NCBI GenBank assembly: GCA_019056595.1
Contig: CP036163.1
Coordinates: 1,736,001-1,800,000 of the forward strand
Source: Pectobacterium atrosepticum
GTDB taxonomy: Bacteria > Pseudomonadota > Gammaproteobacteria > Enterobacterales > Enterobacteriaceae
Direction: 5' to 3'
Length of the DNA: 64,000 nucleotides
Below are positions 1 through 64,000 of this stretch, one piece after another. Numbering within the stretch: the first letter of the stretch is position 1; the number at the start of each line of letters is the position of its first letter. The translations under genes and the position numbers were made by a program. The notes below the pieces were generated by a model. That model did no database searches and had not been told where the DNA came from. It saw only the letters and a list, made by a program, of their open reading frames with translations.

Positions 1-800
1 CGCTACCTCCGCTAAATATGACGCTGGCCCGCTATTTGGTATTGCAAGCAGTGAAAGGCGGTAAGATTCGGGAATACAGCGCTCTTCGTCCGCTGGATAT
101 TCCCGCACTTAGCCGTTTGCTGGTCCAGGTATCCAACCTGATTCTCGACTGCCCTGAAATTTCCCGGCTAGATATCCACCCTCTGCTGGCATCCGGGGAT
201 ACCTTTACGCTGCTGGATGTCACGCTGCATCTGACACCGTTCAGTGGCGATCCGCAGTCAAGGCTGGCAATACGCCCCTATCCACATGAACTGGAAGAAA
301 CGGTCATCCTCAAAAATAGCGATACTTGCCTGTTCCGGCCCATTTTGCCGGAAGATGAACCGCTGCTCAGTTCGTTCATCGCAAGAGTGACGAAAGAAGA
401 TCTGTATTACCGTTATTTCAGCGAAATTAATGAATTTACTCACGAAGACTTAGCCAATATGACACAAATTGACTACGATCGTGAGATGGCATTCGTTGCC
501 GTGCGACAGCTTGGGGAAGAGACGGAGATTATTGGTGTGACGCGCGCAATTTCCGATCCTGATAATACAGATGCGGAATTTGCCGTGCTGGTGCGATCCG
601 ATCTGAAAGGACTCGGCCTTGGCAGACGATTGTTGGAAAAGTTGATTGATTACGCCCGGACGCATGGTCTTTCCCGCTTGACTGGCATCACCATGCCGCA
701 TAATCAAGGCATGATACAGCTGTCCAAAAAGCTTGGTTTTCACATCGACGTACAATTAGAAGAGGGTATTGTGACGTTGGAATTGCCACTGAAAGACTGA
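1..800 (+). CDS. pat: Protein lysine acetyltransferase Pat (YfiQ/PatZ), C-terminal part
   Basis: This is the 3' end of a gene that begins before the window; the reading frame is open from base 3 to the stop at 798-800. The visible ~266 residues start in the ATP-grasp/CoA-ligase-like region and end in a GNAT acetyltransferase domain. The GNAT acetyl-CoA loop is visible as SDLKGLGLGRRLLEKLI near the C-terminus. The sequence follows E. coli YfiQ closely (FRPILPEDEP, DLYYRYFSEINEFTHEDL). In this family the enzyme transfers acetyl groups from acetyl-CoA to protein lysines, for example acetyl-CoA synthetase. The order pat-pssA-yfiM-kgtP is the same as in E. coli. The N-terminal CoA-binding domain cannot be checked here. 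Confidence 0.93.
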   Translation, partial: LPPLNMTLARYLVLQAVKGGKIREYSALRPLDIPALSRLLVQVSNLILDCPEISRLDIHPLLASGDTFTLLDVTLHLTPFSGDPQSRLAIRPYPHELEETVILKNSDTCLFRPILPEDEPLLSSFIARVTKEDLYYRYFSEINEFTHEDLANMTQIDYDREMAFVAVRQLGEETEIIGVTRAISDPDNTDAEFAVLVRSDLKGLGLGRRLLEKLIDYARTHGLSRLTGITMPHNQGMIQLSKKLGFHIDVQLEEGIVTLELPLKD

Positions 801-977
801 TCGCGGGGCGTGATATGGCTCTTGCAACGGCAAAACAGGCTCACAACGGCCGGAAAGTAATGGTACTATCGCCCATTCGGCTACTCCTTAACTTTTGATA
901 ATGACCAGAAGGTCATATACCCTAGTGCAGCTTTAAGTATGGGGGGTATAAACTGATGAGAGAAGAAACGCACTGTG

Positions 978-2333
978 ATGCTGTCAAATTTTAAACGCAA
1001 TAAATACCAACAGCACCTTGCACAACTGCCCAGAATTTCTCAGAACGCAGATGATGTTCAGACGTTGCATTCGCCGGAGCTTTTCCGCACGACGCTGACT
1101 AACGCCATTCTACGTGCTAAAAAGCGCGTCTATATTGTGGCCTTATATCTTGAGCGTGATGATGGCGGCATCGGTATTCTATCCGCAATTTATGAAGCCA
1201 AACGGCAGTGCCCTGAACTGGATGTCCGTGTTTTGGTAGACTGGCATCGTGCTCAGCGTGGCAGGATCGGCACAGCGGCAGAAAATACCAATGCCGATTG
1301 GTATTGCGATATGGCGAAAAAGCATCCAGATACGCATTTCCCTATCTATGGTATCCCAGTCAACACACGTGAAGCGTTGGGTGTCCTGCACCTAAAAGGG
1401 TTCATTGTCGATGACACCGTCATCTACAGTGGAGCCAGCCTGAATGATGTTTATCTGCATCAGCATCAGAAATACCGTTATGATCGCTATCAGCTGATTC
1501 ATAACCCTGTATTGGCTGATACGATGGTGCAATATATCCAGACAATGCTGTCCGCACCAGCAGTGCAGCGATTGGATCATACCGATCGCCCGAAGAGCCT
1601 GGAAATCAAAAATGATATCAAGCAATTCCGTCAAACCTTACGTACCGCCAGTTATCAGGCACCGGAATGCAGCGCAAATGCAAACGAATTAACCGTCACG
1701 CCGCTCGTTGGGTTAGGAAAACAAAGCCCGCTGAATAAGACCATACATCACCTGATGTATTGCGCCGATGAGCATTTAGTCATCTGTACTCCCTATTTCA
1801 ACATGCCCGCGCTGCTGGTCAGAAATATCATTCGGCTATTGCGGGACGGCAAAAAAGTAGAAATTATTATTGGCGATAAGACCGCTAACGATTTTTATAT
1901 TCCAGAAGACCAGCCTTTCAAAATCATCGGCGCATTACCGTATCTCTACGAGATCAACCTGCGCCGTTTCCTCAGTCGTCTGGAGCGCTACATTGAAAAC
2001 CAACAGCTTGTTGTACGGCTATGGAAAGACGGCGACAACAGTTTCCATCTGAAAGGCATGTGGGTGGATGGCAAGTGGCAGTTGCTGACGGGTAACAACC
2101 TTAACCCACGCGCATGGCGTCTAGATCTGGAAAACGCTATCCTGATTCACGATCCTCAGCAGGTTCTATTGCAGCAACGTCTGGATGAATTGGATACGAT
2201 CAGGACGCACACCCACGTCGTAAAAAGCTACACGGAACTGGAGAGCATCGCGCAATATCCAGTGAAAGTCCGCAAGTTGATACGACGTCTACGCCGTATT
2301 CGTATAGACCGGCTAATCAGTCGTATTCTCTAA
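978..2333 (+). CDS. pssA: CDP-diacylglycerol--serine O-phosphatidyltransferase
   Basis: PssA makes phosphatidylserine from CDP-diacylglycerol and serine, the first step toward phosphatidylethanolamine, and acts at the inner membrane surface. The 451-residue product has the family length. Two HKD phospholipase-D-type motifs are visible: HLKGFIVDD followed by the SGASLND segment, and HLKGMWVDG followed by GNNLNPRAW. The basic C-terminus (VRKLIRRLRRIRIDRL) fits peripheral membrane binding. The ATG at 978 gives MLSNFKRNK, as in E. coli; the GTG three bases upstream is in frame but less likely. A strong terminator follows at once. Confidence 0.97.
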   Translation: MLSNFKRNKYQQHLAQLPRISQNADDVQTLHSPELFRTTLTNAILRAKKRVYIVALYLERDDGGIGILSAIYEAKRQCPELDVRVLVDWHRAQRGRIGTAAENTNADWYCDMAKKHPDTHFPIYGIPVNTREALGVLHLKGFIVDDTVIYSGASLNDVYLHQHQKYRYDRYQLIHNPVLADTMVQYIQTMLSAPAVQRLDHTDRPKSLEIKNDIKQFRQTLRTASYQAPECSANANELTVTPLVGLGKQSPLNKTIHHLMYCADEHLVICTPYFNMPALLVRNIIRLLRDGKKVEIIIGDKTANDFYIPEDQPFKIIGALPYLYEINLRRFLSRLERYIENQQLVVRLWKDGDNSFHLKGMWVDGKWQLLTGNNLNPRAWRLDLENAILIHDPQQVLLQQRLDELDTIRTHTHVVKSYTELESIAQYPVKVRKLIRRLRRIRIDRLISRIL

Positions 2334-2351
2334 AACCCACGCTATACTTTG

Positions 2352-2380
2352 AAAAACCTCGGCTTCCGAGGTTTTTTATT
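2352..2380 (+). terminator. Rho-independent terminator of pssA
   Basis: An 11-bp inverted repeat (arms 2352-2362 and 2366-2376, loop CTT) with a GC-rich core CCTCGG/CCGAGG runs into a T tract. It lies 19 bp after the pssA stop and just before yfiM. Confidence 0.85.
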
Positions 2381-2395
2381 ATCATGGGGAAAGCT

Positions 2396-2719
2396 ATGCG
2401 CTTACTGTGTGTTGCGGCAATGATTTGCTGTTCTGGATGTAGCCATATCGCACAAGATCGCTGGACAGGACAAGATAAAGCCCAACATTTCCTCGCCTCA
2501 GCCGCCATCAGTGCCGCCTGGTATGAATATGGCACTCACCAGCGCTGGAGTTCAGATCGTAGCGGAGGATTCGGTATTATGCTGGCAATCAGCGTAGGCA
2601 TGGCAAAAGAGCTTTATGATAGTCGGGAAGGCGGAACAGGGTGGAGCTGGCAAGATCTTGTTTGGGATGTAGCCGGTGCAACCACCGGCTATGCGTTATG
2701 GCAATTATCTGAAAACTAA
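2396..2719 (+). CDS. yfiM: YfiM family lipoprotein
   Basis: This is a small, probably outer-membrane, lipoprotein of unknown function. A short signal peptide ([15 protein letters not shown]) ends in a lipobox-like CSGC, so the mature protein would start at Cys15. The body keeps the YfiM landmarks [24 protein letters not shown] and [13 protein letters not shown]. The ATG at 2396 has GGGGA five bases upstream and gives 107 residues, the E. coli length; an in-frame ATG at 2384 would add four residues. Its stop codon overlaps the stop of convergent kgtP by 3 bp. Confidence 0.88.
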
Positions 2720-3996
2720 AGTTTCATCCCTTTGCCTCTACGATGCAGCGTTAACGACACAATAAATGCAATGGCTCCCATCGCAGATACGTACCAGAAG
2801 AAAGCCGTTTCCATACCAAAAGATTTCAGCGAAAGCGCAACATATTCAGCAGATCCACCAAACAACGCATTAGCCACCGCATAAGATAAACCTACACCTA
2901 ACGCACGGACTTCAGGCGGGAACATCTCTGCTTTTAAAATACCGCTGATAGATGTGTAGAAGCTAACGATAACCAGAGAAAGCATCACCAACGAGAAAGC
3001 AAGCACAGGACTCGTTACACTCTGTAGAACCGTTAAAATGGGAACCGTCAGTAGTGCCGCAAATCCGCCGAAACAGAGCATTGAACTGCGGCGACCAATC
3101 TTATCCGACATTGCACCAAAGAAAGGTTGCAATAACATAAAGATAAACAGTGCGAGGGTCATTAGCCCACTAGCGGTTTTTGCATGCATCCCTGCCGTAT
3201 TCACCAGATACTTTTGCATATAAGTCGTGAACGTATAAAAAGCTAAAGACCCCCCAGCCGTAAAACCCAGTACGGTAATAAAGGCGCGACGATGTTTCCA
3301 CAACCCCACAAGGGAGCCAGCATCTTTATGTCCGCGAGTCGTTTTATCAGATGTTTCATTCAGCGAACGGCGTAAATAAAGCGCCACGATAGCCAGAACA
3401 GCGCCGAGAGCGAAAGGAATACGCCATCCCCACGCACGTAAATCTTCATCACTCAGAATCTGCTGTAATATCACGACAACTAACAGCGCCAGCAATTGAC
3501 CGCCAATCAGCGTGACATATTGGAAAGAAGCATAGAATCCCTTTCTTCCTTCAACGGCAACTTCACTCATATACGTTGCGCTGGTACCGTATTCCCCACC
3601 GACAGAAAGCCCCTGAAATAAACGAGCTAGTAACAGTAAAAAGGGTGCCCAAGTACCAATAGTTTCATATCCCGGTAGACAGGCAATAACCAGAGATCCA
3701 AAGCACATCATGCAAACTGATATTAGCATTGAATTTTTACGACCATGCTTGTCAGCAATGTAACCGAAAAGCCAACCGCCTATCGGTCTCATTAAAAAGC
3801 CTGCTGCAAAAACCCCTGCGGTTTGTATTAATTGAGTGGTGGTATTTCCCGAAGGGAAAAAGATATGAGCAAAATAGATTGAGCAAAAGGAATAAACATA
3901 AAAATCAAACCACTCAACCAAATTACCCGATGAAGCGCCAACTATAGCCCGGATACGCTGACGCGTATCTTTCGCACTTTCCGTTAGATCAGTCAT
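2716..3996 (-). CDS. kgtP: Alpha-ketoglutarate permease, MFS metabolite:H+ symporter
   Basis: KgtP imports 2-oxoglutarate with protons across the inner membrane. The 426-residue protein has about 12 hydrophobic segments and the MFS loop signature between TM2 and TM3 ([12 protein letters not shown]), repeated in degenerate form as SDKIGRRSS. The N-terminus ([20 protein letters not shown]) and [17 protein letters not shown] are near identical to E. coli KgtP. It is convergent with yfiM and lies downstream of the rRNA operon on the same strand, the place kgtP holds beside rrnG in E. coli. Confidence 0.95.
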
Positions 3997-4260
3997 CTTA
4001 TTTTATTCTCCTATTTTTTCGGGCATAGAACGATGCCCATTGTAGTAAAGCAGTACTTACACCCAGAGGCAAAAGGTTCCTGATTGTAATAATTTATTAA
4101 TGCAACAGTGTGATCCAGCGCCTTTAATTATCCTTAATTTGAATATGGACAAATAAAATGGTGGCAAACAATACGTTATTATTAGATGGGTTAATAAGAA
4201 GGTAAGCAGAAGTTTTTATTCGGATAAAAGAAAAGATCTAATAATCTGAAATAGGAATAA

Positions 4261-4293
4261 ACAAAAGGCCATCCTTATCGGATGGCCTTTTGT
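4261..4293 (-). terminator. rRNA operon terminator
   Basis: A perfect 14-bp inverted repeat (arms 4261-4274 and 4280-4293, loop TTATC) contains GGCCATCC/GGATGGCC and lies 8 bp after the distal 5S gene. It has the usual form of an enterobacterial rrn terminator. The remaining sequence from here to kgtP (3997-4260) is AT-rich, with no gene seen. Confidence 0.9.
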
Positions 4294-4301
4294 TTTAATT
4301 G

Positions 4302-4421
4302 AAACCTGGCAGTTCCCTACTCTCACATGTGGAGACCCCACACTACCATCGGCGCTACGGCGTTTCACTTCTGAGTTCGGCATGGGGTCAGGTGGGACCA
4401 CCGCGCTATCGCCGCCAGGTA
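4302..4421 (-). rRNA. rrfF: 5S rRNA, distal copy (rrfF-like)
   Basis: The 120-nt minus-strand sequence matches enterobacterial 5S along its length, including the central GACCCCATGCCGAACTC block and pairing 5' and 3' ends (CCTGGCGGC with GCCAGG). It differs from the proximal 5S copy at the termini and in the arm before the 3' end (CCACATGTG rather than CCCCATGTG). A second 5S gene after tRNA-Thr is the arrangement of E. coli rrnD. Confidence 0.95.
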
Positions 4422-4455
4422 AATTCTTTTTAAGCCGAACATTAACCCAAATCAC

Positions 4456-4531
4456 TGGTGCTGATACCCAGAGTCGAACTGGGGACCTCACCCTTACCAA
4501 GGGTGCGCTCTACCAACTGAGCCATATCAGC
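4456..4531 (-). tRNA. thrV: tRNA-Thr (anticodon GGU)
   Basis: This is a 76-nt tRNA with encoded CCA. The acceptor stem GCTGATA pairs with TATCAGC. The D-loop holds CAGTTGGTAGAG, the anticodon loop reads CTTGGTAA (GGU), and the T-loop carries GTTCGACTC. It sits between two 5S genes, as thrV does in E. coli rrnD, and must be processed from the rRNA transcript. Confidence 0.96.
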
Positions 4532-4547
4532 GCACCTGTATAAATTG

Positions 4548-4667
4548 ATGCCTGGCAGTTCCCTACTCTCACATGGGGAGACCCCACACTACCATCGGCG
4601 CTACGGCGTTTCACTTCTGAGTTCGGCATGGGGTCAGGTGGGACCACCGCGCTATCGCCGCCAGGCA
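4548..4667 (-). rRNA. rrfD: 5S rRNA, proximal copy (rrfD-like)
   Basis: The 120-nt minus-strand sequence starts TGCCTGGCGGC and ends TGCCAGGCAT, the canonical mature 5S ends. It lies 126 bp after the 23S 3' end, the expected place for the first 5S of an rrn operon. Confidence 0.96.
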
Positions 4668-4793
4668 AATTCTGTTTCATTCCAACCGTTACTTATCATG
4701 ACTTTTTGTCATCTCCGTAACCATCAGAACCAATCTTCGAACAAGCTGAATATCGTTTTATATGAGTCACCCACAAAACACCTTCGGTGTTGT

Positions 4794-5050
4794 AAGGTTA
4801 AGCCTCTCGGGTCATTAGTACTGGTTAGCTCAACGTATCGCTACGCTTACACACCCAGCCTATCTACGTCGTAGTCTTCAACGGCCCTTCAGGGCATCTA
4901 GTGCCCAGGGAAGACTCATCTCGAGGCAAGTTTCCCGCTTAGATGCTTTCAGCGGTTATCTCTTCCGCACTTAGCTACCGGGCAATGCAATTGGCATCAC
5001 AACCCGAACACCAGTGGTGCGTTCACTCCGGTCCTCTCGTACTAGGAGCA
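4794..5050 (-). rRNA. 23S rRNA, 3'-terminal fragment
   Basis: About 257 nt on the minus strand correspond to the last part of 23S. They begin at TGCTCCTAGTACGAGAGGA, which is the sarcin-ricin loop near E. coli position 2650, and end at GGCTTAACCTT. The sequence is continuous with the mature 3' end but is joined upstream to a 23S segment that should lie almost 1 kb away. It is therefore not part of a complete 23S gene as presented. Confidence 0.9.
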
Positions 5051-5326
5051 GACCACCTGTGTCGGTTTGGGGTACGATTTGATGTTACCTGGAGCTTAGA
5101 GGCTTTTCCTGGAAGCGTAGCATTGGTTACTTCATCACCGTAGTGACTCGTCATCACGCCTCAGTGTTAATAATGACCCGGATTTACCTAAGTCATCCAC
5201 CTTCACGCTTAAACCGGGACAACCGTCGCCCGGATAACCTAGCTTTCTCCGTCCCCCCTTCGCAGTAACACCGAGTACAGGAATATTAACCTGTTTCCCA
5301 TCGACTACGCTTTTCAGCCTCGCCTT
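5051..5326 (-). rRNA. 23S rRNA, internal fragment
   Basis: About 276 nt match the middle of 23S, roughly E. coli 1350-1700. The fragment runs from AAGGCGAGGCTGAAAAGCG to ACCGACACAGGTGGTC. Both ends are abnormal joins: the 5' side abuts 16S after AACGTCTT, and the 3' side jumps to the sarcin-ricin region. Each join shows only 1-2 bp of shared sequence. Confidence 0.88.
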
Positions 5327-5514
5327 AAGACGTTATGCGGTATTAGCTACCGTTTCCAGTAGTTATCCCCCTCCATCAGGCAGTTTCCCAGACATTACTC
5401 ACCCGTCCGCCGCTCGTCACCCAAAGAGCAAGCTCTTCTGTGCTACCGCTCGACTTGCATGTGTTAGGCCTGCCGCCAGCGTTCAATCTGAGCCATGATC
5501 AAACTCTTCAATTT
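5327..5514 (-). rRNA. 16S rRNA, 5'-terminal fragment
   Basis: The first ~188 nt of 16S are present, from AAATTGAAGAGTTTGATC to ACCGCATAACGTCTT. Then the sequence switches to 23S. The V1 helix (GTAGCACAGAAGAGCTTGC) is of the Pectobacterium type. The rest of 16S, the spacer with its tRNAs and the first half of 23S are absent. Confidence 0.92.
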
Positions 5515-5666
5515 AAGATTTGTTTGATTTGCTGAACTCGTCAGCGATGCTCAAAGAATTAGTAACTGTTCATTCATAATGAATTTTACTGTTGTTCACT
5601 CTTCAAGACTTTTTATATCGTTTAAGATACGGTCTTGTGAGTGCCCACACAGATTGTCTGATTATA

Positions 5667-5679
5667 TTGTTAAAGAGCA
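5667..5679 (-). promoter_or_regulatory. rRNA leader boxA antitermination site
   Basis: The minus strand reads TGCTCTTTAACAA, the enterobacterial boxA bound by NusB-S10. It sits in the leader between P2 and mature 16S. The leader (5515-5709) otherwise holds no gene. Confidence 0.9.
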
Positions 5680-5709
5680 GTGCCACGTCTTCCGTGGCGC
5701 GGGCCGCAT

Positions 5710-5737
5710 ATATTATGCTTTTCCGCTGTGAAGTCAA
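5710..5737 (-). promoter_or_regulatory. rRNA promoter P2
   Basis: On the minus strand a -35 TTGACT (5732-5737) is followed after 16 bp by a -10 TAATAT (5710-5715). The position upstream of boxA matches rrn P2. Confidence 0.8.
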
Positions 5738-5816
5738 GTCATTACTGACTGCCTTCGTTGAATCTTTTCTGTCACACCAACTTCGTAAGTCGCTGTTGCC
5801 GTGTCAGTGGATGCGC

Positions 5817-5870
5817 ATTATAGGGAGCCAATTCAGAAGCGCAAGCAAATCTAGTAAAGTTTTTTCTGTT
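5817..5870 (-). promoter_or_regulatory. rRNA promoter P1 with UP-like element
   Basis: On the minus strand a -35 TTGCGC (5839-5844) and a -10 TATAAT (5817-5822) are 16 bp apart. A GC-rich discriminator (GCGC) follows, typical of growth-rate and ppGpp-controlled rrn P1. The bases just upstream (5845-5870) are A/T-rich, like an UP element. It begins about 50 bp after the gmhB stop. Confidence 0.88.
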
Positions 5871-5896
5871 TGCGCATCTTTCATTCGTTCCGCCTG

Positions 5897-6460
5897 TTAA
5901 CTGCGCGTTTTTATCCATTTTGGCAGATCTGCGAGGCTTCCAAGTACACCATCAGCCAGTGCTTCACCTTGCTCGGTAACCGGTTTACCGGTACGGACCA
6001 GCAGTTTATACCCCACACCAGCACCAATTGCAGCCTGCATATCCTCTAACTTATCACCCACCATATAAGAAGCCGCCATATCAATGTGCAGTTCGCGCTG
6101 TGCGGAGAGCAACATGCCAGGCTCAGGCTTACGGCAATCACAAGTCTGACGGTATTCATTTTCGCCAGCTTCAGGATGATGCGGACAAAAGTAGATGCCA
6201 TCCAGATCGACACTACGGTCTGCCAGCGACCAGTCCATCCATTCCGTCAGTTGCATAAACTGATCTTCTGTAAATTTACCGCGGGCGATACCGGACTGGT
6301 TAGTCACAACAACCAGCGCAAACCCCATGTCCTTCAACTCTCGCATGGCATCGATGACACCATCAATAAATTGAAAATGGTCAATCTCATGAACATAACC
6401 GTGATCAACATTGATCGTGCCGTCACGATCAAGAAAAATTGCTGGAATGCTTTGTGCCAC
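5897..6460 (-). CDS. gmhB: D-glycero-beta-D-manno-heptose 1,7-bisphosphate 7-phosphatase
   Basis: GmhB removes the C7 phosphate in ADP-heptose synthesis for the LPS inner core and acts in the cytoplasm. The 187-residue HAD-superfamily protein has motif I DRDGTIN near residue 11, motif II VVTNQSG, and the zinc-site cysteine/histidine cluster CPHHPE followed by CDCRKP. Motif IV is MVGDKLEDM. In E. coli gmhB also stands just upstream of an rRNA operon (rrnH) and divergent from metNIQ, the layout seen here. Confidence 0.96.
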
Positions 6461-6546
6461 TGACTTTGCTCCTTAATGGCGTAAATTACGCGGCAGTATC
6501 GCATGTTTTCCCCTATAGAGAGAATGCAGGGCAGTGACAATCCCGA

Positions 6547-6585
6547 TTGACTTAGCCGTCTAGACGCCCTAACATCCATTTCATC
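6547..6585 (+). promoter_or_regulatory. metN promoter with overlapping met boxes (MetJ operator)
   Basis: A -35 TTGACT (6547-6552) and a -10 TAACAT (6570-6575) are separated by 17 bp. The interval is tiled by consecutive 8-bp units similar to the met box AGACGTCT: AGCCGTCT (6554-6561, 7/8), AGACGCCC (6562-6569, 6/8) and weaker units TAACATCC and ATTTCATC. Overlap of -35 to -10 by two good boxes predicts repression of metNIQ by MetJ with S-adenosylmethionine. Confidence 0.85.
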
Positions 6586-6640
6586 TTCTGTTAATTCAGA
6601 AACTGATTTATCCAGCCATAGGCACTTACGATAAAAACAT

Positions 6641-7672
6641 ATGATTGAACTTTCTAATATTACTAAGGTTTTTCAGCAGAACGGGCGGAGCATTACCGCA
6701 CTTGCTGATGTCAGCCTTCATGTCCCCACAGGGCAAATCTATGGTGTTATCGGCGCATCGGGCGCAGGTAAAAGTACACTGATCCGCTGCGTCAATTTAT
6801 TGGAACGACCAACAGAAGGGAAAGTCCTGGTTGATGGACAAGAATTGACTCAGCTGTCAGATAGCCAGTTGACGCGCGCACGTCGGCAAATCGGCATGAT
6901 TTTCCAACATTTCAACCTACTCTCTTCACGCACCGTTTTTGGCAACATTTCGCTTCCGCTGGAATTGGATAACACGCCGAAAGCTGACATTACCAAGCGA
7001 GTAAACGAATTATTGGAGCTGGTTGGACTGGCAGATAAGCACGATGTCTACCCAGCCAACTTGTCCGGCGGACAAAAACAGCGTGTCGCCATTGCCCGCG
7101 CATTGGCGAGCAATCCTAAAGTTCTGCTGTGTGATGAAGCAACCAGCGCGTTGGATCCCGCAACGACTCGCTCGATTCTTGAATTACTGAAAGACATTAA
7201 TCGTCGTCTGGGCCTAACCATTCTTCTTATTACACATGAAATGGACGTGGTGAAACGCATTTGCGATCAGGTTGCAGTTATCAGTGACGGACGACTCATC
7301 GAGAAAGACACGGTAAGCGAAGTCTTCTCGCATCCGAAAACGCCGCTGGCACAGAAATTCATTCAATCAACGTTACACCTGGATATTCCAGACGATTACC
7401 TCACTCGTCTGTCCCCTGACTATCACCCAGATACCACGCCGTTATTACGGATGGAATTTACGGGTAAATCGGTGGATGCACCGCTGCTGTCAGAGGTTGC
7501 TCGACGCTTTAACGTCAACAACAACATTATTAGCGCCCAGATGGATTATGCCGGTGGCGTCAAATTCGGCATCATGCTGGCAGAAATGCATGGCAACAAT
7601 GCGGATATCAAAGACGCAATCCAATTCCTGCAGGAAAGTCACGTTACTATTGAGGTCCTGGGTTATGTCTGA
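6641..7672 (+). CDS. metN: Methionine ABC transporter ATP-binding protein
   Basis: MetN hydrolyses ATP to power methionine import with MetI and MetQ. The 343-residue protein has Walker [10 protein letters not shown] near residue 38, the signature LSGGQKQR, and Walker [15 protein letters not shown]-terminal NIL (ACT-like) domain from about residue 265 is the regulatory domain known to bind methionine for trans-inhibition. The metI start overlaps the metN stop by 8 bp, so translation is probably coupled. Confidence 0.97.
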
Positions 7673-8318
7673 AGCAATGATGTGGTTAATGGCTAAGGGA
7701 GTATGGGAAACCGTCGCGATGACGTTTGTTTCTGGTTTCTTTGGCTTTGTGCTTGGCTTACCCGTGGGCGTTTTATTGTATACCACGCGTCCGGGCCAAA
7801 TTATCGCCAATCCAAAAATCTACAGGACCGTTTCTGCACTGGTAAACATTTTCCGCTCGATTCCGTTCATTATTTTGCTGGTATGGATGATTCCTTTTAC
7901 CCGCATCATTGTCGGAACCTCTATTGGCCTGCAAGCGGCAATCGTTCCTCTTACCGTAGGTGCGGCACCGTTTATTGCCCGTATGGTGGAAAATGCACTG
8001 CTTGAAATTCCGACTGGCCTGATCGAAGCCGCCCGCGCGATGGGTGCGACTCCGATGCAGATCGTCAAAAAGATATTATTGCCAGAAGCGTTACCGGGGC
8101 TAATTAATGCCGCAACCATCACGTTAATTACGCTCGTAGGCTATTCTGCTATGGGTGGTGCCGTGGGCGCAGGCGGCTTAGGTCAAATTGGTTATCAGTA
8201 TGGTTATATTGGTTATAACGCGACGGTCATGAATACGGTATTAATATTACTGGTTGTTTTGGTTTATCTGATTCAATTCTGCGGCGACAGGGCAGTAAAA
8301 GCTGTCACACATAAGTAA
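7665..8318 (+). CDS. metI: Methionine ABC transporter permease
   Basis: This is the inner-membrane channel of the methionine importer. The ATG at 7665 overlaps the end of metN and gives [16 protein letters not shown] and 217 residues, the E. coli length. The frame is open further upstream inside metN, but those codons are not part of the gene. Five hydrophobic segments are visible. The EAA loop that docks on MetN reads [20 protein letters not shown]. Confidence 0.97.
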
Positions 8319-8379
8319 TCATCACAATACGCATTTGCCTAAAGGCATCTGCCAAGAATAGCTAATTAGGGGTACGGAT

Positions 8380-9195
8380 ATGGCGATTAAACTGAAATCT
8401 ATTGCGACCATTGGCGCACTTATTGGTGCTCTGGCGCTAGCGGGATGTGGTCAGGAAGAGAAGAATCCTAATCATATTAAAGTCGGCGTCATTGTTGGCG
8501 CAGAACAACAGGTTGCGGAAATCGCACAGAAAGTGGCAAAAGACAAATACGGTCTGGACGTTGAATTAGTCACATTTAACGACTACGTGTTGCCAAATGA
8601 AGCCCTGAGCAAAGGTGACATCGATCTGAATGCCTTCCAGCACAAACCTTATCTGGATCAACAGATCAAAGATCGTGGTTATAAACTGGTTTCTGTCGGC
8701 AACAGCTTTGTCTACCCGATTGCGGGTTACTCCAAAAAAATCAAATCGCTGAATGAGCTGCAAGATGGTGCTCAAGTCGCCATTCCAAATGACCCAACTA
8801 ACCTAGGCCGTACGCTGCTGCTGTTGCAGAAAGTCGGTTTGATTAAACTGAAAGACAACGTTGGCCTGCTGCCAACCGTACTGGATGTGACCGAAAACCC
8901 GAAAAATATCAAACTGGTTGAACTGGAAGCGCCACAGTTGCCACGTTCTTTAGATGACGCGCAAATTGCGCTGGCTGTAATCAACACCACTTACGCTAGC
9001 CAGATTAACTTGACGCCAACCAAAGATGGCCTGTTCGTTGAAGAGAAAGATTCTCCGTATGTAAACCTGCTGGTTTCACGCGAAGACAACAAAGACGCTG
9101 AAAACGTGAAGAAATTCGTTCAGGCCTACCAGTCTGATGAAGTGAACGACGCAGCAAATAAAATCTTTAACGGCGGCGCGGTGAAAGGCTGGTAA
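8380..9195 (+). CDS. metQ: Methionine-binding lipoprotein
   Basis: MetQ captures methionine in the periplasm and delivers it to MetNI. The signal peptide ends in the lipobox LAGC with Cys23. The mature NLPA-family domain (HIKVGVIVGAEQQVAEIAQ to NGGAVKGW) matches E. coli MetQ nearly throughout. It is the third gene of metNIQ, 61 bp after metI, and a terminator follows. Confidence 0.97.
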   Translation: MAIKLKSIATIGALIGALALAGCGQEEKNPNHIKVGVIVGAEQQVAEIAQKVAKDKYGLDVELVTFNDYVLPNEALSKGDIDLNAFQHKPYLDQQIKDRGYKLVSVGNSFVYPIAGYSKKIKSLNELQDGAQVAIPNDPTNLGRTLLLLQKVGLIKLKDNVGLLPTVLDVTENPKNIKLVELEAPQLPRSLDDAQIALAVINTTYASQINLTPTKDGLFVEEKDSPYVNLLVSREDNKDAENVKKFVQAYQSDEVNDAANKIFNGGAVKGW

Positions 9196-9219
9196 TCCTG
9201 CCCTAACGCATTTATCTGC

Positions 9220-9248
9220 AAGACGGGCTAATGCCCGTCTTGTTATTT
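9220..9248 (+). terminator. Terminator of metNIQ
   Basis: A 9-bp perfect stem AAGACGGGC/GCCCGTCTT (9220-9228 and 9233-9241, loop TAAT) is followed by GTTATTT. Confidence 0.82.
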
Positions 9249-9302
9249 GTGCAATTGCTTGCTTCAATACTCGCTCTTTGAGAAAAAGCAGAGGAATCCT
9301 TA

Positions 9303-9713
9303 ATGCGTGCTGTTCCCTTTATATTGTTGGCAATGTCGCTGACAGGCTGTTCTTTATTTCAGAAGCCACCGGCACCTGCTCCTCAACCTGTTATTGAAAC
9401 CAAAACCGCAGAACCGGCTCCAAAACCGAAGCCACCGGCTCGCCCAACGCCAGCCGTGTTGTATAAAAGTGCAGAAGAGTTAGTCGGTAAACCGTTCCGT
9501 GATATGGGCGAAGTTTCAGGTTCCTCATGTCAGGTCAGCGCTCAGGATGCTCCCCCCAACGCAGCAAATGCGCGTAAAAGAATGCAAAACCGCGCAACCG
9601 TAATGAAAGCCAATGCGGTTTTACTGCATGAATGCCAAACCGTCAGTGGCGTAGCGGGTTGCTACAGCCAAGTCGTTTGCCAGGGCACTGCGCTGAAAGT
9701 CTCTGCACAATGA
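9303..9713 (+). CDS. rcsF: Outer-membrane lipoprotein RcsF, Rcs stress sensor
   Basis: RcsF senses envelope and LPS damage and signals through IgaA to the Rcs phosphorelay. The signal peptide ends in the lipobox LTGC (Cys16). A proline-rich linker (residues ~20-50) precedes the folded domain. Four cysteines able to form the two disulfides of the family are present (SSCQV, HECQT, GCYSQ, VVCQG). The stop overlaps the trmO start (ATGA), so the two genes are probably translationally coupled. Confidence 0.94.
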   Translation: MRAVPFILLAMSLTGCSLFQKPPAPAPQPVIETKTAEPAPKPKPPARPTPAVLYKSAEELVGKPFRDMGEVSGSSCQVSAQDAPPNAANARKRMQNRATVMKANAVLLHECQTVSGVAGCYSQVVCQGTALKVSAQ

Positions 9714-10426
9714 GTCAATTTGTTTTCAATCAGATCGGGATTATCCGTTCACCGTATAAAGAAAAATTTGCCATTCCACGGCAACCGGGTCTGATTGAAG
9801 ATGGAGGCGGGGAACTTCAGCTATTACCGCCGTACAATCAGGCGGAGTGTGTCCGGGGGCTGGAGGATTTCAGCCATATTTGGGTATTGTTCATCTTTCA
9901 TCAAACGATGGAGGGCGGCTGGCGTCCGACAGTTCGGCCACCGCGTCTGGGAGGAAACACACGCACGGGCGTTTTCGCTACGCGTTCCACCTTCCGTCCC
10001 AACCCTATTGGCATGTCATTGGTTGAATTAAAAGGGATCCGTGCAAAAGGCGATACGATTACGCTCGAACTAGGCAGCCTTGATCTAGTTGATGGCACAC
10101 CGGTAGTCGATATCAAGCCTTATCTACCCTTTGCAGAAAGCCATCCTCAGGCGCAAGCGGGTTTTGCCCAAATGGCACCCGATGCCGCGATGCCGGTATT
10201 TTTTTCGCCGAATGCAGAAAATCAGATCGCAGAACACCAAAAGAAATATCCTCAGTTAAAACGCTTTATCTCACAGGTATTGGCACAAGATCCGCGCCCA
10301 GCTTACCGCAAAGGGGAAAGTGCCACGCGGGAATATGCCGTTTTACTATTGGAATTCAATGTGCGCTGGCGCGTATGCGGGGAACAAACTGAAGTATTAA
10401 GCCTTGACCCGTCCCACACGTGTTAA
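9710..10426 (+). CDS. trmO: tRNA (adenine(37)-N6)-methyltransferase TrmO
   Basis: TrmO adds the N6-methyl group to t6A37 of tRNA-Thr(GGU) using SAM. The ATG at 9710 overlaps the rcsF stop and gives MSQFVFNQIGIIRSPY as in E. coli (238 residues). The UPF0066 core is visible as FSHIWVLFIFH, RPPRLGGN, GVFATRSTFRPNPIG and SLDLVDGTPVVDIKPY. Its known substrate, tRNA-Thr(GGU), is also encoded in this window at 4456-4531. Confidence 0.94.
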   Translation: MSQFVFNQIGIIRSPYKEKFAIPRQPGLIEDGGGELQLLPPYNQAECVRGLEDFSHIWVLFIFHQTMEGGWRPTVRPPRLGGNTRTGVFATRSTFRPNPIGMSLVELKGIRAKGDTITLELGSLDLVDGTPVVDIKPYLPFAESHPQAQAGFAQMAPDAAMPVFFSPNAENQIAEHQKKYPQLKRFISQVLAQDPRPAYRKGESATREYAVLLLEFNVRWRVCGEQTEVLSLDPSHTC

Positions 10427-10471
10427 TACACGAACCACAGCAATATATTCTAAAATTGTCCCTGCTCTCTT

Positions 10472-10498
10472 TTGACACGCCTCCCACGCTGGTAAACT
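10472..10498 (+). promoter_or_regulatory. Possible proS promoter
   Basis: A perfect -35 TTGACA (10472-10477) is followed by TAAACT (10493-10498). The 15-bp spacing is short, so the exact -10 is uncertain. It lies 73 bp upstream of proS. Confidence 0.4.
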
Positions 10499-10571
10499 AA
10501 GCCACTTTTTATGTGCCTTCGGCTGCGCGGCAGCCCTATGCTATTTCTCGTTCTAACGGAACTAAAACCCC

Positions 10572-12290
10572 ATGCGTACTAGCCAATACATGCTCTCCAC
10601 TCTCAAGGAGACGCCAGCCGATGCCGAAGTCATCAGCCATCAGTTGATGCTCCGAGCAGGAATGATTCGTAAACTGGCCTCCGGCCTTTACACCTGGTTG
10701 CCGACCGGTTTACGTGTTTTGAGAAAAGTTGAAAACATCGTGCGCGAAGAGATGAACAACGCGGGCGCTATTGAAGTGTCCATGCCGGTTGTTCAGCCTG
10801 CCGATTTATGGGTGGAAAGTGGCCGTTGGGATCAGTATGGCCCTGAACTACTGCGCTTTGTCGATCGTGGTGAACGCCCATTCGTACTCGGTCCAACACA
10901 CGAAGAAGTCATTACTGACCTGATTCGTAATGAAGTCAGCTCTTATAAGCAGCTGCCACTAAATTTCTTCCAGATTCAAACCAAATTCCGCGATGAAGTT
11001 CGCCCGCGCTTTGGCGTCATGCGCTCGCGTGAGTTTCTGATGAAAGACGCCTACTCTTTCCATACTTCGCAGGAATCGTTGCAGGCCACCTACGACACCA
11101 TGTACGCCGCTTACAGCAAGATTTTCAGCCGTATGGATCTGGATTTCAGAGCCGTTCAGGCAGATACCGGTTCTATCGGTGGTAATGCATCCCATGAGTT
11201 TCAGGTACTGGCGAGCAGCGGTGAAGACGATATCGTTTTCTCAACGGAATCCGACTACGCGGCAAATATTGAATTGGCAGAAGCTGTCGCGCCGAAGCTA
11301 GGCCGTGCGGAAGCGAAGGAAGAGCTGCGTCTGATTGATACGCCAAACGCCAAGACCATCGCCGAGCTGGTTGAGCAGTTTAAACTGCCAGTAGAAAAAA
11401 CGGTGAAGACGCTGCTGGTTAAGGCAACAGAAGAAAGCGGCCATCAACTGGTTGCGTTGCTGGTTCGTGGCGATCACGAACTGAATGAAATCAAGGCGGA
11501 GAAAATTGCTCAGGTAGCCAGCCCGCTGACTTTTGCAACGGAAGAAGAAATCCGCGCAATCATTGGTGCAGGCCCAGGTTCACTCGGCCCAGTCAAGTTG
11601 GATATTCCCGTCGTTGTTGACCGCACCGTTGCGGCCATGAGCGACTTCAGCGCTGGCGCGAACATTGATGGCAAACACTATTTTGGCATCAACTGGGTGC
11701 GTGACGTTGCGCTGCCGCAGGTGGCAGATATCCGTAATGTGGTTGAAGGCGATATCAGTCCAGACGGTAAAGGCACGCTGCAAATTAAACGCGGTATCGA
11801 AGTAGGTCATATTTTCCAACTGGGCAGCAAATATTCTGAAGCGCTGAAAGCGACCGTTCAAGGTGAAGACGGACGTAACCAGACGCTGACGATGGGCTGT
11901 TACGGTATTGGTGTGACGCGCGTTGTCGCAGCAGCGATTGAGCAAAATAATGACGAACGCGGCATCATCTGGCCAGACGCGATTGCACCTTTCCACGTTG
12001 CCATTCTGCCAATGAATATGCACAAATCTTTCCGCGTAAAAGAAGTGGCTGAGGATATCTACCAGCAACTGCGCGCTAAAGGCATTGAAGTTCTGCTTGA
12101 TGACCGTAAAGAACGCCCGGGCGTGATGTTCGCCGATATGGAATTGATTGGCGTACCGCACACCATCGTTATTGGCGATCGCAATCTGGATAGCGAAGAG
12201 ATTGAATACAAGAATCGCCGCGTCGGTGAAAAGCAAATGATTAAAACCAGCGAAATCATCGATTTCCTGCTGGCGAATATCATACGCTAA
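10572..12290 (+). CDS. proS: Prolyl-tRNA synthetase
   Basis: ProRS charges tRNA-Pro in the cytoplasm. The 572-residue protein has the bacterial layout. The class II catalytic core carries motif 2 ([21 protein letters not shown] at about residues 138-158) and motif 3 ([17 protein letters not shown]). The INS editing domain is inserted between them (about 225-400), and the C-terminal anticodon-binding domain begins at FHVAILPMN. Gene order metNIQ-rcsF-trmO-proS is as in E. coli. Confidence 0.97.
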
Positions 12291-12335
12291 TCGCCGTCAG
12301 ACCGCCTTTTCATACGAAAGGGCAAACGCGAGCAT

Positions 12336-12370
12336 AAAAAAATGGTGGGTTTCCCCACCATTTTTTATTT
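12336..12370. terminator. Bidirectional terminator between proS and rpoS
   Basis: A 9-bp perfect stem AATGGTGGG/CCCACCATT (12341-12349 and 12354-12362, loop TTTC) has an A tract before it and a T tract after it. It can therefore serve both convergent genes. Confidence 0.88.
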
Positions 12371-12395
12371 CAAGACATCAGTAACTCGTTACGAA

Positions 12396-13388
12396 TTATT
12401 CACGAAACAGTTCTTCAATGCTCAAACCCTGAACCTGCAAAATTTCCCGCAGGCGGCGTAAGCCTTCAACCTGAATCTGACGAACACGTTCACGCGTTAA
12501 GCCGATTTCACGACCCACATCTTCCAGCGTAGCCGCTTCATACCCTAACAGGCCGAAACGACGCGCCAACACTTCACGCTGCTTGGCGTTAAGCTCAAAC
12601 AACCATTTAACGATATTCTGTTTCATATCGTTATCCTGCGTGGTGTCTTCAGGTCCGTTGTCTTTTTCGTCTGCCAGAATATCCAGCAGCGCTTTCTCCG
12701 AATCACCACCCAGCGGGGTATCGACGGAAGTAATACGTTCATTCAAGCGCAGCATGCGGTTGACGTCATCAACAGGTTTATCAAGCTGTTCGGCAATTTC
12801 TTCCGCACTCGGCTCGTGGTCCAGTTTATGAGACAACTCGCGCGCGGTACGCAGGTAAACGTTGAGTTCTTTGACAATGTGAATAGGTAAACGGATGGTG
12901 CGGGTTTGATTCATGATCGCCCGCTCTATCGTCTGTCGAATCCACCAGGTAGCGTAGGTTGAAAAACGGAATCCTCTTTCTGGATCGAATTTTTCAACCG
13001 CACGGATCAGACCAAGGTTACCCTCTTCAATCAGGTCCAGCAACGCCAGACCACGATTGTTGTAACGGCGGGCAATTTTCACCACCAGCCGCAGGTTACT
13101 CTCGATCATCCGTCGGCGCGATGGGACATCGCCACGCAACGCGCGTCGGGCAAAATAAACTTCTTCTTCTGCGGTTAAAAGCGGCGAATAGCCAATCTCT
13201 CCCAAATAGAGCTGTGTTGCGTCCAGGACACGCTGTGGGACCCCTTGCGATAATAGCTCGTCTTCCGCCGAGTCATTATCATTGGTATCTTCCTCTGCCA
13301 GCGCTTTATCGTCAAAAACGTCAAGTCCATTTTCTTCGAAATCGGTATCTTCATGTAACTCGTTAACTTTCAGCGTACTTTGGCTCAT
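12396..13388 (-). CDS. rpoS: RNA polymerase sigma factor RpoS
   Basis: RpoS (sigma S) directs the general stress and stationary-phase programme. The 330-residue sigma-70-family protein shows region 1.2 ([21 protein letters not shown]), region 2 ([19 protein letters not shown]), region 3 and region 4 with a helix-turn-helix ([22 protein letters not shown]). It lies downstream of nlpD on the same strand. In E. coli the main rpoS promoter is inside nlpD, which is plausible here too, but no promoter was identified in this sequence. Confidence 0.97.
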
Positions 13389-13441
13389 AAGTGGCTCCTA
13401 CCCGTGATCCCTTGGCAGAATACCTAAATACTCTGCCCGAT

Positions 13442-14476
13442 TTATCGCTGCGGCAGAAAACGCAGCGGGTTTACGGATTTCCCCTTGTAACGAATTTCAA
13501 AGTGCAAGCGAACTGAGCTGGTGCCTGTACTGCCCATCGTAGCGATTTTTTGTCCTGCCGTGACATCTTGTTGTTCACGGACTAGCATCGTATCGTTATG
13601 GGCATAGGCACTGAGGTAGTCATCATTATGCTTGATGATTATCAGATTTCCGTAACCACGTAGCGCATTGCCCGCATACACCACACGCCCATTGGCAGTT
13701 GCGGTGATCGGTTGCCCACGTGAGCCGGCGATATCAATCCCTTTATTTCCCCCTTCGGAATCGGAGAAACTATCTATGACTTTCCCATCGGTAGGCCAAC
13801 GCCAACTGCTGACAGCAGCCGTATTGCTGCTAGCAACAGCCGCTGGTGCGGAAACAGGAGCGGTAGTTGTTGCCCCTGCTGTAGGTAACATCTTACCTAC
13901 ATTCTGTTTACCCTGATTACCAGAATACGCATTAGTTGACTGAGAATCAACCGATGTAGTTTGTATTTGAGCACTTGATGGCGGCGTTGGTACTCCACCT
14001 CGGGTCGCATCCGTTGTTGCCAACATTCCACCACCGCTCATCATGCCACCGCCAGAAGCGTTGTTGCCAGAGCCGCTGCCTAAACTCAGTGATTGCCCGA
14101 CATTCAGGCTATACGGCTCAGGAATATTATTGCGCTGCGCCAAATCCCGGTAGTCATTGCCGGTAATCCAGGCGATATAAAACAGGGTATCGCCCCGTTT
14201 AACGGTATAAGCATTGCCGCCGCTGTAGCTGCCTTTCGGAATATTACCGTAGCTGCGATTGTAAACAATTCGGCCTTCGGACGTAGATGCAACACTTTCA
14301 CCCGCCGTTGAAATGCGTGATGGTGGCGCAGATAACATTCCCCCTCGGCTGCCCGTATTTCCGTCAACGCTGCTGATCGGCGCGGACTTGGAATTATTGT
14401 TGGAGCATCCAGCCCCCCCTAAGACAATCACCATACACGCAGCAATGTGACGCAAATTCATCATTCGGCTTCCCAT
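13442..14476 (-). CDS. nlpD: Murein hydrolase activator NlpD (LysM/M23 lipoprotein)
   Basis: NlpD is an outer-membrane lipoprotein that activates amidase AmiC at the division site. A signal peptide ends at GAGC. A low-complexity linker is followed by a LysM peptidoglycan-binding domain ([19 protein letters not shown], around residues 87-130). The C-terminal LytM/M23 domain (about 240-344, [15 protein letters not shown] to [14 protein letters not shown]) lacks the full metal ligands, as usual for NlpD. Starts at 14476 and at 14464 (MMNLRH) are both possible. Ser/Gly/Thr-rich stretches account for the length difference from E. coli. Confidence 0.93.
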
Positions 14477-14568
14477 GCGCCTTACTCCCCTATACCTATA
14501 GCGTTCAAAAAAGTAACTATACCCGCCAGACTTCTAGGCCGCATTATGTTGGCTTTCCTTCACCACCT

Positions 14569-14600
14569 GCCTGCAACTCGAATTATTTAGGGTATATAAC
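14569..14600 (-). repeat. ERIC left-end fragment
   Basis: The minus strand reads TATACCCTAAATAATTCGAG followed by TTGCAGG, the outer end of an ERIC element. The rest of the element is not present. Confidence 0.65.
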
Positions 14601-14663
14601 ATTCAAAAAACAGTCGTATCCAGAACTCAATCCGGACATGTGTGCCTTGCATCCGCTGTAACT

Positions 14664-14716
14664 TAACTAATCGTAGCCTAACTGACCGTAGCGTAAATGA
14701 TTGTAGCGTAAACGAT
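14664..14716. repeat. 15-bp imperfect tandem repeat
   Basis: Three units of 15 bp (TAACTAATCGTAGCC, TAACTGACCGTAGCG, TAAATGATTGTAGCG) and a partial fourth (TAAACGAT) follow each other without gaps. The CGTAGC/TGTAGC core is constant. It lies about 190 bp upstream of nlpD on the nlpD strand. Confidence 0.8.
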
Positions 14717-14900
14717 ATCCGGTATTTTTTTCGTTAGCTGGAACGAGAAAGATCGCTACTTCGCCATCGCTGGCGCATAAGCAAAACGGGAGAGGCACCA
14801 CGATGATTAGATGCTAACAATATCAACACGTTCGCACCATAAAACAGTTGTATTGAAATTTTAAAGACTTAACAAAACATGCATATCGCTGCCAACGGTA

Positions 14901-15527
14901 TCAGGCTAATTCCCCTTTGACCAGAGGAACAAACCGAACTGCTTCAACCGTTTTAATAATAAATTCACCAGCATGGCGCTGAACGACCTGCAGTATTTGC
15001 GACTGTTCCCCGACAGGCAACACCATCACTCCGCCCTCATCAAGCTGTTCCAGCAGCGCCTGAGGAATTTCCGGCGGTGCCGCCGTAACGATAATGGCAT
15101 CAAACGGCCCACGCGACGCCCAGCCCTGCCACCCATCCCCATGGCGGGTAGAAACATTGTGCAAATCAAGCTGCTTTAAGCGACGTTTAGCCTGCCATTG
15201 CAGCCCTTTAATACGCTCAACTGAGCAAACGTGTCGAACCAAATGCGCTAAAATCGCCGTTTGATAACCTGAACCGGTACCAATCTCCAACACGCGGGAT
15301 TCGGGTGTCAAGTTAAGCAGTTCCGTCATCTTCGCGACCATATAGGGTTGCGAGATAGTCTGACCGGAACCGATAGGCAGAGCGGTGTTTTCATACGCTT
15401 TATGCTCGAAAGCTTCGTCAACAAAACGTTCTCTGGGTACGGCTTCTATCGCCGTAAGCAGACGTTCGTCCTCAATGCCCTGTTGGCGCAACTGCGCCAA
15501 CAACGTTTCTATACGTTTGTTTACCAT
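14901..15527 (-). CDS. pcm: Protein-L-isoaspartate O-methyltransferase
   Basis: Pcm methylates L-isoaspartyl residues in damaged proteins so they can revert to aspartate. The 208-residue protein has the PCMT motifs [18 protein letters not shown] and the SAM loop [15 protein letters not shown], followed by [13 protein letters not shown]. The C-terminus [12 protein letters not shown] is as in E. coli. The gene begins ATGGTAAAC. In other enterobacteria surE ends across this ATGGTAA, but no surE is present upstream here. Confidence 0.96.
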
Positions 15528-15665
15528 TCCCCGCCGACCTCAGCTCTGGTTAACCTCGTCACCAATACAGCAATTTTCCCGCACAGGGATAAGCCAGCCG
15601 CCGCGATTGCACGGTTGCCAGCATTAATTCTCTTCAACTATTTTCTAAAAAAACGCTGCTGCACA
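15528..15665 (-). other. Short spacer where surE is expected
   Basis: Only 138 bp separate truD from pcm, whereas surE (about 760 bp in E. coli) normally lies between and overlaps both. Read on the minus strand in the frame that would end surE at the TGGTAA overlapping the pcm start, the spacer encodes ...TRAEVGGEW*. This ends in Trp, as E. coli SurE does, but otherwise does not resemble SurE. Another frame gives a 21-codon reading frame starting ATGCTGGCAACC after GAAGAGAA. None of the SurE catalytic motifs (NDDG, SGTVAAA) is present. Confidence 0.6.
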
Positions 15666-16712
15666 TCAAGCACCGATATCGGTATCCTGCGATGAATGCA
15701 GCACTTCACGCACCACGCTGGTTGCAAAACTGCCAGCAGGTAGCCAGAACTTCACTGCCACCGTCACGTCATCCTGCCATTCCCATTGCATCTGCTGCGG
15801 ATATAGCAGCACAGCACGCCGAGCCGGCTCGACCCGCTCACGCTTGACCAAAGACCATAGCGTTTCTTGCCCGGTCAACGCCTGTTCTTCAAATGCTAGT
15901 GCGTCATCCTGCGTGCCCAGTTCACCCTCTCCGGGCAGCGGCGCGGTAATCTGGAGCTCGCCAGCGTCAAGGCGCACCTGCAAGGTTTCCAGTTCATCCG
16001 CTTTAGCAACAAACCAACTGCCGCGTCCTGTCAGCTGCAATGCATCACCACACAAAACTGTTTTCGCTTGCTGTCCCGCCAGTCGTGCGCTGGCAACCTG
16101 ATTAAACATCGCACTGCGGCTGGCGGAAAGATAAAAACTACGCTTACTGCGTTCTTTCACTCGAATATCGTTATTGGCCCAAAGACGAGCCTGCTCAAGA
16201 TTATTTCCGTTTCGTCCGAAACGCTGGCTACCGAAATAATTAGGAACACCGCTCGCAGCGATCTGCGCTAAACGGGCGTCGACCTCGTTCCGGTCACTCA
16301 CCTGACGTAACACCAAAGCAAAATGGTTACCCCGCAGCGTACCGATCCGCAGCTTGCGGCGGTGGCGGATAACCTCAAGCACGTCACAGCCTTCCAGTTC
16401 CAGCGAGGAGAAATCTGGCGTCTCTTTTCCCGGCATGTGCAGGCAAAACCACTGTTCTGTGACGGCATGGCGATCTTTCAGGCCTGCGTAGCTGACGGCA
16501 CGTAGCGGTAGACGAGCAAATTTCGCCAGCATCTCGGCCACAAATTGCGTATTGCAGCCGCGCTTACGTACGCGTACCAAGACCTGCTCACCATCTCCAT
16601 CTGGTTGAAACCCCAGATCTTCCACCACCAGAAAGTCTTCCGCAGTGGATTTTAATGAGCCGGTAGCCTGTGGTTCACCGTGCAGCCAGACGAGTTGTTC
16701 GCTATTTTCCAT
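15666..16712 (-). CDS. truD: tRNA pseudouridine(13) synthase
   Basis: TruD makes pseudouridine 13 in tRNA-Glu. The catalytic aspartate lies in [12 protein letters not shown] (about residue 80). Family motifs GNHFALVLR and [17 protein letters not shown] and the C-terminal [16 protein letters not shown] are present. The second of two adjacent ATGs (16712) has AGGAT at good spacing and gives an N-terminus of the same length as E. coli up to LHGEPQ (348 residues). In E. coli truD overlaps surE on the pcm side; here its stop is followed by a short spacer and then pcm. Confidence 0.95.
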
Positions 16713-16829
16713 CATTATCCTACAAGGTACATGACCGGATGACGCACGATCATGACATTGTTTCTTATACTGTTAATTTTCTATTATTGATAAGGTATTG
16801 TTGATAATACATTACTTATAAAAAACGGC

Positions 16830-17327
16830 TTACCACGCGACAATTTCGCCTGTTTCTTTTTTCACGAGTAAGGCAACGGCTTCGCAGGCAATACCTTCAC
16901 CACGACCGGTAAAACCCAGTTGTTCTGTCGTGGTCGCTTTCACATTGACGTCGTCCATATGGCACTGTAAATCTTCCGCCAGATTCACGCGCATTTGCGG
17001 GATGTGCGGTGCCATTTTCGGCGCCTGCGCAATAATCGTGACGTCCAGATTGCCTAGCTGATAGCCTTTGTCATTGATACGCCGCCAGGCTTCACGCAAC
17101 AGGCCACGGCTGTCCGCACCTTTAAAGGCCGGATCGGTATCGGGGAACAACTTACCAATATCGCCCAGCGCAGCAGCTCCCAACAGGGCATCGGTCACCG
17201 CATGCAGCACCACATCCCCATCGGAATGCGCCAGCAAACCTTGAGTATAAGGAATTCGCACGCCACCGATCACCAGCGGACCTTCTCCACCGAACTTATG
17301 GACATCAAAACCGTGACCGATACGCAT
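16830..17327 (-). CDS. ispF: 2-C-methyl-D-erythritol 2,4-cyclodiphosphate synthase
   Basis: IspF cyclises CDP-methylerythritol 2-phosphate in the MEP isoprenoid pathway. Zinc ligands lie in GFDVHKF (Asp8, His10) and [11 protein letters not shown] (His42). The C-terminal [15 protein letters not shown] is typical. The 165-residue product is slightly longer than E. coli IspF at its C-terminus ([10 protein letters not shown]). It follows ispD by 51 bp on the same strand. Confidence 0.97.
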
Positions 17328-17378
17328 CGCGCGTTCTCCTTATGTATTTAGCGAATAAATTTAGCGAGTAAAATGAGA

Positions 17379-18092
17379 TTACTGCAAACGGGTTAAATAG
17401 AATTCAGCTAATGCCAAATCCTCTGGGCGCGTGACTTTTATATTATCTGAACGTCCGCTGATAATTTGCGGGCGATAGCCACAATATTCCAGTGCGGAGG
17501 CTTCATCTGTGACGGCAACACCATCCTGAAGCGCACGTTGCAGACACTGTTTCAGCAGTGCCGCAGGAAAAAGCTGCGGCGTCAACGCATGCCACAAATC
17601 GTTACGTTCTACCGTGCGATCGATAAACCCGTCCGTACTGCGCTTCATGGTATCACGAACCGGCGCGGCCAGAATTCCACCGACATCACTCTGTTCGACA
17701 ATCGCCAGCAAGCGCGTCAGATCGTCCTGATGCAGGCACGGACGCGCCGCGTCATGCACCAACGCCCACGCGCTATCGGCAACGACAGCCAACCCAGCCA
17801 GCACGGAATCCGCACGCAGTTTCCCGCCCGTTACGGCACAAATACGGGGATCGTTGGCAATCGCCAGAGTATGAAAGAATGTGTCATCTGGACTGATAAC
17901 AACGACGACACGCTGTACTCGTGAATGGCGTAAGAGCGCGTCGATGGTATGTTCAAGAATGGTTTTATGGCCGGTTGCATCATTGCCAATCGTCAGATAT
18001 TGCTTAGGACGATCGTTTTGCATCCGGCTGCCGTTACCCGCAGCGGGCAAAACAGCAACAATTTCAGGCGGGGAAAGGCTCGATATCTGCAT
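17379..18092 (-). CDS. ispD: 2-C-methyl-D-erythritol 4-phosphate cytidylyltransferase
   Basis: IspD joins MEP and CTP to form CDP-methylerythritol, two steps before IspF in the MEP pathway. The nucleotide-binding loop [19 protein letters not shown] (from about residue 15) and VHDAARPCL are the family signatures. It starts 3 bp after ftsB, so ftsB-ispD-ispF is one transcription unit as in E. coli. Confidence 0.97.
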
Positions 18093-18095
18093 GCG

Positions 18096-18431
18096 TCAAC
18101 GTTGTGTATTGTTGGATGAAGTATTAGTAGATGAAGGCGTATTCGCGTTACGGTGGTTCGATTCTGGCACCAAACGATAGAAACTTTCGCCGGGTTTGAT
18201 CATGCCCAGCTCATTGCGTGCGCGCTCTTCAATCGCTTCCTGTCCGCCATTGAGGTCATCAATTTCGGCAAACAGTTGTTCGTTACGGTCTTTTAATTTG
18301 GCATTGTTCCCCTGCTGGACAACAACATCATCCTTCACCCGAACATAATCATGAATGCCATTCTTGCCCAGCCACAGTGAGTACTGAAGCCAGCCAAGCA
18401 ATATCAATAATAACAGCGTAAGCTTTCCCAT
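18096..18431 (-). CDS. ftsB: Cell division protein FtsB
   Basis: FtsB is a bitopic inner-membrane protein that joins FtsL and FtsQ in the divisome. One transmembrane helix (residues ~3-21, [17 protein letters not shown]) is followed by a coiled coil (about 28-70). The C-terminal [22 protein letters not shown] is conserved. The 111-residue product has an Asn/Thr/Ser-rich tail not found in E. coli FtsB (103 residues). Confidence 0.95.
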
Positions 18432-18772
18432 CCGGCCCCCTGAAAAACCGCCTAATCATCCCATAACTTTTGTTTTGACTCCACTGTGTCCGGCAGTGGG
18501 AGGCAATATTCACCCTGCAGCATGCCCAAATGGGGATATTTAGGGCAGAAAATCACACCCAATGCACTTCCAAGCAGCACTCGCGTCATCTATTCATCCC
18601 CTCTTGCTTGCTACGACCGCCACCGTTCTTAGAGGACGAAAGCGAGCAGGAGCCCGCAGGGTAAAATCGACATAGGAAAAACGTCAGTTGAACCATTAAT
18701 GCTATCTGTGTATTTTTATGCATACAAAGTGCATAAAAAAAGAAAATTTTACATTTAAACCAGGAGAAAACC
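18432..18772. other. Intergenic region between ftsB and the amino-acid transporter
   Basis: This 341-bp divergent spacer holds the transporter's promoter region and the palindrome at 18713-18739. The rest (about 18460-18690) shows no recognisable RNA or coding signal. Confidence 0.6.
18713..18739. promoter_or_regulatory. Palindromic operator candidate upstream of amino-acid ABC operon
   Basis: A perfect 10-bp inverted repeat TTTTTATGCA/TGCATAAAAA (18713-18722 and 18730-18739) with a 7-nt spacer lies 33 bp before the start of the binding-protein gene. The left part, TGTATTTTTATGCA, fits 12 of 14 positions of an ArgR half-operator pattern, but no second well-spaced ARG box is evident. The regulator is therefore unassigned. 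Confidence 0.5.
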
Positions 18773-19558
18773 ATGTTCAAAAAACTGTTATGCGTTGGTG
18801 CGCTCTTCGCAACCGCACTATCCACCACCGTACTATCAACGAGCACCTTCGCCGCTGAACCTACTTACGTTGTCGGCTCTGGCGGAACCTATCGCCCATT
18901 TGAGTTTGAAAATGCGCAGAAACAGTTGGAAGGTTTTGATATTGATATTATTAAAGCGATCGCCAAAGCGGAGAATTTTAATATCAAGCTGATCAATACG
19001 CCGTGGGAAGGCATCTTCGCGACCCTGAACTCCGGTGACCGCGACATTATTATCTCCGGTATCACGATTACCGACAAACGTAAGCAAATGGTCGATTTCT
19101 CCGCGCCTTATTTCCCTGCCGAACAGTCCATCGTGATTCCTAAAGGGTCGACGATCGACTCAATTGCCGCGCTGAAAGATCACAAAGTGGGTGTCGTAAA
19201 CTCCAGTACCGCCGATATCGTGGTCTCCGACGTATTAGGCAAAAACAGTACATCGATTAAGCGCTTTGATAACACCCCGTTAATGTTACAAGAGCTGTAT
19301 GAAGATGGTGTGGGTGCTGCGGTTGGCGATGTGGGCGTGGTGAAGTTTTACATTAAGACTCACCCTGAAAAACAGTTCAACCTGGTTTCTGATGCCAAAT
19401 TCGAACGTCAGTATTTCGGGATCGCCGTAGCGAAAGGCAACGATAAACTGCGCGAGAAGATTAACGCCGGTCTGAAAAAAATCGTTGCTGATGGCACCTA
19501 CGCCAAGATCTATCAAACCTGGTTTGATAACAATGTGCCGACTTTACCCGCAGAATAA
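18773..19558 (+). CDS. Polar amino-acid ABC transporter, periplasmic binding protein
   Basis: This 261-residue family-3 solute-binding protein has a signal peptide (MFKKLLCVGALFATALSTTV to TFAA|EP, cleavage near residue 28). The family core follows: YRPFEFENAQKQLEGFDIDIIKAIA, then WEGIFATLNSGDRDIIISGITIT, the domain hinge, and a C-terminal GTYAKIYQTWF. Such proteins capture glutamine, arginine or related amino acids in the periplasm. It heads a three-gene importer. The substrate cannot be fixed from sequence; the permease resembles glutamine-type systems. Confidence 0.88.
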   Translation: MFKKLLCVGALFATALSTTVLSTSTFAAEPTYVVGSGGTYRPFEFENAQKQLEGFDIDIIKAIAKAENFNIKLINTPWEGIFATLNSGDRDIIISGITITDKRKQMVDFSAPYFPAEQSIVIPKGSTIDSIAALKDHKVGVVNSSTADIVVSDVLGKNSTSIKRFDNTPLMLQELYEDGVGAAVGDVGVVKFYIKTHPEKQFNLVSDAKFERQYFGIAVAKGNDKLREKINAGLKKIVADGTYAKIYQTWFDNNVPTLPAE

Positions 19559-19618
19559 CGCCTGCAATACGCCGCGTACCTCTCTTGGTCTCAATCGCCT
19601 CATGTGAGACGTCGCATC

Positions 19619-19643
19619 AACCGGACAGCTAGCCTGTCCGGTT
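19619..19643 (+). promoter_or_regulatory. Intergenic hairpin between binding protein and permease
   Basis: A perfect 10-bp stem AACCGGACAG/CTGTCCGGTT with loop CTAGC is followed by TAATTT. Hairpins here in importer operons usually protect the binding-protein mRNA or partly terminate transcription, so that more binding protein than permease is made. Confidence 0.7.
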
Positions 19644-19691
19644 TAATTTATAAAAACCATTACGTTAGCCGATTTAAAAAAGGAAACGATC

Positions 19692-20456
19692 TTGACGGGA
19701 TTTCGTTGGGAGATCATTCAGGAGTACGCCCCGCTATTTATGGAAGGCACCTGGATGACCATCAAATGCACCATTATTTGTGTCATTCTTGGCACCTGCT
19801 GGGGATTAACGCTCGGATTAGGCCGCTTAGCGCAGGCGCCGCACGGGCCGTGGAAATATATACTGCACTACGGCATTCAATGGCCGGTGCGGATCTATAT
19901 CAGCGCCTTTCGGGGTACGCCACTATTTGTGCAAATCATGGTGGTGCACTTCGCTCTGGTGCCGCTGTTAATCAACCCGCGTGACGGGTTGCTGGTGACC
20001 AGCAATATTATGTCGGTCGATTTTGCCCGCACATTACGCTCAGATTACGGTGCGTTCCTCTCCTGCGTAGTGGCCATTACGCTGAATGCGGGTGCCTATG
20101 TCTCCGAGATATTCCGCGCCGGTATTCAATCTATCGATCGCGGTCAGATGGAGGCTTCACGCTCTCTCGGCATGAGCTATGGCCGCACCATGCGGAAAGT
20201 GATCCTGCCACAGGCTTTTCGCCGTATGCTGCCGCCGCTGGGTAATAACGCCATCGCCATTGTGAAAGATTCATCGCTGGCTTCGGCAATCGGATTGGCG
20301 GATCTCGCCTATGCCGCTCGTACGGTATCAGGGGCTTACGCCACGTACTGGGAACCCTACCTGGCGATCTCTATCGTCTATTGGGTTATTACTTTCCTGC
20401 TCTCGCTGCTGGTGCGGCACATGGAAATGAGGTTTGGCAAAAGTGATTCACGTTAA
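19692..20456 (+). CDS. Polar amino-acid ABC transporter, permease
   Basis: This 254-residue inner-membrane permease of the HisM/GlnP type has about five hydrophobic segments. The EAA motif reads [29 protein letters not shown] and contacts the ATPase. [14 protein letters not shown] is the usual first-half signature. The likely start is TTG at 19692, supported by AAGGAA about eight bases upstream; the first in-frame ATG (19740) would remove part of the first helix region. Only one permease gene is present, so a homodimeric channel is expected. Confidence 0.87.
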
Positions 20457-21165
20457 TAACCTGCAAAAACAGTTTGGTGATACCCATGTCCTGCGTGGTA
20501 TTTCCTGTGATATCGCGCCTCAGGAAGTACTCTGTCTGATTGGCCCATCCGGCTCAGGAAAAAGTACCTTTCTGCGTTGTATCAACGCACTCGAGACGCT
20601 GTCGGCGGGTGAGATTACGGTCAACGGCTTTGCCATTCACGATCAGAAAACCGATATCAACCGTATGCGTGAAAGCGTCGGGATGGTGTTTCAGCGCTTC
20701 AATCTGTTCCCACACATGACGGTGTTGGAAAATGTGATTATGGCCCCGATGGGAGTGAAGAAATTATCCCGCACACAAGCCGTTGAACGTGCTAAAGCGT
20801 TGCTCAGCAAGGTCGGGTTGCTGGATAAAATCGATGCCTGGCCGAACAGCCTGTCCGGTGGTCAGCAACAGCGTGTTGCCATTGCCCGTGCGTTAGCGAT
20901 GGAACCGGCGATCATGCTGTTCGATGAACCCACATCTGCATTAGACCCAGAGCTGGTTGGCGAAGTCTTGGCCGTCATGAAAACGCTGGCGAACGAAGGC
21001 ATGACGATGGTCATCGTGACCCATGAAATGGCATTTGCCAGAGAAGTGGCTGATAGAGTGATCTTTATCGATCAGGGAATTATTCAGGAACAGGGAACGC
21101 CAGAGGCGATCTTTACTCATCCAAGTAACCCGCGCACGCAGGCTTTCTTGAGCAAGATCCTGTAA
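20443..21165 (+). CDS. Polar amino-acid ABC transporter, ATP-binding protein
   Basis: This GlnQ-type ATPase has Walker [10 protein letters not shown], the Q-loop [12 protein letters not shown], the signature LSGGQQQR and Walker [17 protein letters not shown] at 20443 gives [17 protein letters not shown] and 240 residues, the family standard, with ATGAGG about ten bases upstream. A TTG at 20434 would add three residues but has almost no spacing to that site. The start lies inside the end of the permease gene, so translation is probably coupled. Confidence 0.87.
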
Positions 21166-21189
21166 ATAGTTTGAATGCTGTAAAATAAC

Positions 21190-21224
21190 GGGCTGTCAGC
21201 CTCTTCCGCGCTGGCAGCCTTTCC
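21190..21224 (+). terminator. Possible terminator of amino-acid ABC operon
   Basis: A stem GGCTGTCAG/CTGGCAGCC (21191-21199 and 21211-21219, one wobble pair) is followed by TTTCCCC. The U-tract is short, so this is a weak call. Confidence 0.45.
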
Positions 21225-21240
21225 CCTTACCGCCTTTCTT

Positions 21241-21585
21241 TTACCACCCGGTCAGAAAAGAAAACACCATCCAGAATAAACACACCACCGTCAGTCCCGT
21301 CGCAAAGAGCGTATAAAAAAGATAGCCTCTCAGCAGAAAGCTAAATCCGACGCCAACCAGCACCGAAAACGGCATCAGCGCCAGAAAGAACGGCCACGTG
21401 TAAAGCATGAAGAAAAACGTGGTATTAGAGCCATATACCAGAAAGGGGATGCTAAAAGCCAACCAATAAAAGGAGAACCCCGTTACCGCCCCCATAAACA
21501 GGTAGGAAACGCCGTCATCCTCTTCTTGCGCTGGCCGAGTCTTGCTAATCGTTAACTGCGTGGCATTTTGCATATTCTTTCCCAT
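21241..21585 (-). CDS. ygbE: YgbE family inner-membrane protein (DUF3561)
   Basis: This 114-residue protein of unknown function has about three hydrophobic segments after a polar N-terminus. The segment IPFLVYGSNTTFFFMLYTWPFFLALMP carries the DUF3561 signature shared with E. coli YgbE. An in-frame ATG at 21573 (MQNATQ) is an alternative start. It follows cysC on the same strand, its position in E. coli. In E. coli ftsB is next; here the amino-acid transporter is inserted between them. Confidence 0.85.
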   Translation of the reverse strand: MGKNMQNATQLTISKTRPAQEEDDGVSYLFMGAVTGFSFYWLAFSIPFLVYGSNTTFFFMLYTWPFFLALMPFSVLVGVGFSFLLRGYLFYTLFATGLTVVCLFWMVFSFLTGW

Positions 21586-21630
21586 TCTTCCCCTGCATCA
21601 CCCAACAGCGCGGTGAAAAAAGCGGGGACA

Positions 21631-22248
21631 TCAGAGCTTGATAATAGCTCGCTTGCCAAGCAGCTCTAACAATTGGCCTGTCAAATTTGTTACGAATTGT
21701 TCGCCATCCAGATGACTATCCGGCGCTTCCGGCGCTTCATACGCCGAGTCGATCCCCGTGAAATTACGCAGTTCCCCCGCACGGGCTTTTTTGTACAACC
21801 CTTTAGGGTCGCGCGCTTCACAGGTCGCTAACGGCGTATCCACGAAGACTTCGATAAACTGCCCTTCGCCCAGTAAATCCTGCACCATTTTACGCTCGGC
21901 ACGATGCGGCGAGATAAACGCAGTCAGAACCACCAGACCAGCATCGACCATCAGCTTGGCAACTTCACCCACGCGGCGGATGTTCTCGCGCCGATCGTCG
22001 TCGGTGAAGCCCAGATCCCGGCACAGCCCGTGCCGGACGTTGTCGCCATCCAGCAGGTAGGTGCTGACGCCACGCTGGTGCAGCGCTTGCTCCAGCGCCC
22101 CCGCCAGCGTGGATTTACCGGATCCAGACAACCCGGTAAACCAGATAACGACGCCCTGATGGCCACGCAGTTTTTCGCGCGACTCACGGGTGACATTGTG
22201 CGCATGCCAGACGACGTTATCGTCAGTTGGCGAGTGACGTAAAGACAC
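21631..22248 (-). CDS. cysC: Adenylylsulfate kinase
   Basis: CysC phosphorylates APS to PAPS in sulfate assimilation. The P-loop GLSGSGKST (about residue 35), [23 protein letters not shown] and [12 protein letters not shown] are the APS-kinase signatures. The best start is the GTG at 22248, one base after the cysN stop, with GGAGG inside the end of cysN. This gives [15 protein letters not shown] and 205 residues, near the E. coli 201. Frames starting further upstream would lie inside cysN. Confidence 0.95.
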
Positions 22249-22249
22249 G

Positions 22250-23740
22250 TTATTTGCCTCCCAGCAGATCGCGCGCACCCCAATGCGGGAAGTGGCGACG
22301 TACCAGTGCATTCAGTTCCAGCTCAAACGCGCCATACGCGCCTGGCTCCTGATACACCTGTTCGATAGGTTCCCGTACCAAACCAGCGCCGACCGTGACA
22401 TTGCTCAGACGATCGATAAAGATCATTCCACCCGTCACCGCATTATGCTGGTAATTGTCCAGTACCAGCGGTTCATCAAAAACCAGCTCAATCGAACCGA
22501 TGCCATTCAGAGGCAAGTTTTCCGCGACGCGCTGCGTCAGCGTATTGATCTCAACCTGATACTGAATATTCTCGACCCGAGCACGCGTTTTCTTACCGCC
22601 AATCTTGATGTCGTAGCTTTGTCCCGGCACCAGCGGCTGTTCTGCCATCCAGACGACATCCACTAACGCATGCTGCACCGCTTTCAGCGATTCGCTGCTG
22701 TCGACCAGCAGGTCACCGCGGCTGATATCAACCTCGTCCGCCAGCACCAGCGTAATCGCTTCACCCGCCTGCGCCTGCGGCAAATCGCCGTCAAAGGTCA
22801 CAATTCGGCTGATGGTAGATTCGACGCCGGACGGCAGCACTTTAACCCGCTGTCCGACGCGGATCATGCCGGATGCCAGCGTGCCAGCGTAACCGCGGAA
22901 ATCCAGATTCGGGCGGTTGACGTATTGCACCGGAAAGCGCATTGGCTGTTCCAGCGTGCGCTGCGCCACATTGACCGTTTCCAGCACATCCAGCAACGTT
23001 GGTCCGGTATACCAGCCCATCGTCGTGCTTGGCGTCGCGACATTGTCGCCATCCAATGCGGAAATCGGCACAAAGGTAATATTCAGGTCAGCTGGCAGTT
23101 GCTGGGCAAAATCCAGATAATCCTGCTTAAACTGTTCAAATACCGTTTGCTGATAATCCACTAAATCCATTTTGTTCACTGCCACCACCAGATCGCGAAT
23201 ACCCAGCAGGGTCGCGATAAAGCTGTGACGACGGGTTTGATCCAATACGCCTTTACGCGCATCAATCAGCAGAATCGCCAGCTCACAGGTCGATGCGCCG
23301 GTTGCCATGTTGCGGGTGTATTGCTCGTGTCCCGGCGTATCGGCGATGATGAATTTGCGTTTTTCCGTCGAGAAATAGCGGTACGCGACGTCAATCGTGA
23401 TGCCCTGCTCGCGTTCGGCCTGAAGCCCATCGACCAGCAGCGCTAAATCCAGCTTTTCGCCCTGCGTCCCGATACGCTTGCTGTCATTGTGCAGCGTACT
23501 GAGCTGATCTTCATAAATCTGGCGCGTATCGTGCAGCAAACGGCCGATCAGCGTACTTTTTCCGTCGTCGACGCTGCCACAGGTCAGGAAGCGCAGCAGC
23601 GTTTTATCCTGCTGCGCGTGTAAATACGCTTCTACACCGCCTTGCTCGGCGATCTGCCGTGCAATCGCATCGTTGATGACGACGGCATCTTTCTCAGCCG
23701 CATTTTCTGCAACTGTGTCTTTTAAAGAAATTTGGCTCAT
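22250..23740 (-). CDS. cysN: Sulfate adenylyltransferase subunit 1 (GTPase)
   Basis: CysN couples GTP hydrolysis to APS formation by CysD. The 496-residue translation-factor-like GTPase has G1 [10 protein letters not shown]3 DTPGHEQY and G4 NKMD, followed by the EF-Tu-like beta-barrel domains. The N-terminal extension (about 50 residues before the P-loop, Ala/Glu-rich) is longer than in E. coli. It lies 11 bp after cysD and one base before cysC. Confidence 0.97.
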
Positions 23741-23751
23741 TCGACGATTCC

Positions 23752-24660
23752 TCAGAAATACCCTTGACGCTTTTTCAGCTCCATTGAACCGGACTGATCG
23801 CGGTCAATTACCCTTCCCTGACGCTCACTGGTCGTGGAAACCAGCATCTCTTCGATGATTTCCGGTAGCGTCTGCGCATGCGATGCCACCGCACCGGTCA
23901 GCGGCCAACAGCCCAGCGTACGGAAGCGCACCATAAGTTGTTCGATCACTTCGCCCGGTTGCAGATCGATGCGATCGTCATCCACCATCAGCAGCATGCC
24001 ATCGCGCTCCACCACCGGACGCGGCGCGGCCAGATACAGCGGGACAATATCGATGTTTTCCAGATAGATATATTGCCAGATATCCAGCTCGGTCCAGTTG
24101 GAGAGCGGGAAAACACGAATGCTCTCGCCTTTGTTAATCTGACCGTTGTAGTTGTGCCATAGTTCCGGGCGCTGGTTCTTTGGATCCCAACGGTGGAAAC
24201 GGTCACGGAAGGAGTAAATACGCTCTTTGGCACGCGACTTCTCTTCATCGCGACGCGCCCCGCCAAACGCGGCATCAAAACCGTATTTATCCAGCGCCTG
24301 CTTCAGCCCTTCGGTTTTCATGATATCGGTATGCTTGGCGCTACCATGCACGAAGGGGTTAATCCCCAACGCTTCACCCTGTGGGTTGCGGTGCACCAGC
24401 AGTTCGCAGCCGTAGGCTTTCGCCGTATGGTCACGGAATTCGTACATTTCACGAAATTTCCAACCGGTATCAACATGCAGCAACGGGAAAGGCAGCGATC
24501 CTGGATAGAATGCTTTGCGCGCCAGATGCAGCATCACCGAAGAATCTTTGCCGATGGAGTACATCATCACCGGGTTACCGAACTCGGCCGCCACTTCGCG
24601 GATGATGTGAATGCTTTCGGCTTCAAGCTGCCGTAAATGCGTGAGTCGTTTCTCGTCCAT
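23752..24660 (-). CDS. cysD: Sulfate adenylyltransferase subunit 2
   Basis: CysD joins sulfate and ATP to give APS, the first step of sulfate activation. The PP-loop [13 protein letters not shown] (from about residue 36) is the ATP-pyrophosphatase signature. The 302-residue length and the C-terminal [12 protein letters not shown] match E. coli. It lies 9 bp after cysG, so siroheme synthesis and sulfate activation share a transcript here. Confidence 0.97.
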
Positions 24661-24669
24661 ACCCTTTCC

Positions 24670-26112
24670 TTAAGCCAAGTTTACTACCGCTGGGCGGCTG
24701 TCTTGCGGCACCGTCGGCGTTGTCTGACCAAACCAGGCAATCTGGTGATGCAAATCCACCACCTCGCCAATCACCAGCAGCGCCGGTGTCGGTGCTTGCC
24801 GTGCCAAATGTTCTAACTCTTGCAGCGTACCGATTTGTACCTGCTGATCGTGTCGGGTGCCGCGGCTGATCACCGCGACAGGCGTCTGCGCTGAGCGGCC
24901 ATGTGCGATAAGCTGCTGTGAAATCTCCGCAGCCTTCATCGTTCCCATATAAATCGCCAGCGTCTGACGTCCACGCGCCAGCGTTGACCAGTCCAGCGAA
25001 TCGCCATCGGGGCGACAATGTCCGGTAATAAAAATCACACTCTGTGCATAGTCACGGTGCGTCAACGGGATCCCCGCATACGCCGTGACGCCCGCTGCGG
25101 CCGTCACGCCGGGCACCACCTGAAACGTGATCCCTGCCTGTGCCACCGCCTGCAACTCTTCGCCGCCGCGGCCAAAAATAAAGGGATCGCCGCCTTTTAG
25201 ACGCACTACCCGCTTGCCTTCCTGCGCCAGCTTCACTAGTAGTTGATTAATCTCACCCTGCGGCAGCGAGTGTGTGCTGGCGCGTTTCCCGACGCAGATG
25301 CGTTCGGCATCGCGGCGCACCAAATCCAGCACGTCGGCGCTAACCAGATGGTCATACAGCACCACATCCGCCTGCTGCATCACCTGCAATCCGCGCAGCG
25401 TAAGCAGCCCAGCATCACCGGGGCCTGCACCAACCAGTGCCACTTCGCCTCGTTCTGCGGCGGGCAGTTGCTGTTCGTCTTGCTGATTAACCAGTTGCTG
25501 TTGCAGTTCGACTTCGGCCTGATCCAACTGTCCGGCAGAAACCAGCGACGCAAAGCGTCCGACAAACAGCCGTTCCCAAAAACGGCGGCGTGCTGGCATG
25601 GAATGCAACCGGGTTTTAATTCTGTCGCGCCAGCTTCCGGCGATTTCTGCCATCGTGCCTAGGCTGGCAGGCAGTAATGATTCCAGTTTTTCACGCAGTA
25701 ACCGCGCCAGCACCGGTGCCTGTCCCCCTGAGGAAATCGCCACCACCAGCGGAGAGCGGTCGACAATCGAAGGGAAAATAAACGAGCACTTCGGCTGATC
25801 GTCCACCACGTTTACCAGCAAATGGCGCTGATTCGCCGCCTCAAACACCGCAGCATTCAGCTCGGCGTCATCCGTTGCTGCAATCACCAGAAACACGCCG
25901 GATAACAGTTCCGGCGAAAAAGATTGCGCCAGCCATTCAACCTGCCCAGCCTGATGCTGTGCAGCCAAGGGTTCCGCCAGTGCTAACGCGACAATTTTTA
26001 CCTCCGCACCCGCGCGTTGGAGCAGATCGATTTTGCGCGTAGCAACCTCGCCACCGCCAACGACCAATACTGGACGCTGACGAAGATCGGCAAATATAGG
26101 GAGATAGTTCAC
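24670..26112 (-). CDS. cysG: Siroheme synthase (trifunctional)
   Basis: CysG converts uroporphyrinogen III to siroheme, the cofactor of sulfite reductase CysI. The N-terminal half (1-~200) is the NAD-dependent dehydrogenase/ferrochelatase, with the dinucleotide loop [13 protein letters not shown]. The C-terminal half (from about 215) is the SAM uroporphyrinogen methyltransferase, with [19 protein letters not shown] and [16 protein letters not shown]. The 480 residues make the enzyme complete. It heads cysG-D-N-C, which makes sense because siroheme serves the CysJI reductase encoded next door. In E. coli cysG instead sits with the nir genes. Confidence 0.96.
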
Positions 26113-26311
26113 AATCGCCTTAACTAAGCAAAAAAGTAGATAATGCGACTATACGGTGTGGACAGAACACTTATGAAATGCCGAATTGGAATGACAAGTT
26201 CCGTAATGGAATAACACCACGTTTACAACTGTGATTGGGGCGAGGCTCTCCCCTAAAAAAGACTATTTCTTATACACAAATCCACAGGCTTCGCAGATTT
26301 TGCTATTCCCC

Positions 26312-26565
26312 GGCGTAAAAAATTATGCTGAGGAGGTAGCTGGCTTAGGATGAGCCGCAGGACGCGGCGAAAGCTTGCGCCACGTCGGGAACGTGTCGCA
26401 AGCGGTCCGTTAAGCCAGATATCGACGAAGGCATCGCGTTAGCGGCATAATTTACGCCGAAAGCCTAGGGGTCACGGGGCGAGTGGCGTTTGAGCCGCCC
26501 CGTGTCGGGCGTGTGCGACGAAGTAGCATGGAATGGCAATATTGTGGCGCACGAAACCGTCTCCT
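26312..26565 (-). repeat. Structured ~250-bp intergenic repeat, copy C
   Basis: This minus-strand copy lies in the 504-bp gap between cysG and cysH. Landmarks read on the minus strand: TTTCGTGCGC, hairpin 1 CACGGGGCG/CGCCCCGTG (26473-26481 and 26496-26504), long-range arm AATTATGC, hairpin 2 with arms GCTTGCG/CGCAAGC (26373-26379 and 26397-26403) and loop TTCCCGA, CTCATCCTA, and closing arm GCATAATT (26321-26328). The same order recurs in copies A (44715-44959) and B (59203-59453). The remaining bases of the gap, 26113-26311, would carry the cysG promoter, which I could not place. Confidence 0.85.
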
Positions 26566-26616
26566 CATCTGCATAAAAATATGGCTAAGAGACAAACGAC
26601 AATGTGTCAGATGCCT

Positions 26617-27351
26617 TTACCCTTCGTGCAACCCGCACTCGCGCTTTAAGCCGAAGAAGCGGGTTTCTTCTTCGCTCATGCCCGGCTCCCATTTGCGAGT
26701 GGTGTGCGTATCGCCGACTGACAAATAGCCCTGATCCCACAGCGGATGGTAGCTCAGGCCGTTTTCTTTCAGATATTGATACACCGTCCGGTTATCCCAA
26801 TCGATAATCGGCAGGAATTTGAAGACGCCGCGCTGAATCGCCAGCACTGGCAATTCCCCCCGACTGCCGGACTGTTCACGGCGCAGGCCAGCAAACCACG
26901 TCCCAGCGTTTAGCTCACTCAGCGCCCGATTCATCGGCTCGACTTTATTCAGCTGGTTGTAGCGTTCAATACCTTCCACGCCCTGATCCCACAGCTTGCC
27001 ATAACGAGACTCTTGCCATGCGGGAGACTCTGCAGCGCGATACACGTGCAGATTCAGATTCAGCTGTTCCGTCAGTGCATCAATAAACTGATAGGTTTCA
27101 GGAAACAGATAGCCGGTATCCGTAAGAATGACTGGAATATCCGGCCGCTGTTGCGTCACCAGATGTAGCGATATCGCAGCCTGAATGCCGAAACTGGACG
27201 ACAAAACGAAATCGCCCGGCAAATTCTCCAGCGCCCAGCTCACCCTCTCCTGCGCGGACAGCTGTTCAAGCTGGCCATTCACAGCCGCCAGCGCGGCCAC
27301 CTGTTCATCTTTCGGTAACGCGTTGAGCGCCTTAAGGTTAAATTCGGCCAT
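26617..27351 (-). CDS. cysH: Phosphoadenosine phosphosulfate reductase
   Basis: CysH reduces PAPS to sulfite with thioredoxin or glutaredoxin electrons. The PP-loop-like [14 protein letters not shown] (about residue 50) and the C-terminal catalytic-cysteine motif ECGLHEG are present. The 244-residue length matches E. coli. No CysC-type or iron-sulfur CC motifs are seen, in keeping with the PAPS-specific class. It is the last gene of cysJIH, 12 bp after cysI. Confidence 0.97.
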
Positions 27352-27363
27352 CAGGATCTCCTA

Positions 27364-29097
27364 TCAGTCATAAAAATCGCGGGCGGGATCCAGCACCGGT
27401 CTAATGATGTTGGTACGAATAACGAAATCGCCGAAGCCTTCATTCTGAAGACGATCTTGCGCCCATAGCCCGACAAGCCTGTCGATTTCGGCGAGGATCT
27501 CGGTTTCATTAATGTTTTCGCGATACATACGGGGAATGCGTGTCCCCTCGCGATTCCCGCCAAGGTGCACGTTATAGCGTCCCATCGCTTTGCCCACCAG
27601 ACCGATTTCCGCTAGCATCGAGCGGCCACAGCCGTTTGGACAGCCCGTAACGCGCAGGACAATGTGCTCATCACCGACGCCGTGCTGCTGCATAATACCT
27701 TCCACCTTCGTGACAAATTCCGGCAGGAAACGCTCGGCCTCTGCCATTGCCAACGGGCAAGTAGGGAACGATACGCAGGCCATCGAGTTCTTGCGTTGCT
27801 CGCTGACGCTGTCATCAATCAGGCCATGTTCACGCGCCAGCGCATCAATCTTCGCTTTGCTACGCGTCGGAACGCCCGCAACGATCAAATTCTGATTCGC
27901 CGTTAAGCGGAAATCCCCTTTATGGATCTTGGCGATTTCCGCCAGACCGGTTTTCAGCGGACGACCCGGATAATCCAGAATACGACCGTTTTCGATAAAC
28001 AGCGTCAGGTGCCATTTATTGTCGATGCCTTTTACCCAGCCGATGCGATCGCCACGTTCGGTGAATTCATAAGGGCGCACCGCTTCAAATTTCACACCAG
28101 CACGCGCTTCCACTTCCTGCTTGAAGTTGTCTACACCCACACGCTCCAGCGTGTATTTGGTTTTGGCATTTTTACGATTGGTACGGTTGCCCCAGTCACG
28201 CTGCGTGGTCACCACCGCTTCCGCGATGGCCAGCGTATGCTCAATAGAAATATAGCCCAGCTCACTGGCAGTACGCGGATAGGTTTCTTTGTCACCGTGC
28301 GCGATAGAAAGCCCACCGCCCACCAGCACGTTAAAGCCCACCAGACGGCCATTATCGGCAATCGCCACGAAGTTAAGATCGTTCGCATGCAGATCCACAT
28401 CATTCTGCGGCGGAACCACGACGGTAGTTTTAAACTTACGCGGCAGATACGTTGAACCCAGAATCGGCTCTTCATCCGTCGTCGCCACTTTTTCCTGATC
28501 CATCCAGATCTCAGCATAGGCACGCGTGCGCGGCAGCAGATGCTCAGAGATCGTCTTCGCCCACTCATACGCCTGCTGATGCAGTTCGGACTCTATCGGG
28601 TTAGACGTACACAGCACATTACGGTTCATGTCGTTCGCCGTCGCCAGCGCATCCAGACCGATGCTATTCAGCATCTGGTGTACCGGTTTCACGTTCGATT
28701 TGAGAATACCGTGGTACTGGAACGTCTGACGGTTGGTGATACGAATGCTGCCGTAAATCGTGTTCTCGCCAGCAAATTTGTCGATCCGTAACCACTGCTG
28801 CGGCGTCATCACCCCACCGGGCAAACGGCAGCGCAGCAGCATCGCATGGCGCGGTTCCAGCTTCTGTTCGGCACGCTCGGCACGAATATCGCGATCATCT
28901 TGCTGATACATGCCGTGGAAACGGATCAGCAGAAAGTTATCGCCCTTAAAGCCGCCGGTCAGACCATCGTTCAGGTCTTCAGCTATCGTGCCACGCAGAA
29001 AGTTACTTTCTGTCTTCATGCGCTCTGCATCAGTGAGTTTCCCTTCTACCACCAAGGGGCCAGGGTGTTTTTCACTGAAAACGTATTTTTCGCTCAT
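27364..29097 (-). CDS. cysI: Sulfite reductase hemoprotein beta subunit
   Basis: CysI reduces sulfite to sulfide at a siroheme-[4Fe-4S] centre. The four cluster cysteines are in [10 protein letters not shown] (C-x5-C) and [10 protein letters not shown] (C-x3-C) in the C-terminal third. Siroheme-contact segments [16 protein letters not shown] and [14 protein letters not shown] are present. The 577-residue length is near that of E. coli (570). The ATG overlaps the cysJ stop by one base (TAATG), so the subunits are translationally coupled. Confidence 0.97.
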
Positions 29098-30926
29098 TAG
29101 TACACATCTCGCTGATAACGGCGCTCAAGGCGCAGATCGCTTAAAAACTCGTCGGCTTGTTCACTGTCCATGCCGCCATGCTCAACTATCACATCCAGCA
29201 GTGCTCGCTCGACGTCTTTCGCCATACGGTTAGCATCGCCACACACGTACAGGTGCGCACCGTCCTGAATCCAGCGCCAGACTTCCGCGCCTTTTTCCCG
29301 CAGTTTGTCCTGTACATAGATTTTGTGTGCTTGATCGCGCGACCACGCCAGATCGATGTGCGTCAACAGCCCTTCTTTCACGTAGCGCTGCCATTCAACC
29401 TGATACAGAAAGTCTTCCATAAAGTGTGGATTGCCGAAGAACAGCCAGTTCTTTCCTTCCGCCCCATCGGCATCGCGCTGTTGCATAAAGGCGCGGAATG
29501 GCGCAATCCCGGTTCCTGGCCCAATCATAATGACCGGAGTTTCCGAATTAGCAGGCAGGCGGAAGTTATCGTTATGCTCGATAAAGACGCGGATTTCATC
29601 GTCTTCACTCAGCCTGTCAGCCAGATAGCTGGACGCACCACCGGCACGCGCGCGTCCTTCATATTCATAGCGCACCACGCCAACGGTGATATGCACTTCG
29701 CTTTCGGCTTCTGCCTGTGATGAAGCAATGGAGTAAAGACGTGGCGTCAACGGACGCAGCAGGCCAAGCAGCTGTTCCGCCGTCAGTTCTACTGGCGCTT
29801 GTCGCACCATATCAACCAGCGGCGTCCGCTGCGCAAACTGCTGAAGCGCAGGCTTATCAGCCAGTAGCGACAACAGCGTCTCATTGCGCGACAACGCAGC
29901 ATATTTCTCGACGATCGGCGCAGTATTTTGCGTCAGCTCAAAGTGGCTTTTCAGCGCCTGCGACAGTGGCAGCGTCTTGCCGTCAACGCTGACGGGTTCA
30001 TCGCCTTTCAGCCACAGCAGTTCCAGCAATTCCTGCACCAGCGCAGGATCGTTATCGAACCAAACACCCAGCGCGTCACCCGGCTGATAACGTAAACCGG
30101 AATCCCCCAGATCGATCTCGATATGGCGCACGTCTTTTTCTGAACCACGCCCGGTCACTTTCTGATTCACGGCAAACGTGGCCTGCAACGGCGAGGATTT
30201 GCTGTACGGGCTGCTGGTAATTTCATCCAGTGCGCCCTGAGCGGCAAGCTGTGCCACCGCGTTGCCCTGAACCGGCACCCGCGCCTGCAAAATGTCAACC
30301 ATCTGACGTCGCCATTGTGCGGCAAGCGCCTGATAATCCACATCGGCATCAACGCGATCCAGCAAGCGTTCCGCGCCTAACTCAGCCAGACGACCATCGA
30401 AATCTTTACCCGCCTTGCTGAAGAATTCATAAGAGGTATCACCCAGCCCAAACACCGCAAACGCGGTGTCTTTCAGCTCCGGCGCTTTTTTGGAAAGCAG
30501 AAACTTATGCAGCGCCACCGCCTCTTCCGCTGGCTCCCCTTCACCCTGCGTCGACGCCACGATCAGCAGCAGTTTTTCTTGCCCGATTTGCTTGAATTTG
30601 TAATCACCCGCATTGACCAGATTGACGGACAGCTTGGCCGCCAGCAGGTCGTCACGCAATTGTTCCGCGACCCGACGAGCGTTGCCGGTCTGCGAGGCGG
30701 AGATCAGCGTGATGGTTTGTACCGGCACCGTTACCGTAGAAGCGGTCGCCGCCGCGTCGATCGTTGCACCAGGTTGCACGTTCCCAGGCTGTTGTATCAG
30801 CCCCCAGAAATAGCCGGATAGCCAGGCCAGCTGCGTCGATGAGAAATCACCGGTTGCCGCCTGTAAACGCGTTAATTGCTCCGCACTCAGCGGAAGCAAC
30901 GAAGTGGGGGAAACCGGAGTAGTCAT
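29097..30926 (-). CDS. cysJ: Sulfite reductase flavoprotein alpha subunit
   Basis: CysJ passes electrons from NADPH through FAD and FMN to CysI. The N-terminal flavodoxin domain (about 70-210) begins [16 protein letters not shown] and contains [12 protein letters not shown]. The FAD domain holds RLYSIASSQ, and the NADP domain holds [16 protein letters not shown] and [10 protein letters not shown]; the C-terminus RRYQRDVY is typical. The 278-bp upstream spacer must hold its promoter and any CysB site, but none could be assigned with confidence. Confidence 0.97.
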
Positions 30927-31166
30927 TGTGATTTCTGTTTCCTTGTGCCTGTGCAGTTAGCCAACGGCGCTAATACAAAAACATGCAATAAAAAGATGGG
31001 TGGAGGATAAGGGTAACGATCTGCATCTTAACAATTAAAGAAATGATGGAAATATTAAATAACCAAAATGACTAAATGGTTTTTCTGATAGTCCTTATTG
31101 CTTAAAGTGTTATAGCCGATGGGGTGCGCGTTTCATGGCGGTATCGGTAGGAACTCATGAGGAAAG

Positions 31167-31187
31167 TGGGGCTGCCGCGCAGCCCCA
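31167..31187 (-). terminator. Hairpin after the PilZ/HD-GYP gene
   Basis: A 9-bp stem TGGGGCTGC/GCAGCCCCA with loop CGC lies 17 bp after the stop. On the minus strand it is followed by CTTTCCTC, a poor U-tract, so it may be an inefficient terminator. Confidence 0.5.
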
Positions 31188-31204
31188 TACAAACAGGATG
31201 TGGG

Positions 31205-32941
31205 CTAAATTTTTAGGACTTTCATGCCGAAATCGTCAGGATTAACGATATTTTCGAGCTTACCGACCTGCAATAAGTCGCCATTAGAAACGACACTGCT
31301 GATATTGGTATCAGGAAAGCGAAGGTTCTTGATGAGATGCACCACGATAGGCTTGCCCTTTTTATCAATATCCATCACCCACCCAAGAAAGCCTCCCGAG
31401 TATTTCGCCAGACTGCCTATTGGGTAGAGGCCGTAAATCTGCACGTATTTGACCAACACGGTCTTATCATAGGCACCGCTCGCCTCATAGATTTTGCGGT
31501 AGGTAGCCAATGGCGTGCGAGGAGAAATGCCATTACGCGCATACCTCAGCTTATTAATTGCCTTAATCACGGACACTAATCGGACTAACTCCGATAGCCG
31601 ATCGGCGCGCTTGCCTTGCGGATAGCCGCTACCGTCCAAACGCTCGTTAGCATTTTCTATCACATCGCAACACGTGGGGCTGAGCACCCAACCTAATTCA
31701 TGAAGTTTCGCACACAGCACGCCTACATGACCGCTAAGGATCGCCTTCTGCGCCGGGTTCATATTCACTTTCAGCGACGGAAGACGGGCGTTTACTAGCA
31801 GCGGCTTGCCCATCGTGTGGAGTAACGCGCCTAACACCGCCTCACGCACCTGAGGATTATGTGGGTCGGAAATTAACAGCATATCAGCCAGCTTCCCCGC
31901 GACCTGCACCGCATGTCTGACCCAATCCGCCTCATCGCGCAGGAATGACAGCGCGTACAGAAAGGCTTTTCTCTCTTTTTTGACCATATAGAGCAAGGTG
32001 TCAACGCAGTCGTAAAAGATATCAATAGGCAGTTGATTGCGCGTTTTCATGTACATCAGCCCAATCTGAAGCCGATGAGCAACCTCCATCACTCCTCGTT
32101 CCATGGGCGTCTGACGAGTACGTTTCTCTCGCTCCTGACTTTCTCGCAGCAATATGTTTTTCTCCTTGGTGCCCGGAATGAACAACGGGGACGAATACAC
32201 CATGCTGCCAGTGACGCCGGTTCGGTATGCCGCCTCTCTTTCCGACTCATTCGTGTAGTGAAGCAAGGCTTCCGACTGGGATGAAGACAAATTGATAAAT
32301 TGGATGCCGACGGCTGCATAGCCATTATTCCCAAAGGGCCGTATATGGCGAATTTTCCCCTCGGCATAAAAACTTTCTCCGTTAGGGAATTCAAGCGTGA
32401 TTCCGGGAATATCTTGACCCACTTCAATCGCGATACTCTCAACCAGATCGATTTCAACCATACATCCACCAGTCGATAAATTACGCACCATCCCGGGCAC
32501 ATTAAGCGCATGTAGATAAACTTCAATGCGAGCACGGGCCTGCATACCAAGAATAAAGGGAATACGAATCGCCCCCCTGTTTTCCGTGACAAAAACAGAC
32601 TCTGGCAAGCGACATTCCAGACGATAAAACATACTGTCCGTCTTGAATAATTGGGTAGGGATATTACAAAGACTGTAGGTTTCTCGTTCGATGCTCTCCG
32701 TGCCTTTGAGTGCCTCCAGATCAAAATTCAAGCCACCATCGACAAGATACTTATCGATATCCGAGCCAGAATATTCAACATCTAATACCATACGACCTTT
32801 ATTCAGGTTCAGTTCCGCAACATCTGCTTTCAATGCATATAGCATATCTTTGGCATAGACAGACATCACATAGGTATGTTGCAGCAATGCGCTAATCACT
32901 TTAGCGGGAGGAGGAGAAAAGTGTTCCACGATAAAATCCAC
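31205..32941 (-). CDS. YcgR-like PilZ protein with degenerate HD-GYP domain
   Basis: This 578-residue cytoplasmic protein appears to have two c-di-GMP modules. Residues ~1-110 resemble a YcgR N-terminal domain. A PilZ domain follows with RGAIR (122-126) and NLSTGG (154-159), the RxxxR and N/D-x-S-x-x-G binding pattern. A charged linker (about 255-285) leads to an HD-GYP-like domain with GSGYP (437-441). The catalytic pair HD is replaced by HT (LHTMGK, 375-376), and the usual HHE before GYP is NANE, so hydrolysis of c-di-GMP is doubtful. A role as a c-di-GMP-responsive regulator is inferred. It starts with GTG and is divergent from an EAL gene. Confidence 0.75.
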   Translation of the reverse strand: MDFIVEHFSPPPAKVISALLQHTYVMSVYAKDMLYALKADVAELNLNKGRMVLDVEYSGSDIDKYLVDGGLNFDLEALKGTESIERETYSLCNIPTQLFKTDSMFYRLECRLPESVFVTENRGAIRIPFILGMQARARIEVYLHALNVPGMVRNLSTGGCMVEIDLVESIAIEVGQDIPGITLEFPNGESFYAEGKIRHIRPFGNNGYAAVGIQFINLSSSQSEALLHYTNESEREAAYRTGVTGSMVYSSPLFIPGTKEKNILLRESQEREKRTRQTPMERGVMEVAHRLQIGLMYMKTRNQLPIDIFYDCVDTLLYMVKKERKAFLYALSFLRDEADWVRHAVQVAGKLADMLLISDPHNPQVREAVLGALLHTMGKPLLVNARLPSLKVNMNPAQKAILSGHVGVLCAKLHELGWVLSPTCCDVIENANERLDGSGYPQGKRADRLSELVRLVSVIKAINKLRYARNGISPRTPLATYRKIYEASGAYDKTVLVKYVQIYGLYPIGSLAKYSGGFLGWVMDIDKKGKPIVVHLIKNLRFPDTNISSVVSNGDLLQVGKLENIVNPDDFGMKVLKI

Positions 32942-33454
32942 CTATTAATGCGATGGTGATATACCCAAAAACCCAAAAAAGGATTTCTATTTTTTTAAAA
33001 AACGAATTATCACGTGGGATTAAAGTCTTTAGAAAATGTATATTATTACTAAGTGTAAATGTCACTCAGGAACAATTCCGAGTTGCTTCTCACCCCGATA
33101 TCATTATGAAACAACGATCTTAACATCGCTTATCATCCTAACAAGGATGACATGAAGTCACAACGATCGCACGCCCCATCAAATTGATCAAAATACAAAC
33201 AAAATAATCATAAAAACCAAACAAACGAGAATTATTAATAATAAATTCCATTAAAAATATCATTAATGGAATAAAACACAAACATCAATATAGATTTAAA
33301 CGATCATTAGTTTTTTGTTGATAGCCAAAAACTATCAAACAGGAATTATTGATCATTTAAAACAATTTCCAAATATTCCAAATTATTGTGTAGAATCCAA
33401 ACGAGCCATGTTATGGAATTCCTATTTCTATGGAGAGGGTGAGTAATCAGTAAA
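32942..33454. other. AT-rich divergent promoter region with palindromes
   Basis: This 513-bp spacer separates the divergent PilZ/HD-GYP and EAL genes and is much richer in A/T than the flanking cys genes. It contains a perfect 10-bp inverted repeat ATTCCATTAA/TTAATGGAAT (33245-33254, 33263-33272), a 7-bp inverted repeat TTGATAG/CTATCAA (33318-33324, 33332-33338), and GATCATT twice (33302 and 33351). No coding or RNA gene is seen. Such composition often goes with H-NS binding. Confidence 0.65.
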
Positions 33455-34195
33455 ATGAATACAACAACATTGAATATCGATGGAGAAATTCTTAGGCTAA
33501 CAGCAGAATTTCAGCCTATTATCCATCTCCCTAAAAATAAAATATTTCGCTATGAAGCCCTCGCCAGGTTTTATAACTCGGAAGGGGCACTCACACCAAC
33601 TCAGCAAACAATAGATAAAATTGAGAAGTGTCAAGCAATCGATAAAGTAACAGATTTTATTTTTGATGTTGTTTGTCAGGTAATAAAAAACAAAAACAGC
33701 ATGACAATATCATTCAACCTATCGCACTTACTTTTTAATAACACTCTCTATCTGGAAAGCTTATATCAGAAATGCTTAAGCAATAATGTTAGCCCACAGA
33801 ATATAGAAATAGAGATCAGTGAAAAAACGACCCGACAACAGTTAATTGATGGAATACCTTTTTTAAACCAAGCCAAAAAATATGGCTTTATGATTTCATT
33901 AGATGATTTTGGCGCAGGAAATCTACAGATAGACAGCTTGAGTTTGTTTAACTTCGATACGATAAAAATCGATCGCTCCATTATAGATGGCATTGGTAAA
34001 GAAGAAACAAAATCACAAAAACTAAAAGTCTTATTGAATAAACTTATTCCTCTTGGGGTAAATATTATCTGTGAGGGTGTTGAAAAAGCCACCGATTTAA
34101 ATCGATTAAATAAATACCATCCCATTGGTATTCAAGGATATATTTTCTATCGTCCATTAACGTTCAGCCAATTAAGGCTACTGGAAGGTTTTTAG
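33455..34195 (+). CDS. EAL-domain c-di-GMP phosphodiesterase
   Basis: This 246-residue stand-alone EAL protein keeps the catalytic set: EAL at 34-36, Asn88 (FNLS), Glu123 (EISE), Asp150-Asp151 (LDDFGAG), Lys171 (KIDRS), Glu207 (CEGVE) and Gln227 (IQGYIFYRP). It is probably able to open c-di-GMP to pGpG. There is no signal peptide, membrane segment or sensor domain. The gene is unusually A/T-rich for this genome (many Lys, Asn and Ile codons ending in A/T), suggesting transfer from elsewhere. It is divergent from the PilZ/HD-GYP gene. Confidence 0.85.
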   Translation: MNTTTLNIDGEILRLTAEFQPIIHLPKNKIFRYEALARFYNSEGALTPTQQTIDKIEKCQAIDKVTDFIFDVVCQVIKNKNSMTISFNLSHLLFNNTLYLESLYQKCLSNNVSPQNIEIEISEKTTRQQLIDGIPFLNQAKKYGFMISLDDFGAGNLQIDSLSLFNFDTIKIDRSIIDGIGKEETKSQKLKVLLNKLIPLGVNIICEGVEKATDLNRLNKYHPIGIQGYIFYRPLTFSQLRLLEGF

Positions 34196-34413
34196 CTTGT
34201 AGCTTGCACCCCAGCTTCTGCTGCCCTGTTCCTCGCAGGTTAGCGCGTCATAATCGGTCTGCGATATTCACTCCCACGATAAATCCCCCGCCAACAACGC
34301 CTTAGGCGATCGACATTAGCGAACAGGCTCACATTTCTGGCGTTCTCCCCAGGAATTTATCCTTTGCGCTAGCGCATCAATGCGATACTCACGCCAGTGG
34401 CAACGGGAGAAAA

Positions 34414-36096
34414 ATGATGTGGCAACGACGCGCGCTGGAACTCAATACGCAGGATATATGGCACTGGCAACAGGTCATCTCGATCGTCGATTACACCTGT
34501 GAACACGGCTTCAATACGCTGGTGCTGGGTGCGGCAGATTTACTGGATAAACTCGTGACGCCGGAAGCCTACAATAACGCGCGTTTTGACGATCGCATCA
34601 GCAGCCAGCAGCGTTCCCGCTGCGTTTACCTGAATCAGGTTGCGGCGCACTGCCGCGAACAGGGACTGTCGCTGTATCTGCAATGCAAAGAGCTGTCGTT
34701 TCCCACGGATCTACTGCTTCATCACCCAGAGTTACTCGGCGACAAACATAGCCTTCGCATGGATACCGATTTTTGGTGCGACTATCTTGCCGCCAAAGTC
34801 GAACTGCTGATGCAGCAAATCCCACGTCTGAGTGGCCTGCTGCTGGCGATCTCCAACAGCGATAGTTTGCTGCGCTTTTCTGCCCCTTCCGGCGATGAGA
34901 TCAACGGCGTCGTTCCCGTCACCACCCACTGGCCGACCAACGCCGACAGCGAGCAGATCTACCACCGGTTATTCTCCGCCGTCGCCCGCGTCATGCACTA
35001 TCACCAGCGCCATCTGGTGTTGCGCGCGTTTCCCGCCAGCCATCAGGATATCGGTAACGTTCTGAACGCCATTCGCACACTGCCGGAATCCGTCTCCGTC
35101 GCCATCAAAGTCACGCCAGAGCGCTTCTGGCCTGAATTTCCCAATAATCCAGCACTGTTGGACATTAGCGGGCGCGAAGTCTGGGTTGAGCTGGATCTGG
35201 CTGGCGAAGAGGTCGGCTGGGGCAATCTGCCCTTCCTACGCTACACCGAGGTACAAGGGCGGCTGCTGTGGTGCAGGGAGAAAAATCCCGCGATTGTCAG
35301 CGCGCTGTGCCGCATCAGTTGGGAGGGCGTCGATAATCACAGCGTGATCGGCACGCTAAGCGAGTTCACCCTGTTCGCCTGCTCCCGATTACTCACTAAC
35401 CAGACTGCATCAGCAAACGAAAGTACGCTGTTTGCACAGTGGTTAATGACGCGCTATCAGTGGCAGCCGGACGATAGCGTACTGCACACCATGCAGACCT
35501 TATTAGATCAGGCGCATCAGGCCGTTTCTCTGTCGCTATATACGCGTCACCACGTTTTTCATCGCCACAGCCTGCTGCCGACCAGCTTTGGTCAGGCAAT
35601 CTGGAGTCTGTACGGTCAGCTCAACCGTAACCACTGGCTGCCGGGTTCTGGGCAAGATATTACGTTCGACCCGCAGCATGCCGAGCTGGCATCGCAAAAC
35701 CTCTATCACATCGCGAAAGAGAAAGATGCCGCGTGGCAATTGGCAGAACAGTGCCAGCAGGCCGCACTGCAATTTTCCCGTGAACACACAATGCCGGAGG
35801 CGCTCAGACAGCGCTGGCAGCAGGAATGGCGTGGTCTGACACTGTATTGCCGCGCGTTTGTTCACGCACAGAAAGCCTTCTTTACGCTGCACTACTGCAA
35901 ACAGGTGGAGAACAACTGGACGCTGCGTGAAATCGCCAAAACCAATATTCAGGCGTTATACGGCATTGGGCATGAGATGGAGGATTTCTGCCTGCAACAC
36001 CGGGATTACCCGGTGAGCATGCATGTGATGTTTGATGCCGGGCGTCCGCGCGCGTTAGCCGATAGCCTGCAACAGCAGTTGGCTGAACTCGCGTAA
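34414..36096 (+). CDS. Unrecognised 560-residue protein in a pectin gene neighbourhood
   Basis: I cannot assign this protein to a family. It has no signal peptide or membrane segment, so it should be cytoplasmic. The N-terminal ~330 residues alternate hydrophobic strands and helices in a way that suggests a (beta/alpha) barrel (GFNTLVLGAADLL, GLSLYLQCKEL, LSGLLLAISNSD, HLVLRAFPAS, VWVELDL, GRLLWCRE). The rest is rich in Gln, His and Leu and looks helical. A barrel followed by a helical domain recalls intracellular glycosidases acting on uronic acids, but that is a guess. Its neighbours are a TogB-like binding protein and a GH28 enzyme. Confidence 0.55.
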   Translation: MMWQRRALELNTQDIWHWQQVISIVDYTCEHGFNTLVLGAADLLDKLVTPEAYNNARFDDRISSQQRSRCVYLNQVAAHCREQGLSLYLQCKELSFPTDLLLHHPELLGDKHSLRMDTDFWCDYLAAKVELLMQQIPRLSGLLLAISNSDSLLRFSAPSGDEINGVVPVTTHWPTNADSEQIYHRLFSAVARVMHYHQRHLVLRAFPASHQDIGNVLNAIRTLPESVSVAIKVTPERFWPEFPNNPALLDISGREVWVELDLAGEEVGWGNLPFLRYTEVQGRLLWCREKNPAIVSALCRISWEGVDNHSVIGTLSEFTLFACSRLLTNQTASANESTLFAQWLMTRYQWQPDDSVLHTMQTLLDQAHQAVSLSLYTRHHVFHRHSLLPTSFGQAIWSLYGQLNRNHWLPGSGQDITFDPQHAELASQNLYHIAKEKDAAWQLAEQCQQAALQFSREHTMPEALRQRWQQEWRGLTLYCRAFVHAQKAFFTLHYCKQVENNWTLREIAKTNIQALYGIGHEMEDFCLQHRDYPVSMHVMFDAGRPRALADSLQQQLAELA

Positions 36097-36166
36097 CGCA
36101 CCGGCCAGTAATATACCTTAATCAGTAAAACACCTTAGTCAGCAACTATCTTAGCCAGTCATTCGC

Positions 36167-37459
36167 TTAGCGAATCACTCGCTTCAGAATTCTCTCCCCA
36201 GAATTGCTGAAGTTTTTCGCCGACTCTTCGACGCTCTTTTTACTATAATCGAGCTGTTCGATGGTTTGCAGGATCAGGCTGGCAAGCTGGGGATCTTCAA
36301 GATAGGAAGAAACGGATGTTTGCATCGGCTTTTGCAACGCAAGCGATAATCCGGCAACCGACAGATCGTTGGTGTCCAGCTTCTGCTTTTCTTCTAGCGT
36401 ATGTCTGGCAATGCGGCTGAGCGGAATACCGCGCTCGGTCCCCATCAGCAGCGCCCCTTCAGGATCGTTCATCAGGAAATTCAGTAACAGCGCTGCTTCT
36501 TTCGGGTGTTTGGTGTTTTTGCTGATGGCAAACAGCATCGACGGTTTGAAGAACTGTCCTGAATTATCCGAACCTGGCGTCATAATATACGGCCCTAATT
36601 CAAGCTTGCCGGGTGCCGCCAGCGGATCGGCGTATTTCTTCACGACCGAAATCCACAGATGCGCACCACCGTATTCACCGTTAATCCAAGGGCGCGTTTC
36701 ATACATACCCACTTTGCCAAACGCGTTGTAATACTTCGAAGACGGCATTACGTGTTCGTCGATCAAACGCTTGTAGAAGCGGAACGCCTCGATCCATTGT
36801 GCCTCGCTGTAGTTAAAGCGTTTGTTCTTTTCGTCGATCATGCCGATCTGATATTTCTGCGTCATGTAATAGTTGATCAATTCCAGCATGCCTTCACCGC
36901 TGTCCTGCGCAGGCGAAGCAATCGGGAAATAGTTATCACCCAGTTTTTCTTTAAATACCTTGCCCGCATGGAACAGCTCATCCCAACTGGTTGGGTACGG
37001 CAGCCCGGCTTTCTTCCAGGTTTCCGTGTTGTAGTACATCACCAACGCATTCAGCGAGGTGGAAATCGCGTTCACCTTACCGTCGATGGTCGCTGGCTTT
37101 AGCGCGTCTTCGGGGAAATCCTGCAATTTCAGCGTATCGGTCAGCTTATTCAGGTCATAAAAGCCGGTGCCGGTCTTGGAAAAAATCGGCAGCCAGTTCC
37201 AGTTTACCTGGAGCACATCCGGCTCTTCACCGCTGGCAATCTGCGTCGTCAGACGAGATAAGTGCCCATCCCAACCGGTATATTCTGGTTTTACGCTGAT
37301 ATATGGATATTGTTTCTGAAAGGCTTCCAGCGCGGTCAACGTCGCCTGATGACGGCTGTTTCCTCCCCACCAAGAGACGCGTAATTCCACTGGATCAGCA
37401 GCCTGCGCAAGCGAACAGAGCGCAGAGAAGGCGATGAAAATCAGTCCAAGTAATCTCAT
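36167..37459 (-). CDS. Family-1 sugar-binding protein, TogB-like
   Basis: This 430-residue periplasmic solute-binding protein has a signal peptide (MRLLGLIFIAFSALCSLAQA|AD). The mature part shows the family-1 fold, with ELRVSWWGGNSRHQATLTALEAFQKQYP, GEEPDVLQVNWNWLPIF and YYNTETWKKAGLPYPTSWDEL. It resembles TogB, the oligogalacturonide receptor of the TogMNA importer in soft-rot bacteria. No permease or ATPase gene is beside it, so it must share a transporter encoded elsewhere or be a solitary receptor. Pectin-derived oligosaccharides are the inferred ligand. Confidence 0.75.
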   Translation of the reverse strand: MRLLGLIFIAFSALCSLAQAADPVELRVSWWGGNSRHQATLTALEAFQKQYPYISVKPEYTGWDGHLSRLTTQIASGEEPDVLQVNWNWLPIFSKTGTGFYDLNKLTDTLKLQDFPEDALKPATIDGKVNAISTSLNALVMYYNTETWKKAGLPYPTSWDELFHAGKVFKEKLGDNYFPIASPAQDSGEGMLELINYYMTQKYQIGMIDEKNKRFNYSEAQWIEAFRFYKRLIDEHVMPSSKYYNAFGKVGMYETRPWINGEYGGAHLWISVVKKYADPLAAPGKLELGPYIMTPGSDNSGQFFKPSMLFAISKNTKHPKEAALLLNFLMNDPEGALLMGTERGIPLSRIARHTLEEKQKLDTNDLSVAGLSLALQKPMQTSVSSYLEDPQLASLILQTIEQLDYSKKSVEESAKNFSNSGERILKRVIR

Positions 37460-38038
37460 TTTTCCCCCAACGACATTATTATTGTGTGGTGTGTCTGGCG
37501 TACTGGTGTGATGTGTAGATGAGAAAGCAGGTTGGGTACATAACCGCTATCGTTTTGGGAATCGACATCTCCCTGACCCTGACAAGATAGGCAGAACTTT
37601 TTTTATCGCGCCAGTCACCACAGTGGGAAAGCGTGTGATTTGCGGGGCTGACGGAAGAAATGTGGATGACCGAGTGGCGTTAGCGGGCGTTTCAACCACG
37701 CAGCATGAGTCCTATCTGATGCAGCAGGGAGGTGCCTCACATCATTAACTGGCTCACTACACCAAAAAGAGATTTGATTCACAAATAAGAAACACAAAAA
37801 CAACAAAATCACTCCACGTACGCGGCAAAAGAGAGAAAGCAGCCTAAAAGCGTGATGAAACACACACTGCATGAAGCTCCGTATCGTCCTCTTCGTTATG
37901 CCCTTCACATTCTCTTAAGCGGTATGCCCTGCGCTGTGAAGCCGGTTCCAAGCTCCGCAGATTTCATCGTGGCGGATCCTGCCGAACAACCCAAAACGTG
38001 CTGCAATGCGATAATGAAGGACAAAATTGGATCTCATC
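37460..38038. other. Intergenic region between TogB-like and GH28 genes
   Basis: This 579-bp divergent spacer must carry both promoters. GT-rich sequence lies next to the binding-protein gene. I found no convincing KdgR or CRP operator and no believable gene; reading frames here lack ribosome sites and family features. Confidence 0.5.
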
Positions 38039-39391
38039 ATGAAACATTCTATTCAGTCATACTCCCCCGCCGCTGATGGTGTCACACCGGATACCGCCAT
38101 TTTTCAGCAGGCTATCGATCGGATTGCGGCACAGGGCGGCGGCACACTGACGGTAGAACCGGGGCGCTATCTGTTAGGGGGATTACTGCTGCCTTCCAAT
38201 TTTTGTCTGCAACTGGAGGCGGGTGCGGAGCTGATCGTCAGCGGCGACTATGAACAGTTTGCGCAAGCCACGACGATCAGCATGGCCGAACTGTCGCACC
38301 GTGCGTTTCTTTATGCCTATCAACAGCGCAATATCACGATCTGCGGTCAGGGTAAGATCATGGGGAATGCCGATGCCTATTTTTCTGCGGAACCTGACGA
38401 TCAGGGCTATCGCCTGCCAGCAAAATATCGCCCGCGCATTGTGGTCTTTGAGGATTGCGAACACGTTCGCCTGTGTGATTTTACGATTGAACACGCTCCG
38501 ATGTGGACCGTGCATCTGGTCAGTTGTCGCCAGATCATCGTCGAACGTTTGACGATTGATAACGATCTGAGCATGGCGAATACCGATGCGCTGGATCTCG
38601 ACAGCTGTCAGCAGGTGCAAATCAGCAACTGTTCATTAAGCGCCGCCGACGATGCGCTGTGCATCAAAACCACCCATAAGCCACCTCACCTGCAACGTAA
38701 GGTACAACAGGTTGTCATCAGCAACTGCCTGCTGCGATCCAAGAGTTGCGCGCTGAAAATCGGCACCGAAACCTTTGCCGATATCGAAGATATTTCCGTC
38801 AGCAACTGCGCTATTTATGACACTAACCGCGCAATCGGCCTGATCTCCCGCGATGGTGGCGCATTCCGACGCCTGCAATTCAGCAACATCACGTTCCAGT
38901 GCGTTGCCGCACATCCGTGCCACTGGGGCAAAGCCGATCCGATCTTTATCTCCGTGCGCTATCGCGATCCCGCCATCGAACCGGGCCGGATCGAAGCAGT
39001 GCAATTTTCCCAGATCGCAGGGATCAGCGAAGGAGCGATTAACCTGCACAGTACGCCCGTAGGCTACATTCGCGATATCCATTTCCACACCGTACACCTT
39101 GAACAACGGCAGAGCAATTCACCGGAACAGGGCATGTACGATGTGCGCCCGCCCTGCAACCCGGAACGCCCAACAGGAATGGGGCTGGATAATGCGTATC
39201 GAGTCGATCCTGCGACAGGCCGCGCCTTCGGTGTCGAGCATTACCCAGGCGGCATGCCCGCCCTCTTTGCCCGTGGCGTCCTGAACCTGACTACTAGCCA
39301 TATGACGTTCCACCGCCCCGATCCGCTGCCATCCGGCTGGCATCACACTGCGATCGTGCAGTTGGAAGAAATCGTGCAGTTGGAAGAATAA
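38039..39391 (+). CDS. GH28 family polygalacturonase-like enzyme, cytoplasmic
   Basis: This 450-residue GH28 right-handed beta-helix protein has the catalytic Asp motifs [10 protein letters not shown] (about residues 180-190) and [10 protein letters not shown]. The usual GHG and RIK motifs are replaced by IGTETF and [10 protein letters not shown], which points to an exo-acting or divergent specificity. There is no signal peptide, so it probably cleaves imported oligogalacturonides inside the cell. ATG 38039 was chosen; TTG at 38027, five bases after AAGGA, is a real alternative adding four residues. The last 12 residues are an exact IVQLEE duplication. Confidence 0.8.
39353..39388 (+). repeat. 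Perfect 18-bp tandem duplication at the end of the GH28 gene
   Basis: The unit ATCGTGCAGTTGGAAGAA occurs twice in a row (39353-39370 and 39371-39388), directly before the TAA. It adds one extra IVQLEE in frame. Confidence 0.95.
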
Positions 39392-39402
39392 GCACTTTCG
39401 GG

Positions 39403-39429
39403 TAGTATGCGACGGCTTTTTGCATACTA
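39403..39429 (+). promoter_or_regulatory. Inverted repeat in front of queD
   Basis: Arms TAGTATGC (39403-39410) and GCATACTA (39422-39429) are perfect, with an 11-nt loop ending in five T. It lies 45 bp before the queD start. It could be a weak GH28 terminator or a queD leader structure. Confidence 0.5.
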
Positions 39430-39473
39430 TGTTCTGGAAGCCCCTTTTTCAGAACGAAACCGGGAACATCGCT

Positions 39474-39836
39474 ATGGTCACGACACTATTTAAAGATTTT
39501 CAGTTTGAAGCCGCACATCATTTGCCTCACGTGCCGGAAGGCCACAAATGCGGGAGACTGCATGGGCACTCTTTCATGGTGAGACTGGAAATTACCGGTG
39601 AAGTAGATCCGTATACCGGCTGGGTGATGGATTTCTCTGAACTGAAAGCTGCGTTCAAGCCGACATGGGAACGGTTGGATCATCACTATCTGAATGAGAT
39701 CCCCGGTCTGGAAAACCCAACCAGCGAAGTGCTGGCACACTGGATCTGGCAACAGCTGAAGCCGACATTACCGCTGCTCAGCGCCGTGATGGTGAAAGAA
39801 ACCTGCACTGCTGGCTGCGTCTATAAAGGCGAGTAA
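39474..39836 (+). CDS. queD: 6-carboxy-5,6,7,8-tetrahydropterin synthase
   Basis: QueD makes 6-carboxytetrahydropterin from dihydroneopterin triphosphate, the first committed step to queuosine. Zinc histidines lie in FEAAHHLPH and RLHGHSF, the catalytic Cys in HKCGRLHG, and [21 protein letters not shown] is the family signature. ATG 39474 ([16 protein letters not shown]) gives 120 residues against 121 in E. coli; upstream in-frame codons would add 18 unlikely residues. In E. coli queD lies next to cysJ; here eight kb of accessory genes intervene. Confidence 0.95.
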
Positions 39837-39900
39837 CGAAGAAGTGGTATGAAGTAGTATGTAGTCTGGCGTGAAGATCCCTCTCTCACGCCCCCTGATA

Positions 39901-40572
39901 TCAGGCGATATTCAGGTATTTGTGTGTCTGCATGGAAAGCCGCCAATTACGGGCGATGCAGGTCGCGATGCACAGTTTGGTCGCATCGTCTTTCTGGCTG
40001 ATCGGCTGTAGCGCCACAATACGCGGCTTATCATCATCAAGCCGCGCCAACAGCGCATCCAATGCTTCAATATCACGTTCACGCGCCACTGGGTGTTTGA
40101 TCTCATCCGCCCGTTGCAGCGCTTGATCGAGCACCTTCATGCCGCCGCGCATATTCACCTTCGGCGATACCGTCACCCAGGTTTTAGGCGAACAGCGCAC
40201 GTCGTGCGTGCCGCTGGTTTCGATCTGGCAGCTGAAGCCCTGCTTTTCCAACTGTAGCGTCAGCGGTGCCAAATCATGGATGCAGGGCTCGCCACCGGTG
40301 ATGACGATGTGGCGTGCCGTGTAACCCTGCTGCGCCATCAGTGCCAGAATATCGTCTGCACTCGCCGCGCCCCAGGCATCACTTTCTTCCGTTTTTACCA
40401 GCACCTGATCCAATGAGGTTTCCCGCTCTGCCAGTTTGTCCCAGGTATGTTTGGTATCGCACCAGCTACAGCCAACCGGGCAACCTTGCAGGCGCACAAA
40501 CACCGCCGGAACACCGGTAAAATAGCCTTCGCCCTGTAACGTCTGGAACATTTCATTAATCGGGTACTGCAT
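39901..40572 (-). CDS. queE: 7-carboxy-7-deazaguanine synthase
   Basis: QueE is the radical-SAM enzyme following QueD in queuosine synthesis. The cluster cysteines are in QGCPVGCSWCDTKHTW near residue 30, a C-x3-C-x2-C spacing. GGEPCIHDL and CQIETSGTHDVRCSPKTWVTVSP follow. The ATG at 40572 (MQYPINEMFQTLQGEGYF) gives 223 residues as in E. coli; a GTG three codons upstream is less likely. It is convergent with queD, so the two steps are adjacent but separately transcribed. Confidence 0.96.
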   Translation of the reverse strand: MQYPINEMFQTLQGEGYFTGVPAVFVRLQGCPVGCSWCDTKHTWDKLAERETSLDQVLVKTEESDAWGAASADDILALMAQQGYTARHIVITGGEPCIHDLAPLTLQLEKQGFSCQIETSGTHDVRCSPKTWVTVSPKVNMRGGMKVLDQALQRADEIKHPVARERDIEALDALLARLDDDKPRIVALQPISQKDDATKLCIATCIARNWRLSMQTHKYLNIA

Positions 40573-40604
40573 GTTTTTCACTGTCTCGCTTACTTAAAAA
40601 CACA

Positions 40605-40640
40605 TTATACCCTAAATCATTCGTGTTGCAGGGCGGCAGC
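40605..40640 (+). repeat. Degenerate ERIC left-end fragment
   Basis: TATACCCTAAATCATTCGTG followed by TTGCAGGGCGGCAGC matches the ERIC left end with two changes in the first part. It stops before the ERIC core, 93 bp upstream of a full ERIC copy. Confidence 0.6.
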
Positions 40641-40732
40641 TACTCAGCAACCTCTTCGTCGGAGTCGGAACAGTTGAGTAATTCGACGTGTGCGTCAATA
40701 ATCAATCTGTTGTTACGATTTCACCTGCTTTC

Positions 40733-40854
<122 letters not shown>

Positions 40855-40890
40855 TTTATTATGTTTCATAATAAACAAGGACAAAAACAA

Positions 40891-41874
40891 ATGAAGTTAT
40901 TGAAACCATTAGCCTTATTACTCGCCTCTTGTGCATTTGTACCTGCTCTTACGCAGGCACAGGATATCGCCCAGGTTAAAACGCAGCCAGGCTATTACCG
41001 CATGATGCTCGGACAGTTTGAAATCACCGCCCTGTCTGACGGCACCAACACCATGTCCATGGACAAACTGTTGCAGCGCACCCCGCCAGAAAAAATCACC
41101 GAACTGTTGGCAGAAAAATCGCTAACGCCACAGGTGGAAACATCGATCAACGCCTATTTGGTCAATACCGGGAAACACCTGATTCTGATCGATACCGGCA
41201 ACGGTAAACAAAGTAACCCTACGGTAGGGAAAGTGCTGCCGAATCTGATTGCGGCGGGTTATAAGCCTGAACAGGTCGATACCGTATTGATGACCCACCT
41301 ACACGGTGACCACTTTGGCGGTTTGGTGCAGGACAATAAGCTGAACTACCCGAATGCCACCGTGTATGTCAGTCAACCAGAAACCGACTTCTGGCTCAGC
41401 CCAGAAAATCTGAAGAATGCGCCAGAAGGTAGAAAGGCGGCGTTCCAACGCGTGCAAAATATTTTTGATGCTATTAAGAAAGATAACAAGCTGAAAACCT
41501 TCCCAGCCCCGCAGACGGTACTTCTGCCCGGAATCACCGCGATTCCAAGCCCAGGGCATACGCCGGGACACACCTCGTTTATGGTTGAAAGCGAGGGGAA
41601 AAAGTTGCTGGTATGGGGAGACATCGTTCATGCGGAAGCAGTACAGATGAGCTTACCAGCCACCACCATCAGCTTTGACTCAAATATGGATCAGGCGACG
41701 GAATCTCGTAATAAAGCACTGGCCGACGCCGCTAGTCAGGGTTATTGGGTCGCGGGTGCTCACCTGCCCTTCCCCGGCATCGGCCACGTAGGTACACGCC
41801 TGGAACGCAACGGCACCACCAACGGTTACCGCTGGCTTCCGGCGAATTACAGCATAGCTGGGCTGTCACAGTAA
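40891..41874 (+). CDS. Periplasmic metallo-beta-lactamase-fold hydrolase, methyl parathion hydrolase-like (paralog 1)
   Basis: The 327-residue product looks like methyl parathion hydrolase (MPH) over its length: PGYYRMMLGQFEITALSDGT, THLHGDHFGG (the HxHxDH metal site), GHTPGHTSF, a WGDIVHAEAVQ Asp/His site and GAHLPFPGIGHVG. The N-terminus is an export signal with two possible readings: a lipobox LASC at Cys14, or cleavage after LTQA (about residue 23). ATG 40891 follows AAGGA with nine bases; an ATG at 40861 is also in frame. The natural substrate of such enzymes is unknown; lactones or esters are candidates. Confidence 0.8.
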   Translation: MKLLKPLALLLASCAFVPALTQAQDIAQVKTQPGYYRMMLGQFEITALSDGTNTMSMDKLLQRTPPEKITELLAEKSLTPQVETSINAYLVNTGKHLILIDTGNGKQSNPTVGKVLPNLIAAGYKPEQVDTVLMTHLHGDHFGGLVQDNKLNYPNATVYVSQPETDFWLSPENLKNAPEGRKAAFQRVQNIFDAIKKDNKLKTFPAPQTVLLPGITAIPSPGHTPGHTSFMVESEGKKLLVWGDIVHAEAVQMSLPATTISFDSNMDQATESRNKALADAASQGYWVAGAHLPFPGIGHVGTRLERNGTTNGYRWLPANYSIAGLSQ

Positions 41875-41889
41875 TCCCCTCGCCGTCAC

Positions 41890-42822
41890 TCAAGCAGGGG
41901 GCGAATTCGCCTCCTGCTCCTCCACCACCTCCGCAATTTGCTCATACAGCCACTTGATCGCCGGATTACTGTCCTGCCTTGCATGCCAGAGCGCCGAGAG
42001 CGTATATCTCGGTAAATCAAGCGGAACCGGGCTGTCGACCAGGCCGTAATGCTGACACCACAGCGTCGCCAGCTTTTCCGGTACGGTAGCGACTGACGGC
42101 GTTTGCTGCAATATTCCCAGCAGAGCGGAGAAATGCGGCGTGGTGTAATGAATCGTCCGCGTCATTTCCTGTTTTTCCAGCATGTCGTCCACAACACCAC
42201 GTGCACGTTCACGGTAAGTCACCAGTAAATGGCGCTGCTGGCTGTATAGAGCCAGAGGAAGAGGATATGGCAACGTGAGCTGCTGTGGATGCCAAAGCAC
42301 TCGGAACCCTGACGATAGCAACGCGCGCTGCTTCAACCAGTTAGCCTGCGAGCTGGCAACGGAGATCACCAGATCGACGCTGTCATTTTCCAGCCGATCC
42401 ACATCTAAAAACGGATCGGTGGCAACAAGGTTGATGCGCAAATTAGGCGCAGTCGCGTTGAGCCGTTTCAGCAACAACGGCATCAGCCATATTTCTACCC
42501 AATCGGTCATTCCCAGCGTGATCACACGTGAATCTGTCCGCGGATCAAATCTCTCGGGATCGCCCAAAACCGACTGCAACTGTTCAAAAGTAGGTGACAG
42601 TTGGGTCGCCAGATAATCCGCGCGCGCCGTTGGGCGCATCACCTGCCCCGTGCGGATAAACAGCGGATCGTCAAACAGTGTACGCAAACGCGCCAGCGCA
42701 CCACTTACGGCGGGCTGCCCCAAATGCAGCTTATCCGCCGCAGCGGAGACGCTTTTTTCGCGATACAACACCAGAAATGTCACCAGCAGATTTAAATCCA
42801 CGCCTCGAAAATCATTTTCCAT
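41890..42822 (-). CDS. LysR-family transcriptional regulator between the two MPH-like genes
   Basis: This 310-residue LysR-type regulator has an N-terminal winged helix (DLNLLVTFLVLYREKSVSAAADKLHLGQPAVSGALARLRTLF, residues ~8-50) and a C-terminal effector domain. ATG 42822 (MENDFRGVDLNLL) fits the family; the frame is open 11 codons further upstream. It is divergent from the second MPH-like gene and convergent with the first. That position suggests it controls the second gene and the SDR, with an unknown effector. Confidence 0.87.
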   Translation of the reverse strand: MENDFRGVDLNLLVTFLVLYREKSVSAAADKLHLGQPAVSGALARLRTLFDDPLFIRTGQVMRPTARADYLATQLSPTFEQLQSVLGDPERFDPRTDSRVITLGMTDWVEIWLMPLLLKRLNATAPNLRINLVATDPFLDVDRLENDSVDLVISVASSQANWLKQRALLSSGFRVLWHPQQLTLPYPLPLALYSQQRHLLVTYRERARGVVDDMLEKQEMTRTIHYTTPHFSALLGILQQTPSVATVPEKLATLWCQHYGLVDSPVPLDLPRYTLSALWHARQDSNPAIKWLYEQIAEVVEEQEANSPPA

Positions 42823-42920
42823 GATAGTTAGTATCAAGTTAATCAATTTGAACAATAGTAGCGTCAGCAGAATAATCGTTCCAGTCCCTGACGAGCAGGG
42901 TCACCTTCCTGGAATGCATA

Positions 42921-43910
42921 ATGAAAATGAATCTTCTGAAACAGACGTTATTACCCGTGGTTTTGCTGGCGGGAACGCCCCTTATCGCCGAAGCAGAATC
43001 GGTGCCTCAACTGAGAACACAGGCACCGGGTTATTACCGGATGATGCTAGGCCAGTTTGAAATTACTGCCCTTTCTGACGGTACGGTCACTATCCCACTG
43101 GATAAGCTGCTCACCCACATTCCCCACGAAGACATACTGCACCTGCTGGCGCAAAAGAATCTCCAGCCGCAGGTCGAAACCTCAATTAACGCGTATCTCA
43201 TTAATACGGGTAAACGGCTGATACTGGTAGACACTGGGGCCGGGCCACTATTCGGCAAACAGGGGGGGAAATTACCCGACAACCTGCGCGCCGCTGGCTA
43301 TCCACCGGAGAAGATTGATACCGTTTTGCTGACCCATATTCATGCCGATCATTCTGGCGGCGTCTCGCGTGACGGCAAGCTGGTTTTCCCTAACGCCACC
43401 GTTTACGTTAATCAGAAAGATGTGGATTTCTGGCTCAATCCGTCTAACAGCAACCATGTTCGGGATAGCGAGAAACACACGTTCGGGCAGTCGGAGGACT
43501 CATTGCAGCCCGTCGTTGCGGCCAAACGGCTGAAAACCTTCTCCGGCAAGCAGCCGCTTTTTCCGGGCATTACCGCTGTTCCAGCGCCGGGGCATACGCC
43601 AGGTCATAGCCTTTATCAGATCGAAAGTGACGGTCAAAAACTGACACTATGGGGCGATACGATCCATGCCGAAGCGGTACAATTTCCTCGCCCTATGACT
43701 ACGATCGATTTCGATCGCAATATGGATGAAGCCGCAGACGCGCGTTTACAGGTTCTGGCAGAAGCAGCGCAGAATAATGAATGGATTGGTGCGGCACACA
43801 TTTCCTTCCCCGGTTTAGGTCAGGGCAAAGCCGTGTATGATTCAAGCGGTAAACCAAACGGCTATCGCTGGATCCCTGCGAATTACAGTATGGCGGGGCT
43901 AAAAAACTAA
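42921..43910 (+). CDS. Periplasmic metallo-beta-lactamase-fold hydrolase, methyl parathion hydrolase-like (paralog 2)
   Basis: This 329-residue protein is a clear paralog of the product at 40891-41874. They share APGYYRMMLGQFEITALSDGT or a close form of it, QVETSINAYL, the metal site THIHADHSGG, GHTPGHS, WGDTIHAEAVQ and NGYRWIPANYSMAGL. The signal peptide is MKMNLLKQTLLPVVLLAGTP to AEA|ES. It differs from paralog 1 mainly in the 180-205 region. It is followed after 8 bp by an SDR gene, so the two are probably co-transcribed and controlled by the divergent LysR. Confidence 0.82.
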   Translation: MKMNLLKQTLLPVVLLAGTPLIAEAESVPQLRTQAPGYYRMMLGQFEITALSDGTVTIPLDKLLTHIPHEDILHLLAQKNLQPQVETSINAYLINTGKRLILVDTGAGPLFGKQGGKLPDNLRAAGYPPEKIDTVLLTHIHADHSGGVSRDGKLVFPNATVYVNQKDVDFWLNPSNSNHVRDSEKHTFGQSEDSLQPVVAAKRLKTFSGKQPLFPGITAVPAPGHTPGHSLYQIESDGQKLTLWGDTIHAEAVQFPRPMTTIDFDRNMDEAADARLQVLAEAAQNNEWIGAAHISFPGLGQGKAVYDSSGKPNGYRWIPANYSMAGLKN

Positions 43911-43918
43911 GGGGCAGA

Positions 43919-44665
43919 ATGGAATTCATTACGTTAATTACTGGCGGTTCGCGCGGCATCGGTCGCGCAACCGCGCGCTATCTGGCAGGAAAAGGCCACA
44001 AGATTTGTATCGGCTACCGCACCCAGCAGGATAGTGCGAATAGCGTCCTCGAAGAGATACGCGCGAGCGGCGGAACTGCCATCGCCGTTCAGGTCGATAT
44101 CGCCGATGAAGAGCAGGTTATCGAACTCTTTAAGCAAACCGATAAAATGCTTGGGCGTCTGACAGGCCTAGTGAATAACGCCGCGATACTCAAACCTCAG
44201 GCCACTATTGAACAGCTTGATGCCACACGGCTTAACGATATTTTTGCCACCAACACCGTGGGCAGTTTTCTTTGTGCTCGGGAAGCGGTCAAACGCATGG
44301 CATTTCGGCATGGCGGAAAAGGCGGAGCCATCGTCAACGTGTCATCCGCAGCCGCTCGGCTGGGTTCGCCACACGAATATATCGACTATGCGGCATCAAA
44401 GGGCGCGCTCGATACCTTAACTATTGGTTTATCTCTGGAAGTCGCCGATCAGGGCATTCGGGTTAACGCCGTGCGGCCCGGTTTTATTTATACCGATATG
44501 CATGCTGACGGTGGAGAACCGGCAAGGGTCGATCGCGTCAAGCATTCGCTGCCTATGAAACGGGGTGGTCACCCGATGGAAGTCGCGCAGGCGATAGGCT
44601 GGTTGTTATCGGACGAGGCGTCCTATGTAACAGGGAATTTTATCGATCTGGCAGGCGGGAAATAA
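43919..44665 (+). CDS. YgfF-like short-chain dehydrogenase/reductase
   Basis: This 248-residue Rossmann-fold oxidoreductase has the cofactor loop TGGSRGIGRAT, the NNAA motif, catalytic Ser in NVSSAAARLGS and the Y-x3-K in YAASKGALD. It follows E. coli YgfF closely (VRPGFIYTDMHADGGEPARVDRVK, YVTGNFIDLAGGK). The substrate is unknown. GGGGCA precedes the ATG, and the gene lies 8 bp after the second MPH-like gene, suggesting that it acts on a product of that hydrolase. Confidence 0.85.
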   Translation: MEFITLITGGSRGIGRATARYLAGKGHKICIGYRTQQDSANSVLEEIRASGGTAIAVQVDIADEEQVIELFKQTDKMLGRLTGLVNNAAILKPQATIEQLDATRLNDIFATNTVGSFLCAREAVKRMAFRHGGKGGAIVNVSSAAARLGSPHEYIDYAASKGALDTLTIGLSLEVADQGIRVNAVRPGFIYTDMHADGGEPARVDRVKHSLPMKRGGHPMEVAQAIGWLLSDEASYVTGNFIDLAGGK

Positions 44666-44714
44666 TCCCCCCCTCACCCCTCCTCTTAATCACATTTGTT
44701 ATGCAGGCTAAGAG

Positions 44715-44959
44715 AGAGTTTCGTGCGCCATACTGCCGCCATTCATATGTAACATATACACGCGCCCGACGCAGGGCGCTCAGTCGCCGCCGCCCTGCGA
44801 ACCCAGGCTTCCAGCTAAATTATGCCGCTACGCGGTTCCATCGGTGCCCATGCCCGCTTTTCGAGCCGCCAGTGACGCGTTCCCGACGCGGCACTGGCTT
44901 TCGCGACGTCCTGTCGCTCACTCGGCGGTCAAGCGCACCGCTGCATAATTTTCACGCCG
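44715..44959 (+). repeat. Structured ~250-bp intergenic repeat, copy A
   Basis: This copy lies in the 352-bp convergent gap between the SDR gene and rhiN. Landmarks in order: TTTCGTGCGC, hairpin 1 CGCAGGGCG/CGCCCTGCG (44770-44778, 44791-44799), arm AATTATGC (44818-44825), small hairpin CCGC-TAC-GCGG, hairpin 2 GCCAGTG/CACTGGC with loop TTCCCGA (44868-44898), then arm GCATAATT (44943-44950). Compared with copies B and C, paired positions change together. Confidence 0.85.
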
Positions 44960-45017
44960 GATAACGGCCAAACCATAAAAATTCGCAGCATTTGCATATA
45001 AGAGTAGCGATGACCTC

Positions 45018-46163
45018 TTACAGATAGACCCGCAGATATTCCGCCAGACAGAGGATCGCCATTGCCTGACCGTAAGGCATGGAGGTCAGCGCTATGTTGC
45101 GGTAGAAATCCAGATCGGTGCCCATCGCGGTGCCGAATGATACCTGCGTCAGTTCACCGTCCTTATTGACGTGATTAATCACGCCGCGAATCGCTTTCTC
45201 CGCAACCTCAGCGTAGCTCGGATCAACATAGCGCTTGCGCACCGCTTTCAAAATACCGTAGGCAAAACCGGCGGTTGCTGAGCTTTCTAAGTACGAGTTG
45301 GGATCGTCGATCAGCGTGTGCCACAGGCCGCTGTCATCCTGATATTTTGCCAATGCTTCAATCTGGCTTTCCAATACTTGCAGCAGGAAACGGCGCGTCG
45401 CGTTGTGCTCCGGCAGATCCAGCAGTTCGATAAATTCAGGGATAACGATGGTCAGCCAGCTGTTACCACGCGCCCAGCGCGCTTTGGCGTAGTTGTGCTG
45501 TCCTTCAAACGTCCAACCGTGGAACCACAGGCCGCTTTCACGATCCATCAGGTATTGCACGTGCAGCATGAACTGATATGTCGCTTCTTCTACAAACTCC
45601 GGCCGATTTAACAGCTTGCCGATTTTCGCTAACGGCAGCACGCTCATCATCAGCGTGTCATCCCACAGCTGCTGATGGTTTTCATTGTTATAAACAATGT
45701 GCTGCAAGCCCTGCTTGTCCGTGCGCGGCATTTCATACATCACCCACTCCGCCCAGCGCTCCAGATACGGCAGCCAGCGGGCATCGCCCGTCTCTTCATA
45801 GCGATAAGCCAACGTCAGGAACGGGCACACGGTGTTCACGTTCTTCGTCGGTGTGCCTTCCGCCAGACGTTCAGTAAACCAGTCGTCAATGATGGCGCGC
45901 ATCTGCTCGTCACCCGTCTGCTGATAATACTGATAAATCCCGTACAGCCCGATGCCGTGCGTCCACTCCCACCCTGCCCAGCCTTTGGTATCAATCACCC
46001 GACCATCGTCCAGCCGTAACAAGAACTCACCGGTTTTATCCTCAATATTCACCAGATTGTCGGTGATACGGCAAATCAGCGCCTTCAGATCCTCACGGGA
46101 GATGAAGCGTTCCGGCTGACGTAAAAGCGGGCTATGTTTTACACTGAATACGGTCATAGTCAT
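45018..46163 (-). CDS. rhiN: Unsaturated rhamnogalacturonyl hydrolase, GH105
   Basis: GH105 enzymes split unsaturated rhamnogalacturonan disaccharides made by RG lyases, yielding rhamnose and a uronate product. The 381-residue alpha-barrel protein has family blocks GWEWTHGIGLYGIYQYYQ, YARARWARGNSW-type KARWARGNSWL, and SATAGFAYGILKAVRKRY. There is no signal peptide, which fits a cytoplasmic enzyme. It is the second gene after a GPH-family transporter, 37 bp downstream, matching the rhiTN operon of Dickeya. Confidence 0.87.
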   Translation of the reverse strand: MTMTVFSVKHSPLLRQPERFISREDLKALICRITDNLVNIEDKTGEFLLRLDDGRVIDTKGWAGWEWTHGIGLYGIYQYYQQTGDEQMRAIIDDWFTERLAEGTPTKNVNTVCPFLTLAYRYEETGDARWLPYLERWAEWVMYEMPRTDKQGLQHIVYNNENHQQLWDDTLMMSVLPLAKIGKLLNRPEFVEEATYQFMLHVQYLMDRESGLWFHGWTFEGQHNYAKARWARGNSWLTIVIPEFIELLDLPEHNATRRFLLQVLESQIEALAKYQDDSGLWHTLIDDPNSYLESSATAGFAYGILKAVRKRYVDPSYAEVAEKAIRGVINHVNKDGELTQVSFGTAMGTDLDFYRNIALTSMPYGQAMAILCLAEYLRVYL

Positions 46164-46200
46164 TCATCCAATTGAGTTATCAGTTAACAGTTCAATACAG

Positions 46201-47766
46201 TTACGGCTGTGTAGCGTGCGTTACCGGCTTGTCGCCGTTATGACGGTTCAAATAGCCGATATTGTTGTTGCCCCACAGCGATTCATACGGCATACCAGCC
46301 AACATTTCGACTGTCGCCCGCGCCTGCGGCGTAATCTTCTCCGGCACAGGACGCCCGGCTTCACGCATTTTCAACGTCTCTTCCCGCAGCACGCTGTGCG
46401 TTTGCAGGTTGAGCTTAAAGCGTAGAGAAACCAGGAAGCCCAGCGCCAGCACGCACACAGTGCCGAAGCTTAAAATCATCAGAATCGTGTGGCTGACGCT
46501 CGGCGCTTGTACGCTCTGCCCGGATACAAAACCGGACAGCTGCAACACAATCCCCACCAGCATCACCGCACCGGCCTGAGAGGCTTTACGAGTCAGCGTC
46601 ATAATCCCAGCGAAGATGCCTTCACGACGCTGTGCGGTGATCACTTCATCTACATCCGCGATGTAAGTGTAGGTGTTCCACGGTACGTAGTTGATCCCGC
46701 CGCGTCCGATACCCGCCAGCGCAGAGATCAGCAGCAATAGAGAGAAGGTGTCATGCAGGCCGCTGTACCACAGGACAGCGTAGGAGAGCGCACTCAGGCC
46801 AAACAGGCACACAACAAAGCGGTAAGAGGGGGCTGGCCCAAAGCGGATACACAGCGGAATCATGCCAATCACCGCAATAAATTGCAGAATCGCCATCGTT
46901 CCCATCAGGTTAGAGGCCATCGTCGGGCTTTGCATCAGCACAAAGACTACGTAGTAGGTAAACACGGCGTTGAACACATCCTGCGCGATATACCCGCCCA
47001 GATACATACCGAGATGCTGGCGGAAAATACGAATACGCAGCGTGGAAACCAGTTCAACGTTCAGCCGTTTCAGGCTTTGGCTCAGCGTCAGGGACTGGCG
47101 CTCTTTTTCCGCCCGTAGCGACGCTTCCGACATCTGATCGCGTGGCCGCTCCCAGGTAAAGAAATAGACCAACGTCAGCACCAGGGCGCAGATAATCGAG
47201 AACACCAGACTCGAATAGAAGAAGGACACGGCATTGTCTTTACCGAAGTAGCCCAGCAGAATGCCCGGCAAGAAAGCAGCTAAAATCGCGGAAAGCTGCG
47301 CAAGCGCGATACGTGCGCCGGAGAACTTGGTTTTCTGTTTGAAATCGTCGGTCATTTCCGGCACCAGCGTTTCATACGGCACCAGCACCATCGTATAGAC
47401 GATATCGAACAGCAGGTACGTCAGCAGATAGTACCAATAGCTCATATCCCCGACCCACATGAAGCTGTAGCTGAACACGAAGGGAATACCGAGCAGAATA
47501 AAGAACTTACGACGGCCGAAGCGCTTGCCCAGCCAGGTTGAGCCGAAGTTATCGGTCAGGAAGCCCATCAGCGGGCTGACAACAGCATCGAGCACGCGCG
47601 CCATCGCAAAAATAAAGGTTGCTTCAATCGGCGTTAAGCCGCAGAACGTGGTGTAAAAATAGAGTAACCAAGCGGCCGTCAGCGCGGTTGTACCCGCACC
47701 AAGAAAGTCCCCTGAACCGTAGGCTAAATAGTTAGCCAAACCGATCTTACGTGTTTTCATCGCCAT
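46201..47766 (-). CDS. rhiT: Rhamnogalacturonide transporter, GPH sugar:cation symporter family
   Basis: This 521-residue membrane protein of the glycoside-pentoside-hexuronide family has about 12 hydrophobic segments. It begins with the typical KIGLANYLAYGSGDFLGAGTT and has RDAVVSPLMGFLTDN-like VLDAVVSPLMGFLTDNFGST and GKRFGRRKFFILLG. A C-terminal cytoplasmic tail of about 50 residues follows the last helix. Paired with rhiN in one operon, it should import rhamnogalacturonan oligomers. In Dickeya this operon is controlled by RhaS, KdgR and CRP; I saw no clear operators in the upstream 295 bp (47767-48061). Confidence 0.85.
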   Translation of the reverse strand: MAMKTRKIGLANYLAYGSGDFLGAGTTALTAAWLLYFYTTFCGLTPIEATFIFAMARVLDAVVSPLMGFLTDNFGSTWLGKRFGRRKFFILLGIPFVFSYSFMWVGDMSYWYYLLTYLLFDIVYTMVLVPYETLVPEMTDDFKQKTKFSGARIALAQLSAILAAFLPGILLGYFGKDNAVSFFYSSLVFSIICALVLTLVYFFTWERPRDQMSEASLRAEKERQSLTLSQSLKRLNVELVSTLRIRIFRQHLGMYLGGYIAQDVFNAVFTYYVVFVLMQSPTMASNLMGTMAILQFIAVIGMIPLCIRFGPAPSYRFVVCLFGLSALSYAVLWYSGLHDTFSLLLLISALAGIGRGGINYVPWNTYTYIADVDEVITAQRREGIFAGIMTLTRKASQAGAVMLVGIVLQLSGFVSGQSVQAPSVSHTILMILSFGTVCVLALGFLVSLRFKLNLQTHSVLREETLKMREAGRPVPEKITPQARATVEMLAGMPYESLWGNNNIGYLNRHNGDKPVTHATQP

Positions 47767-48061
47767 CCTTCCCCGAGCATTTCTAGTTATGAGGGTGTCA
47801 CGCTGTTACGTTAGCGCTCGGCGATCGTGAAAACCTTTGCGCTTTTGCCATCACGTCCCCTACGCTGGCAGCACAGGGAAGATTGGTGCGATCCGCTTCA
47901 AAGATTTTATAAAAAGCCATTTTAACTGAACAAAACTCGCAGTTCGTTTATGGCGATCACAGGATAGGAAGTGAGGAACAAGCAAGAAGGAAGGCGGAGC
48001 TGGCAGCAGGCTACGCCTCATTATGTCTTGAAAAACGGCATTTTTTTAATCGAGGACGAGA

Positions 48062-48952
48062 TTATTCCGCGTGCTGTAAGCGCCACAGAAAAGTTTGCCG
48101 CGCATGGGCTAAACGTGGCTGGCGCAGCGCGCCCGGCACCCAGACCAGATAGTAATCAAGCTGCGTGGTGCCGACAGGCGGCGGGATAATGACAAGTTCC
48201 CCCGAATCCAACAGATCCTGACATAAATATATCGGCATCACCGTCCAGCCAAACCCGCTGGTCAGCACACGACGCAGCGCACGCAGATCTTGGCTCACCA
48301 CGGCGGGCACCAGTCCCTTATCCTGTATGCGGTTTTTCTTCAACCAGTGATCAATCAGAGGAAGCTCCAGGTCATACGCCAGCATCGGCTCCCGTGCCAG
48401 CGCCTGCGGCAGATCGTCTGCCTGTACCAACCGTTCGACAATCGCGGGCGCCGCCACGGCCTGTAGCGTCGCACTCTTTAACAGATCGCTTTTCAGCCGC
48501 TTATCCGTCACGGGATGCGCCGTTATGCCCAGATCGCAATGCCCTTCCAGCAGCATCTGTTTAATCAAGTCGCCGTCACCGGTATGCATATGCACCCGGA
48601 CACCCGCCTCAAGCAGCGGAAACAGCTGTTCTGATACCACTTCAGCCATGAAATCCGCATGACCAATGATATGCAGCGTCCCCGCGACATCCATTGACCT
48701 CGCACGGGCGGAGGCCAACGCCGCTTCGGCTTCATCCAGTTTATCCCCGAGATCCGCCGCTAAGTCATCTGCTGCCGACGTTGGCGTCACACCGTTTGCC
48801 TGACGCTCAAAGAGACGACGCCCCACCGCGACCTCCAGCCCGGCAATGTGCTGCGACACCGCAGGCTGAGTCAGATTGAGCGCGCGCGCCGCCCCGCTAA
48901 TTGAGCGCTGTCGATAGACTTCCACAAACGTACGTAGACGAAGGAGTGACAT
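48062..48952 (-). CDS. LysR-family regulator divergent from aldehyde dehydrogenase
   Basis: This 296-residue LysR-type regulator has the helix-turn-helix SISGAARALNLTQPAVSQHIAGLE (about residues 16-40) and an effector domain in the remainder. It is divergent from the aldehyde dehydrogenase/DJ-1 pair, the common position for a LysR activator of neighbouring genes. The effector is unknown; an aldehyde or other toxic carbonyl would suit the targets. Confidence 0.88.
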   Translation of the reverse strand: MSLLRLRTFVEVYRQRSISGAARALNLTQPAVSQHIAGLEVAVGRRLFERQANGVTPTSAADDLAADLGDKLDEAEAALASARARSMDVAGTLHIIGHADFMAEVVSEQLFPLLEAGVRVHMHTGDGDLIKQMLLEGHCDLGITAHPVTDKRLKSDLLKSATLQAVAAPAIVERLVQADDLPQALAREPMLAYDLELPLIDHWLKKNRIQDKGLVPAVVSQDLRALRRVLTSGFGWTVMPIYLCQDLLDSGELVIIPPPVGTTQLDYYLVWVPGALRQPRLAHARQTFLWRLQHAE

Positions 48953-48974
48953 GAGATACCTATAGAGCCTGAGA

Positions 48975-48990
48975 TATAAAATTATTTATA
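48975..48990. promoter_or_regulatory. Candidate LysR-type box
   Basis: The palindrome TATAAA-ATTA-TTTATA fits the T-N11-A pattern of LysR operators and lies in the divergent spacer 23 bp from the LysR start. Confidence 0.4.
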
Positions 48991-49120
48991 CCCCTAGAAT
49001 AATAATCTTGTTGGCGGACGGATCAACCCCTGCCGTATCCTTTATCCCATCTTGAGTGACCCGGAACCCCGGCTAACTTTCTGTTTTCTCTGGTACTCGA
49101 CGACTAAAAGGGGACAAAAC

Positions 49121-50539
49121 ATGTCGACACAACAATCCAAAAAGGATTTACAAGCCATCCTGAAGACGATGAAGCGTGCTCACATTGCATCTGGCCCCGC
49201 CGATGCCGCGCTACGTAAAGATCGCTTACAGCGCAGCATCAATCTGCTCCGTGAAAACCATGCGGCGCTCGCGCAGGCCATGAGTGATGATTTCGGCCAT
49301 CGCAGCCTGTATCACTCGTTCGCTGCCGACATCGGCATCACGCTAAAGATGCTACAGAACGCCATCGATAACGTTGAACGTTGGATGCAGCCAGAACCGG
49401 TTGATGAACCCGCTCCCGGTATGCAGGCATGGATTCAACATCAGCCTCTGGGTGTGATCGGCGTGATCAGCCCGTGGAACTTCCCGGTAAACCTGTCATT
49501 CGGCCCGCTGGCTGACATTTTTGCCGCAGGTAATACCGCGATTCTGAAACCGTCAGAACTGACGCCACACACGTCTGAACTGCTGGCGGAATTGATTGCC
49601 CACTATTTTGACCCGCTGGAATTGGCCGTCGTGTTGGGCGATGCGGAAATCGGTCAGGCATTCAGCGAACTGCCGTTCGATCATTTGGTCTTCACCGGCA
49701 GCACCGCCGTGGGGAAACATGTGATGCGCGCGGCGGCGGCGAATCTGGTGCCGGTCACGCTGGAGTTGGGTGGCAAATCACCCGTCGTCATTGATAGCAG
49801 TGCAGATATCACAGAAGCTGCTGAACGCACGCTGACGGTAAAAACTTTCAACGCGGGGCAAATCTGCCTGTCGCCGGACTATGTGCTGCTGCCTGAAGGT
49901 CAGGAACAGGCTTTCCGCGATGCTGCCAAAGCCTTTATGCAGAAAAGCTTCCCGACACTACAGGCGAACCCAGATTACACGTCTATCATTGCTGATAGGC
50001 ATTACGATCGCCTGATTCGACTCCTGAAAGAGGCTGAACAGCAAGGCGCGACCGTCGTTAGTCTGGCACCGGAAGGCGAAGCGTCCTACGATGCCAAAAG
50101 CCGCAAAATTGCCCCACATCTGGTGTTCGGCGTACGCGATGATATGACGATCATGCAGGAAGAAATTTTCGGCCCGCTGCTGCCCGTCAAAACGTATCAA
50201 ACGGCAGAGGAACCGATTAACTACATCAATGCGCATCCACGTCCGCTGGCGGCCTATCTGTTCAGCCATGATGAAGCCATGCAGCAACGCTTCGCCGGCA
50301 GAACAACGTCAGGCGCGTTGGTTATCAATGATGTGATGACGCACGTCTCCATCGACACACTCCCGTTTGGCGGCGTTGGCGCATCCGGCATCGGCGCATA
50401 TCACGGTGTCCACGGATTTCGCCGTTTCAGCCACGCCAAACCGATCGTCATACAAAGTGAAGATGGCGCGTCTAACCTGACACTGCGTGCGCCTTACCAT
50501 GAGAAACAAAATGCGATTGTCGCAGTTCTCAAAGGCTAA
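49121..50539 (+). CDS. Aldehyde dehydrogenase, coniferyl aldehyde dehydrogenase-like
   Basis: This 472-residue NAD(P)-dependent aldehyde dehydrogenase has the cofactor segment ISPWNFPVNLSFGPL, the nucleotide loop FTGSTAVGKHVM, Glu in ELGGKSPVVID and the catalytic Cys in FNAGQICLSPDY. It resembles coniferyl aldehyde dehydrogenases (CalB), which oxidise phenylpropanoid aldehydes; plant phenolics would be a reasonable substrate for a plant pathogen. AAAAGGGGAC precedes ATG 49121; an upstream in-frame start at 49052 would add an improbable leader. Confidence 0.85.
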   Translation: MSTQQSKKDLQAILKTMKRAHIASGPADAALRKDRLQRSINLLRENHAALAQAMSDDFGHRSLYHSFAADIGITLKMLQNAIDNVERWMQPEPVDEPAPGMQAWIQHQPLGVIGVISPWNFPVNLSFGPLADIFAAGNTAILKPSELTPHTSELLAELIAHYFDPLELAVVLGDAEIGQAFSELPFDHLVFTGSTAVGKHVMRAAAANLVPVTLELGGKSPVVIDSSADITEAAERTLTVKTFNAGQICLSPDYVLLPEGQEQAFRDAAKAFMQKSFPTLQANPDYTSIIADRHYDRLIRLLKEAEQQGATVVSLAPEGEASYDAKSRKIAPHLVFGVRDDMTIMQEEIFGPLLPVKTYQTAEEPINYINAHPRPLAAYLFSHDEAMQQRFAGRTTSGALVINDVMTHVSIDTLPFGGVGASGIGAYHGVHGFRRFSHAKPIVIQSEDGASNLTLRAPYHEKQNAIVAVLKG

Positions 50540-50583
50540 ATGGCCTCTATTCACCCGAATATCCTGCAGCTATAGAGAGAAAA

Positions 50584-51264
50584 ATGATGAAAATTTTAAT
50601 GGTCCTGACTTCTCACGACAAACTGGGCAACACCGGTAATAAAACCGGCTTCTGGCTGGAAGAATTTGCGGCACCTTATTACACCTTTAAAGATGCGGGT
50701 GCCGAGATCGTTCTCGCTTCCCCTGCTGGCGGCAAACCGCCCCTCGACCCGAAAAGCGATCTGGCTGATTTTCAAACCGAGCTGACGCATCGCTTTAAAG
50801 CAGACCCTGCTGCGCAGCAGGAACTGGCTAATACGGTAAAACTGGATACCGTCATCGAACAGGATTTCGATGCGGTCTTCTATCCCGGCGGCCACGGTCC
50901 GCTGTGGGATCTGGCTGAATCGCCCGTCTCTATCGCGCTCATCGAGGCCTTTGTACGTGCCAACAAGCCAACCGGTTTTGTCTGCCACGCGCCGGGCGTG
51001 CTGATTCATGTGAAAACAGAAGACGGCGATGCCCTGATTAAAGGCCGCAAAGTGACAGGCTTCACCAACGGTGAAGAAGAGGCGGTTCAGTTGACGGACG
51101 TGGTGCCTTTCCTGATTGAAGATGAATTCAAGAAACTCGGCGGCCTGTACGAAAAAGGCCCAGACTGGGCACCGTACCTTGTTGAAGACGGCAAGCTGAT
51201 CACCGGTCAAAATCCGGCAAGCTCAGAAGTGGTCGCCAAAGCGATTCTCAAGCAGTTGGCTTAA
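50584..51264 (+). CDS. DJ-1/PfpI family protein, glyoxalase III-like
   Basis: The 226-residue class I glutamine amidotransferase-like protein has the nucleophile elbow FVCHAPGVL with the cysteine followed by His, and the acidic partner in ASPAGGKPPLDPKS. The YPGGHGPLWDL segment marks the Hsp31/glyoxalase III branch, which converts methylglyoxal to lactate without glutathione. It lies 44 bp after the aldehyde dehydrogenase, suggesting one operon for aldehyde detoxification. Confidence 0.85.
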   Translation: MMKILMVLTSHDKLGNTGNKTGFWLEEFAAPYYTFKDAGAEIVLASPAGGKPPLDPKSDLADFQTELTHRFKADPAAQQELANTVKLDTVIEQDFDAVFYPGGHGPLWDLAESPVSIALIEAFVRANKPTGFVCHAPGVLIHVKTEDGDALIKGRKVTGFTNGEEEAVQLTDVVPFLIEDEFKKLGGLYEKGPDWAPYLVEDGKLITGQNPASSEVVAKAILKQLA

Positions 51265-51293
51265 TCCGCGTTATACCTCATTTTTCTGTGTCT

Positions 51294-51330
51294 AAAAACA
51301 GGGCCGCATCGCAACGCTGATGCGGCCCTG
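51294..51330 (-). terminator. Terminator of the receptor/binding-protein operon
   Basis: A 12-bp perfect stem CAGGGCCGCATC/GATGCGGCCCTG (51299-51310, 51319-51330) is followed on the minus strand by TTTTT. It lies 24 bp after the minus-strand binding-protein gene. For the plus-strand DJ-1 gene it lacks a U-tract. Confidence 0.85.
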
Positions 51331-51354
51331 TCATCAAGTGAAGTCCCCTATATT

Positions 51355-52431
51355 TCAGGGGGGAGACAAAATTGAATCGACCTGCTGCGCGGTTAAATCG
51401 AAACCGTAAAAACGCTGATAAAAATCATGCGTCTCTTTTGCCATATCGATGTGCTGCATCTGCTGCGGATACAGCGTTTTTGCCAACCAAAGAAATTGCA
51501 GCGCCTGCTCCGAGGTTTCCCGACACCACCAGAACATGCCCAGCGGATTGGCATAAACACGCCCCTGTTTTACCGCACGTAGCTGCTGCCACTGTGCATC
51601 CTGACGAATCGCTCTCGCATCCGCAGCCCGCATCGTAATAATCACATCAGGGTCGGCCTGAAAAATCTGCTCAAGCGAAACGGGTGCGGTTGTCACACCT
51701 GAACGGCTAAACCACGGTTCTGCCACATTGATCGCACCGCCCAGATCCATCCAGTCCTGATTCAGTGAAGGACGTCCCGACGTCGTTAACGGATCGCCAA
51801 CCGCATGGTAGACCTTCACTCTCTGCTGTGACGGAATGTTCTGGATCACTTCCGTCACGCGTCTGACATTGTCCTGATAATAAGCGGCAAAATCCTGTGC
51901 CCGACGCGACGCTTCCGGCCCCAGAATCTCACCGGTGATCAACGTGCGTTCCACCATCGCCGCCAGCGAGTTGTAGCGCAGCGGTACGATGGCAATTCCG
52001 GCCTTATTCAACGCTTCGGCTTCAGCAACCGGCACGCTGTCCGACACGAAAAAGACCTGAGCACGGCGCGCAATCAACGCTTCGGTATTAATTCCCATGT
52101 TTCCGCTCTGGGAAACCAGCGAAGCCTGCGTAATGGACGGCATAAACTGGCGGAACAGCGGCATATCGCGCACGAGTTTCGTCGTCCCGACAATACGATC
52201 GCCATAGCCCAGCATAGCCAGTATCGAGTTTTGCGCATTCCATGAGGTCGCTATCCGCTCAACCGTCGCGGGCACCGTCACTGCACGGTCGCCGTAATAG
52301 TGAATCGTCCGCGGCGCGGACTCAGGCGTTTCTGCCTGAACCAAATGCACACCGGAGAAACTCACCGCCAACAGCATTAGCGCATTAAGCAGAAGCTCAC
52401 CGTATCGCGCGGCAAAATAACGTTTCAGCAT
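51355..52431 (-). CDS. Siderophore/metal ABC transporter periplasmic binding protein
   Basis: This 358-residue protein has a signal segment (hydrophobic residues ~12-30, cleavage near VQA|ET) and a TroA/BtuF-type binding fold. Family blocks are RIATSWNAQNSILAMLGYGDRIVGTT and DPDVIITMRAADARAI. ATG 52431 has GGTGAG upstream; further starts overlap the receptor gene. It lies at the end of a TonB-dependent receptor gene, indicating shared uptake of an iron complex or related cofactor. No permease or ATPase gene is adjacent. Confidence 0.82.
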   Translation of the reverse strand: MLKRYFAARYGELLLNALMLLAVSFSGVHLVQAETPESAPRTIHYYGDRAVTVPATVERIATSWNAQNSILAMLGYGDRIVGTTKLVRDMPLFRQFMPSITQASLVSQSGNMGINTEALIARRAQVFFVSDSVPVAEAEALNKAGIAIVPLRYNSLAAMVERTLITGEILGPEASRRAQDFAAYYQDNVRRVTEVIQNIPSQQRVKVYHAVGDPLTTSGRPSLNQDWMDLGGAINVAEPWFSRSGVTTAPVSLEQIFQADPDVIITMRAADARAIRQDAQWQQLRAVKQGRVYANPLGMFWWCRETSEQALQFLWLAKTLYPQQMQHIDMAKETHDFYQRFYGFDLTAQQVDSILSPP

Positions 52432-52436
52432 CGCAC

Positions 52437-54629
52437 TCACCAATCAACGGTCAGAGAAGCGCGGATTTCACGCGGGTCACCAACGAAAGCGTTAGCGCCG
52501 CCGTTAATGCCGTCCGTGCTGCCGGGGAAAATAGAAGCCCAGTAACGTTCATTGGTGACATTATTGAGCGCCACACGAAACGCTGCTGGCTTGTCGTACA
52601 GCTTGAAGCCGTAGCGTGTTCCCAGATCCAGCGTCACATAGCTATCCGCCCAGGATGTGTTGGTGTCATTGGCCGCACGTTTACCGGTGTAGTGGAGATT
52701 GGCTATATAGACCAGATTGGGCGCAGACGGATGGCTATATTCCGTCAGCAAATTAGCCTGAAATTTCGGCACGCCGACCACTCGCTTATCACGCGTCGCG
52801 GCTAATGCGGTGTCTTTCAGCTTGGGATCCAATAGCGTCATGCTGCCGTAAAGGTGCAAACCGGAAAGCACTTCACCATCCGCCATCAGCTCCAGACCCG
52901 TGTTGACCTGATTGCCCTGCTCTTTGAACACGTTATCTGCTGCAACATACGCGAAGGGACGTTCCAAACGGAAAATAGCCGCATTCAGATTCAACCCATC
53001 CCACTGGGATTTCACCCCCGCCTCGTATTGAGTACTGCGATAAGGTTTCAGCGTCTGCCCTTTATTCACCACATAGTCATCCGTTGGCGCAGTACCGCCC
53101 TGCTCCAGCGAATCGGCATAGGCGACATAGGTCATCACGTTAGACAAGGGTTTGTACATCAGTGACACCGTCGGGCTGGTGCCTGTATCGCGAGTCACCC
53201 CACCATCAGAGCCAAAACTGCGTGAAGTGATCCAACTTTGGCTCACTACGCCCATGGCTGACCAACGATCGTTGAACGTGATGGTATCGCCAGCGGTGAT
53301 AGCCTGCTGGCTGGTGCGGCTGGATTTATAGCGGCCCGATCCCAGATAGAAACGCCCATCGCTGGGATCGGTATAATGACGCGGTGAATCAATGGTGCTG
53401 TTTCCCAGCGGAAAGCGCCTGCTATTCCCTAGCCCGTTATAGATTGTCCACTGGTATCCCGTAGTACTGAATACCACGTCATGCGAAGGCCCATTCGTAT
53501 CGATATGGCCGTTCAGTTGCAGCGTATTGCTCAATACCTTAAAACGTCCGGCGGAATAAGGCTGCGTCAGAGAGGTACTCACTGTGCCTTGATTGTTAGT
53601 AATAGCATTCGACAGCGAGCGCATACCGCGATCGGCAGTTTGATAGCCCACGCCACCCGAGGCGTACCAGTTATTGTTGAAGTAGTGCTTCAGGCGCGTG
53701 CTGGTCGTTTTCGTTACCAGATCGAGACCCGCAAAGCTCTGCCCGTATCCCTGTTTTGTCACATCCGGTGCGCTGGGTAACTGAATTGTCGGCCCATAGG
53801 AAAAACCACCGGCATAACCCATTTTTCGGAAACGATACTCGCTGGCGTTCACTTCCAGCACCGTGTCGGGGGAAAGATTCCAGTCAAACGCGACACTGGC
53901 TAATTGCCGTCTCAATGTGCTGTTGCTGATACTTCCTTCACCTTCATCGTGTAGCAGATTAATACGGTAGCCGAACTGGTTTTCATCCCCCGCATGCCCG
54001 CCTAGATCGGCATAGCCCACCGCGGCACCTTTACCGGAATAGCCAACGGTAAAGCGGTTTAACGTCTGCGCTGTCGGCCTTTTCTGCGTGAAGTTAAACT
54101 GCCCGGCTGGGCTAGCAGGACCATACAGTGCGCCAGTGAGGCTGTTAATCACGTCCAGCCGCTCCAGCATTTCCACCGGAAACGCTGTGGTAGAAATAAT
54201 GTTCAGCCCATCCAATCGGCTGTTCGCCAACACGTCACCTTGCATACCACGGCTTTGTGGGCGACCTACGTCAATGCCACCCCGCGCCTGCATCTGGCTG
54301 GAGGCGCTGTATTTTAGGAGATCGTTAACGTTCTTCGCCTGCTGATTGGCAATCATGGCTTCCGTTACGGTCGTGGTCGAATACGGCGTATCCAGCCTTG
54401 CGCGTTTACCCAGCGGCCCGATCTCCACCTCATCGGTCGTCATACCTGCGCCAGCCAGATTCACATTCACCTCGCTGCGATCGGCTTTAACGACCATAAC
54501 GTCAGCCGCCTTTGCCTTTTCGCTGTTATTGATCGTTGCCGGTTCGGCGCTCAATACGGGTGGAACAACCACCATTAATACTGGCAATAACCACTGTGCT
54601 TTTTTTCTATTATTTTTTCGGGCTTTCAT
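52437..54629 (-). CDS. TonB-dependent siderophore receptor
   Basis: This 730-residue outer-membrane receptor has a signal peptide (about 28 residues, to LSA|EP) and a TonB-box-like DVMVVKA near the mature N-terminus. The plug domain (about 70-200) carries RGMQGDVLANSRLDGL and VEMLERLDVINSLTGALYG. A beta-barrel follows, ending in the terminal aromatic residue (LTVDW*). Its partner downstream is a periplasmic binding protein, overlapping its 3' end closely. The ligand is not predictable; a hydroxamate-type siderophore is possible. Confidence 0.88.
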   Translation of the reverse strand: MKARKNNRKKAQWLLPVLMVVVPPVLSAEPATINNSEKAKAADVMVVKADRSEVNVNLAGAGMTTDEVEIGPLGKRARLDTPYSTTTVTEAMIANQQAKNVNDLLKYSASSQMQARGGIDVGRPQSRGMQGDVLANSRLDGLNIISTTAFPVEMLERLDVINSLTGALYGPASPAGQFNFTQKRPTAQTLNRFTVGYSGKGAAVGYADLGGHAGDENQFGYRINLLHDEGEGSISNSTLRRQLASVAFDWNLSPDTVLEVNASEYRFRKMGYAGGFSYGPTIQLPSAPDVTKQGYGQSFAGLDLVTKTTSTRLKHYFNNNWYASGGVGYQTADRGMRSLSNAITNNQGTVSTSLTQPYSAGRFKVLSNTLQLNGHIDTNGPSHDVVFSTTGYQWTIYNGLGNSRRFPLGNSTIDSPRHYTDPSDGRFYLGSGRYKSSRTSQQAITAGDTITFNDRWSAMGVVSQSWITSRSFGSDGGVTRDTGTSPTVSLMYKPLSNVMTYVAYADSLEQGGTAPTDDYVVNKGQTLKPYRSTQYEAGVKSQWDGLNLNAAIFRLERPFAYVAADNVFKEQGNQVNTGLELMADGEVLSGLHLYGSMTLLDPKLKDTALAATRDKRVVGVPKFQANLLTEYSHPSAPNLVYIANLHYTGKRAANDTNTSWADSYVTLDLGTRYGFKLYDKPAAFRVALNNVTNERYWASIFPGSTDGINGGANAFVGDPREIRASLTVDW

Positions 54630-54664
54630 CCGCTATATCCCTGTTGGTCAATATTATGTCAATA

Positions 54665-54692
54665 ATCGATATATAACTCTTTATATATCGAT
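54665..54692. promoter_or_regulatory. Perfect palindrome upstream of the TonB-dependent receptor
   Basis: Arms ATCGATATATA (54665-54675) and TATATATCGAT (54682-54692) are perfectly complementary around a 6-nt spacer, 35 bp from the receptor start. It does not match the Fur consensus closely. It probably binds a dimeric regulator. Confidence 0.6.
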
Positions 54693-54861
54693 ACGTACTA
54701 TACAGACATGACAGGAAGAAAATAAGGAGAGCGATAGAGGGATTTATTTTATAAAACTTTGAATTTTAAAAATTAAAATATAAAAATGAGGTGTATGAAT
54801 GATACTCAAAAATGAGCATCAGCCATACCCACTGAAGGACGTGTTGAGCGGTAAGAATGTG

Positions 54862-54911
54862 GCGCAGCAACGGCCCGAAGGGTGACAGACAGGGTTTCCG
54901 CCATAAAAAAA
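54862..54911. repeat. Direct repeat unit 1 upstream of receptor
   Basis: About 50 bp starting GCGCAGCAACGGCCCGAAGG and ending GCCATAAAAAA. It is near identical to the unit at 54935-54985, 73 bp away. Confidence 0.8.
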
Positions 54912-54934
54912 CGTCAGGAACATTTTTCAACGTT

Positions 54935-54985
54935 GCGCAGCAACGGCCCGAAGGGTGGCGGACAGGGATGTCTGCCATAAAAAAA
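54935..54985. repeat. Direct repeat unit 2 next to eno terminator
   Basis: This is the second copy of the GCGCAGCAACGGCCCGAAGG unit, with a few changes (GGCGGACAGGGATGTC against GACAGACAGGGTTTCC). Its A-rich end merges with the eno terminator. Together with the terminator the two units fill most of the 453-bp gap between the receptor gene and eno. Confidence 0.8.
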
Positions 54986-55016
54986 TCCAGAAACGCTTTC
55001 ACGCTTCTGGATTTTT
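54981..55016 (-). terminator. Terminator of eno
   Basis: A 12-bp stem AAAAATCCAGAA/TTCTGGATTTTT (54981-54992, 55005-55016) flanks a 12-nt loop and ends in T on the minus strand, 67 bp after the eno stop. Confidence 0.85.
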
Positions 55017-55082
55017 ATAGCTAATCACGTTGGGCGCGTATCAGGCCACCTTCTCGGCTACCCGATTACGCCGGAGACGCAA

Positions 55083-56411
<1,329 letters not shown>

Positions 56412-56436
56412 TTAGATAGAACTAAAACCCTAGACG

Positions 56437-56466
56437 AGCAACGCGCGATAACAATCGCGCGTTGCT
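56437..56466 (-). promoter_or_regulatory. Hairpin between pyrG and eno
   Basis: A perfect 11-bp stem AGCAACGCGCG/CGCGCGTTGCT with an 8-nt loop lies 11 bp after the pyrG stop. No U-run follows at once (CGTCTAGGGTTTT), so partial termination or RNA processing is more likely than full termination. Confidence 0.65.
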
Positions 56467-56476
56467 GATATAACTC

Positions 56477-58129
<1,653 letters not shown>

Positions 58130-58340
58130 TTAGGTTTAAAGACGATGGAGGTACCAAGACGGGAAAGTAGTATACCTGAACCTGATGAGCGCCACAAATG
58201 TTCGTTTTACACAATGTGGCGATCCCAACACGCGCGAAGATTAGGTAAAACCGCGCTTACCAAAACCTTCAATTACCTTTAAAAACAATAGAATAAAATC
58301 ATTAAAACAGATAAAAAACCAGCTTGTGGTTAAAAATCGA

Positions 58341-59153
58341 TTAATGGCTTATTTCCTGTTTTTTCACCTGCTGCCACGCGGCTTCCATTTCATCCAATGT
58401 TGCCTGTTCCAGCGTTTTTCCTGATGCTGTAACGATTTGTTCTACCTCACGAAAACGACGAGTGAACTTGCGATTAGCAGCCTGTAACGCGCTCTCTGCC
58501 TTGTGCCCAAGGTGACGAGAGAGATTGACTGTGGCGAACAATAAATCACCAATCTCTTCACCTAATTTTTCTTCATCGACAACGGCTTGTCGCGCCTCAA
58601 ACATCACCTCATCGATCTCTTCATACACTTTGTCGAGAACCGGGCCCAGACTGTCCCAATCGAAGCCAACTGACGAACAACGTTGCTGAATTTTTTGCGC
58701 TTTCATCAACGCAGGCAGCGCATCAGGAATGTCATCCAACGGCGAGTGACGATCTTTTTCCGCACGTTCTTGCGCTTTTGTCTGCTCCCAGTTTGCCAGC
58801 ACGGCATCGCTGTCCGTCAGCGTCAGTTCCCCGAAAATATGCGGATGACGACGTTCCAACTTGTCGCTGATGGCGTTACACACGTCGGAGAAATCGAACA
58901 GTCCCTTTTCCTGCGCCATTTGTGCGTAAAACACCACCTGAAACAGCAAATCTCCCAACTCACCGCGCAGATCGTCAAAATCCTGACGGCTGATGGCATC
59001 CAGCACTTCGTAGGTTTCTTCCAGCGTATAAGGCGCGATGGTGTCAAAAGTCTGCTTCTTGTCCCACGGACAACCATTTTCGGGATCGCGGAGGGTTTTC
59101 ATGATGGCGAGCAGGCGCTCGACGGAGGATAAATTCGTCAAAGATACAGTCAT
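58341..59153 (-). CDS. mazG: Nucleoside triphosphate pyrophosphohydrolase MazG
   Basis: MazG hydrolyses dNTPs and NTPs to monophosphates. Two tandem MazG domains are visible: the first with CPWDKKQTFDTIAPYTLEETYEV and ELGDLLFQVVFYAQMA, the second with VYEEIDEVMFEARQ and EEIGDLLFATVNLSRHLG. ATG 59153 (MTVSLTNLSSVERLL) follows AGGAAT and gives 270 residues; six more codons upstream are open. The gene sits in its usual order pyrG-mazG-relA, but no mazEF toxin genes lie between relA and mazG. Confidence 0.95.
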   Translation of the reverse strand: MTVSLTNLSSVERLLAIMKTLRDPENGCPWDKKQTFDTIAPYTLEETYEVLDAISRQDFDDLRGELGDLLFQVVFYAQMAQEKGLFDFSDVCNAISDKLERRHPHIFGELTLTDSDAVLANWEQTKAQERAEKDRHSPLDDIPDALPALMKAQKIQQRCSSVGFDWDSLGPVLDKVYEEIDEVMFEARQAVVDEEKLGEEIGDLLFATVNLSRHLGHKAESALQAANRKFTRRFREVEQIVTASGKTLEQATLDEMEAAWQQVKKQEISH

Positions 59154-59202
59154 AATATTCCTGAAAATCAAAAATTATTTTTACGAAGATTGCAGACAAG
59201 CT

Positions 59203-59453
59203 GGAGAGGTTTCGTGCGCGATACATTCCAACGATCATTTCCGCAACTGCGTCGCGCCCGACACGGGGCGTCCAATCGACGCCGCCCCGTGACCCCAGTC
59301 TTTTGCGCGGGAATTACGCCGCTTCGCGGTGCCTTCGGAAATACAGTCCTCTGGCGGACCGTCGCTGACGCGTTCCCTACGCGGCAGCGACTTTCGTGGC
59401 ATCCATGCCACTCATCCTAGATAACTGTGTTTCCTCAGCGTAATTTTTACGCT
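59203..59453 (+). repeat. Structured ~250-bp intergenic repeat, copy B
   Basis: This copy occupies nearly all the 324-bp gap between mazG and relA. It has TTTCGTGCGC, hairpin 1 CACGGGGCG/CGCCCCGTG (59262-59270, 59283-59291), arm AATTACGC (59312-59319), small hairpin CCGC-TTC-GCGG, hairpin 2 GTCGCTG/CAGCGAC (59361-59367, 59385-59391) with loop TTCCCTA, CTCATCCTA and arm GCGTAATT (59439-59446). The long-range arms pair despite differing from copies A and C. Confidence 0.85.
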
Positions 59454-59477
59454 TGAGGCAAAACACAAAACCATTAT

Positions 59478-61715
59478 TTACGCCCCCTGCTGGCGCCGCG
59501 CATCAATCACATCCGGCAGTTGGTTGAGCTTCGCCAGAACGCGGCCCAGCACTTGCAGGTTGTAGATTTCGATATCCATATCAATCGTTGCCAGTTGCTG
59601 TTTGGTGTCGCTGCGGCTGGCAACGCCCAGTACGTTGACCTTCTCATTCGCCAGAATCGTGGTGATATCTCGCAGCAGGCCGCTACGATCGTTGGCAATT
59701 ACCCTTACCACCAGCGAATAGCCGCTGGAGTAGCTTTCACCCCATACCGCGTCCACAATGCGCTCCGGCGAACTTGCCCGCAGTTCGTCCAACTGTTCAC
59801 AGTCAGCGCGGTGAATCGAAATCCCGCGTCCGCGAGTGATAAACCCAGTGATCTCATCACCTGGGATCGGCTGGCAGCAGCGGGCAATGTGATGCATCAG
59901 ATTGCCAACACCTTCAACCACCACACGACCATTGTCTTTGTTATTACTGCGCGCTGGCGGCTGATGCGTTTTTTGCGTCAGTTGGCGCAGGGCTTCGCGA
60001 TCCAGTTCCTCCGCACTCGGCTGTTTTAACTGCGATTGCAGGAAATTCACCATCTGGTTCAGACGCACGTCACCGCCGCCAATAGCAGCTAGCAATTCAT
60101 CCAGCGAATTCACGTTGTAGCGCGGCAGCAGCAATTTTTCCGCCGCTTTCAGGCTGACGCCCAAATGCGCCAGTTCGTCATCCAGAATCTGTCGACCCGC
60201 CAAAATGTTCTTGTCGCGATCTTGCTTACGGAACCAGTTCTGGATCTTGGAGCGTCCACGGCTGGTAGTGATATACCCCAGATTCGGGTTCAGCCAGTCA
60301 CGGCTTGGGTTCGGCTGCTTCTGGGTGATAATTTCAATCTGATCGCCCATGTGCAACTGGTAGGTAAACGGCACAATACGTCCGCCGATTTTCGCTCCGA
60401 TGCAACGGTGCCCAATATCGCTGTGGATGTGATAAGCAAAATCCAACGGCGTTGAACCCGCAGGAAGATCCACCACGTCGCCTTTCGGCGTAAAGACATA
60501 GACACGATCGTCAAACACCTGGCTGCGAACTTCGTCCAGTACGTCATTCGAATCAGACACTTCTTCCTGCCAGGCGAGCAGTTTACGCAGCCAGGCAATG
60601 CGCCCTTCGTAACCGGAACGCCCGCCGACTGCGGTGCCTTCTTTGTATTTCCAGTGTGCCGCAACGCCCAGTTCAGCATCTTCATGCATCTGACGCGTAC
60701 GAATCTGAATTTCGAGCGTCTTTCCGCTAGGCCCTAACACCACGGTGTGGATGGACTGATAGCCGTTCGGTTTGGGGTTAGCGACGTAATCGTCAAACTC
60801 GTCCGGCATATGGCGATAGTGTGTATGCACGATACCGAGCGCCCCGTAGCAATCCTGCAAACGCTCAACGACAATACGTACCGCACGCACATCGAACAGT
60901 TCATCGAACGACAGTGCTTTCTTCTGCATCTTGCGCCAGATGCTGTAGATATGCTTGGGACGGCCGTAAATCTCTGCCTGTACGCCCTCTTCTTTCATCG
61001 CATCGCGCAGCGTTTTGACAAAATCATCAATGTACTGCGCACGATCGATACGGCGCTCGTGTAGCAGCTTGGCGATTTTTTTATATTCATCAGGATGCAG
61101 GTAGCGGAAGCAGAAATCCTCCAGCTCCCACTTCAACTGGCCGATGCCCAAGCGGTTAGCCAGCGGTGCGTAGATATTGGTACACTCTTTGGCCGCCAAT
61201 ACCCGTTCTTCTTCCGGGGCATCCTTCACTTCACGCAGGTGTGCAATACGCTCGGCGAGCTTGATCACCACGCAGCGGAAATCTTCTACCATCGCCAGCA
61301 GCATGCGACGGATGTTATCAACCTGCTCAGACGCGTCCGAATCATTCTGCGTCGCTTTGAGCTGGCGGATTGCATCCATATCGCGCACGCCATGCACCAA
61401 ATCAACGATGTTTTTCCCAAACGCGGCTTCCAGCGTCGCTTCATCGACTACGTTCGCATCGGCCAGCGGAAAAAGCAGCGCCGCGCGCATGCTGTCATTG
61501 TCCATGCTGAGCGTGGACAGGATTTCTACCATTTCGATGCCGCGCCACAGCAGTAACGATGCATCGGGCTGATTTTGCGTTTGCTGCTCACAGTAACGCC
61601 AGGTTTCGGCTAAACGTTCACACGATTGCTGACTGGCAATACCCAGTGAAGCAATCCACGCGTCAGGGACGAATTCACCTTCCGTATTCAAATGCGCACT
61701 TCTTACCGCAACCAT
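59478..61715 (-). CDS. relA: GTP pyrophosphokinase RelA, (p)ppGpp synthetase I
   Basis: RelA makes (p)ppGpp on stalled ribosomes. The 745-residue protein has a degenerate N-terminal hydrolase domain (HD motif absent, FPLADANVVDEATLEA) and the synthetase domain (about 200-370, including YQSIHTVVLGPSGKTLEIQIRT). A TGS domain starts at DRVYVFTPKGDVVDLPAGSTP. The zinc-finger-like segment HHIARCCQPIPGDEITGF and a C-terminal ACT/RRM domain follow. It lies 50 bp after rlmD and shares its strand, as in E. coli. Confidence 0.97.
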   Translation of the reverse strand: MVAVRSAHLNTEGEFVPDAWIASLGIASQQSCERLAETWRYCEQQTQNQPDASLLLWRGIEMVEILSTLSMDNDSMRAALLFPLADANVVDEATLEAAFGKNIVDLVHGVRDMDAIRQLKATQNDSDASEQVDNIRRMLLAMVEDFRCVVIKLAERIAHLREVKDAPEEERVLAAKECTNIYAPLANRLGIGQLKWELEDFCFRYLHPDEYKKIAKLLHERRIDRAQYIDDFVKTLRDAMKEEGVQAEIYGRPKHIYSIWRKMQKKALSFDELFDVRAVRIVVERLQDCYGALGIVHTHYRHMPDEFDDYVANPKPNGYQSIHTVVLGPSGKTLEIQIRTRQMHEDAELGVAAHWKYKEGTAVGGRSGYEGRIAWLRKLLAWQEEVSDSNDVLDEVRSQVFDDRVYVFTPKGDVVDLPAGSTPLDFAYHIHSDIGHRCIGAKIGGRIVPFTYQLHMGDQIEIITQKQPNPSRDWLNPNLGYITTSRGRSKIQNWFRKQDRDKNILAGRQILDDELAHLGVSLKAAEKLLLPRYNVNSLDELLAAIGGGDVRLNQMVNFLQSQLKQPSAEELDREALRQLTQKTHQPPARSNNKDNGRVVVEGVGNLMHHIARCCQPIPGDEITGFITRGRGISIHRADCEQLDELRASSPERIVDAVWGESYSSGYSLVVRVIANDRSGLLRDITTILANEKVNVLGVASRSDTKQQLATIDMDIEIYNLQVLGRVLAKLNQLPDVIDARRQQGA

Positions 61716-61765
61716 AATTTCTCCCTACGTTACCCTTCACCTTGCAAACGTCGCGACTTTGCTGC

Positions 61766-63118
61766 TTATTGCGCCTTCCGCGTGCCGGTATCGTGCAAAA
61801 ACAGTGCCATCGACTCAAGGTGTCCGGTATGTGGAAACATATCCAACATCGCGACATTCGCCAGCCGATAACCGGCTGCGAGTAATACTTTGCTGTCGCG
61901 CGCTAGCGTCGTGGCGTTACAGGAAACATACACCACTCGTTTCGGTGCCAGTCTGGTAATCTGCTCCATCACGCCTGCCGCGCCCGCGCGTGCCGGATCA
62001 AGTAATATCTTATCAAAACCTTGGGCTGCCCACGGCTGCTGTGTGACGTCATCTTCAAGATTTTGGTGAAAAAATGTGACATTGGACAGGGCATTGCGTC
62101 GGGCATTCTCACGCCCTTTCTCAACTAACGCGGTAACCCCTTCCACACCAACAACGCTGGCGGCACGCTGTGCCAGTGGCAGCGTGAAGTTGCCCATGCC
62201 GCAGAACAGATCCAATATTCTATCCTGTGGTTGCACATCCAGCCACGCCAGTGCCTGCGCAACCATCTGTTGGTTCACTGCATCATTGACCTGAATAAAA
62301 TCACGCGGGCTAAATGCCAGCGTCAGCCCGGCGATGTGATAAACCGGCTCTTCACCATGCAAACACATCAGCGATTCAGCATCCGGTGCCAGATAAACCG
62401 AGACACCCTGCCGTTGGGCAAAATCACGCAATGCCTGCTCGTCCGCTGGGTGAAGTGGATCAAGGTGCCGCAGCACCAGCAGCGGACCGTTCTCCGCCTG
62501 CACCAGTTCCACATGCCCAAGGCGTTTCACTGCGCTTAATTGGCTTAAACAGTCGCGCAGTGGTTGCAGCAGCGCTTCAAGCTCGGGGCGTAACACCGGA
62601 CAAGCTTTGATATCCACCAGATCGTGAGAATTTGACTGTCGATAACCCATCAACAGCCGCTGCTCTTTTGCCTGAAAGTATAACGCAAGCCGCGCGCGCC
62701 TCCGATAGGCATAAGGTGTGCCAGCAATAAGCGATGCGGCTGACAGCTCAATACCCGTTTCCCGCGTCATCATGCGCATCAACGCCGCCGTTTTGCTGCT
62801 CTGTTGCAGCGTAATTTCTGCATGCTGCTGCTGACAGCCGCCACAGCGGGTAAAGTGAGGGCACGGCGGCTCAACGCGCTGCGGGCTAGGCGTCAACAGG
62901 CGTTTAAGCTTTGCATGTGAAAACTGACGCTTCTCTTCCGTCAGTTGCACCTCGGCCTGCTCTCCCGGCAGCACACCCGTGACAAAAACCGTCTTTCCTT
63001 CGTGACGCGCTACACCTTGCCCAAACGGGTCAAGTGACGCGACCGTGACAGTGAGGTTTTTCGCTGGAACCGCTTTCCGGGTCGTCACACGCCGGTTTGG
63101 AGAGTAGAATTGCGCCAT
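61766..63118 (-). CDS. rlmD: 23S rRNA (uracil(1939)-C5)-methyltransferase
   Basis: RlmD (RumA) methylates U1939 of 23S rRNA. The 450-residue enzyme has a TRAM domain (about 15-75) and cluster cysteines in [10 protein letters not shown] plus ACPVL. The SAM motif is [16 protein letters not shown], and the catalytic cysteine is in [15 protein letters not shown]. It is divergent from barA and upstream of relA, the E. coli arrangement. Confidence 0.96.
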
Positions 63119-63152
63119 AATGTACTATCGATTGATCTCTTGAGTTGAACGG

Positions 63153-63180
63153 CTGTACTCGAATTATTTAAGGTATAACT
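63153..63180 (-). repeat. ERIC left-end fragment
   Basis: Read on the minus strand, TATACCTTAAATAATTCGAG is the terminal ERIC motif without the core. It lies in the rlmD-barA divergent spacer. Confidence 0.6.
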
Positions 63181-63192
63181 AAATTAAATAAT

Positions 63193-63209
63193 AGGATGCC
63201 TAGCATCCT
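63193..63209. promoter_or_regulatory. Short inverted repeat upstream of barA
   Basis: AGGATGC/GCATCCT arms with a 3-nt loop lie 24 bp before the barA start, within its leader. The function is unknown; it may fold in the mRNA. Confidence 0.4.
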
Positions 63210-63233
63210 CTAATTCTCCCACATTGGAACCTC

Positions 63234-64000
63234 ATGACCAAATACAGTCTTCGTGCACGGATGTTGATACTGATTTTGGCACCGACGCTCATGATCGGGC
63301 TACTGCTCAGCTCGTTCTTCGTCATCCATCGTTACAATCAGTTGCAGGCGCAATTGGCCGATTCAGGCACCAGTATCATTGAACCGCTAGCGACCATCAG
63401 CGCTTACGCCATTACCCATCGCCAGATGGACACGATTCCTGCGTTAATCAACACGCTTCATCGCCGCCATTCCGCGATTATTCGCACCATTAGCTTGTTC
63501 GATGCCCGTAATCAGCTACTGGCCACCACCAATGTACGCAACAGCGTGACATTACAGCCGATCAGCAGCGATGCGCTTTCATACAATAGGTTGCACCTGC
63601 ACCACACGAATGATGCGCTGATTCTGCACATGCCGATCGTCAATGACAGCGAGTTCATGCCTAGCGGGGCGACGCCCGTACTGCCCGGTACCGCCACGCC
63701 CCTCGGCTATCTGGTGATCGAGCTGGATACCAGCACTATTCGGCTTCAGCAGTATCAGGAAATTTTTATCGCCGCGCTCTTGCTGCTGTTATCTTTGGGC
63801 GCCGCCGTCCTCTTTGCTTATCGTCTGATGCGGGATGTCACTACCCCGATCCGCAATATGGTTGATACCGTCGATCGCATTCGCCGCGGGCAGTTGGATA
63901 GCCGGGTGGAAGGCTACATGCTCGGCGAGCTGGATATGCTGAAAAATGGCATTAACTCGATGGCGATGTCGCTGACTGCCTACCACGAAGAGATGCAGCA
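63234..64000 (+). CDS. barA: Hybrid sensor histidine kinase BarA (ExpS/GacS), N-terminal part
   Basis: BarA, called ExpS or GacS in soft-rot bacteria, phosphorylates UvrY/ExpA and so controls RsmB and extracellular enzyme production. The gene runs off the window; about 255 residues are seen. A first transmembrane helix (residues ~10-30, MLILILAPTLMIGLLLSSFF) is followed by a periplasmic sensor region (about 35-175). A second helix (about 180-205) and a HAMP domain (LMRDVTTPIRNMVDTVDRIRR) come next, then GYMLGELDMLKNGINSMA. Kinase and receiver domains lie beyond the end. Confidence 0.93.
   Translation, partial: MTKYSLRARMLILILAPTLMIGLLLSSFFVIHRYNQLQAQLADSGTSIIEPLATISAYAITHRQMDTIPALINTLHRRHSAIIRTISLFDARNQLLATTNVRNSVTLQPISSDALSYNRLHLHHTNDALILHMPIVNDSEFMPSGATPVLPGTATPLGYLVIELDTSTIRLQQYQEIFIAALLLLLSLGAAVLFAYRLMRDVTTPIRNMVDTVDRIRRGQLDSRVEGYMLGELDMLKNGINSMAMSLTAYHEEMQ

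Follow-up and report, generated by a model that had tools for sequence, protein, structure and literature searches.

The window, a stretch of 64,000 nucleotides from contig CP036163.1 of Pectobacterium atrosepticum (5.04 Mb; the home genome), contains three copies of an element of about 245 nt. Copies were scored with R1, a covariance model built from 21 home-genome copies with no E. coli sequence among them. The core of copy A lies at 44719..44958 on the plus strand (242.1 bits, E 3.9e-85). Copy B lies at 59210..59453 on the same strand (210.9 bits, E 5.1e-74), flanked by genes that we take from their reading frames to be mazG-like and relA-like. Copy C lies at 26312..26556 on the minus strand (223.3 bits, E 2e-78) between genes that are presumably cysH-like and cysG-like, likewise named from the reading frames. 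The G+C contents of copies A, B and C are 0.62, 0.58 and 0.59, respectively, a property that depends on the genome. No fourth copy is found within the window by R1 at E values up to 1. The initial annotation had described a three-copy element with paired changes in its hairpins; this observation is confirmed, as the copies, the order of their landmarks and the quoted paired changes are all present in the sequence. An open frame of 87 codons (window 44701-44964, +) spans copy A; it probably arose fortuitously, as it is the fold that the copies preserve.

Searching the genome and other Pectobacterium genomes with a covariance model, as the initial annotation had suggested, reveals a genome-wide family. 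R1 matches 28 copies in the home genome (E <= 0.01), the last two being weak and degenerate, and 17-44 copies per genome in 25/25 Pectobacterium genomes searched (E <= 1e-4). Blast of copy A against its own genome gives 32 matches at E <= 1, of which the last two are weak. Since blast and R1 both recover copies genome-wide, chance is excluded. Blast of copy A further yields no phage match, no E. coli match and a single weak match in the plasmid collection (E 6e-3), and Rfam searches of the whole window and of copy A place nothing on the element. The earlier view that the element is not ERIC agrees with the 22-letter ERIC core, which has 0 matches in the window with three or fewer mismatches.

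Fold and covariation

We define the top strand as the strand beginning TTTCGTGCGC and the bottom strand as its opposite. Read on the top strand, the element comprises a 5' domain, in which a stem TCG.GCGC/GCGC.CGA surrounds a variable hairpin and is followed by hairpin H1, and a 3' domain, in which a small hairpin CGC..GCG, a second long-range stem and the hairpins H2 and H3 all lie within a first long-range stem. Two of these parts extend the initial annotation, namely the variable hairpin inside TTTCGTGCGC...GCGCCCGA and the second long-range stem, which shows covarying arms by eye and is only partly included in the counted structure.

To assess covariation, the 21 home copies without a loop insert were aligned with MAFFT, i.e. 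blind to structure. Paired cells amount to 97.3% in this alignment, and both sides change in 25 of the 54 pairs. The covariation score of 0.320 compares with 0.144 +/- 0.008 in 500 shuffles, none of which reaches it, and drops to 0.037-0.072 when the pairing partners are slid by 1-3 columns. In the same 21 copies the pair types are no more numerous than in the shuffles, 274/500 of which reach the same number. For 70 matches outside the genus the score is 0.500, compared with 0.160 for shuffled and at most 0.087 for slid partners, in an alignment that was made to R1 and so leans towards the model. Scores above both the shuffled and the slid controls bear out the earlier proposal that the fold rather than the sequence is conserved, and we conclude that the fold is under strong constraint.

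Folding of the top strand, compared with shuffles, gives z -7.13 for one home copy and z -5.28 for copy B, the bottom strand of which folds less strongly (z -3.36). The E. coli repeat TRIP1c (see below), folded with some flank, has z -5.29, and two distant copies have z about -2.6 each. On the top strand H1 and H2 together contain 2408 Watson-Crick cells compared with 19 G-U and 55 A-C cells. Given as G-U:A-C on the top strand and summed over both alignments, the exchanges lean to the bottom strand in H1 (8:25) and H2 (11:30) and to the top strand in the first long-range stem (37:13 overall and 18:6 in its three outer pairs), the second-stem piece (94:41) and H3 (47:6, with many of the wobbles in the innermost pair); the outer 5' stem stands at 8:6. 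The G-U and A-C exchanges in the stems thus point to no consistent strand, and an early reading that wobble pairs favour the top strand failed on the larger set.

Relation to TRIP1 and TwoAYGGAY and spread across genomes

The TRIP1 repeat of Escherichia coli reportedly goes back to Rudd in 1999, and we know of no function for TRIP1 relatives. R1 finds TRIP1c (E 5.7e-29), TRIP1a (E 2e-28) and TRIP1b (E 7.9e-12) of E. coli K-12 at the coordinates given for them in a passage of Li et al. 2024 (PMC10888264). TRIP1a and TRIP1c align over model positions 1-246, and TRIP1b does so with its internal deletion. Apart from the full-length model match, TRIP1 and the element have in common that they are intergenic, often just behind a gene, and have a stable predicted RNA fold. 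Excerpts of the same paper (PMC10888264) call the TRIP1 fold a 'double-Y', give a G+C content of 62-65% for TRIP1 in E. coli and report up to five copies at mostly fixed E. coli loci, in contrast to the dozens in Pectobacterium. The element also differs from TRIP1 by an extra module of 75 nt in the H2 loop, present in 5/28 home copies. This small-hairpin module (L058:1668-1742) occurs at 13 further home-genome places outside the copies (E below 1e-4) and is a second dispersed repeat nested in the TRIP1-type element. TRIP1 is found in either orientation at two E. coli loci, aqpZ and yohI, with a 5' border that is sharp in different flanks. With L064, a copy from another genus, as query, at least one place is matched in 5375 of 5426 complete E. 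coli genomes (median three), and phages give no match; an other-genus query also matched a K-12 derivative near the published TRIP1a site.

The second relative is TwoAYGGAY (RF01731), an RNA motif from 2010 that has, to our knowledge, no known function. RF01731 scores above its gathering cut-off of 43 bits in the distant members L072 (twice), L070 and L133, always opposite to the top strand. Because all these matches lie on the opposite strand, TwoAYGGAY corresponds to the bottom strand of the 3' domain. Below the cut-off, RF01731 matches TRIP1a (30.6 bits) and TRIP1c (30.9 bits). The home genome has no match above the cut-off; two copies fall below it (33.5 and 29 bits), one more sub-cut-off match (19.3 bits) lies outside any copy, and the window copies are below the cut-off or unmatched. 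TwoAYGGAY shares with the reverse complement of the element a stem enclosing two neighbouring hairpins with GGA loops, but it is defined on the opposite strand and without the 5' domain, and its AYGGAY in both loops has a counterpart in the window, by eye, only in H3 of copy B. Passages of two papers list the motif in 2010 as probably RNA and probably not cis-regulatory (PMC2864571) and already propose that it binds CsrA (PMC4333381).

Judged from sequence, the three copies are members of a dispersed, structured TRIP1-type family, within which they belong to a branch with high copy number. The initial annotation had recognised no known family and had itself named a match to a described repeat family as refuting its proposal. 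Since R1 matches E. coli TRIP1, and the 3' domain is the reverse complement of TwoAYGGAY in distant members, the claim of an unrecognised family falls. None of the papers listed by our literature searches describes the Pectobacterium family, or connects TRIP1 with an RNA family, in its title or abstract. Treating TRIP1 and TwoAYGGAY as one family, extended by the 5' domain and by a genus in which copies number in the dozens, makes them one testable problem.

The family extends across the Enterobacterales, and weaker relatives occur in other parts of the class. A scan of the order matches 29/394 genomes from 14/115 genera (E <= 1e-3; own genome included) and a scan of the class 7/369 genomes (own included), where the matches besides the own genome are mostly weak and cover the 3' domain; both scans scored five candidates per genome, so that these counts are lower bounds. 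The best locus of the class scan, L132 (E 1.4e-20), shows the same 3' architecture on folding. R1 confirms carriers in Serratia, Samsonia, Enterobacter, Leclercia, Brenneria, Dickeya and Symbiopectobacterium, and the 3' part in Erwinia and Pantoea. In a control for chance matches we scored 27 loci of the 80 listed for a 20-letter core pattern (118 stretches overall). The model finds the element in 17/18 loci from Enterobacteriaceae and allied families, three of the 17 (Pantoea, Erwinia) with the 3' part only, and in 0/9 loci from other groups. Adjoining the element in L070, from a 2.3-Mb genome, are four sub-threshold CRISPR-repeat-like matches (RF01317; L070:1158-1364) at a spacing of 60 nt.

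GGA loops and CsrA/RsmA

On the bottom strand H2 and H3 each carry a GGA loop. In copy A, H2 maps to 44868..44898 (-) and H3 to 44903..44917 (-), based on the sequence and the loop census; from the sequence, the hairpins are at 59361..59391 (-) and 59396..59411 (-) in copy B, where the H3 loop is AUGGAU, and at 26373..26403 (+) and 26354..26368 (+) in copy C. By eye, H3 of copy B is the only hairpin in the window with the full six-nt loop; in copies A and C the loop is the shorter AGGAC. Loops were counted in alignments A4 (70 rows) and A5 (55 rows), each with one row that lacks a loop and is out of the GGA count. A4 leaves out L078, L082-L084, L086-L090 and L094, which are short, partial or weak, as well as other loci, and the Pectobacterium copies added to A5 were drawn from the best-scoring part of the match list from the 25 genomes. 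GGA is present in both loops in 115/123 copies, 65/69 outside the genus and 50/54 inside, and the spacing in the copies with both loops is 21-27 nt (median 25). The H1 loop contains GGA in 4/120 copies. H3 reads CANGGAYG in 44/69 copies outside and 43/54 inside the genus, H2 in 30/69 and 0/54.

CsrA, which is called RsmA in Pectobacterium, is present in 35/35 element-bearing genomes tested, although this test could hardly fail. According to sections of PMC7652899, the majority of CsrA sites from SELEX have GGA in a six-nt loop closed by AC/GU, most sites have at most four contiguous pairs, and one CsrA dimer bridges sites that are 10-63 nt apart, best more than 18 nt. The spacing of the two GGA loops on the bottom strand lies within the 10-63 nt expected for a CsrA/RsmA-binding RNA. 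E. coli CsrA CLIP-seq peaks are described as enriched in AuGGAug in a short stem-loop in part of PMC5694010.

In our view the element is best explained, with a probability of roughly 0.45, as a dispersed 3'-end element of the TRIP1 type that binds CsrA/RsmA when transcribed from the bottom strand; that this strand is transcribed, that the protein binds and that binding has any effect is what we infer. If the opposite strand of TTTCGTGCGC is transcribed, H2 and H3 would each present a GGA loop, and at a distance of about 25 nt the two loops would be fit for one CsrA/RsmA dimer. The element may carry paired docking sites for CsrA in this way, and would then link its host transcript, at the 3' end, to the Csr/Rsm system or else titrate CsrA. 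Like the regulatory RNAs CsrB/CsrC and RsmX/Y/Z, it would act through GGA hairpin loops, but it has two loops each, exists in many dispersed copies and is a predicted RNA only. Several observations weigh against this reading, among them the weaker bottom-strand fold of copy B and stem exchanges that do not favour the bottom strand. In a hand tally of the home genome that counts convergent sites twice, the top strand follows a gene in 21/28 copies and the bottom strand in 17/28, so that the bottom strand is not preferred. The ideal hexaloop is absent from H2 in Pectobacterium (0/54), and the stems of the element are longer than the SELEX sites of up to four pairs. Searching the main text of PMC5694010 for yohP, aqpZ and putP gives no match. 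The link to TwoAYGGAY, together with binding of CsrA as proposed, makes the element testable in E. coli K-12.

Gene context, arrangement of copies and alternative explanations

The home copies lie behind genes. With gene calls that are longest-frame guesses, 0 of 28 copies lie between divergent genes, 10 between convergent and 18 between tandem genes, compared with 7/27 divergent among the window gaps of at least 100 nt under the same crude gene calling. This would suit a 3' UTR barrier, in which the strong fold of the top strand shields the upstream mRNA from 3' exonucleases or backs up termination. The placement of the top strand in the 21 home copies where it follows a gene, often 50-70 nt past the stop codon, and the folding energies of two home copies far below shuffles (z -7.13 and -5.28) are consistent with such a role. 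A barrier, however, has no need of conserved loops, 4 of 23 further loci (three loci, L125-L127, being from Pectobacterium) lie between divergent genes, and the TRIP1a repeat of K-12 is situated downstream of an apparent terminator according to a passage of PMC10888264. We regard a barrier function as unlikely to account for the element. The constraint might also act on DNA. In a selfish repeat the hairpins would matter as single-stranded or cruciform DNA, moved in a REP-like manner by an enzyme elsewhere in the cell, and pairing would be kept for the moving step or by imperfect-palindrome repair, with no need for an RNA function. The nearly exclusive Watson-Crick pairing of the H1 and H2 stems, the copy number of 17-44 in 25/25 genomes, the two E. 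coli loci with TRIP1 in either orientation and a match spanning copy C in only 5/25 genomes all argue for mobility of this kind. So does the arrangement of neighbours less than 600 nt apart, which in several genera, counted where the retrieved stretches were long enough, are tail-to-tail in 17/20 pairs, tandem in 3 and head-to-head in 0. Repair or DNA folding alone nevertheless leaves unexplained why the loop GGA/TCC and its spacing are kept over genera, and no mobilising enzyme was found; we consider a purely selfish repeat somewhat less likely than CsrA/RsmA binding. REP/BIME and REPIN repeats are similarly dispersed, intergenic and palindromic with inverted pairs, whereas the element is much longer, has a multi-branch fold and is linked here to no mobilising enzyme.

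That the element is a MITE whose ends resemble those of Tn5/IS50 and which a transposase of this type mobilises is highly improbable. Matches to the Tn5 mosaic end reach 16/19 at 37-40 nt upstream of the core and 15/19 downstream, in each case in a minority of 52 copies. The upstream arm, by eye, covaries with a partner immediately ahead of the core and so resembles a local hairpin, which is seen in front of many home copies. Inspection by eye also shows that the 9-nt flanks have no shared 9-nt duplication (L036 shares five letters) and that copies from other genera have no Tn5-like ends. With end-like matches that are partial and confined to a minority, and no 9-bp target duplication, we rejected this candidate. 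A transposase search of the 25 genomes gave no match, but its controls were unmatched as well, so that it is uninformative.

The site of copy C varies between genomes. Ten junctions among the 20 genomes without a copy C match show a terminator-like hairpin or other repeats, with no exact borders. The cysH-cysG gap of L101, L102, L105, L116 and L122 holds different repeat-like sequences and looks like a hot spot. In L120 (G413), one of the five genomes with a match spanning copy C, copy C in this gap is interrupted by an insertion of 1373 bp that is IS110-like by eye; IS110-like elements are known to target repeats.

Building on CsrA/RsmA binding by the bottom-strand transcript, which we favour, a wider scenario is conceivable, if rather speculative. 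One mobile multi-copy family, comprising TRIP1, TwoAYGGAY and the Pectobacterium repeats, would have spread ready-made double CsrA/RsmA sites behind genes across the Enterobacterales and parts of the Gammaproteobacteria, and tail-to-tail pairing would give a transcript from either side one GGA pair. If this is true, copy number would tune the level of free regulator and connect new genes to CsrA/RsmA. If CsrA binds the GGA loops, genes have been brought under a global regulator by a mobile repeat.

Elsewhere in the window, at 4304-5494 (-), two 5S genes are arranged around a tRNA-Thr gene. Beside these 5S genes is a stretch of 700 nt that scores only 280 bits against the 23S model and consists, by eye, of 23S-like pieces joined to the start of a 16S gene. 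This rRNA region is either a deleted rRNA operon or an assembly joint.
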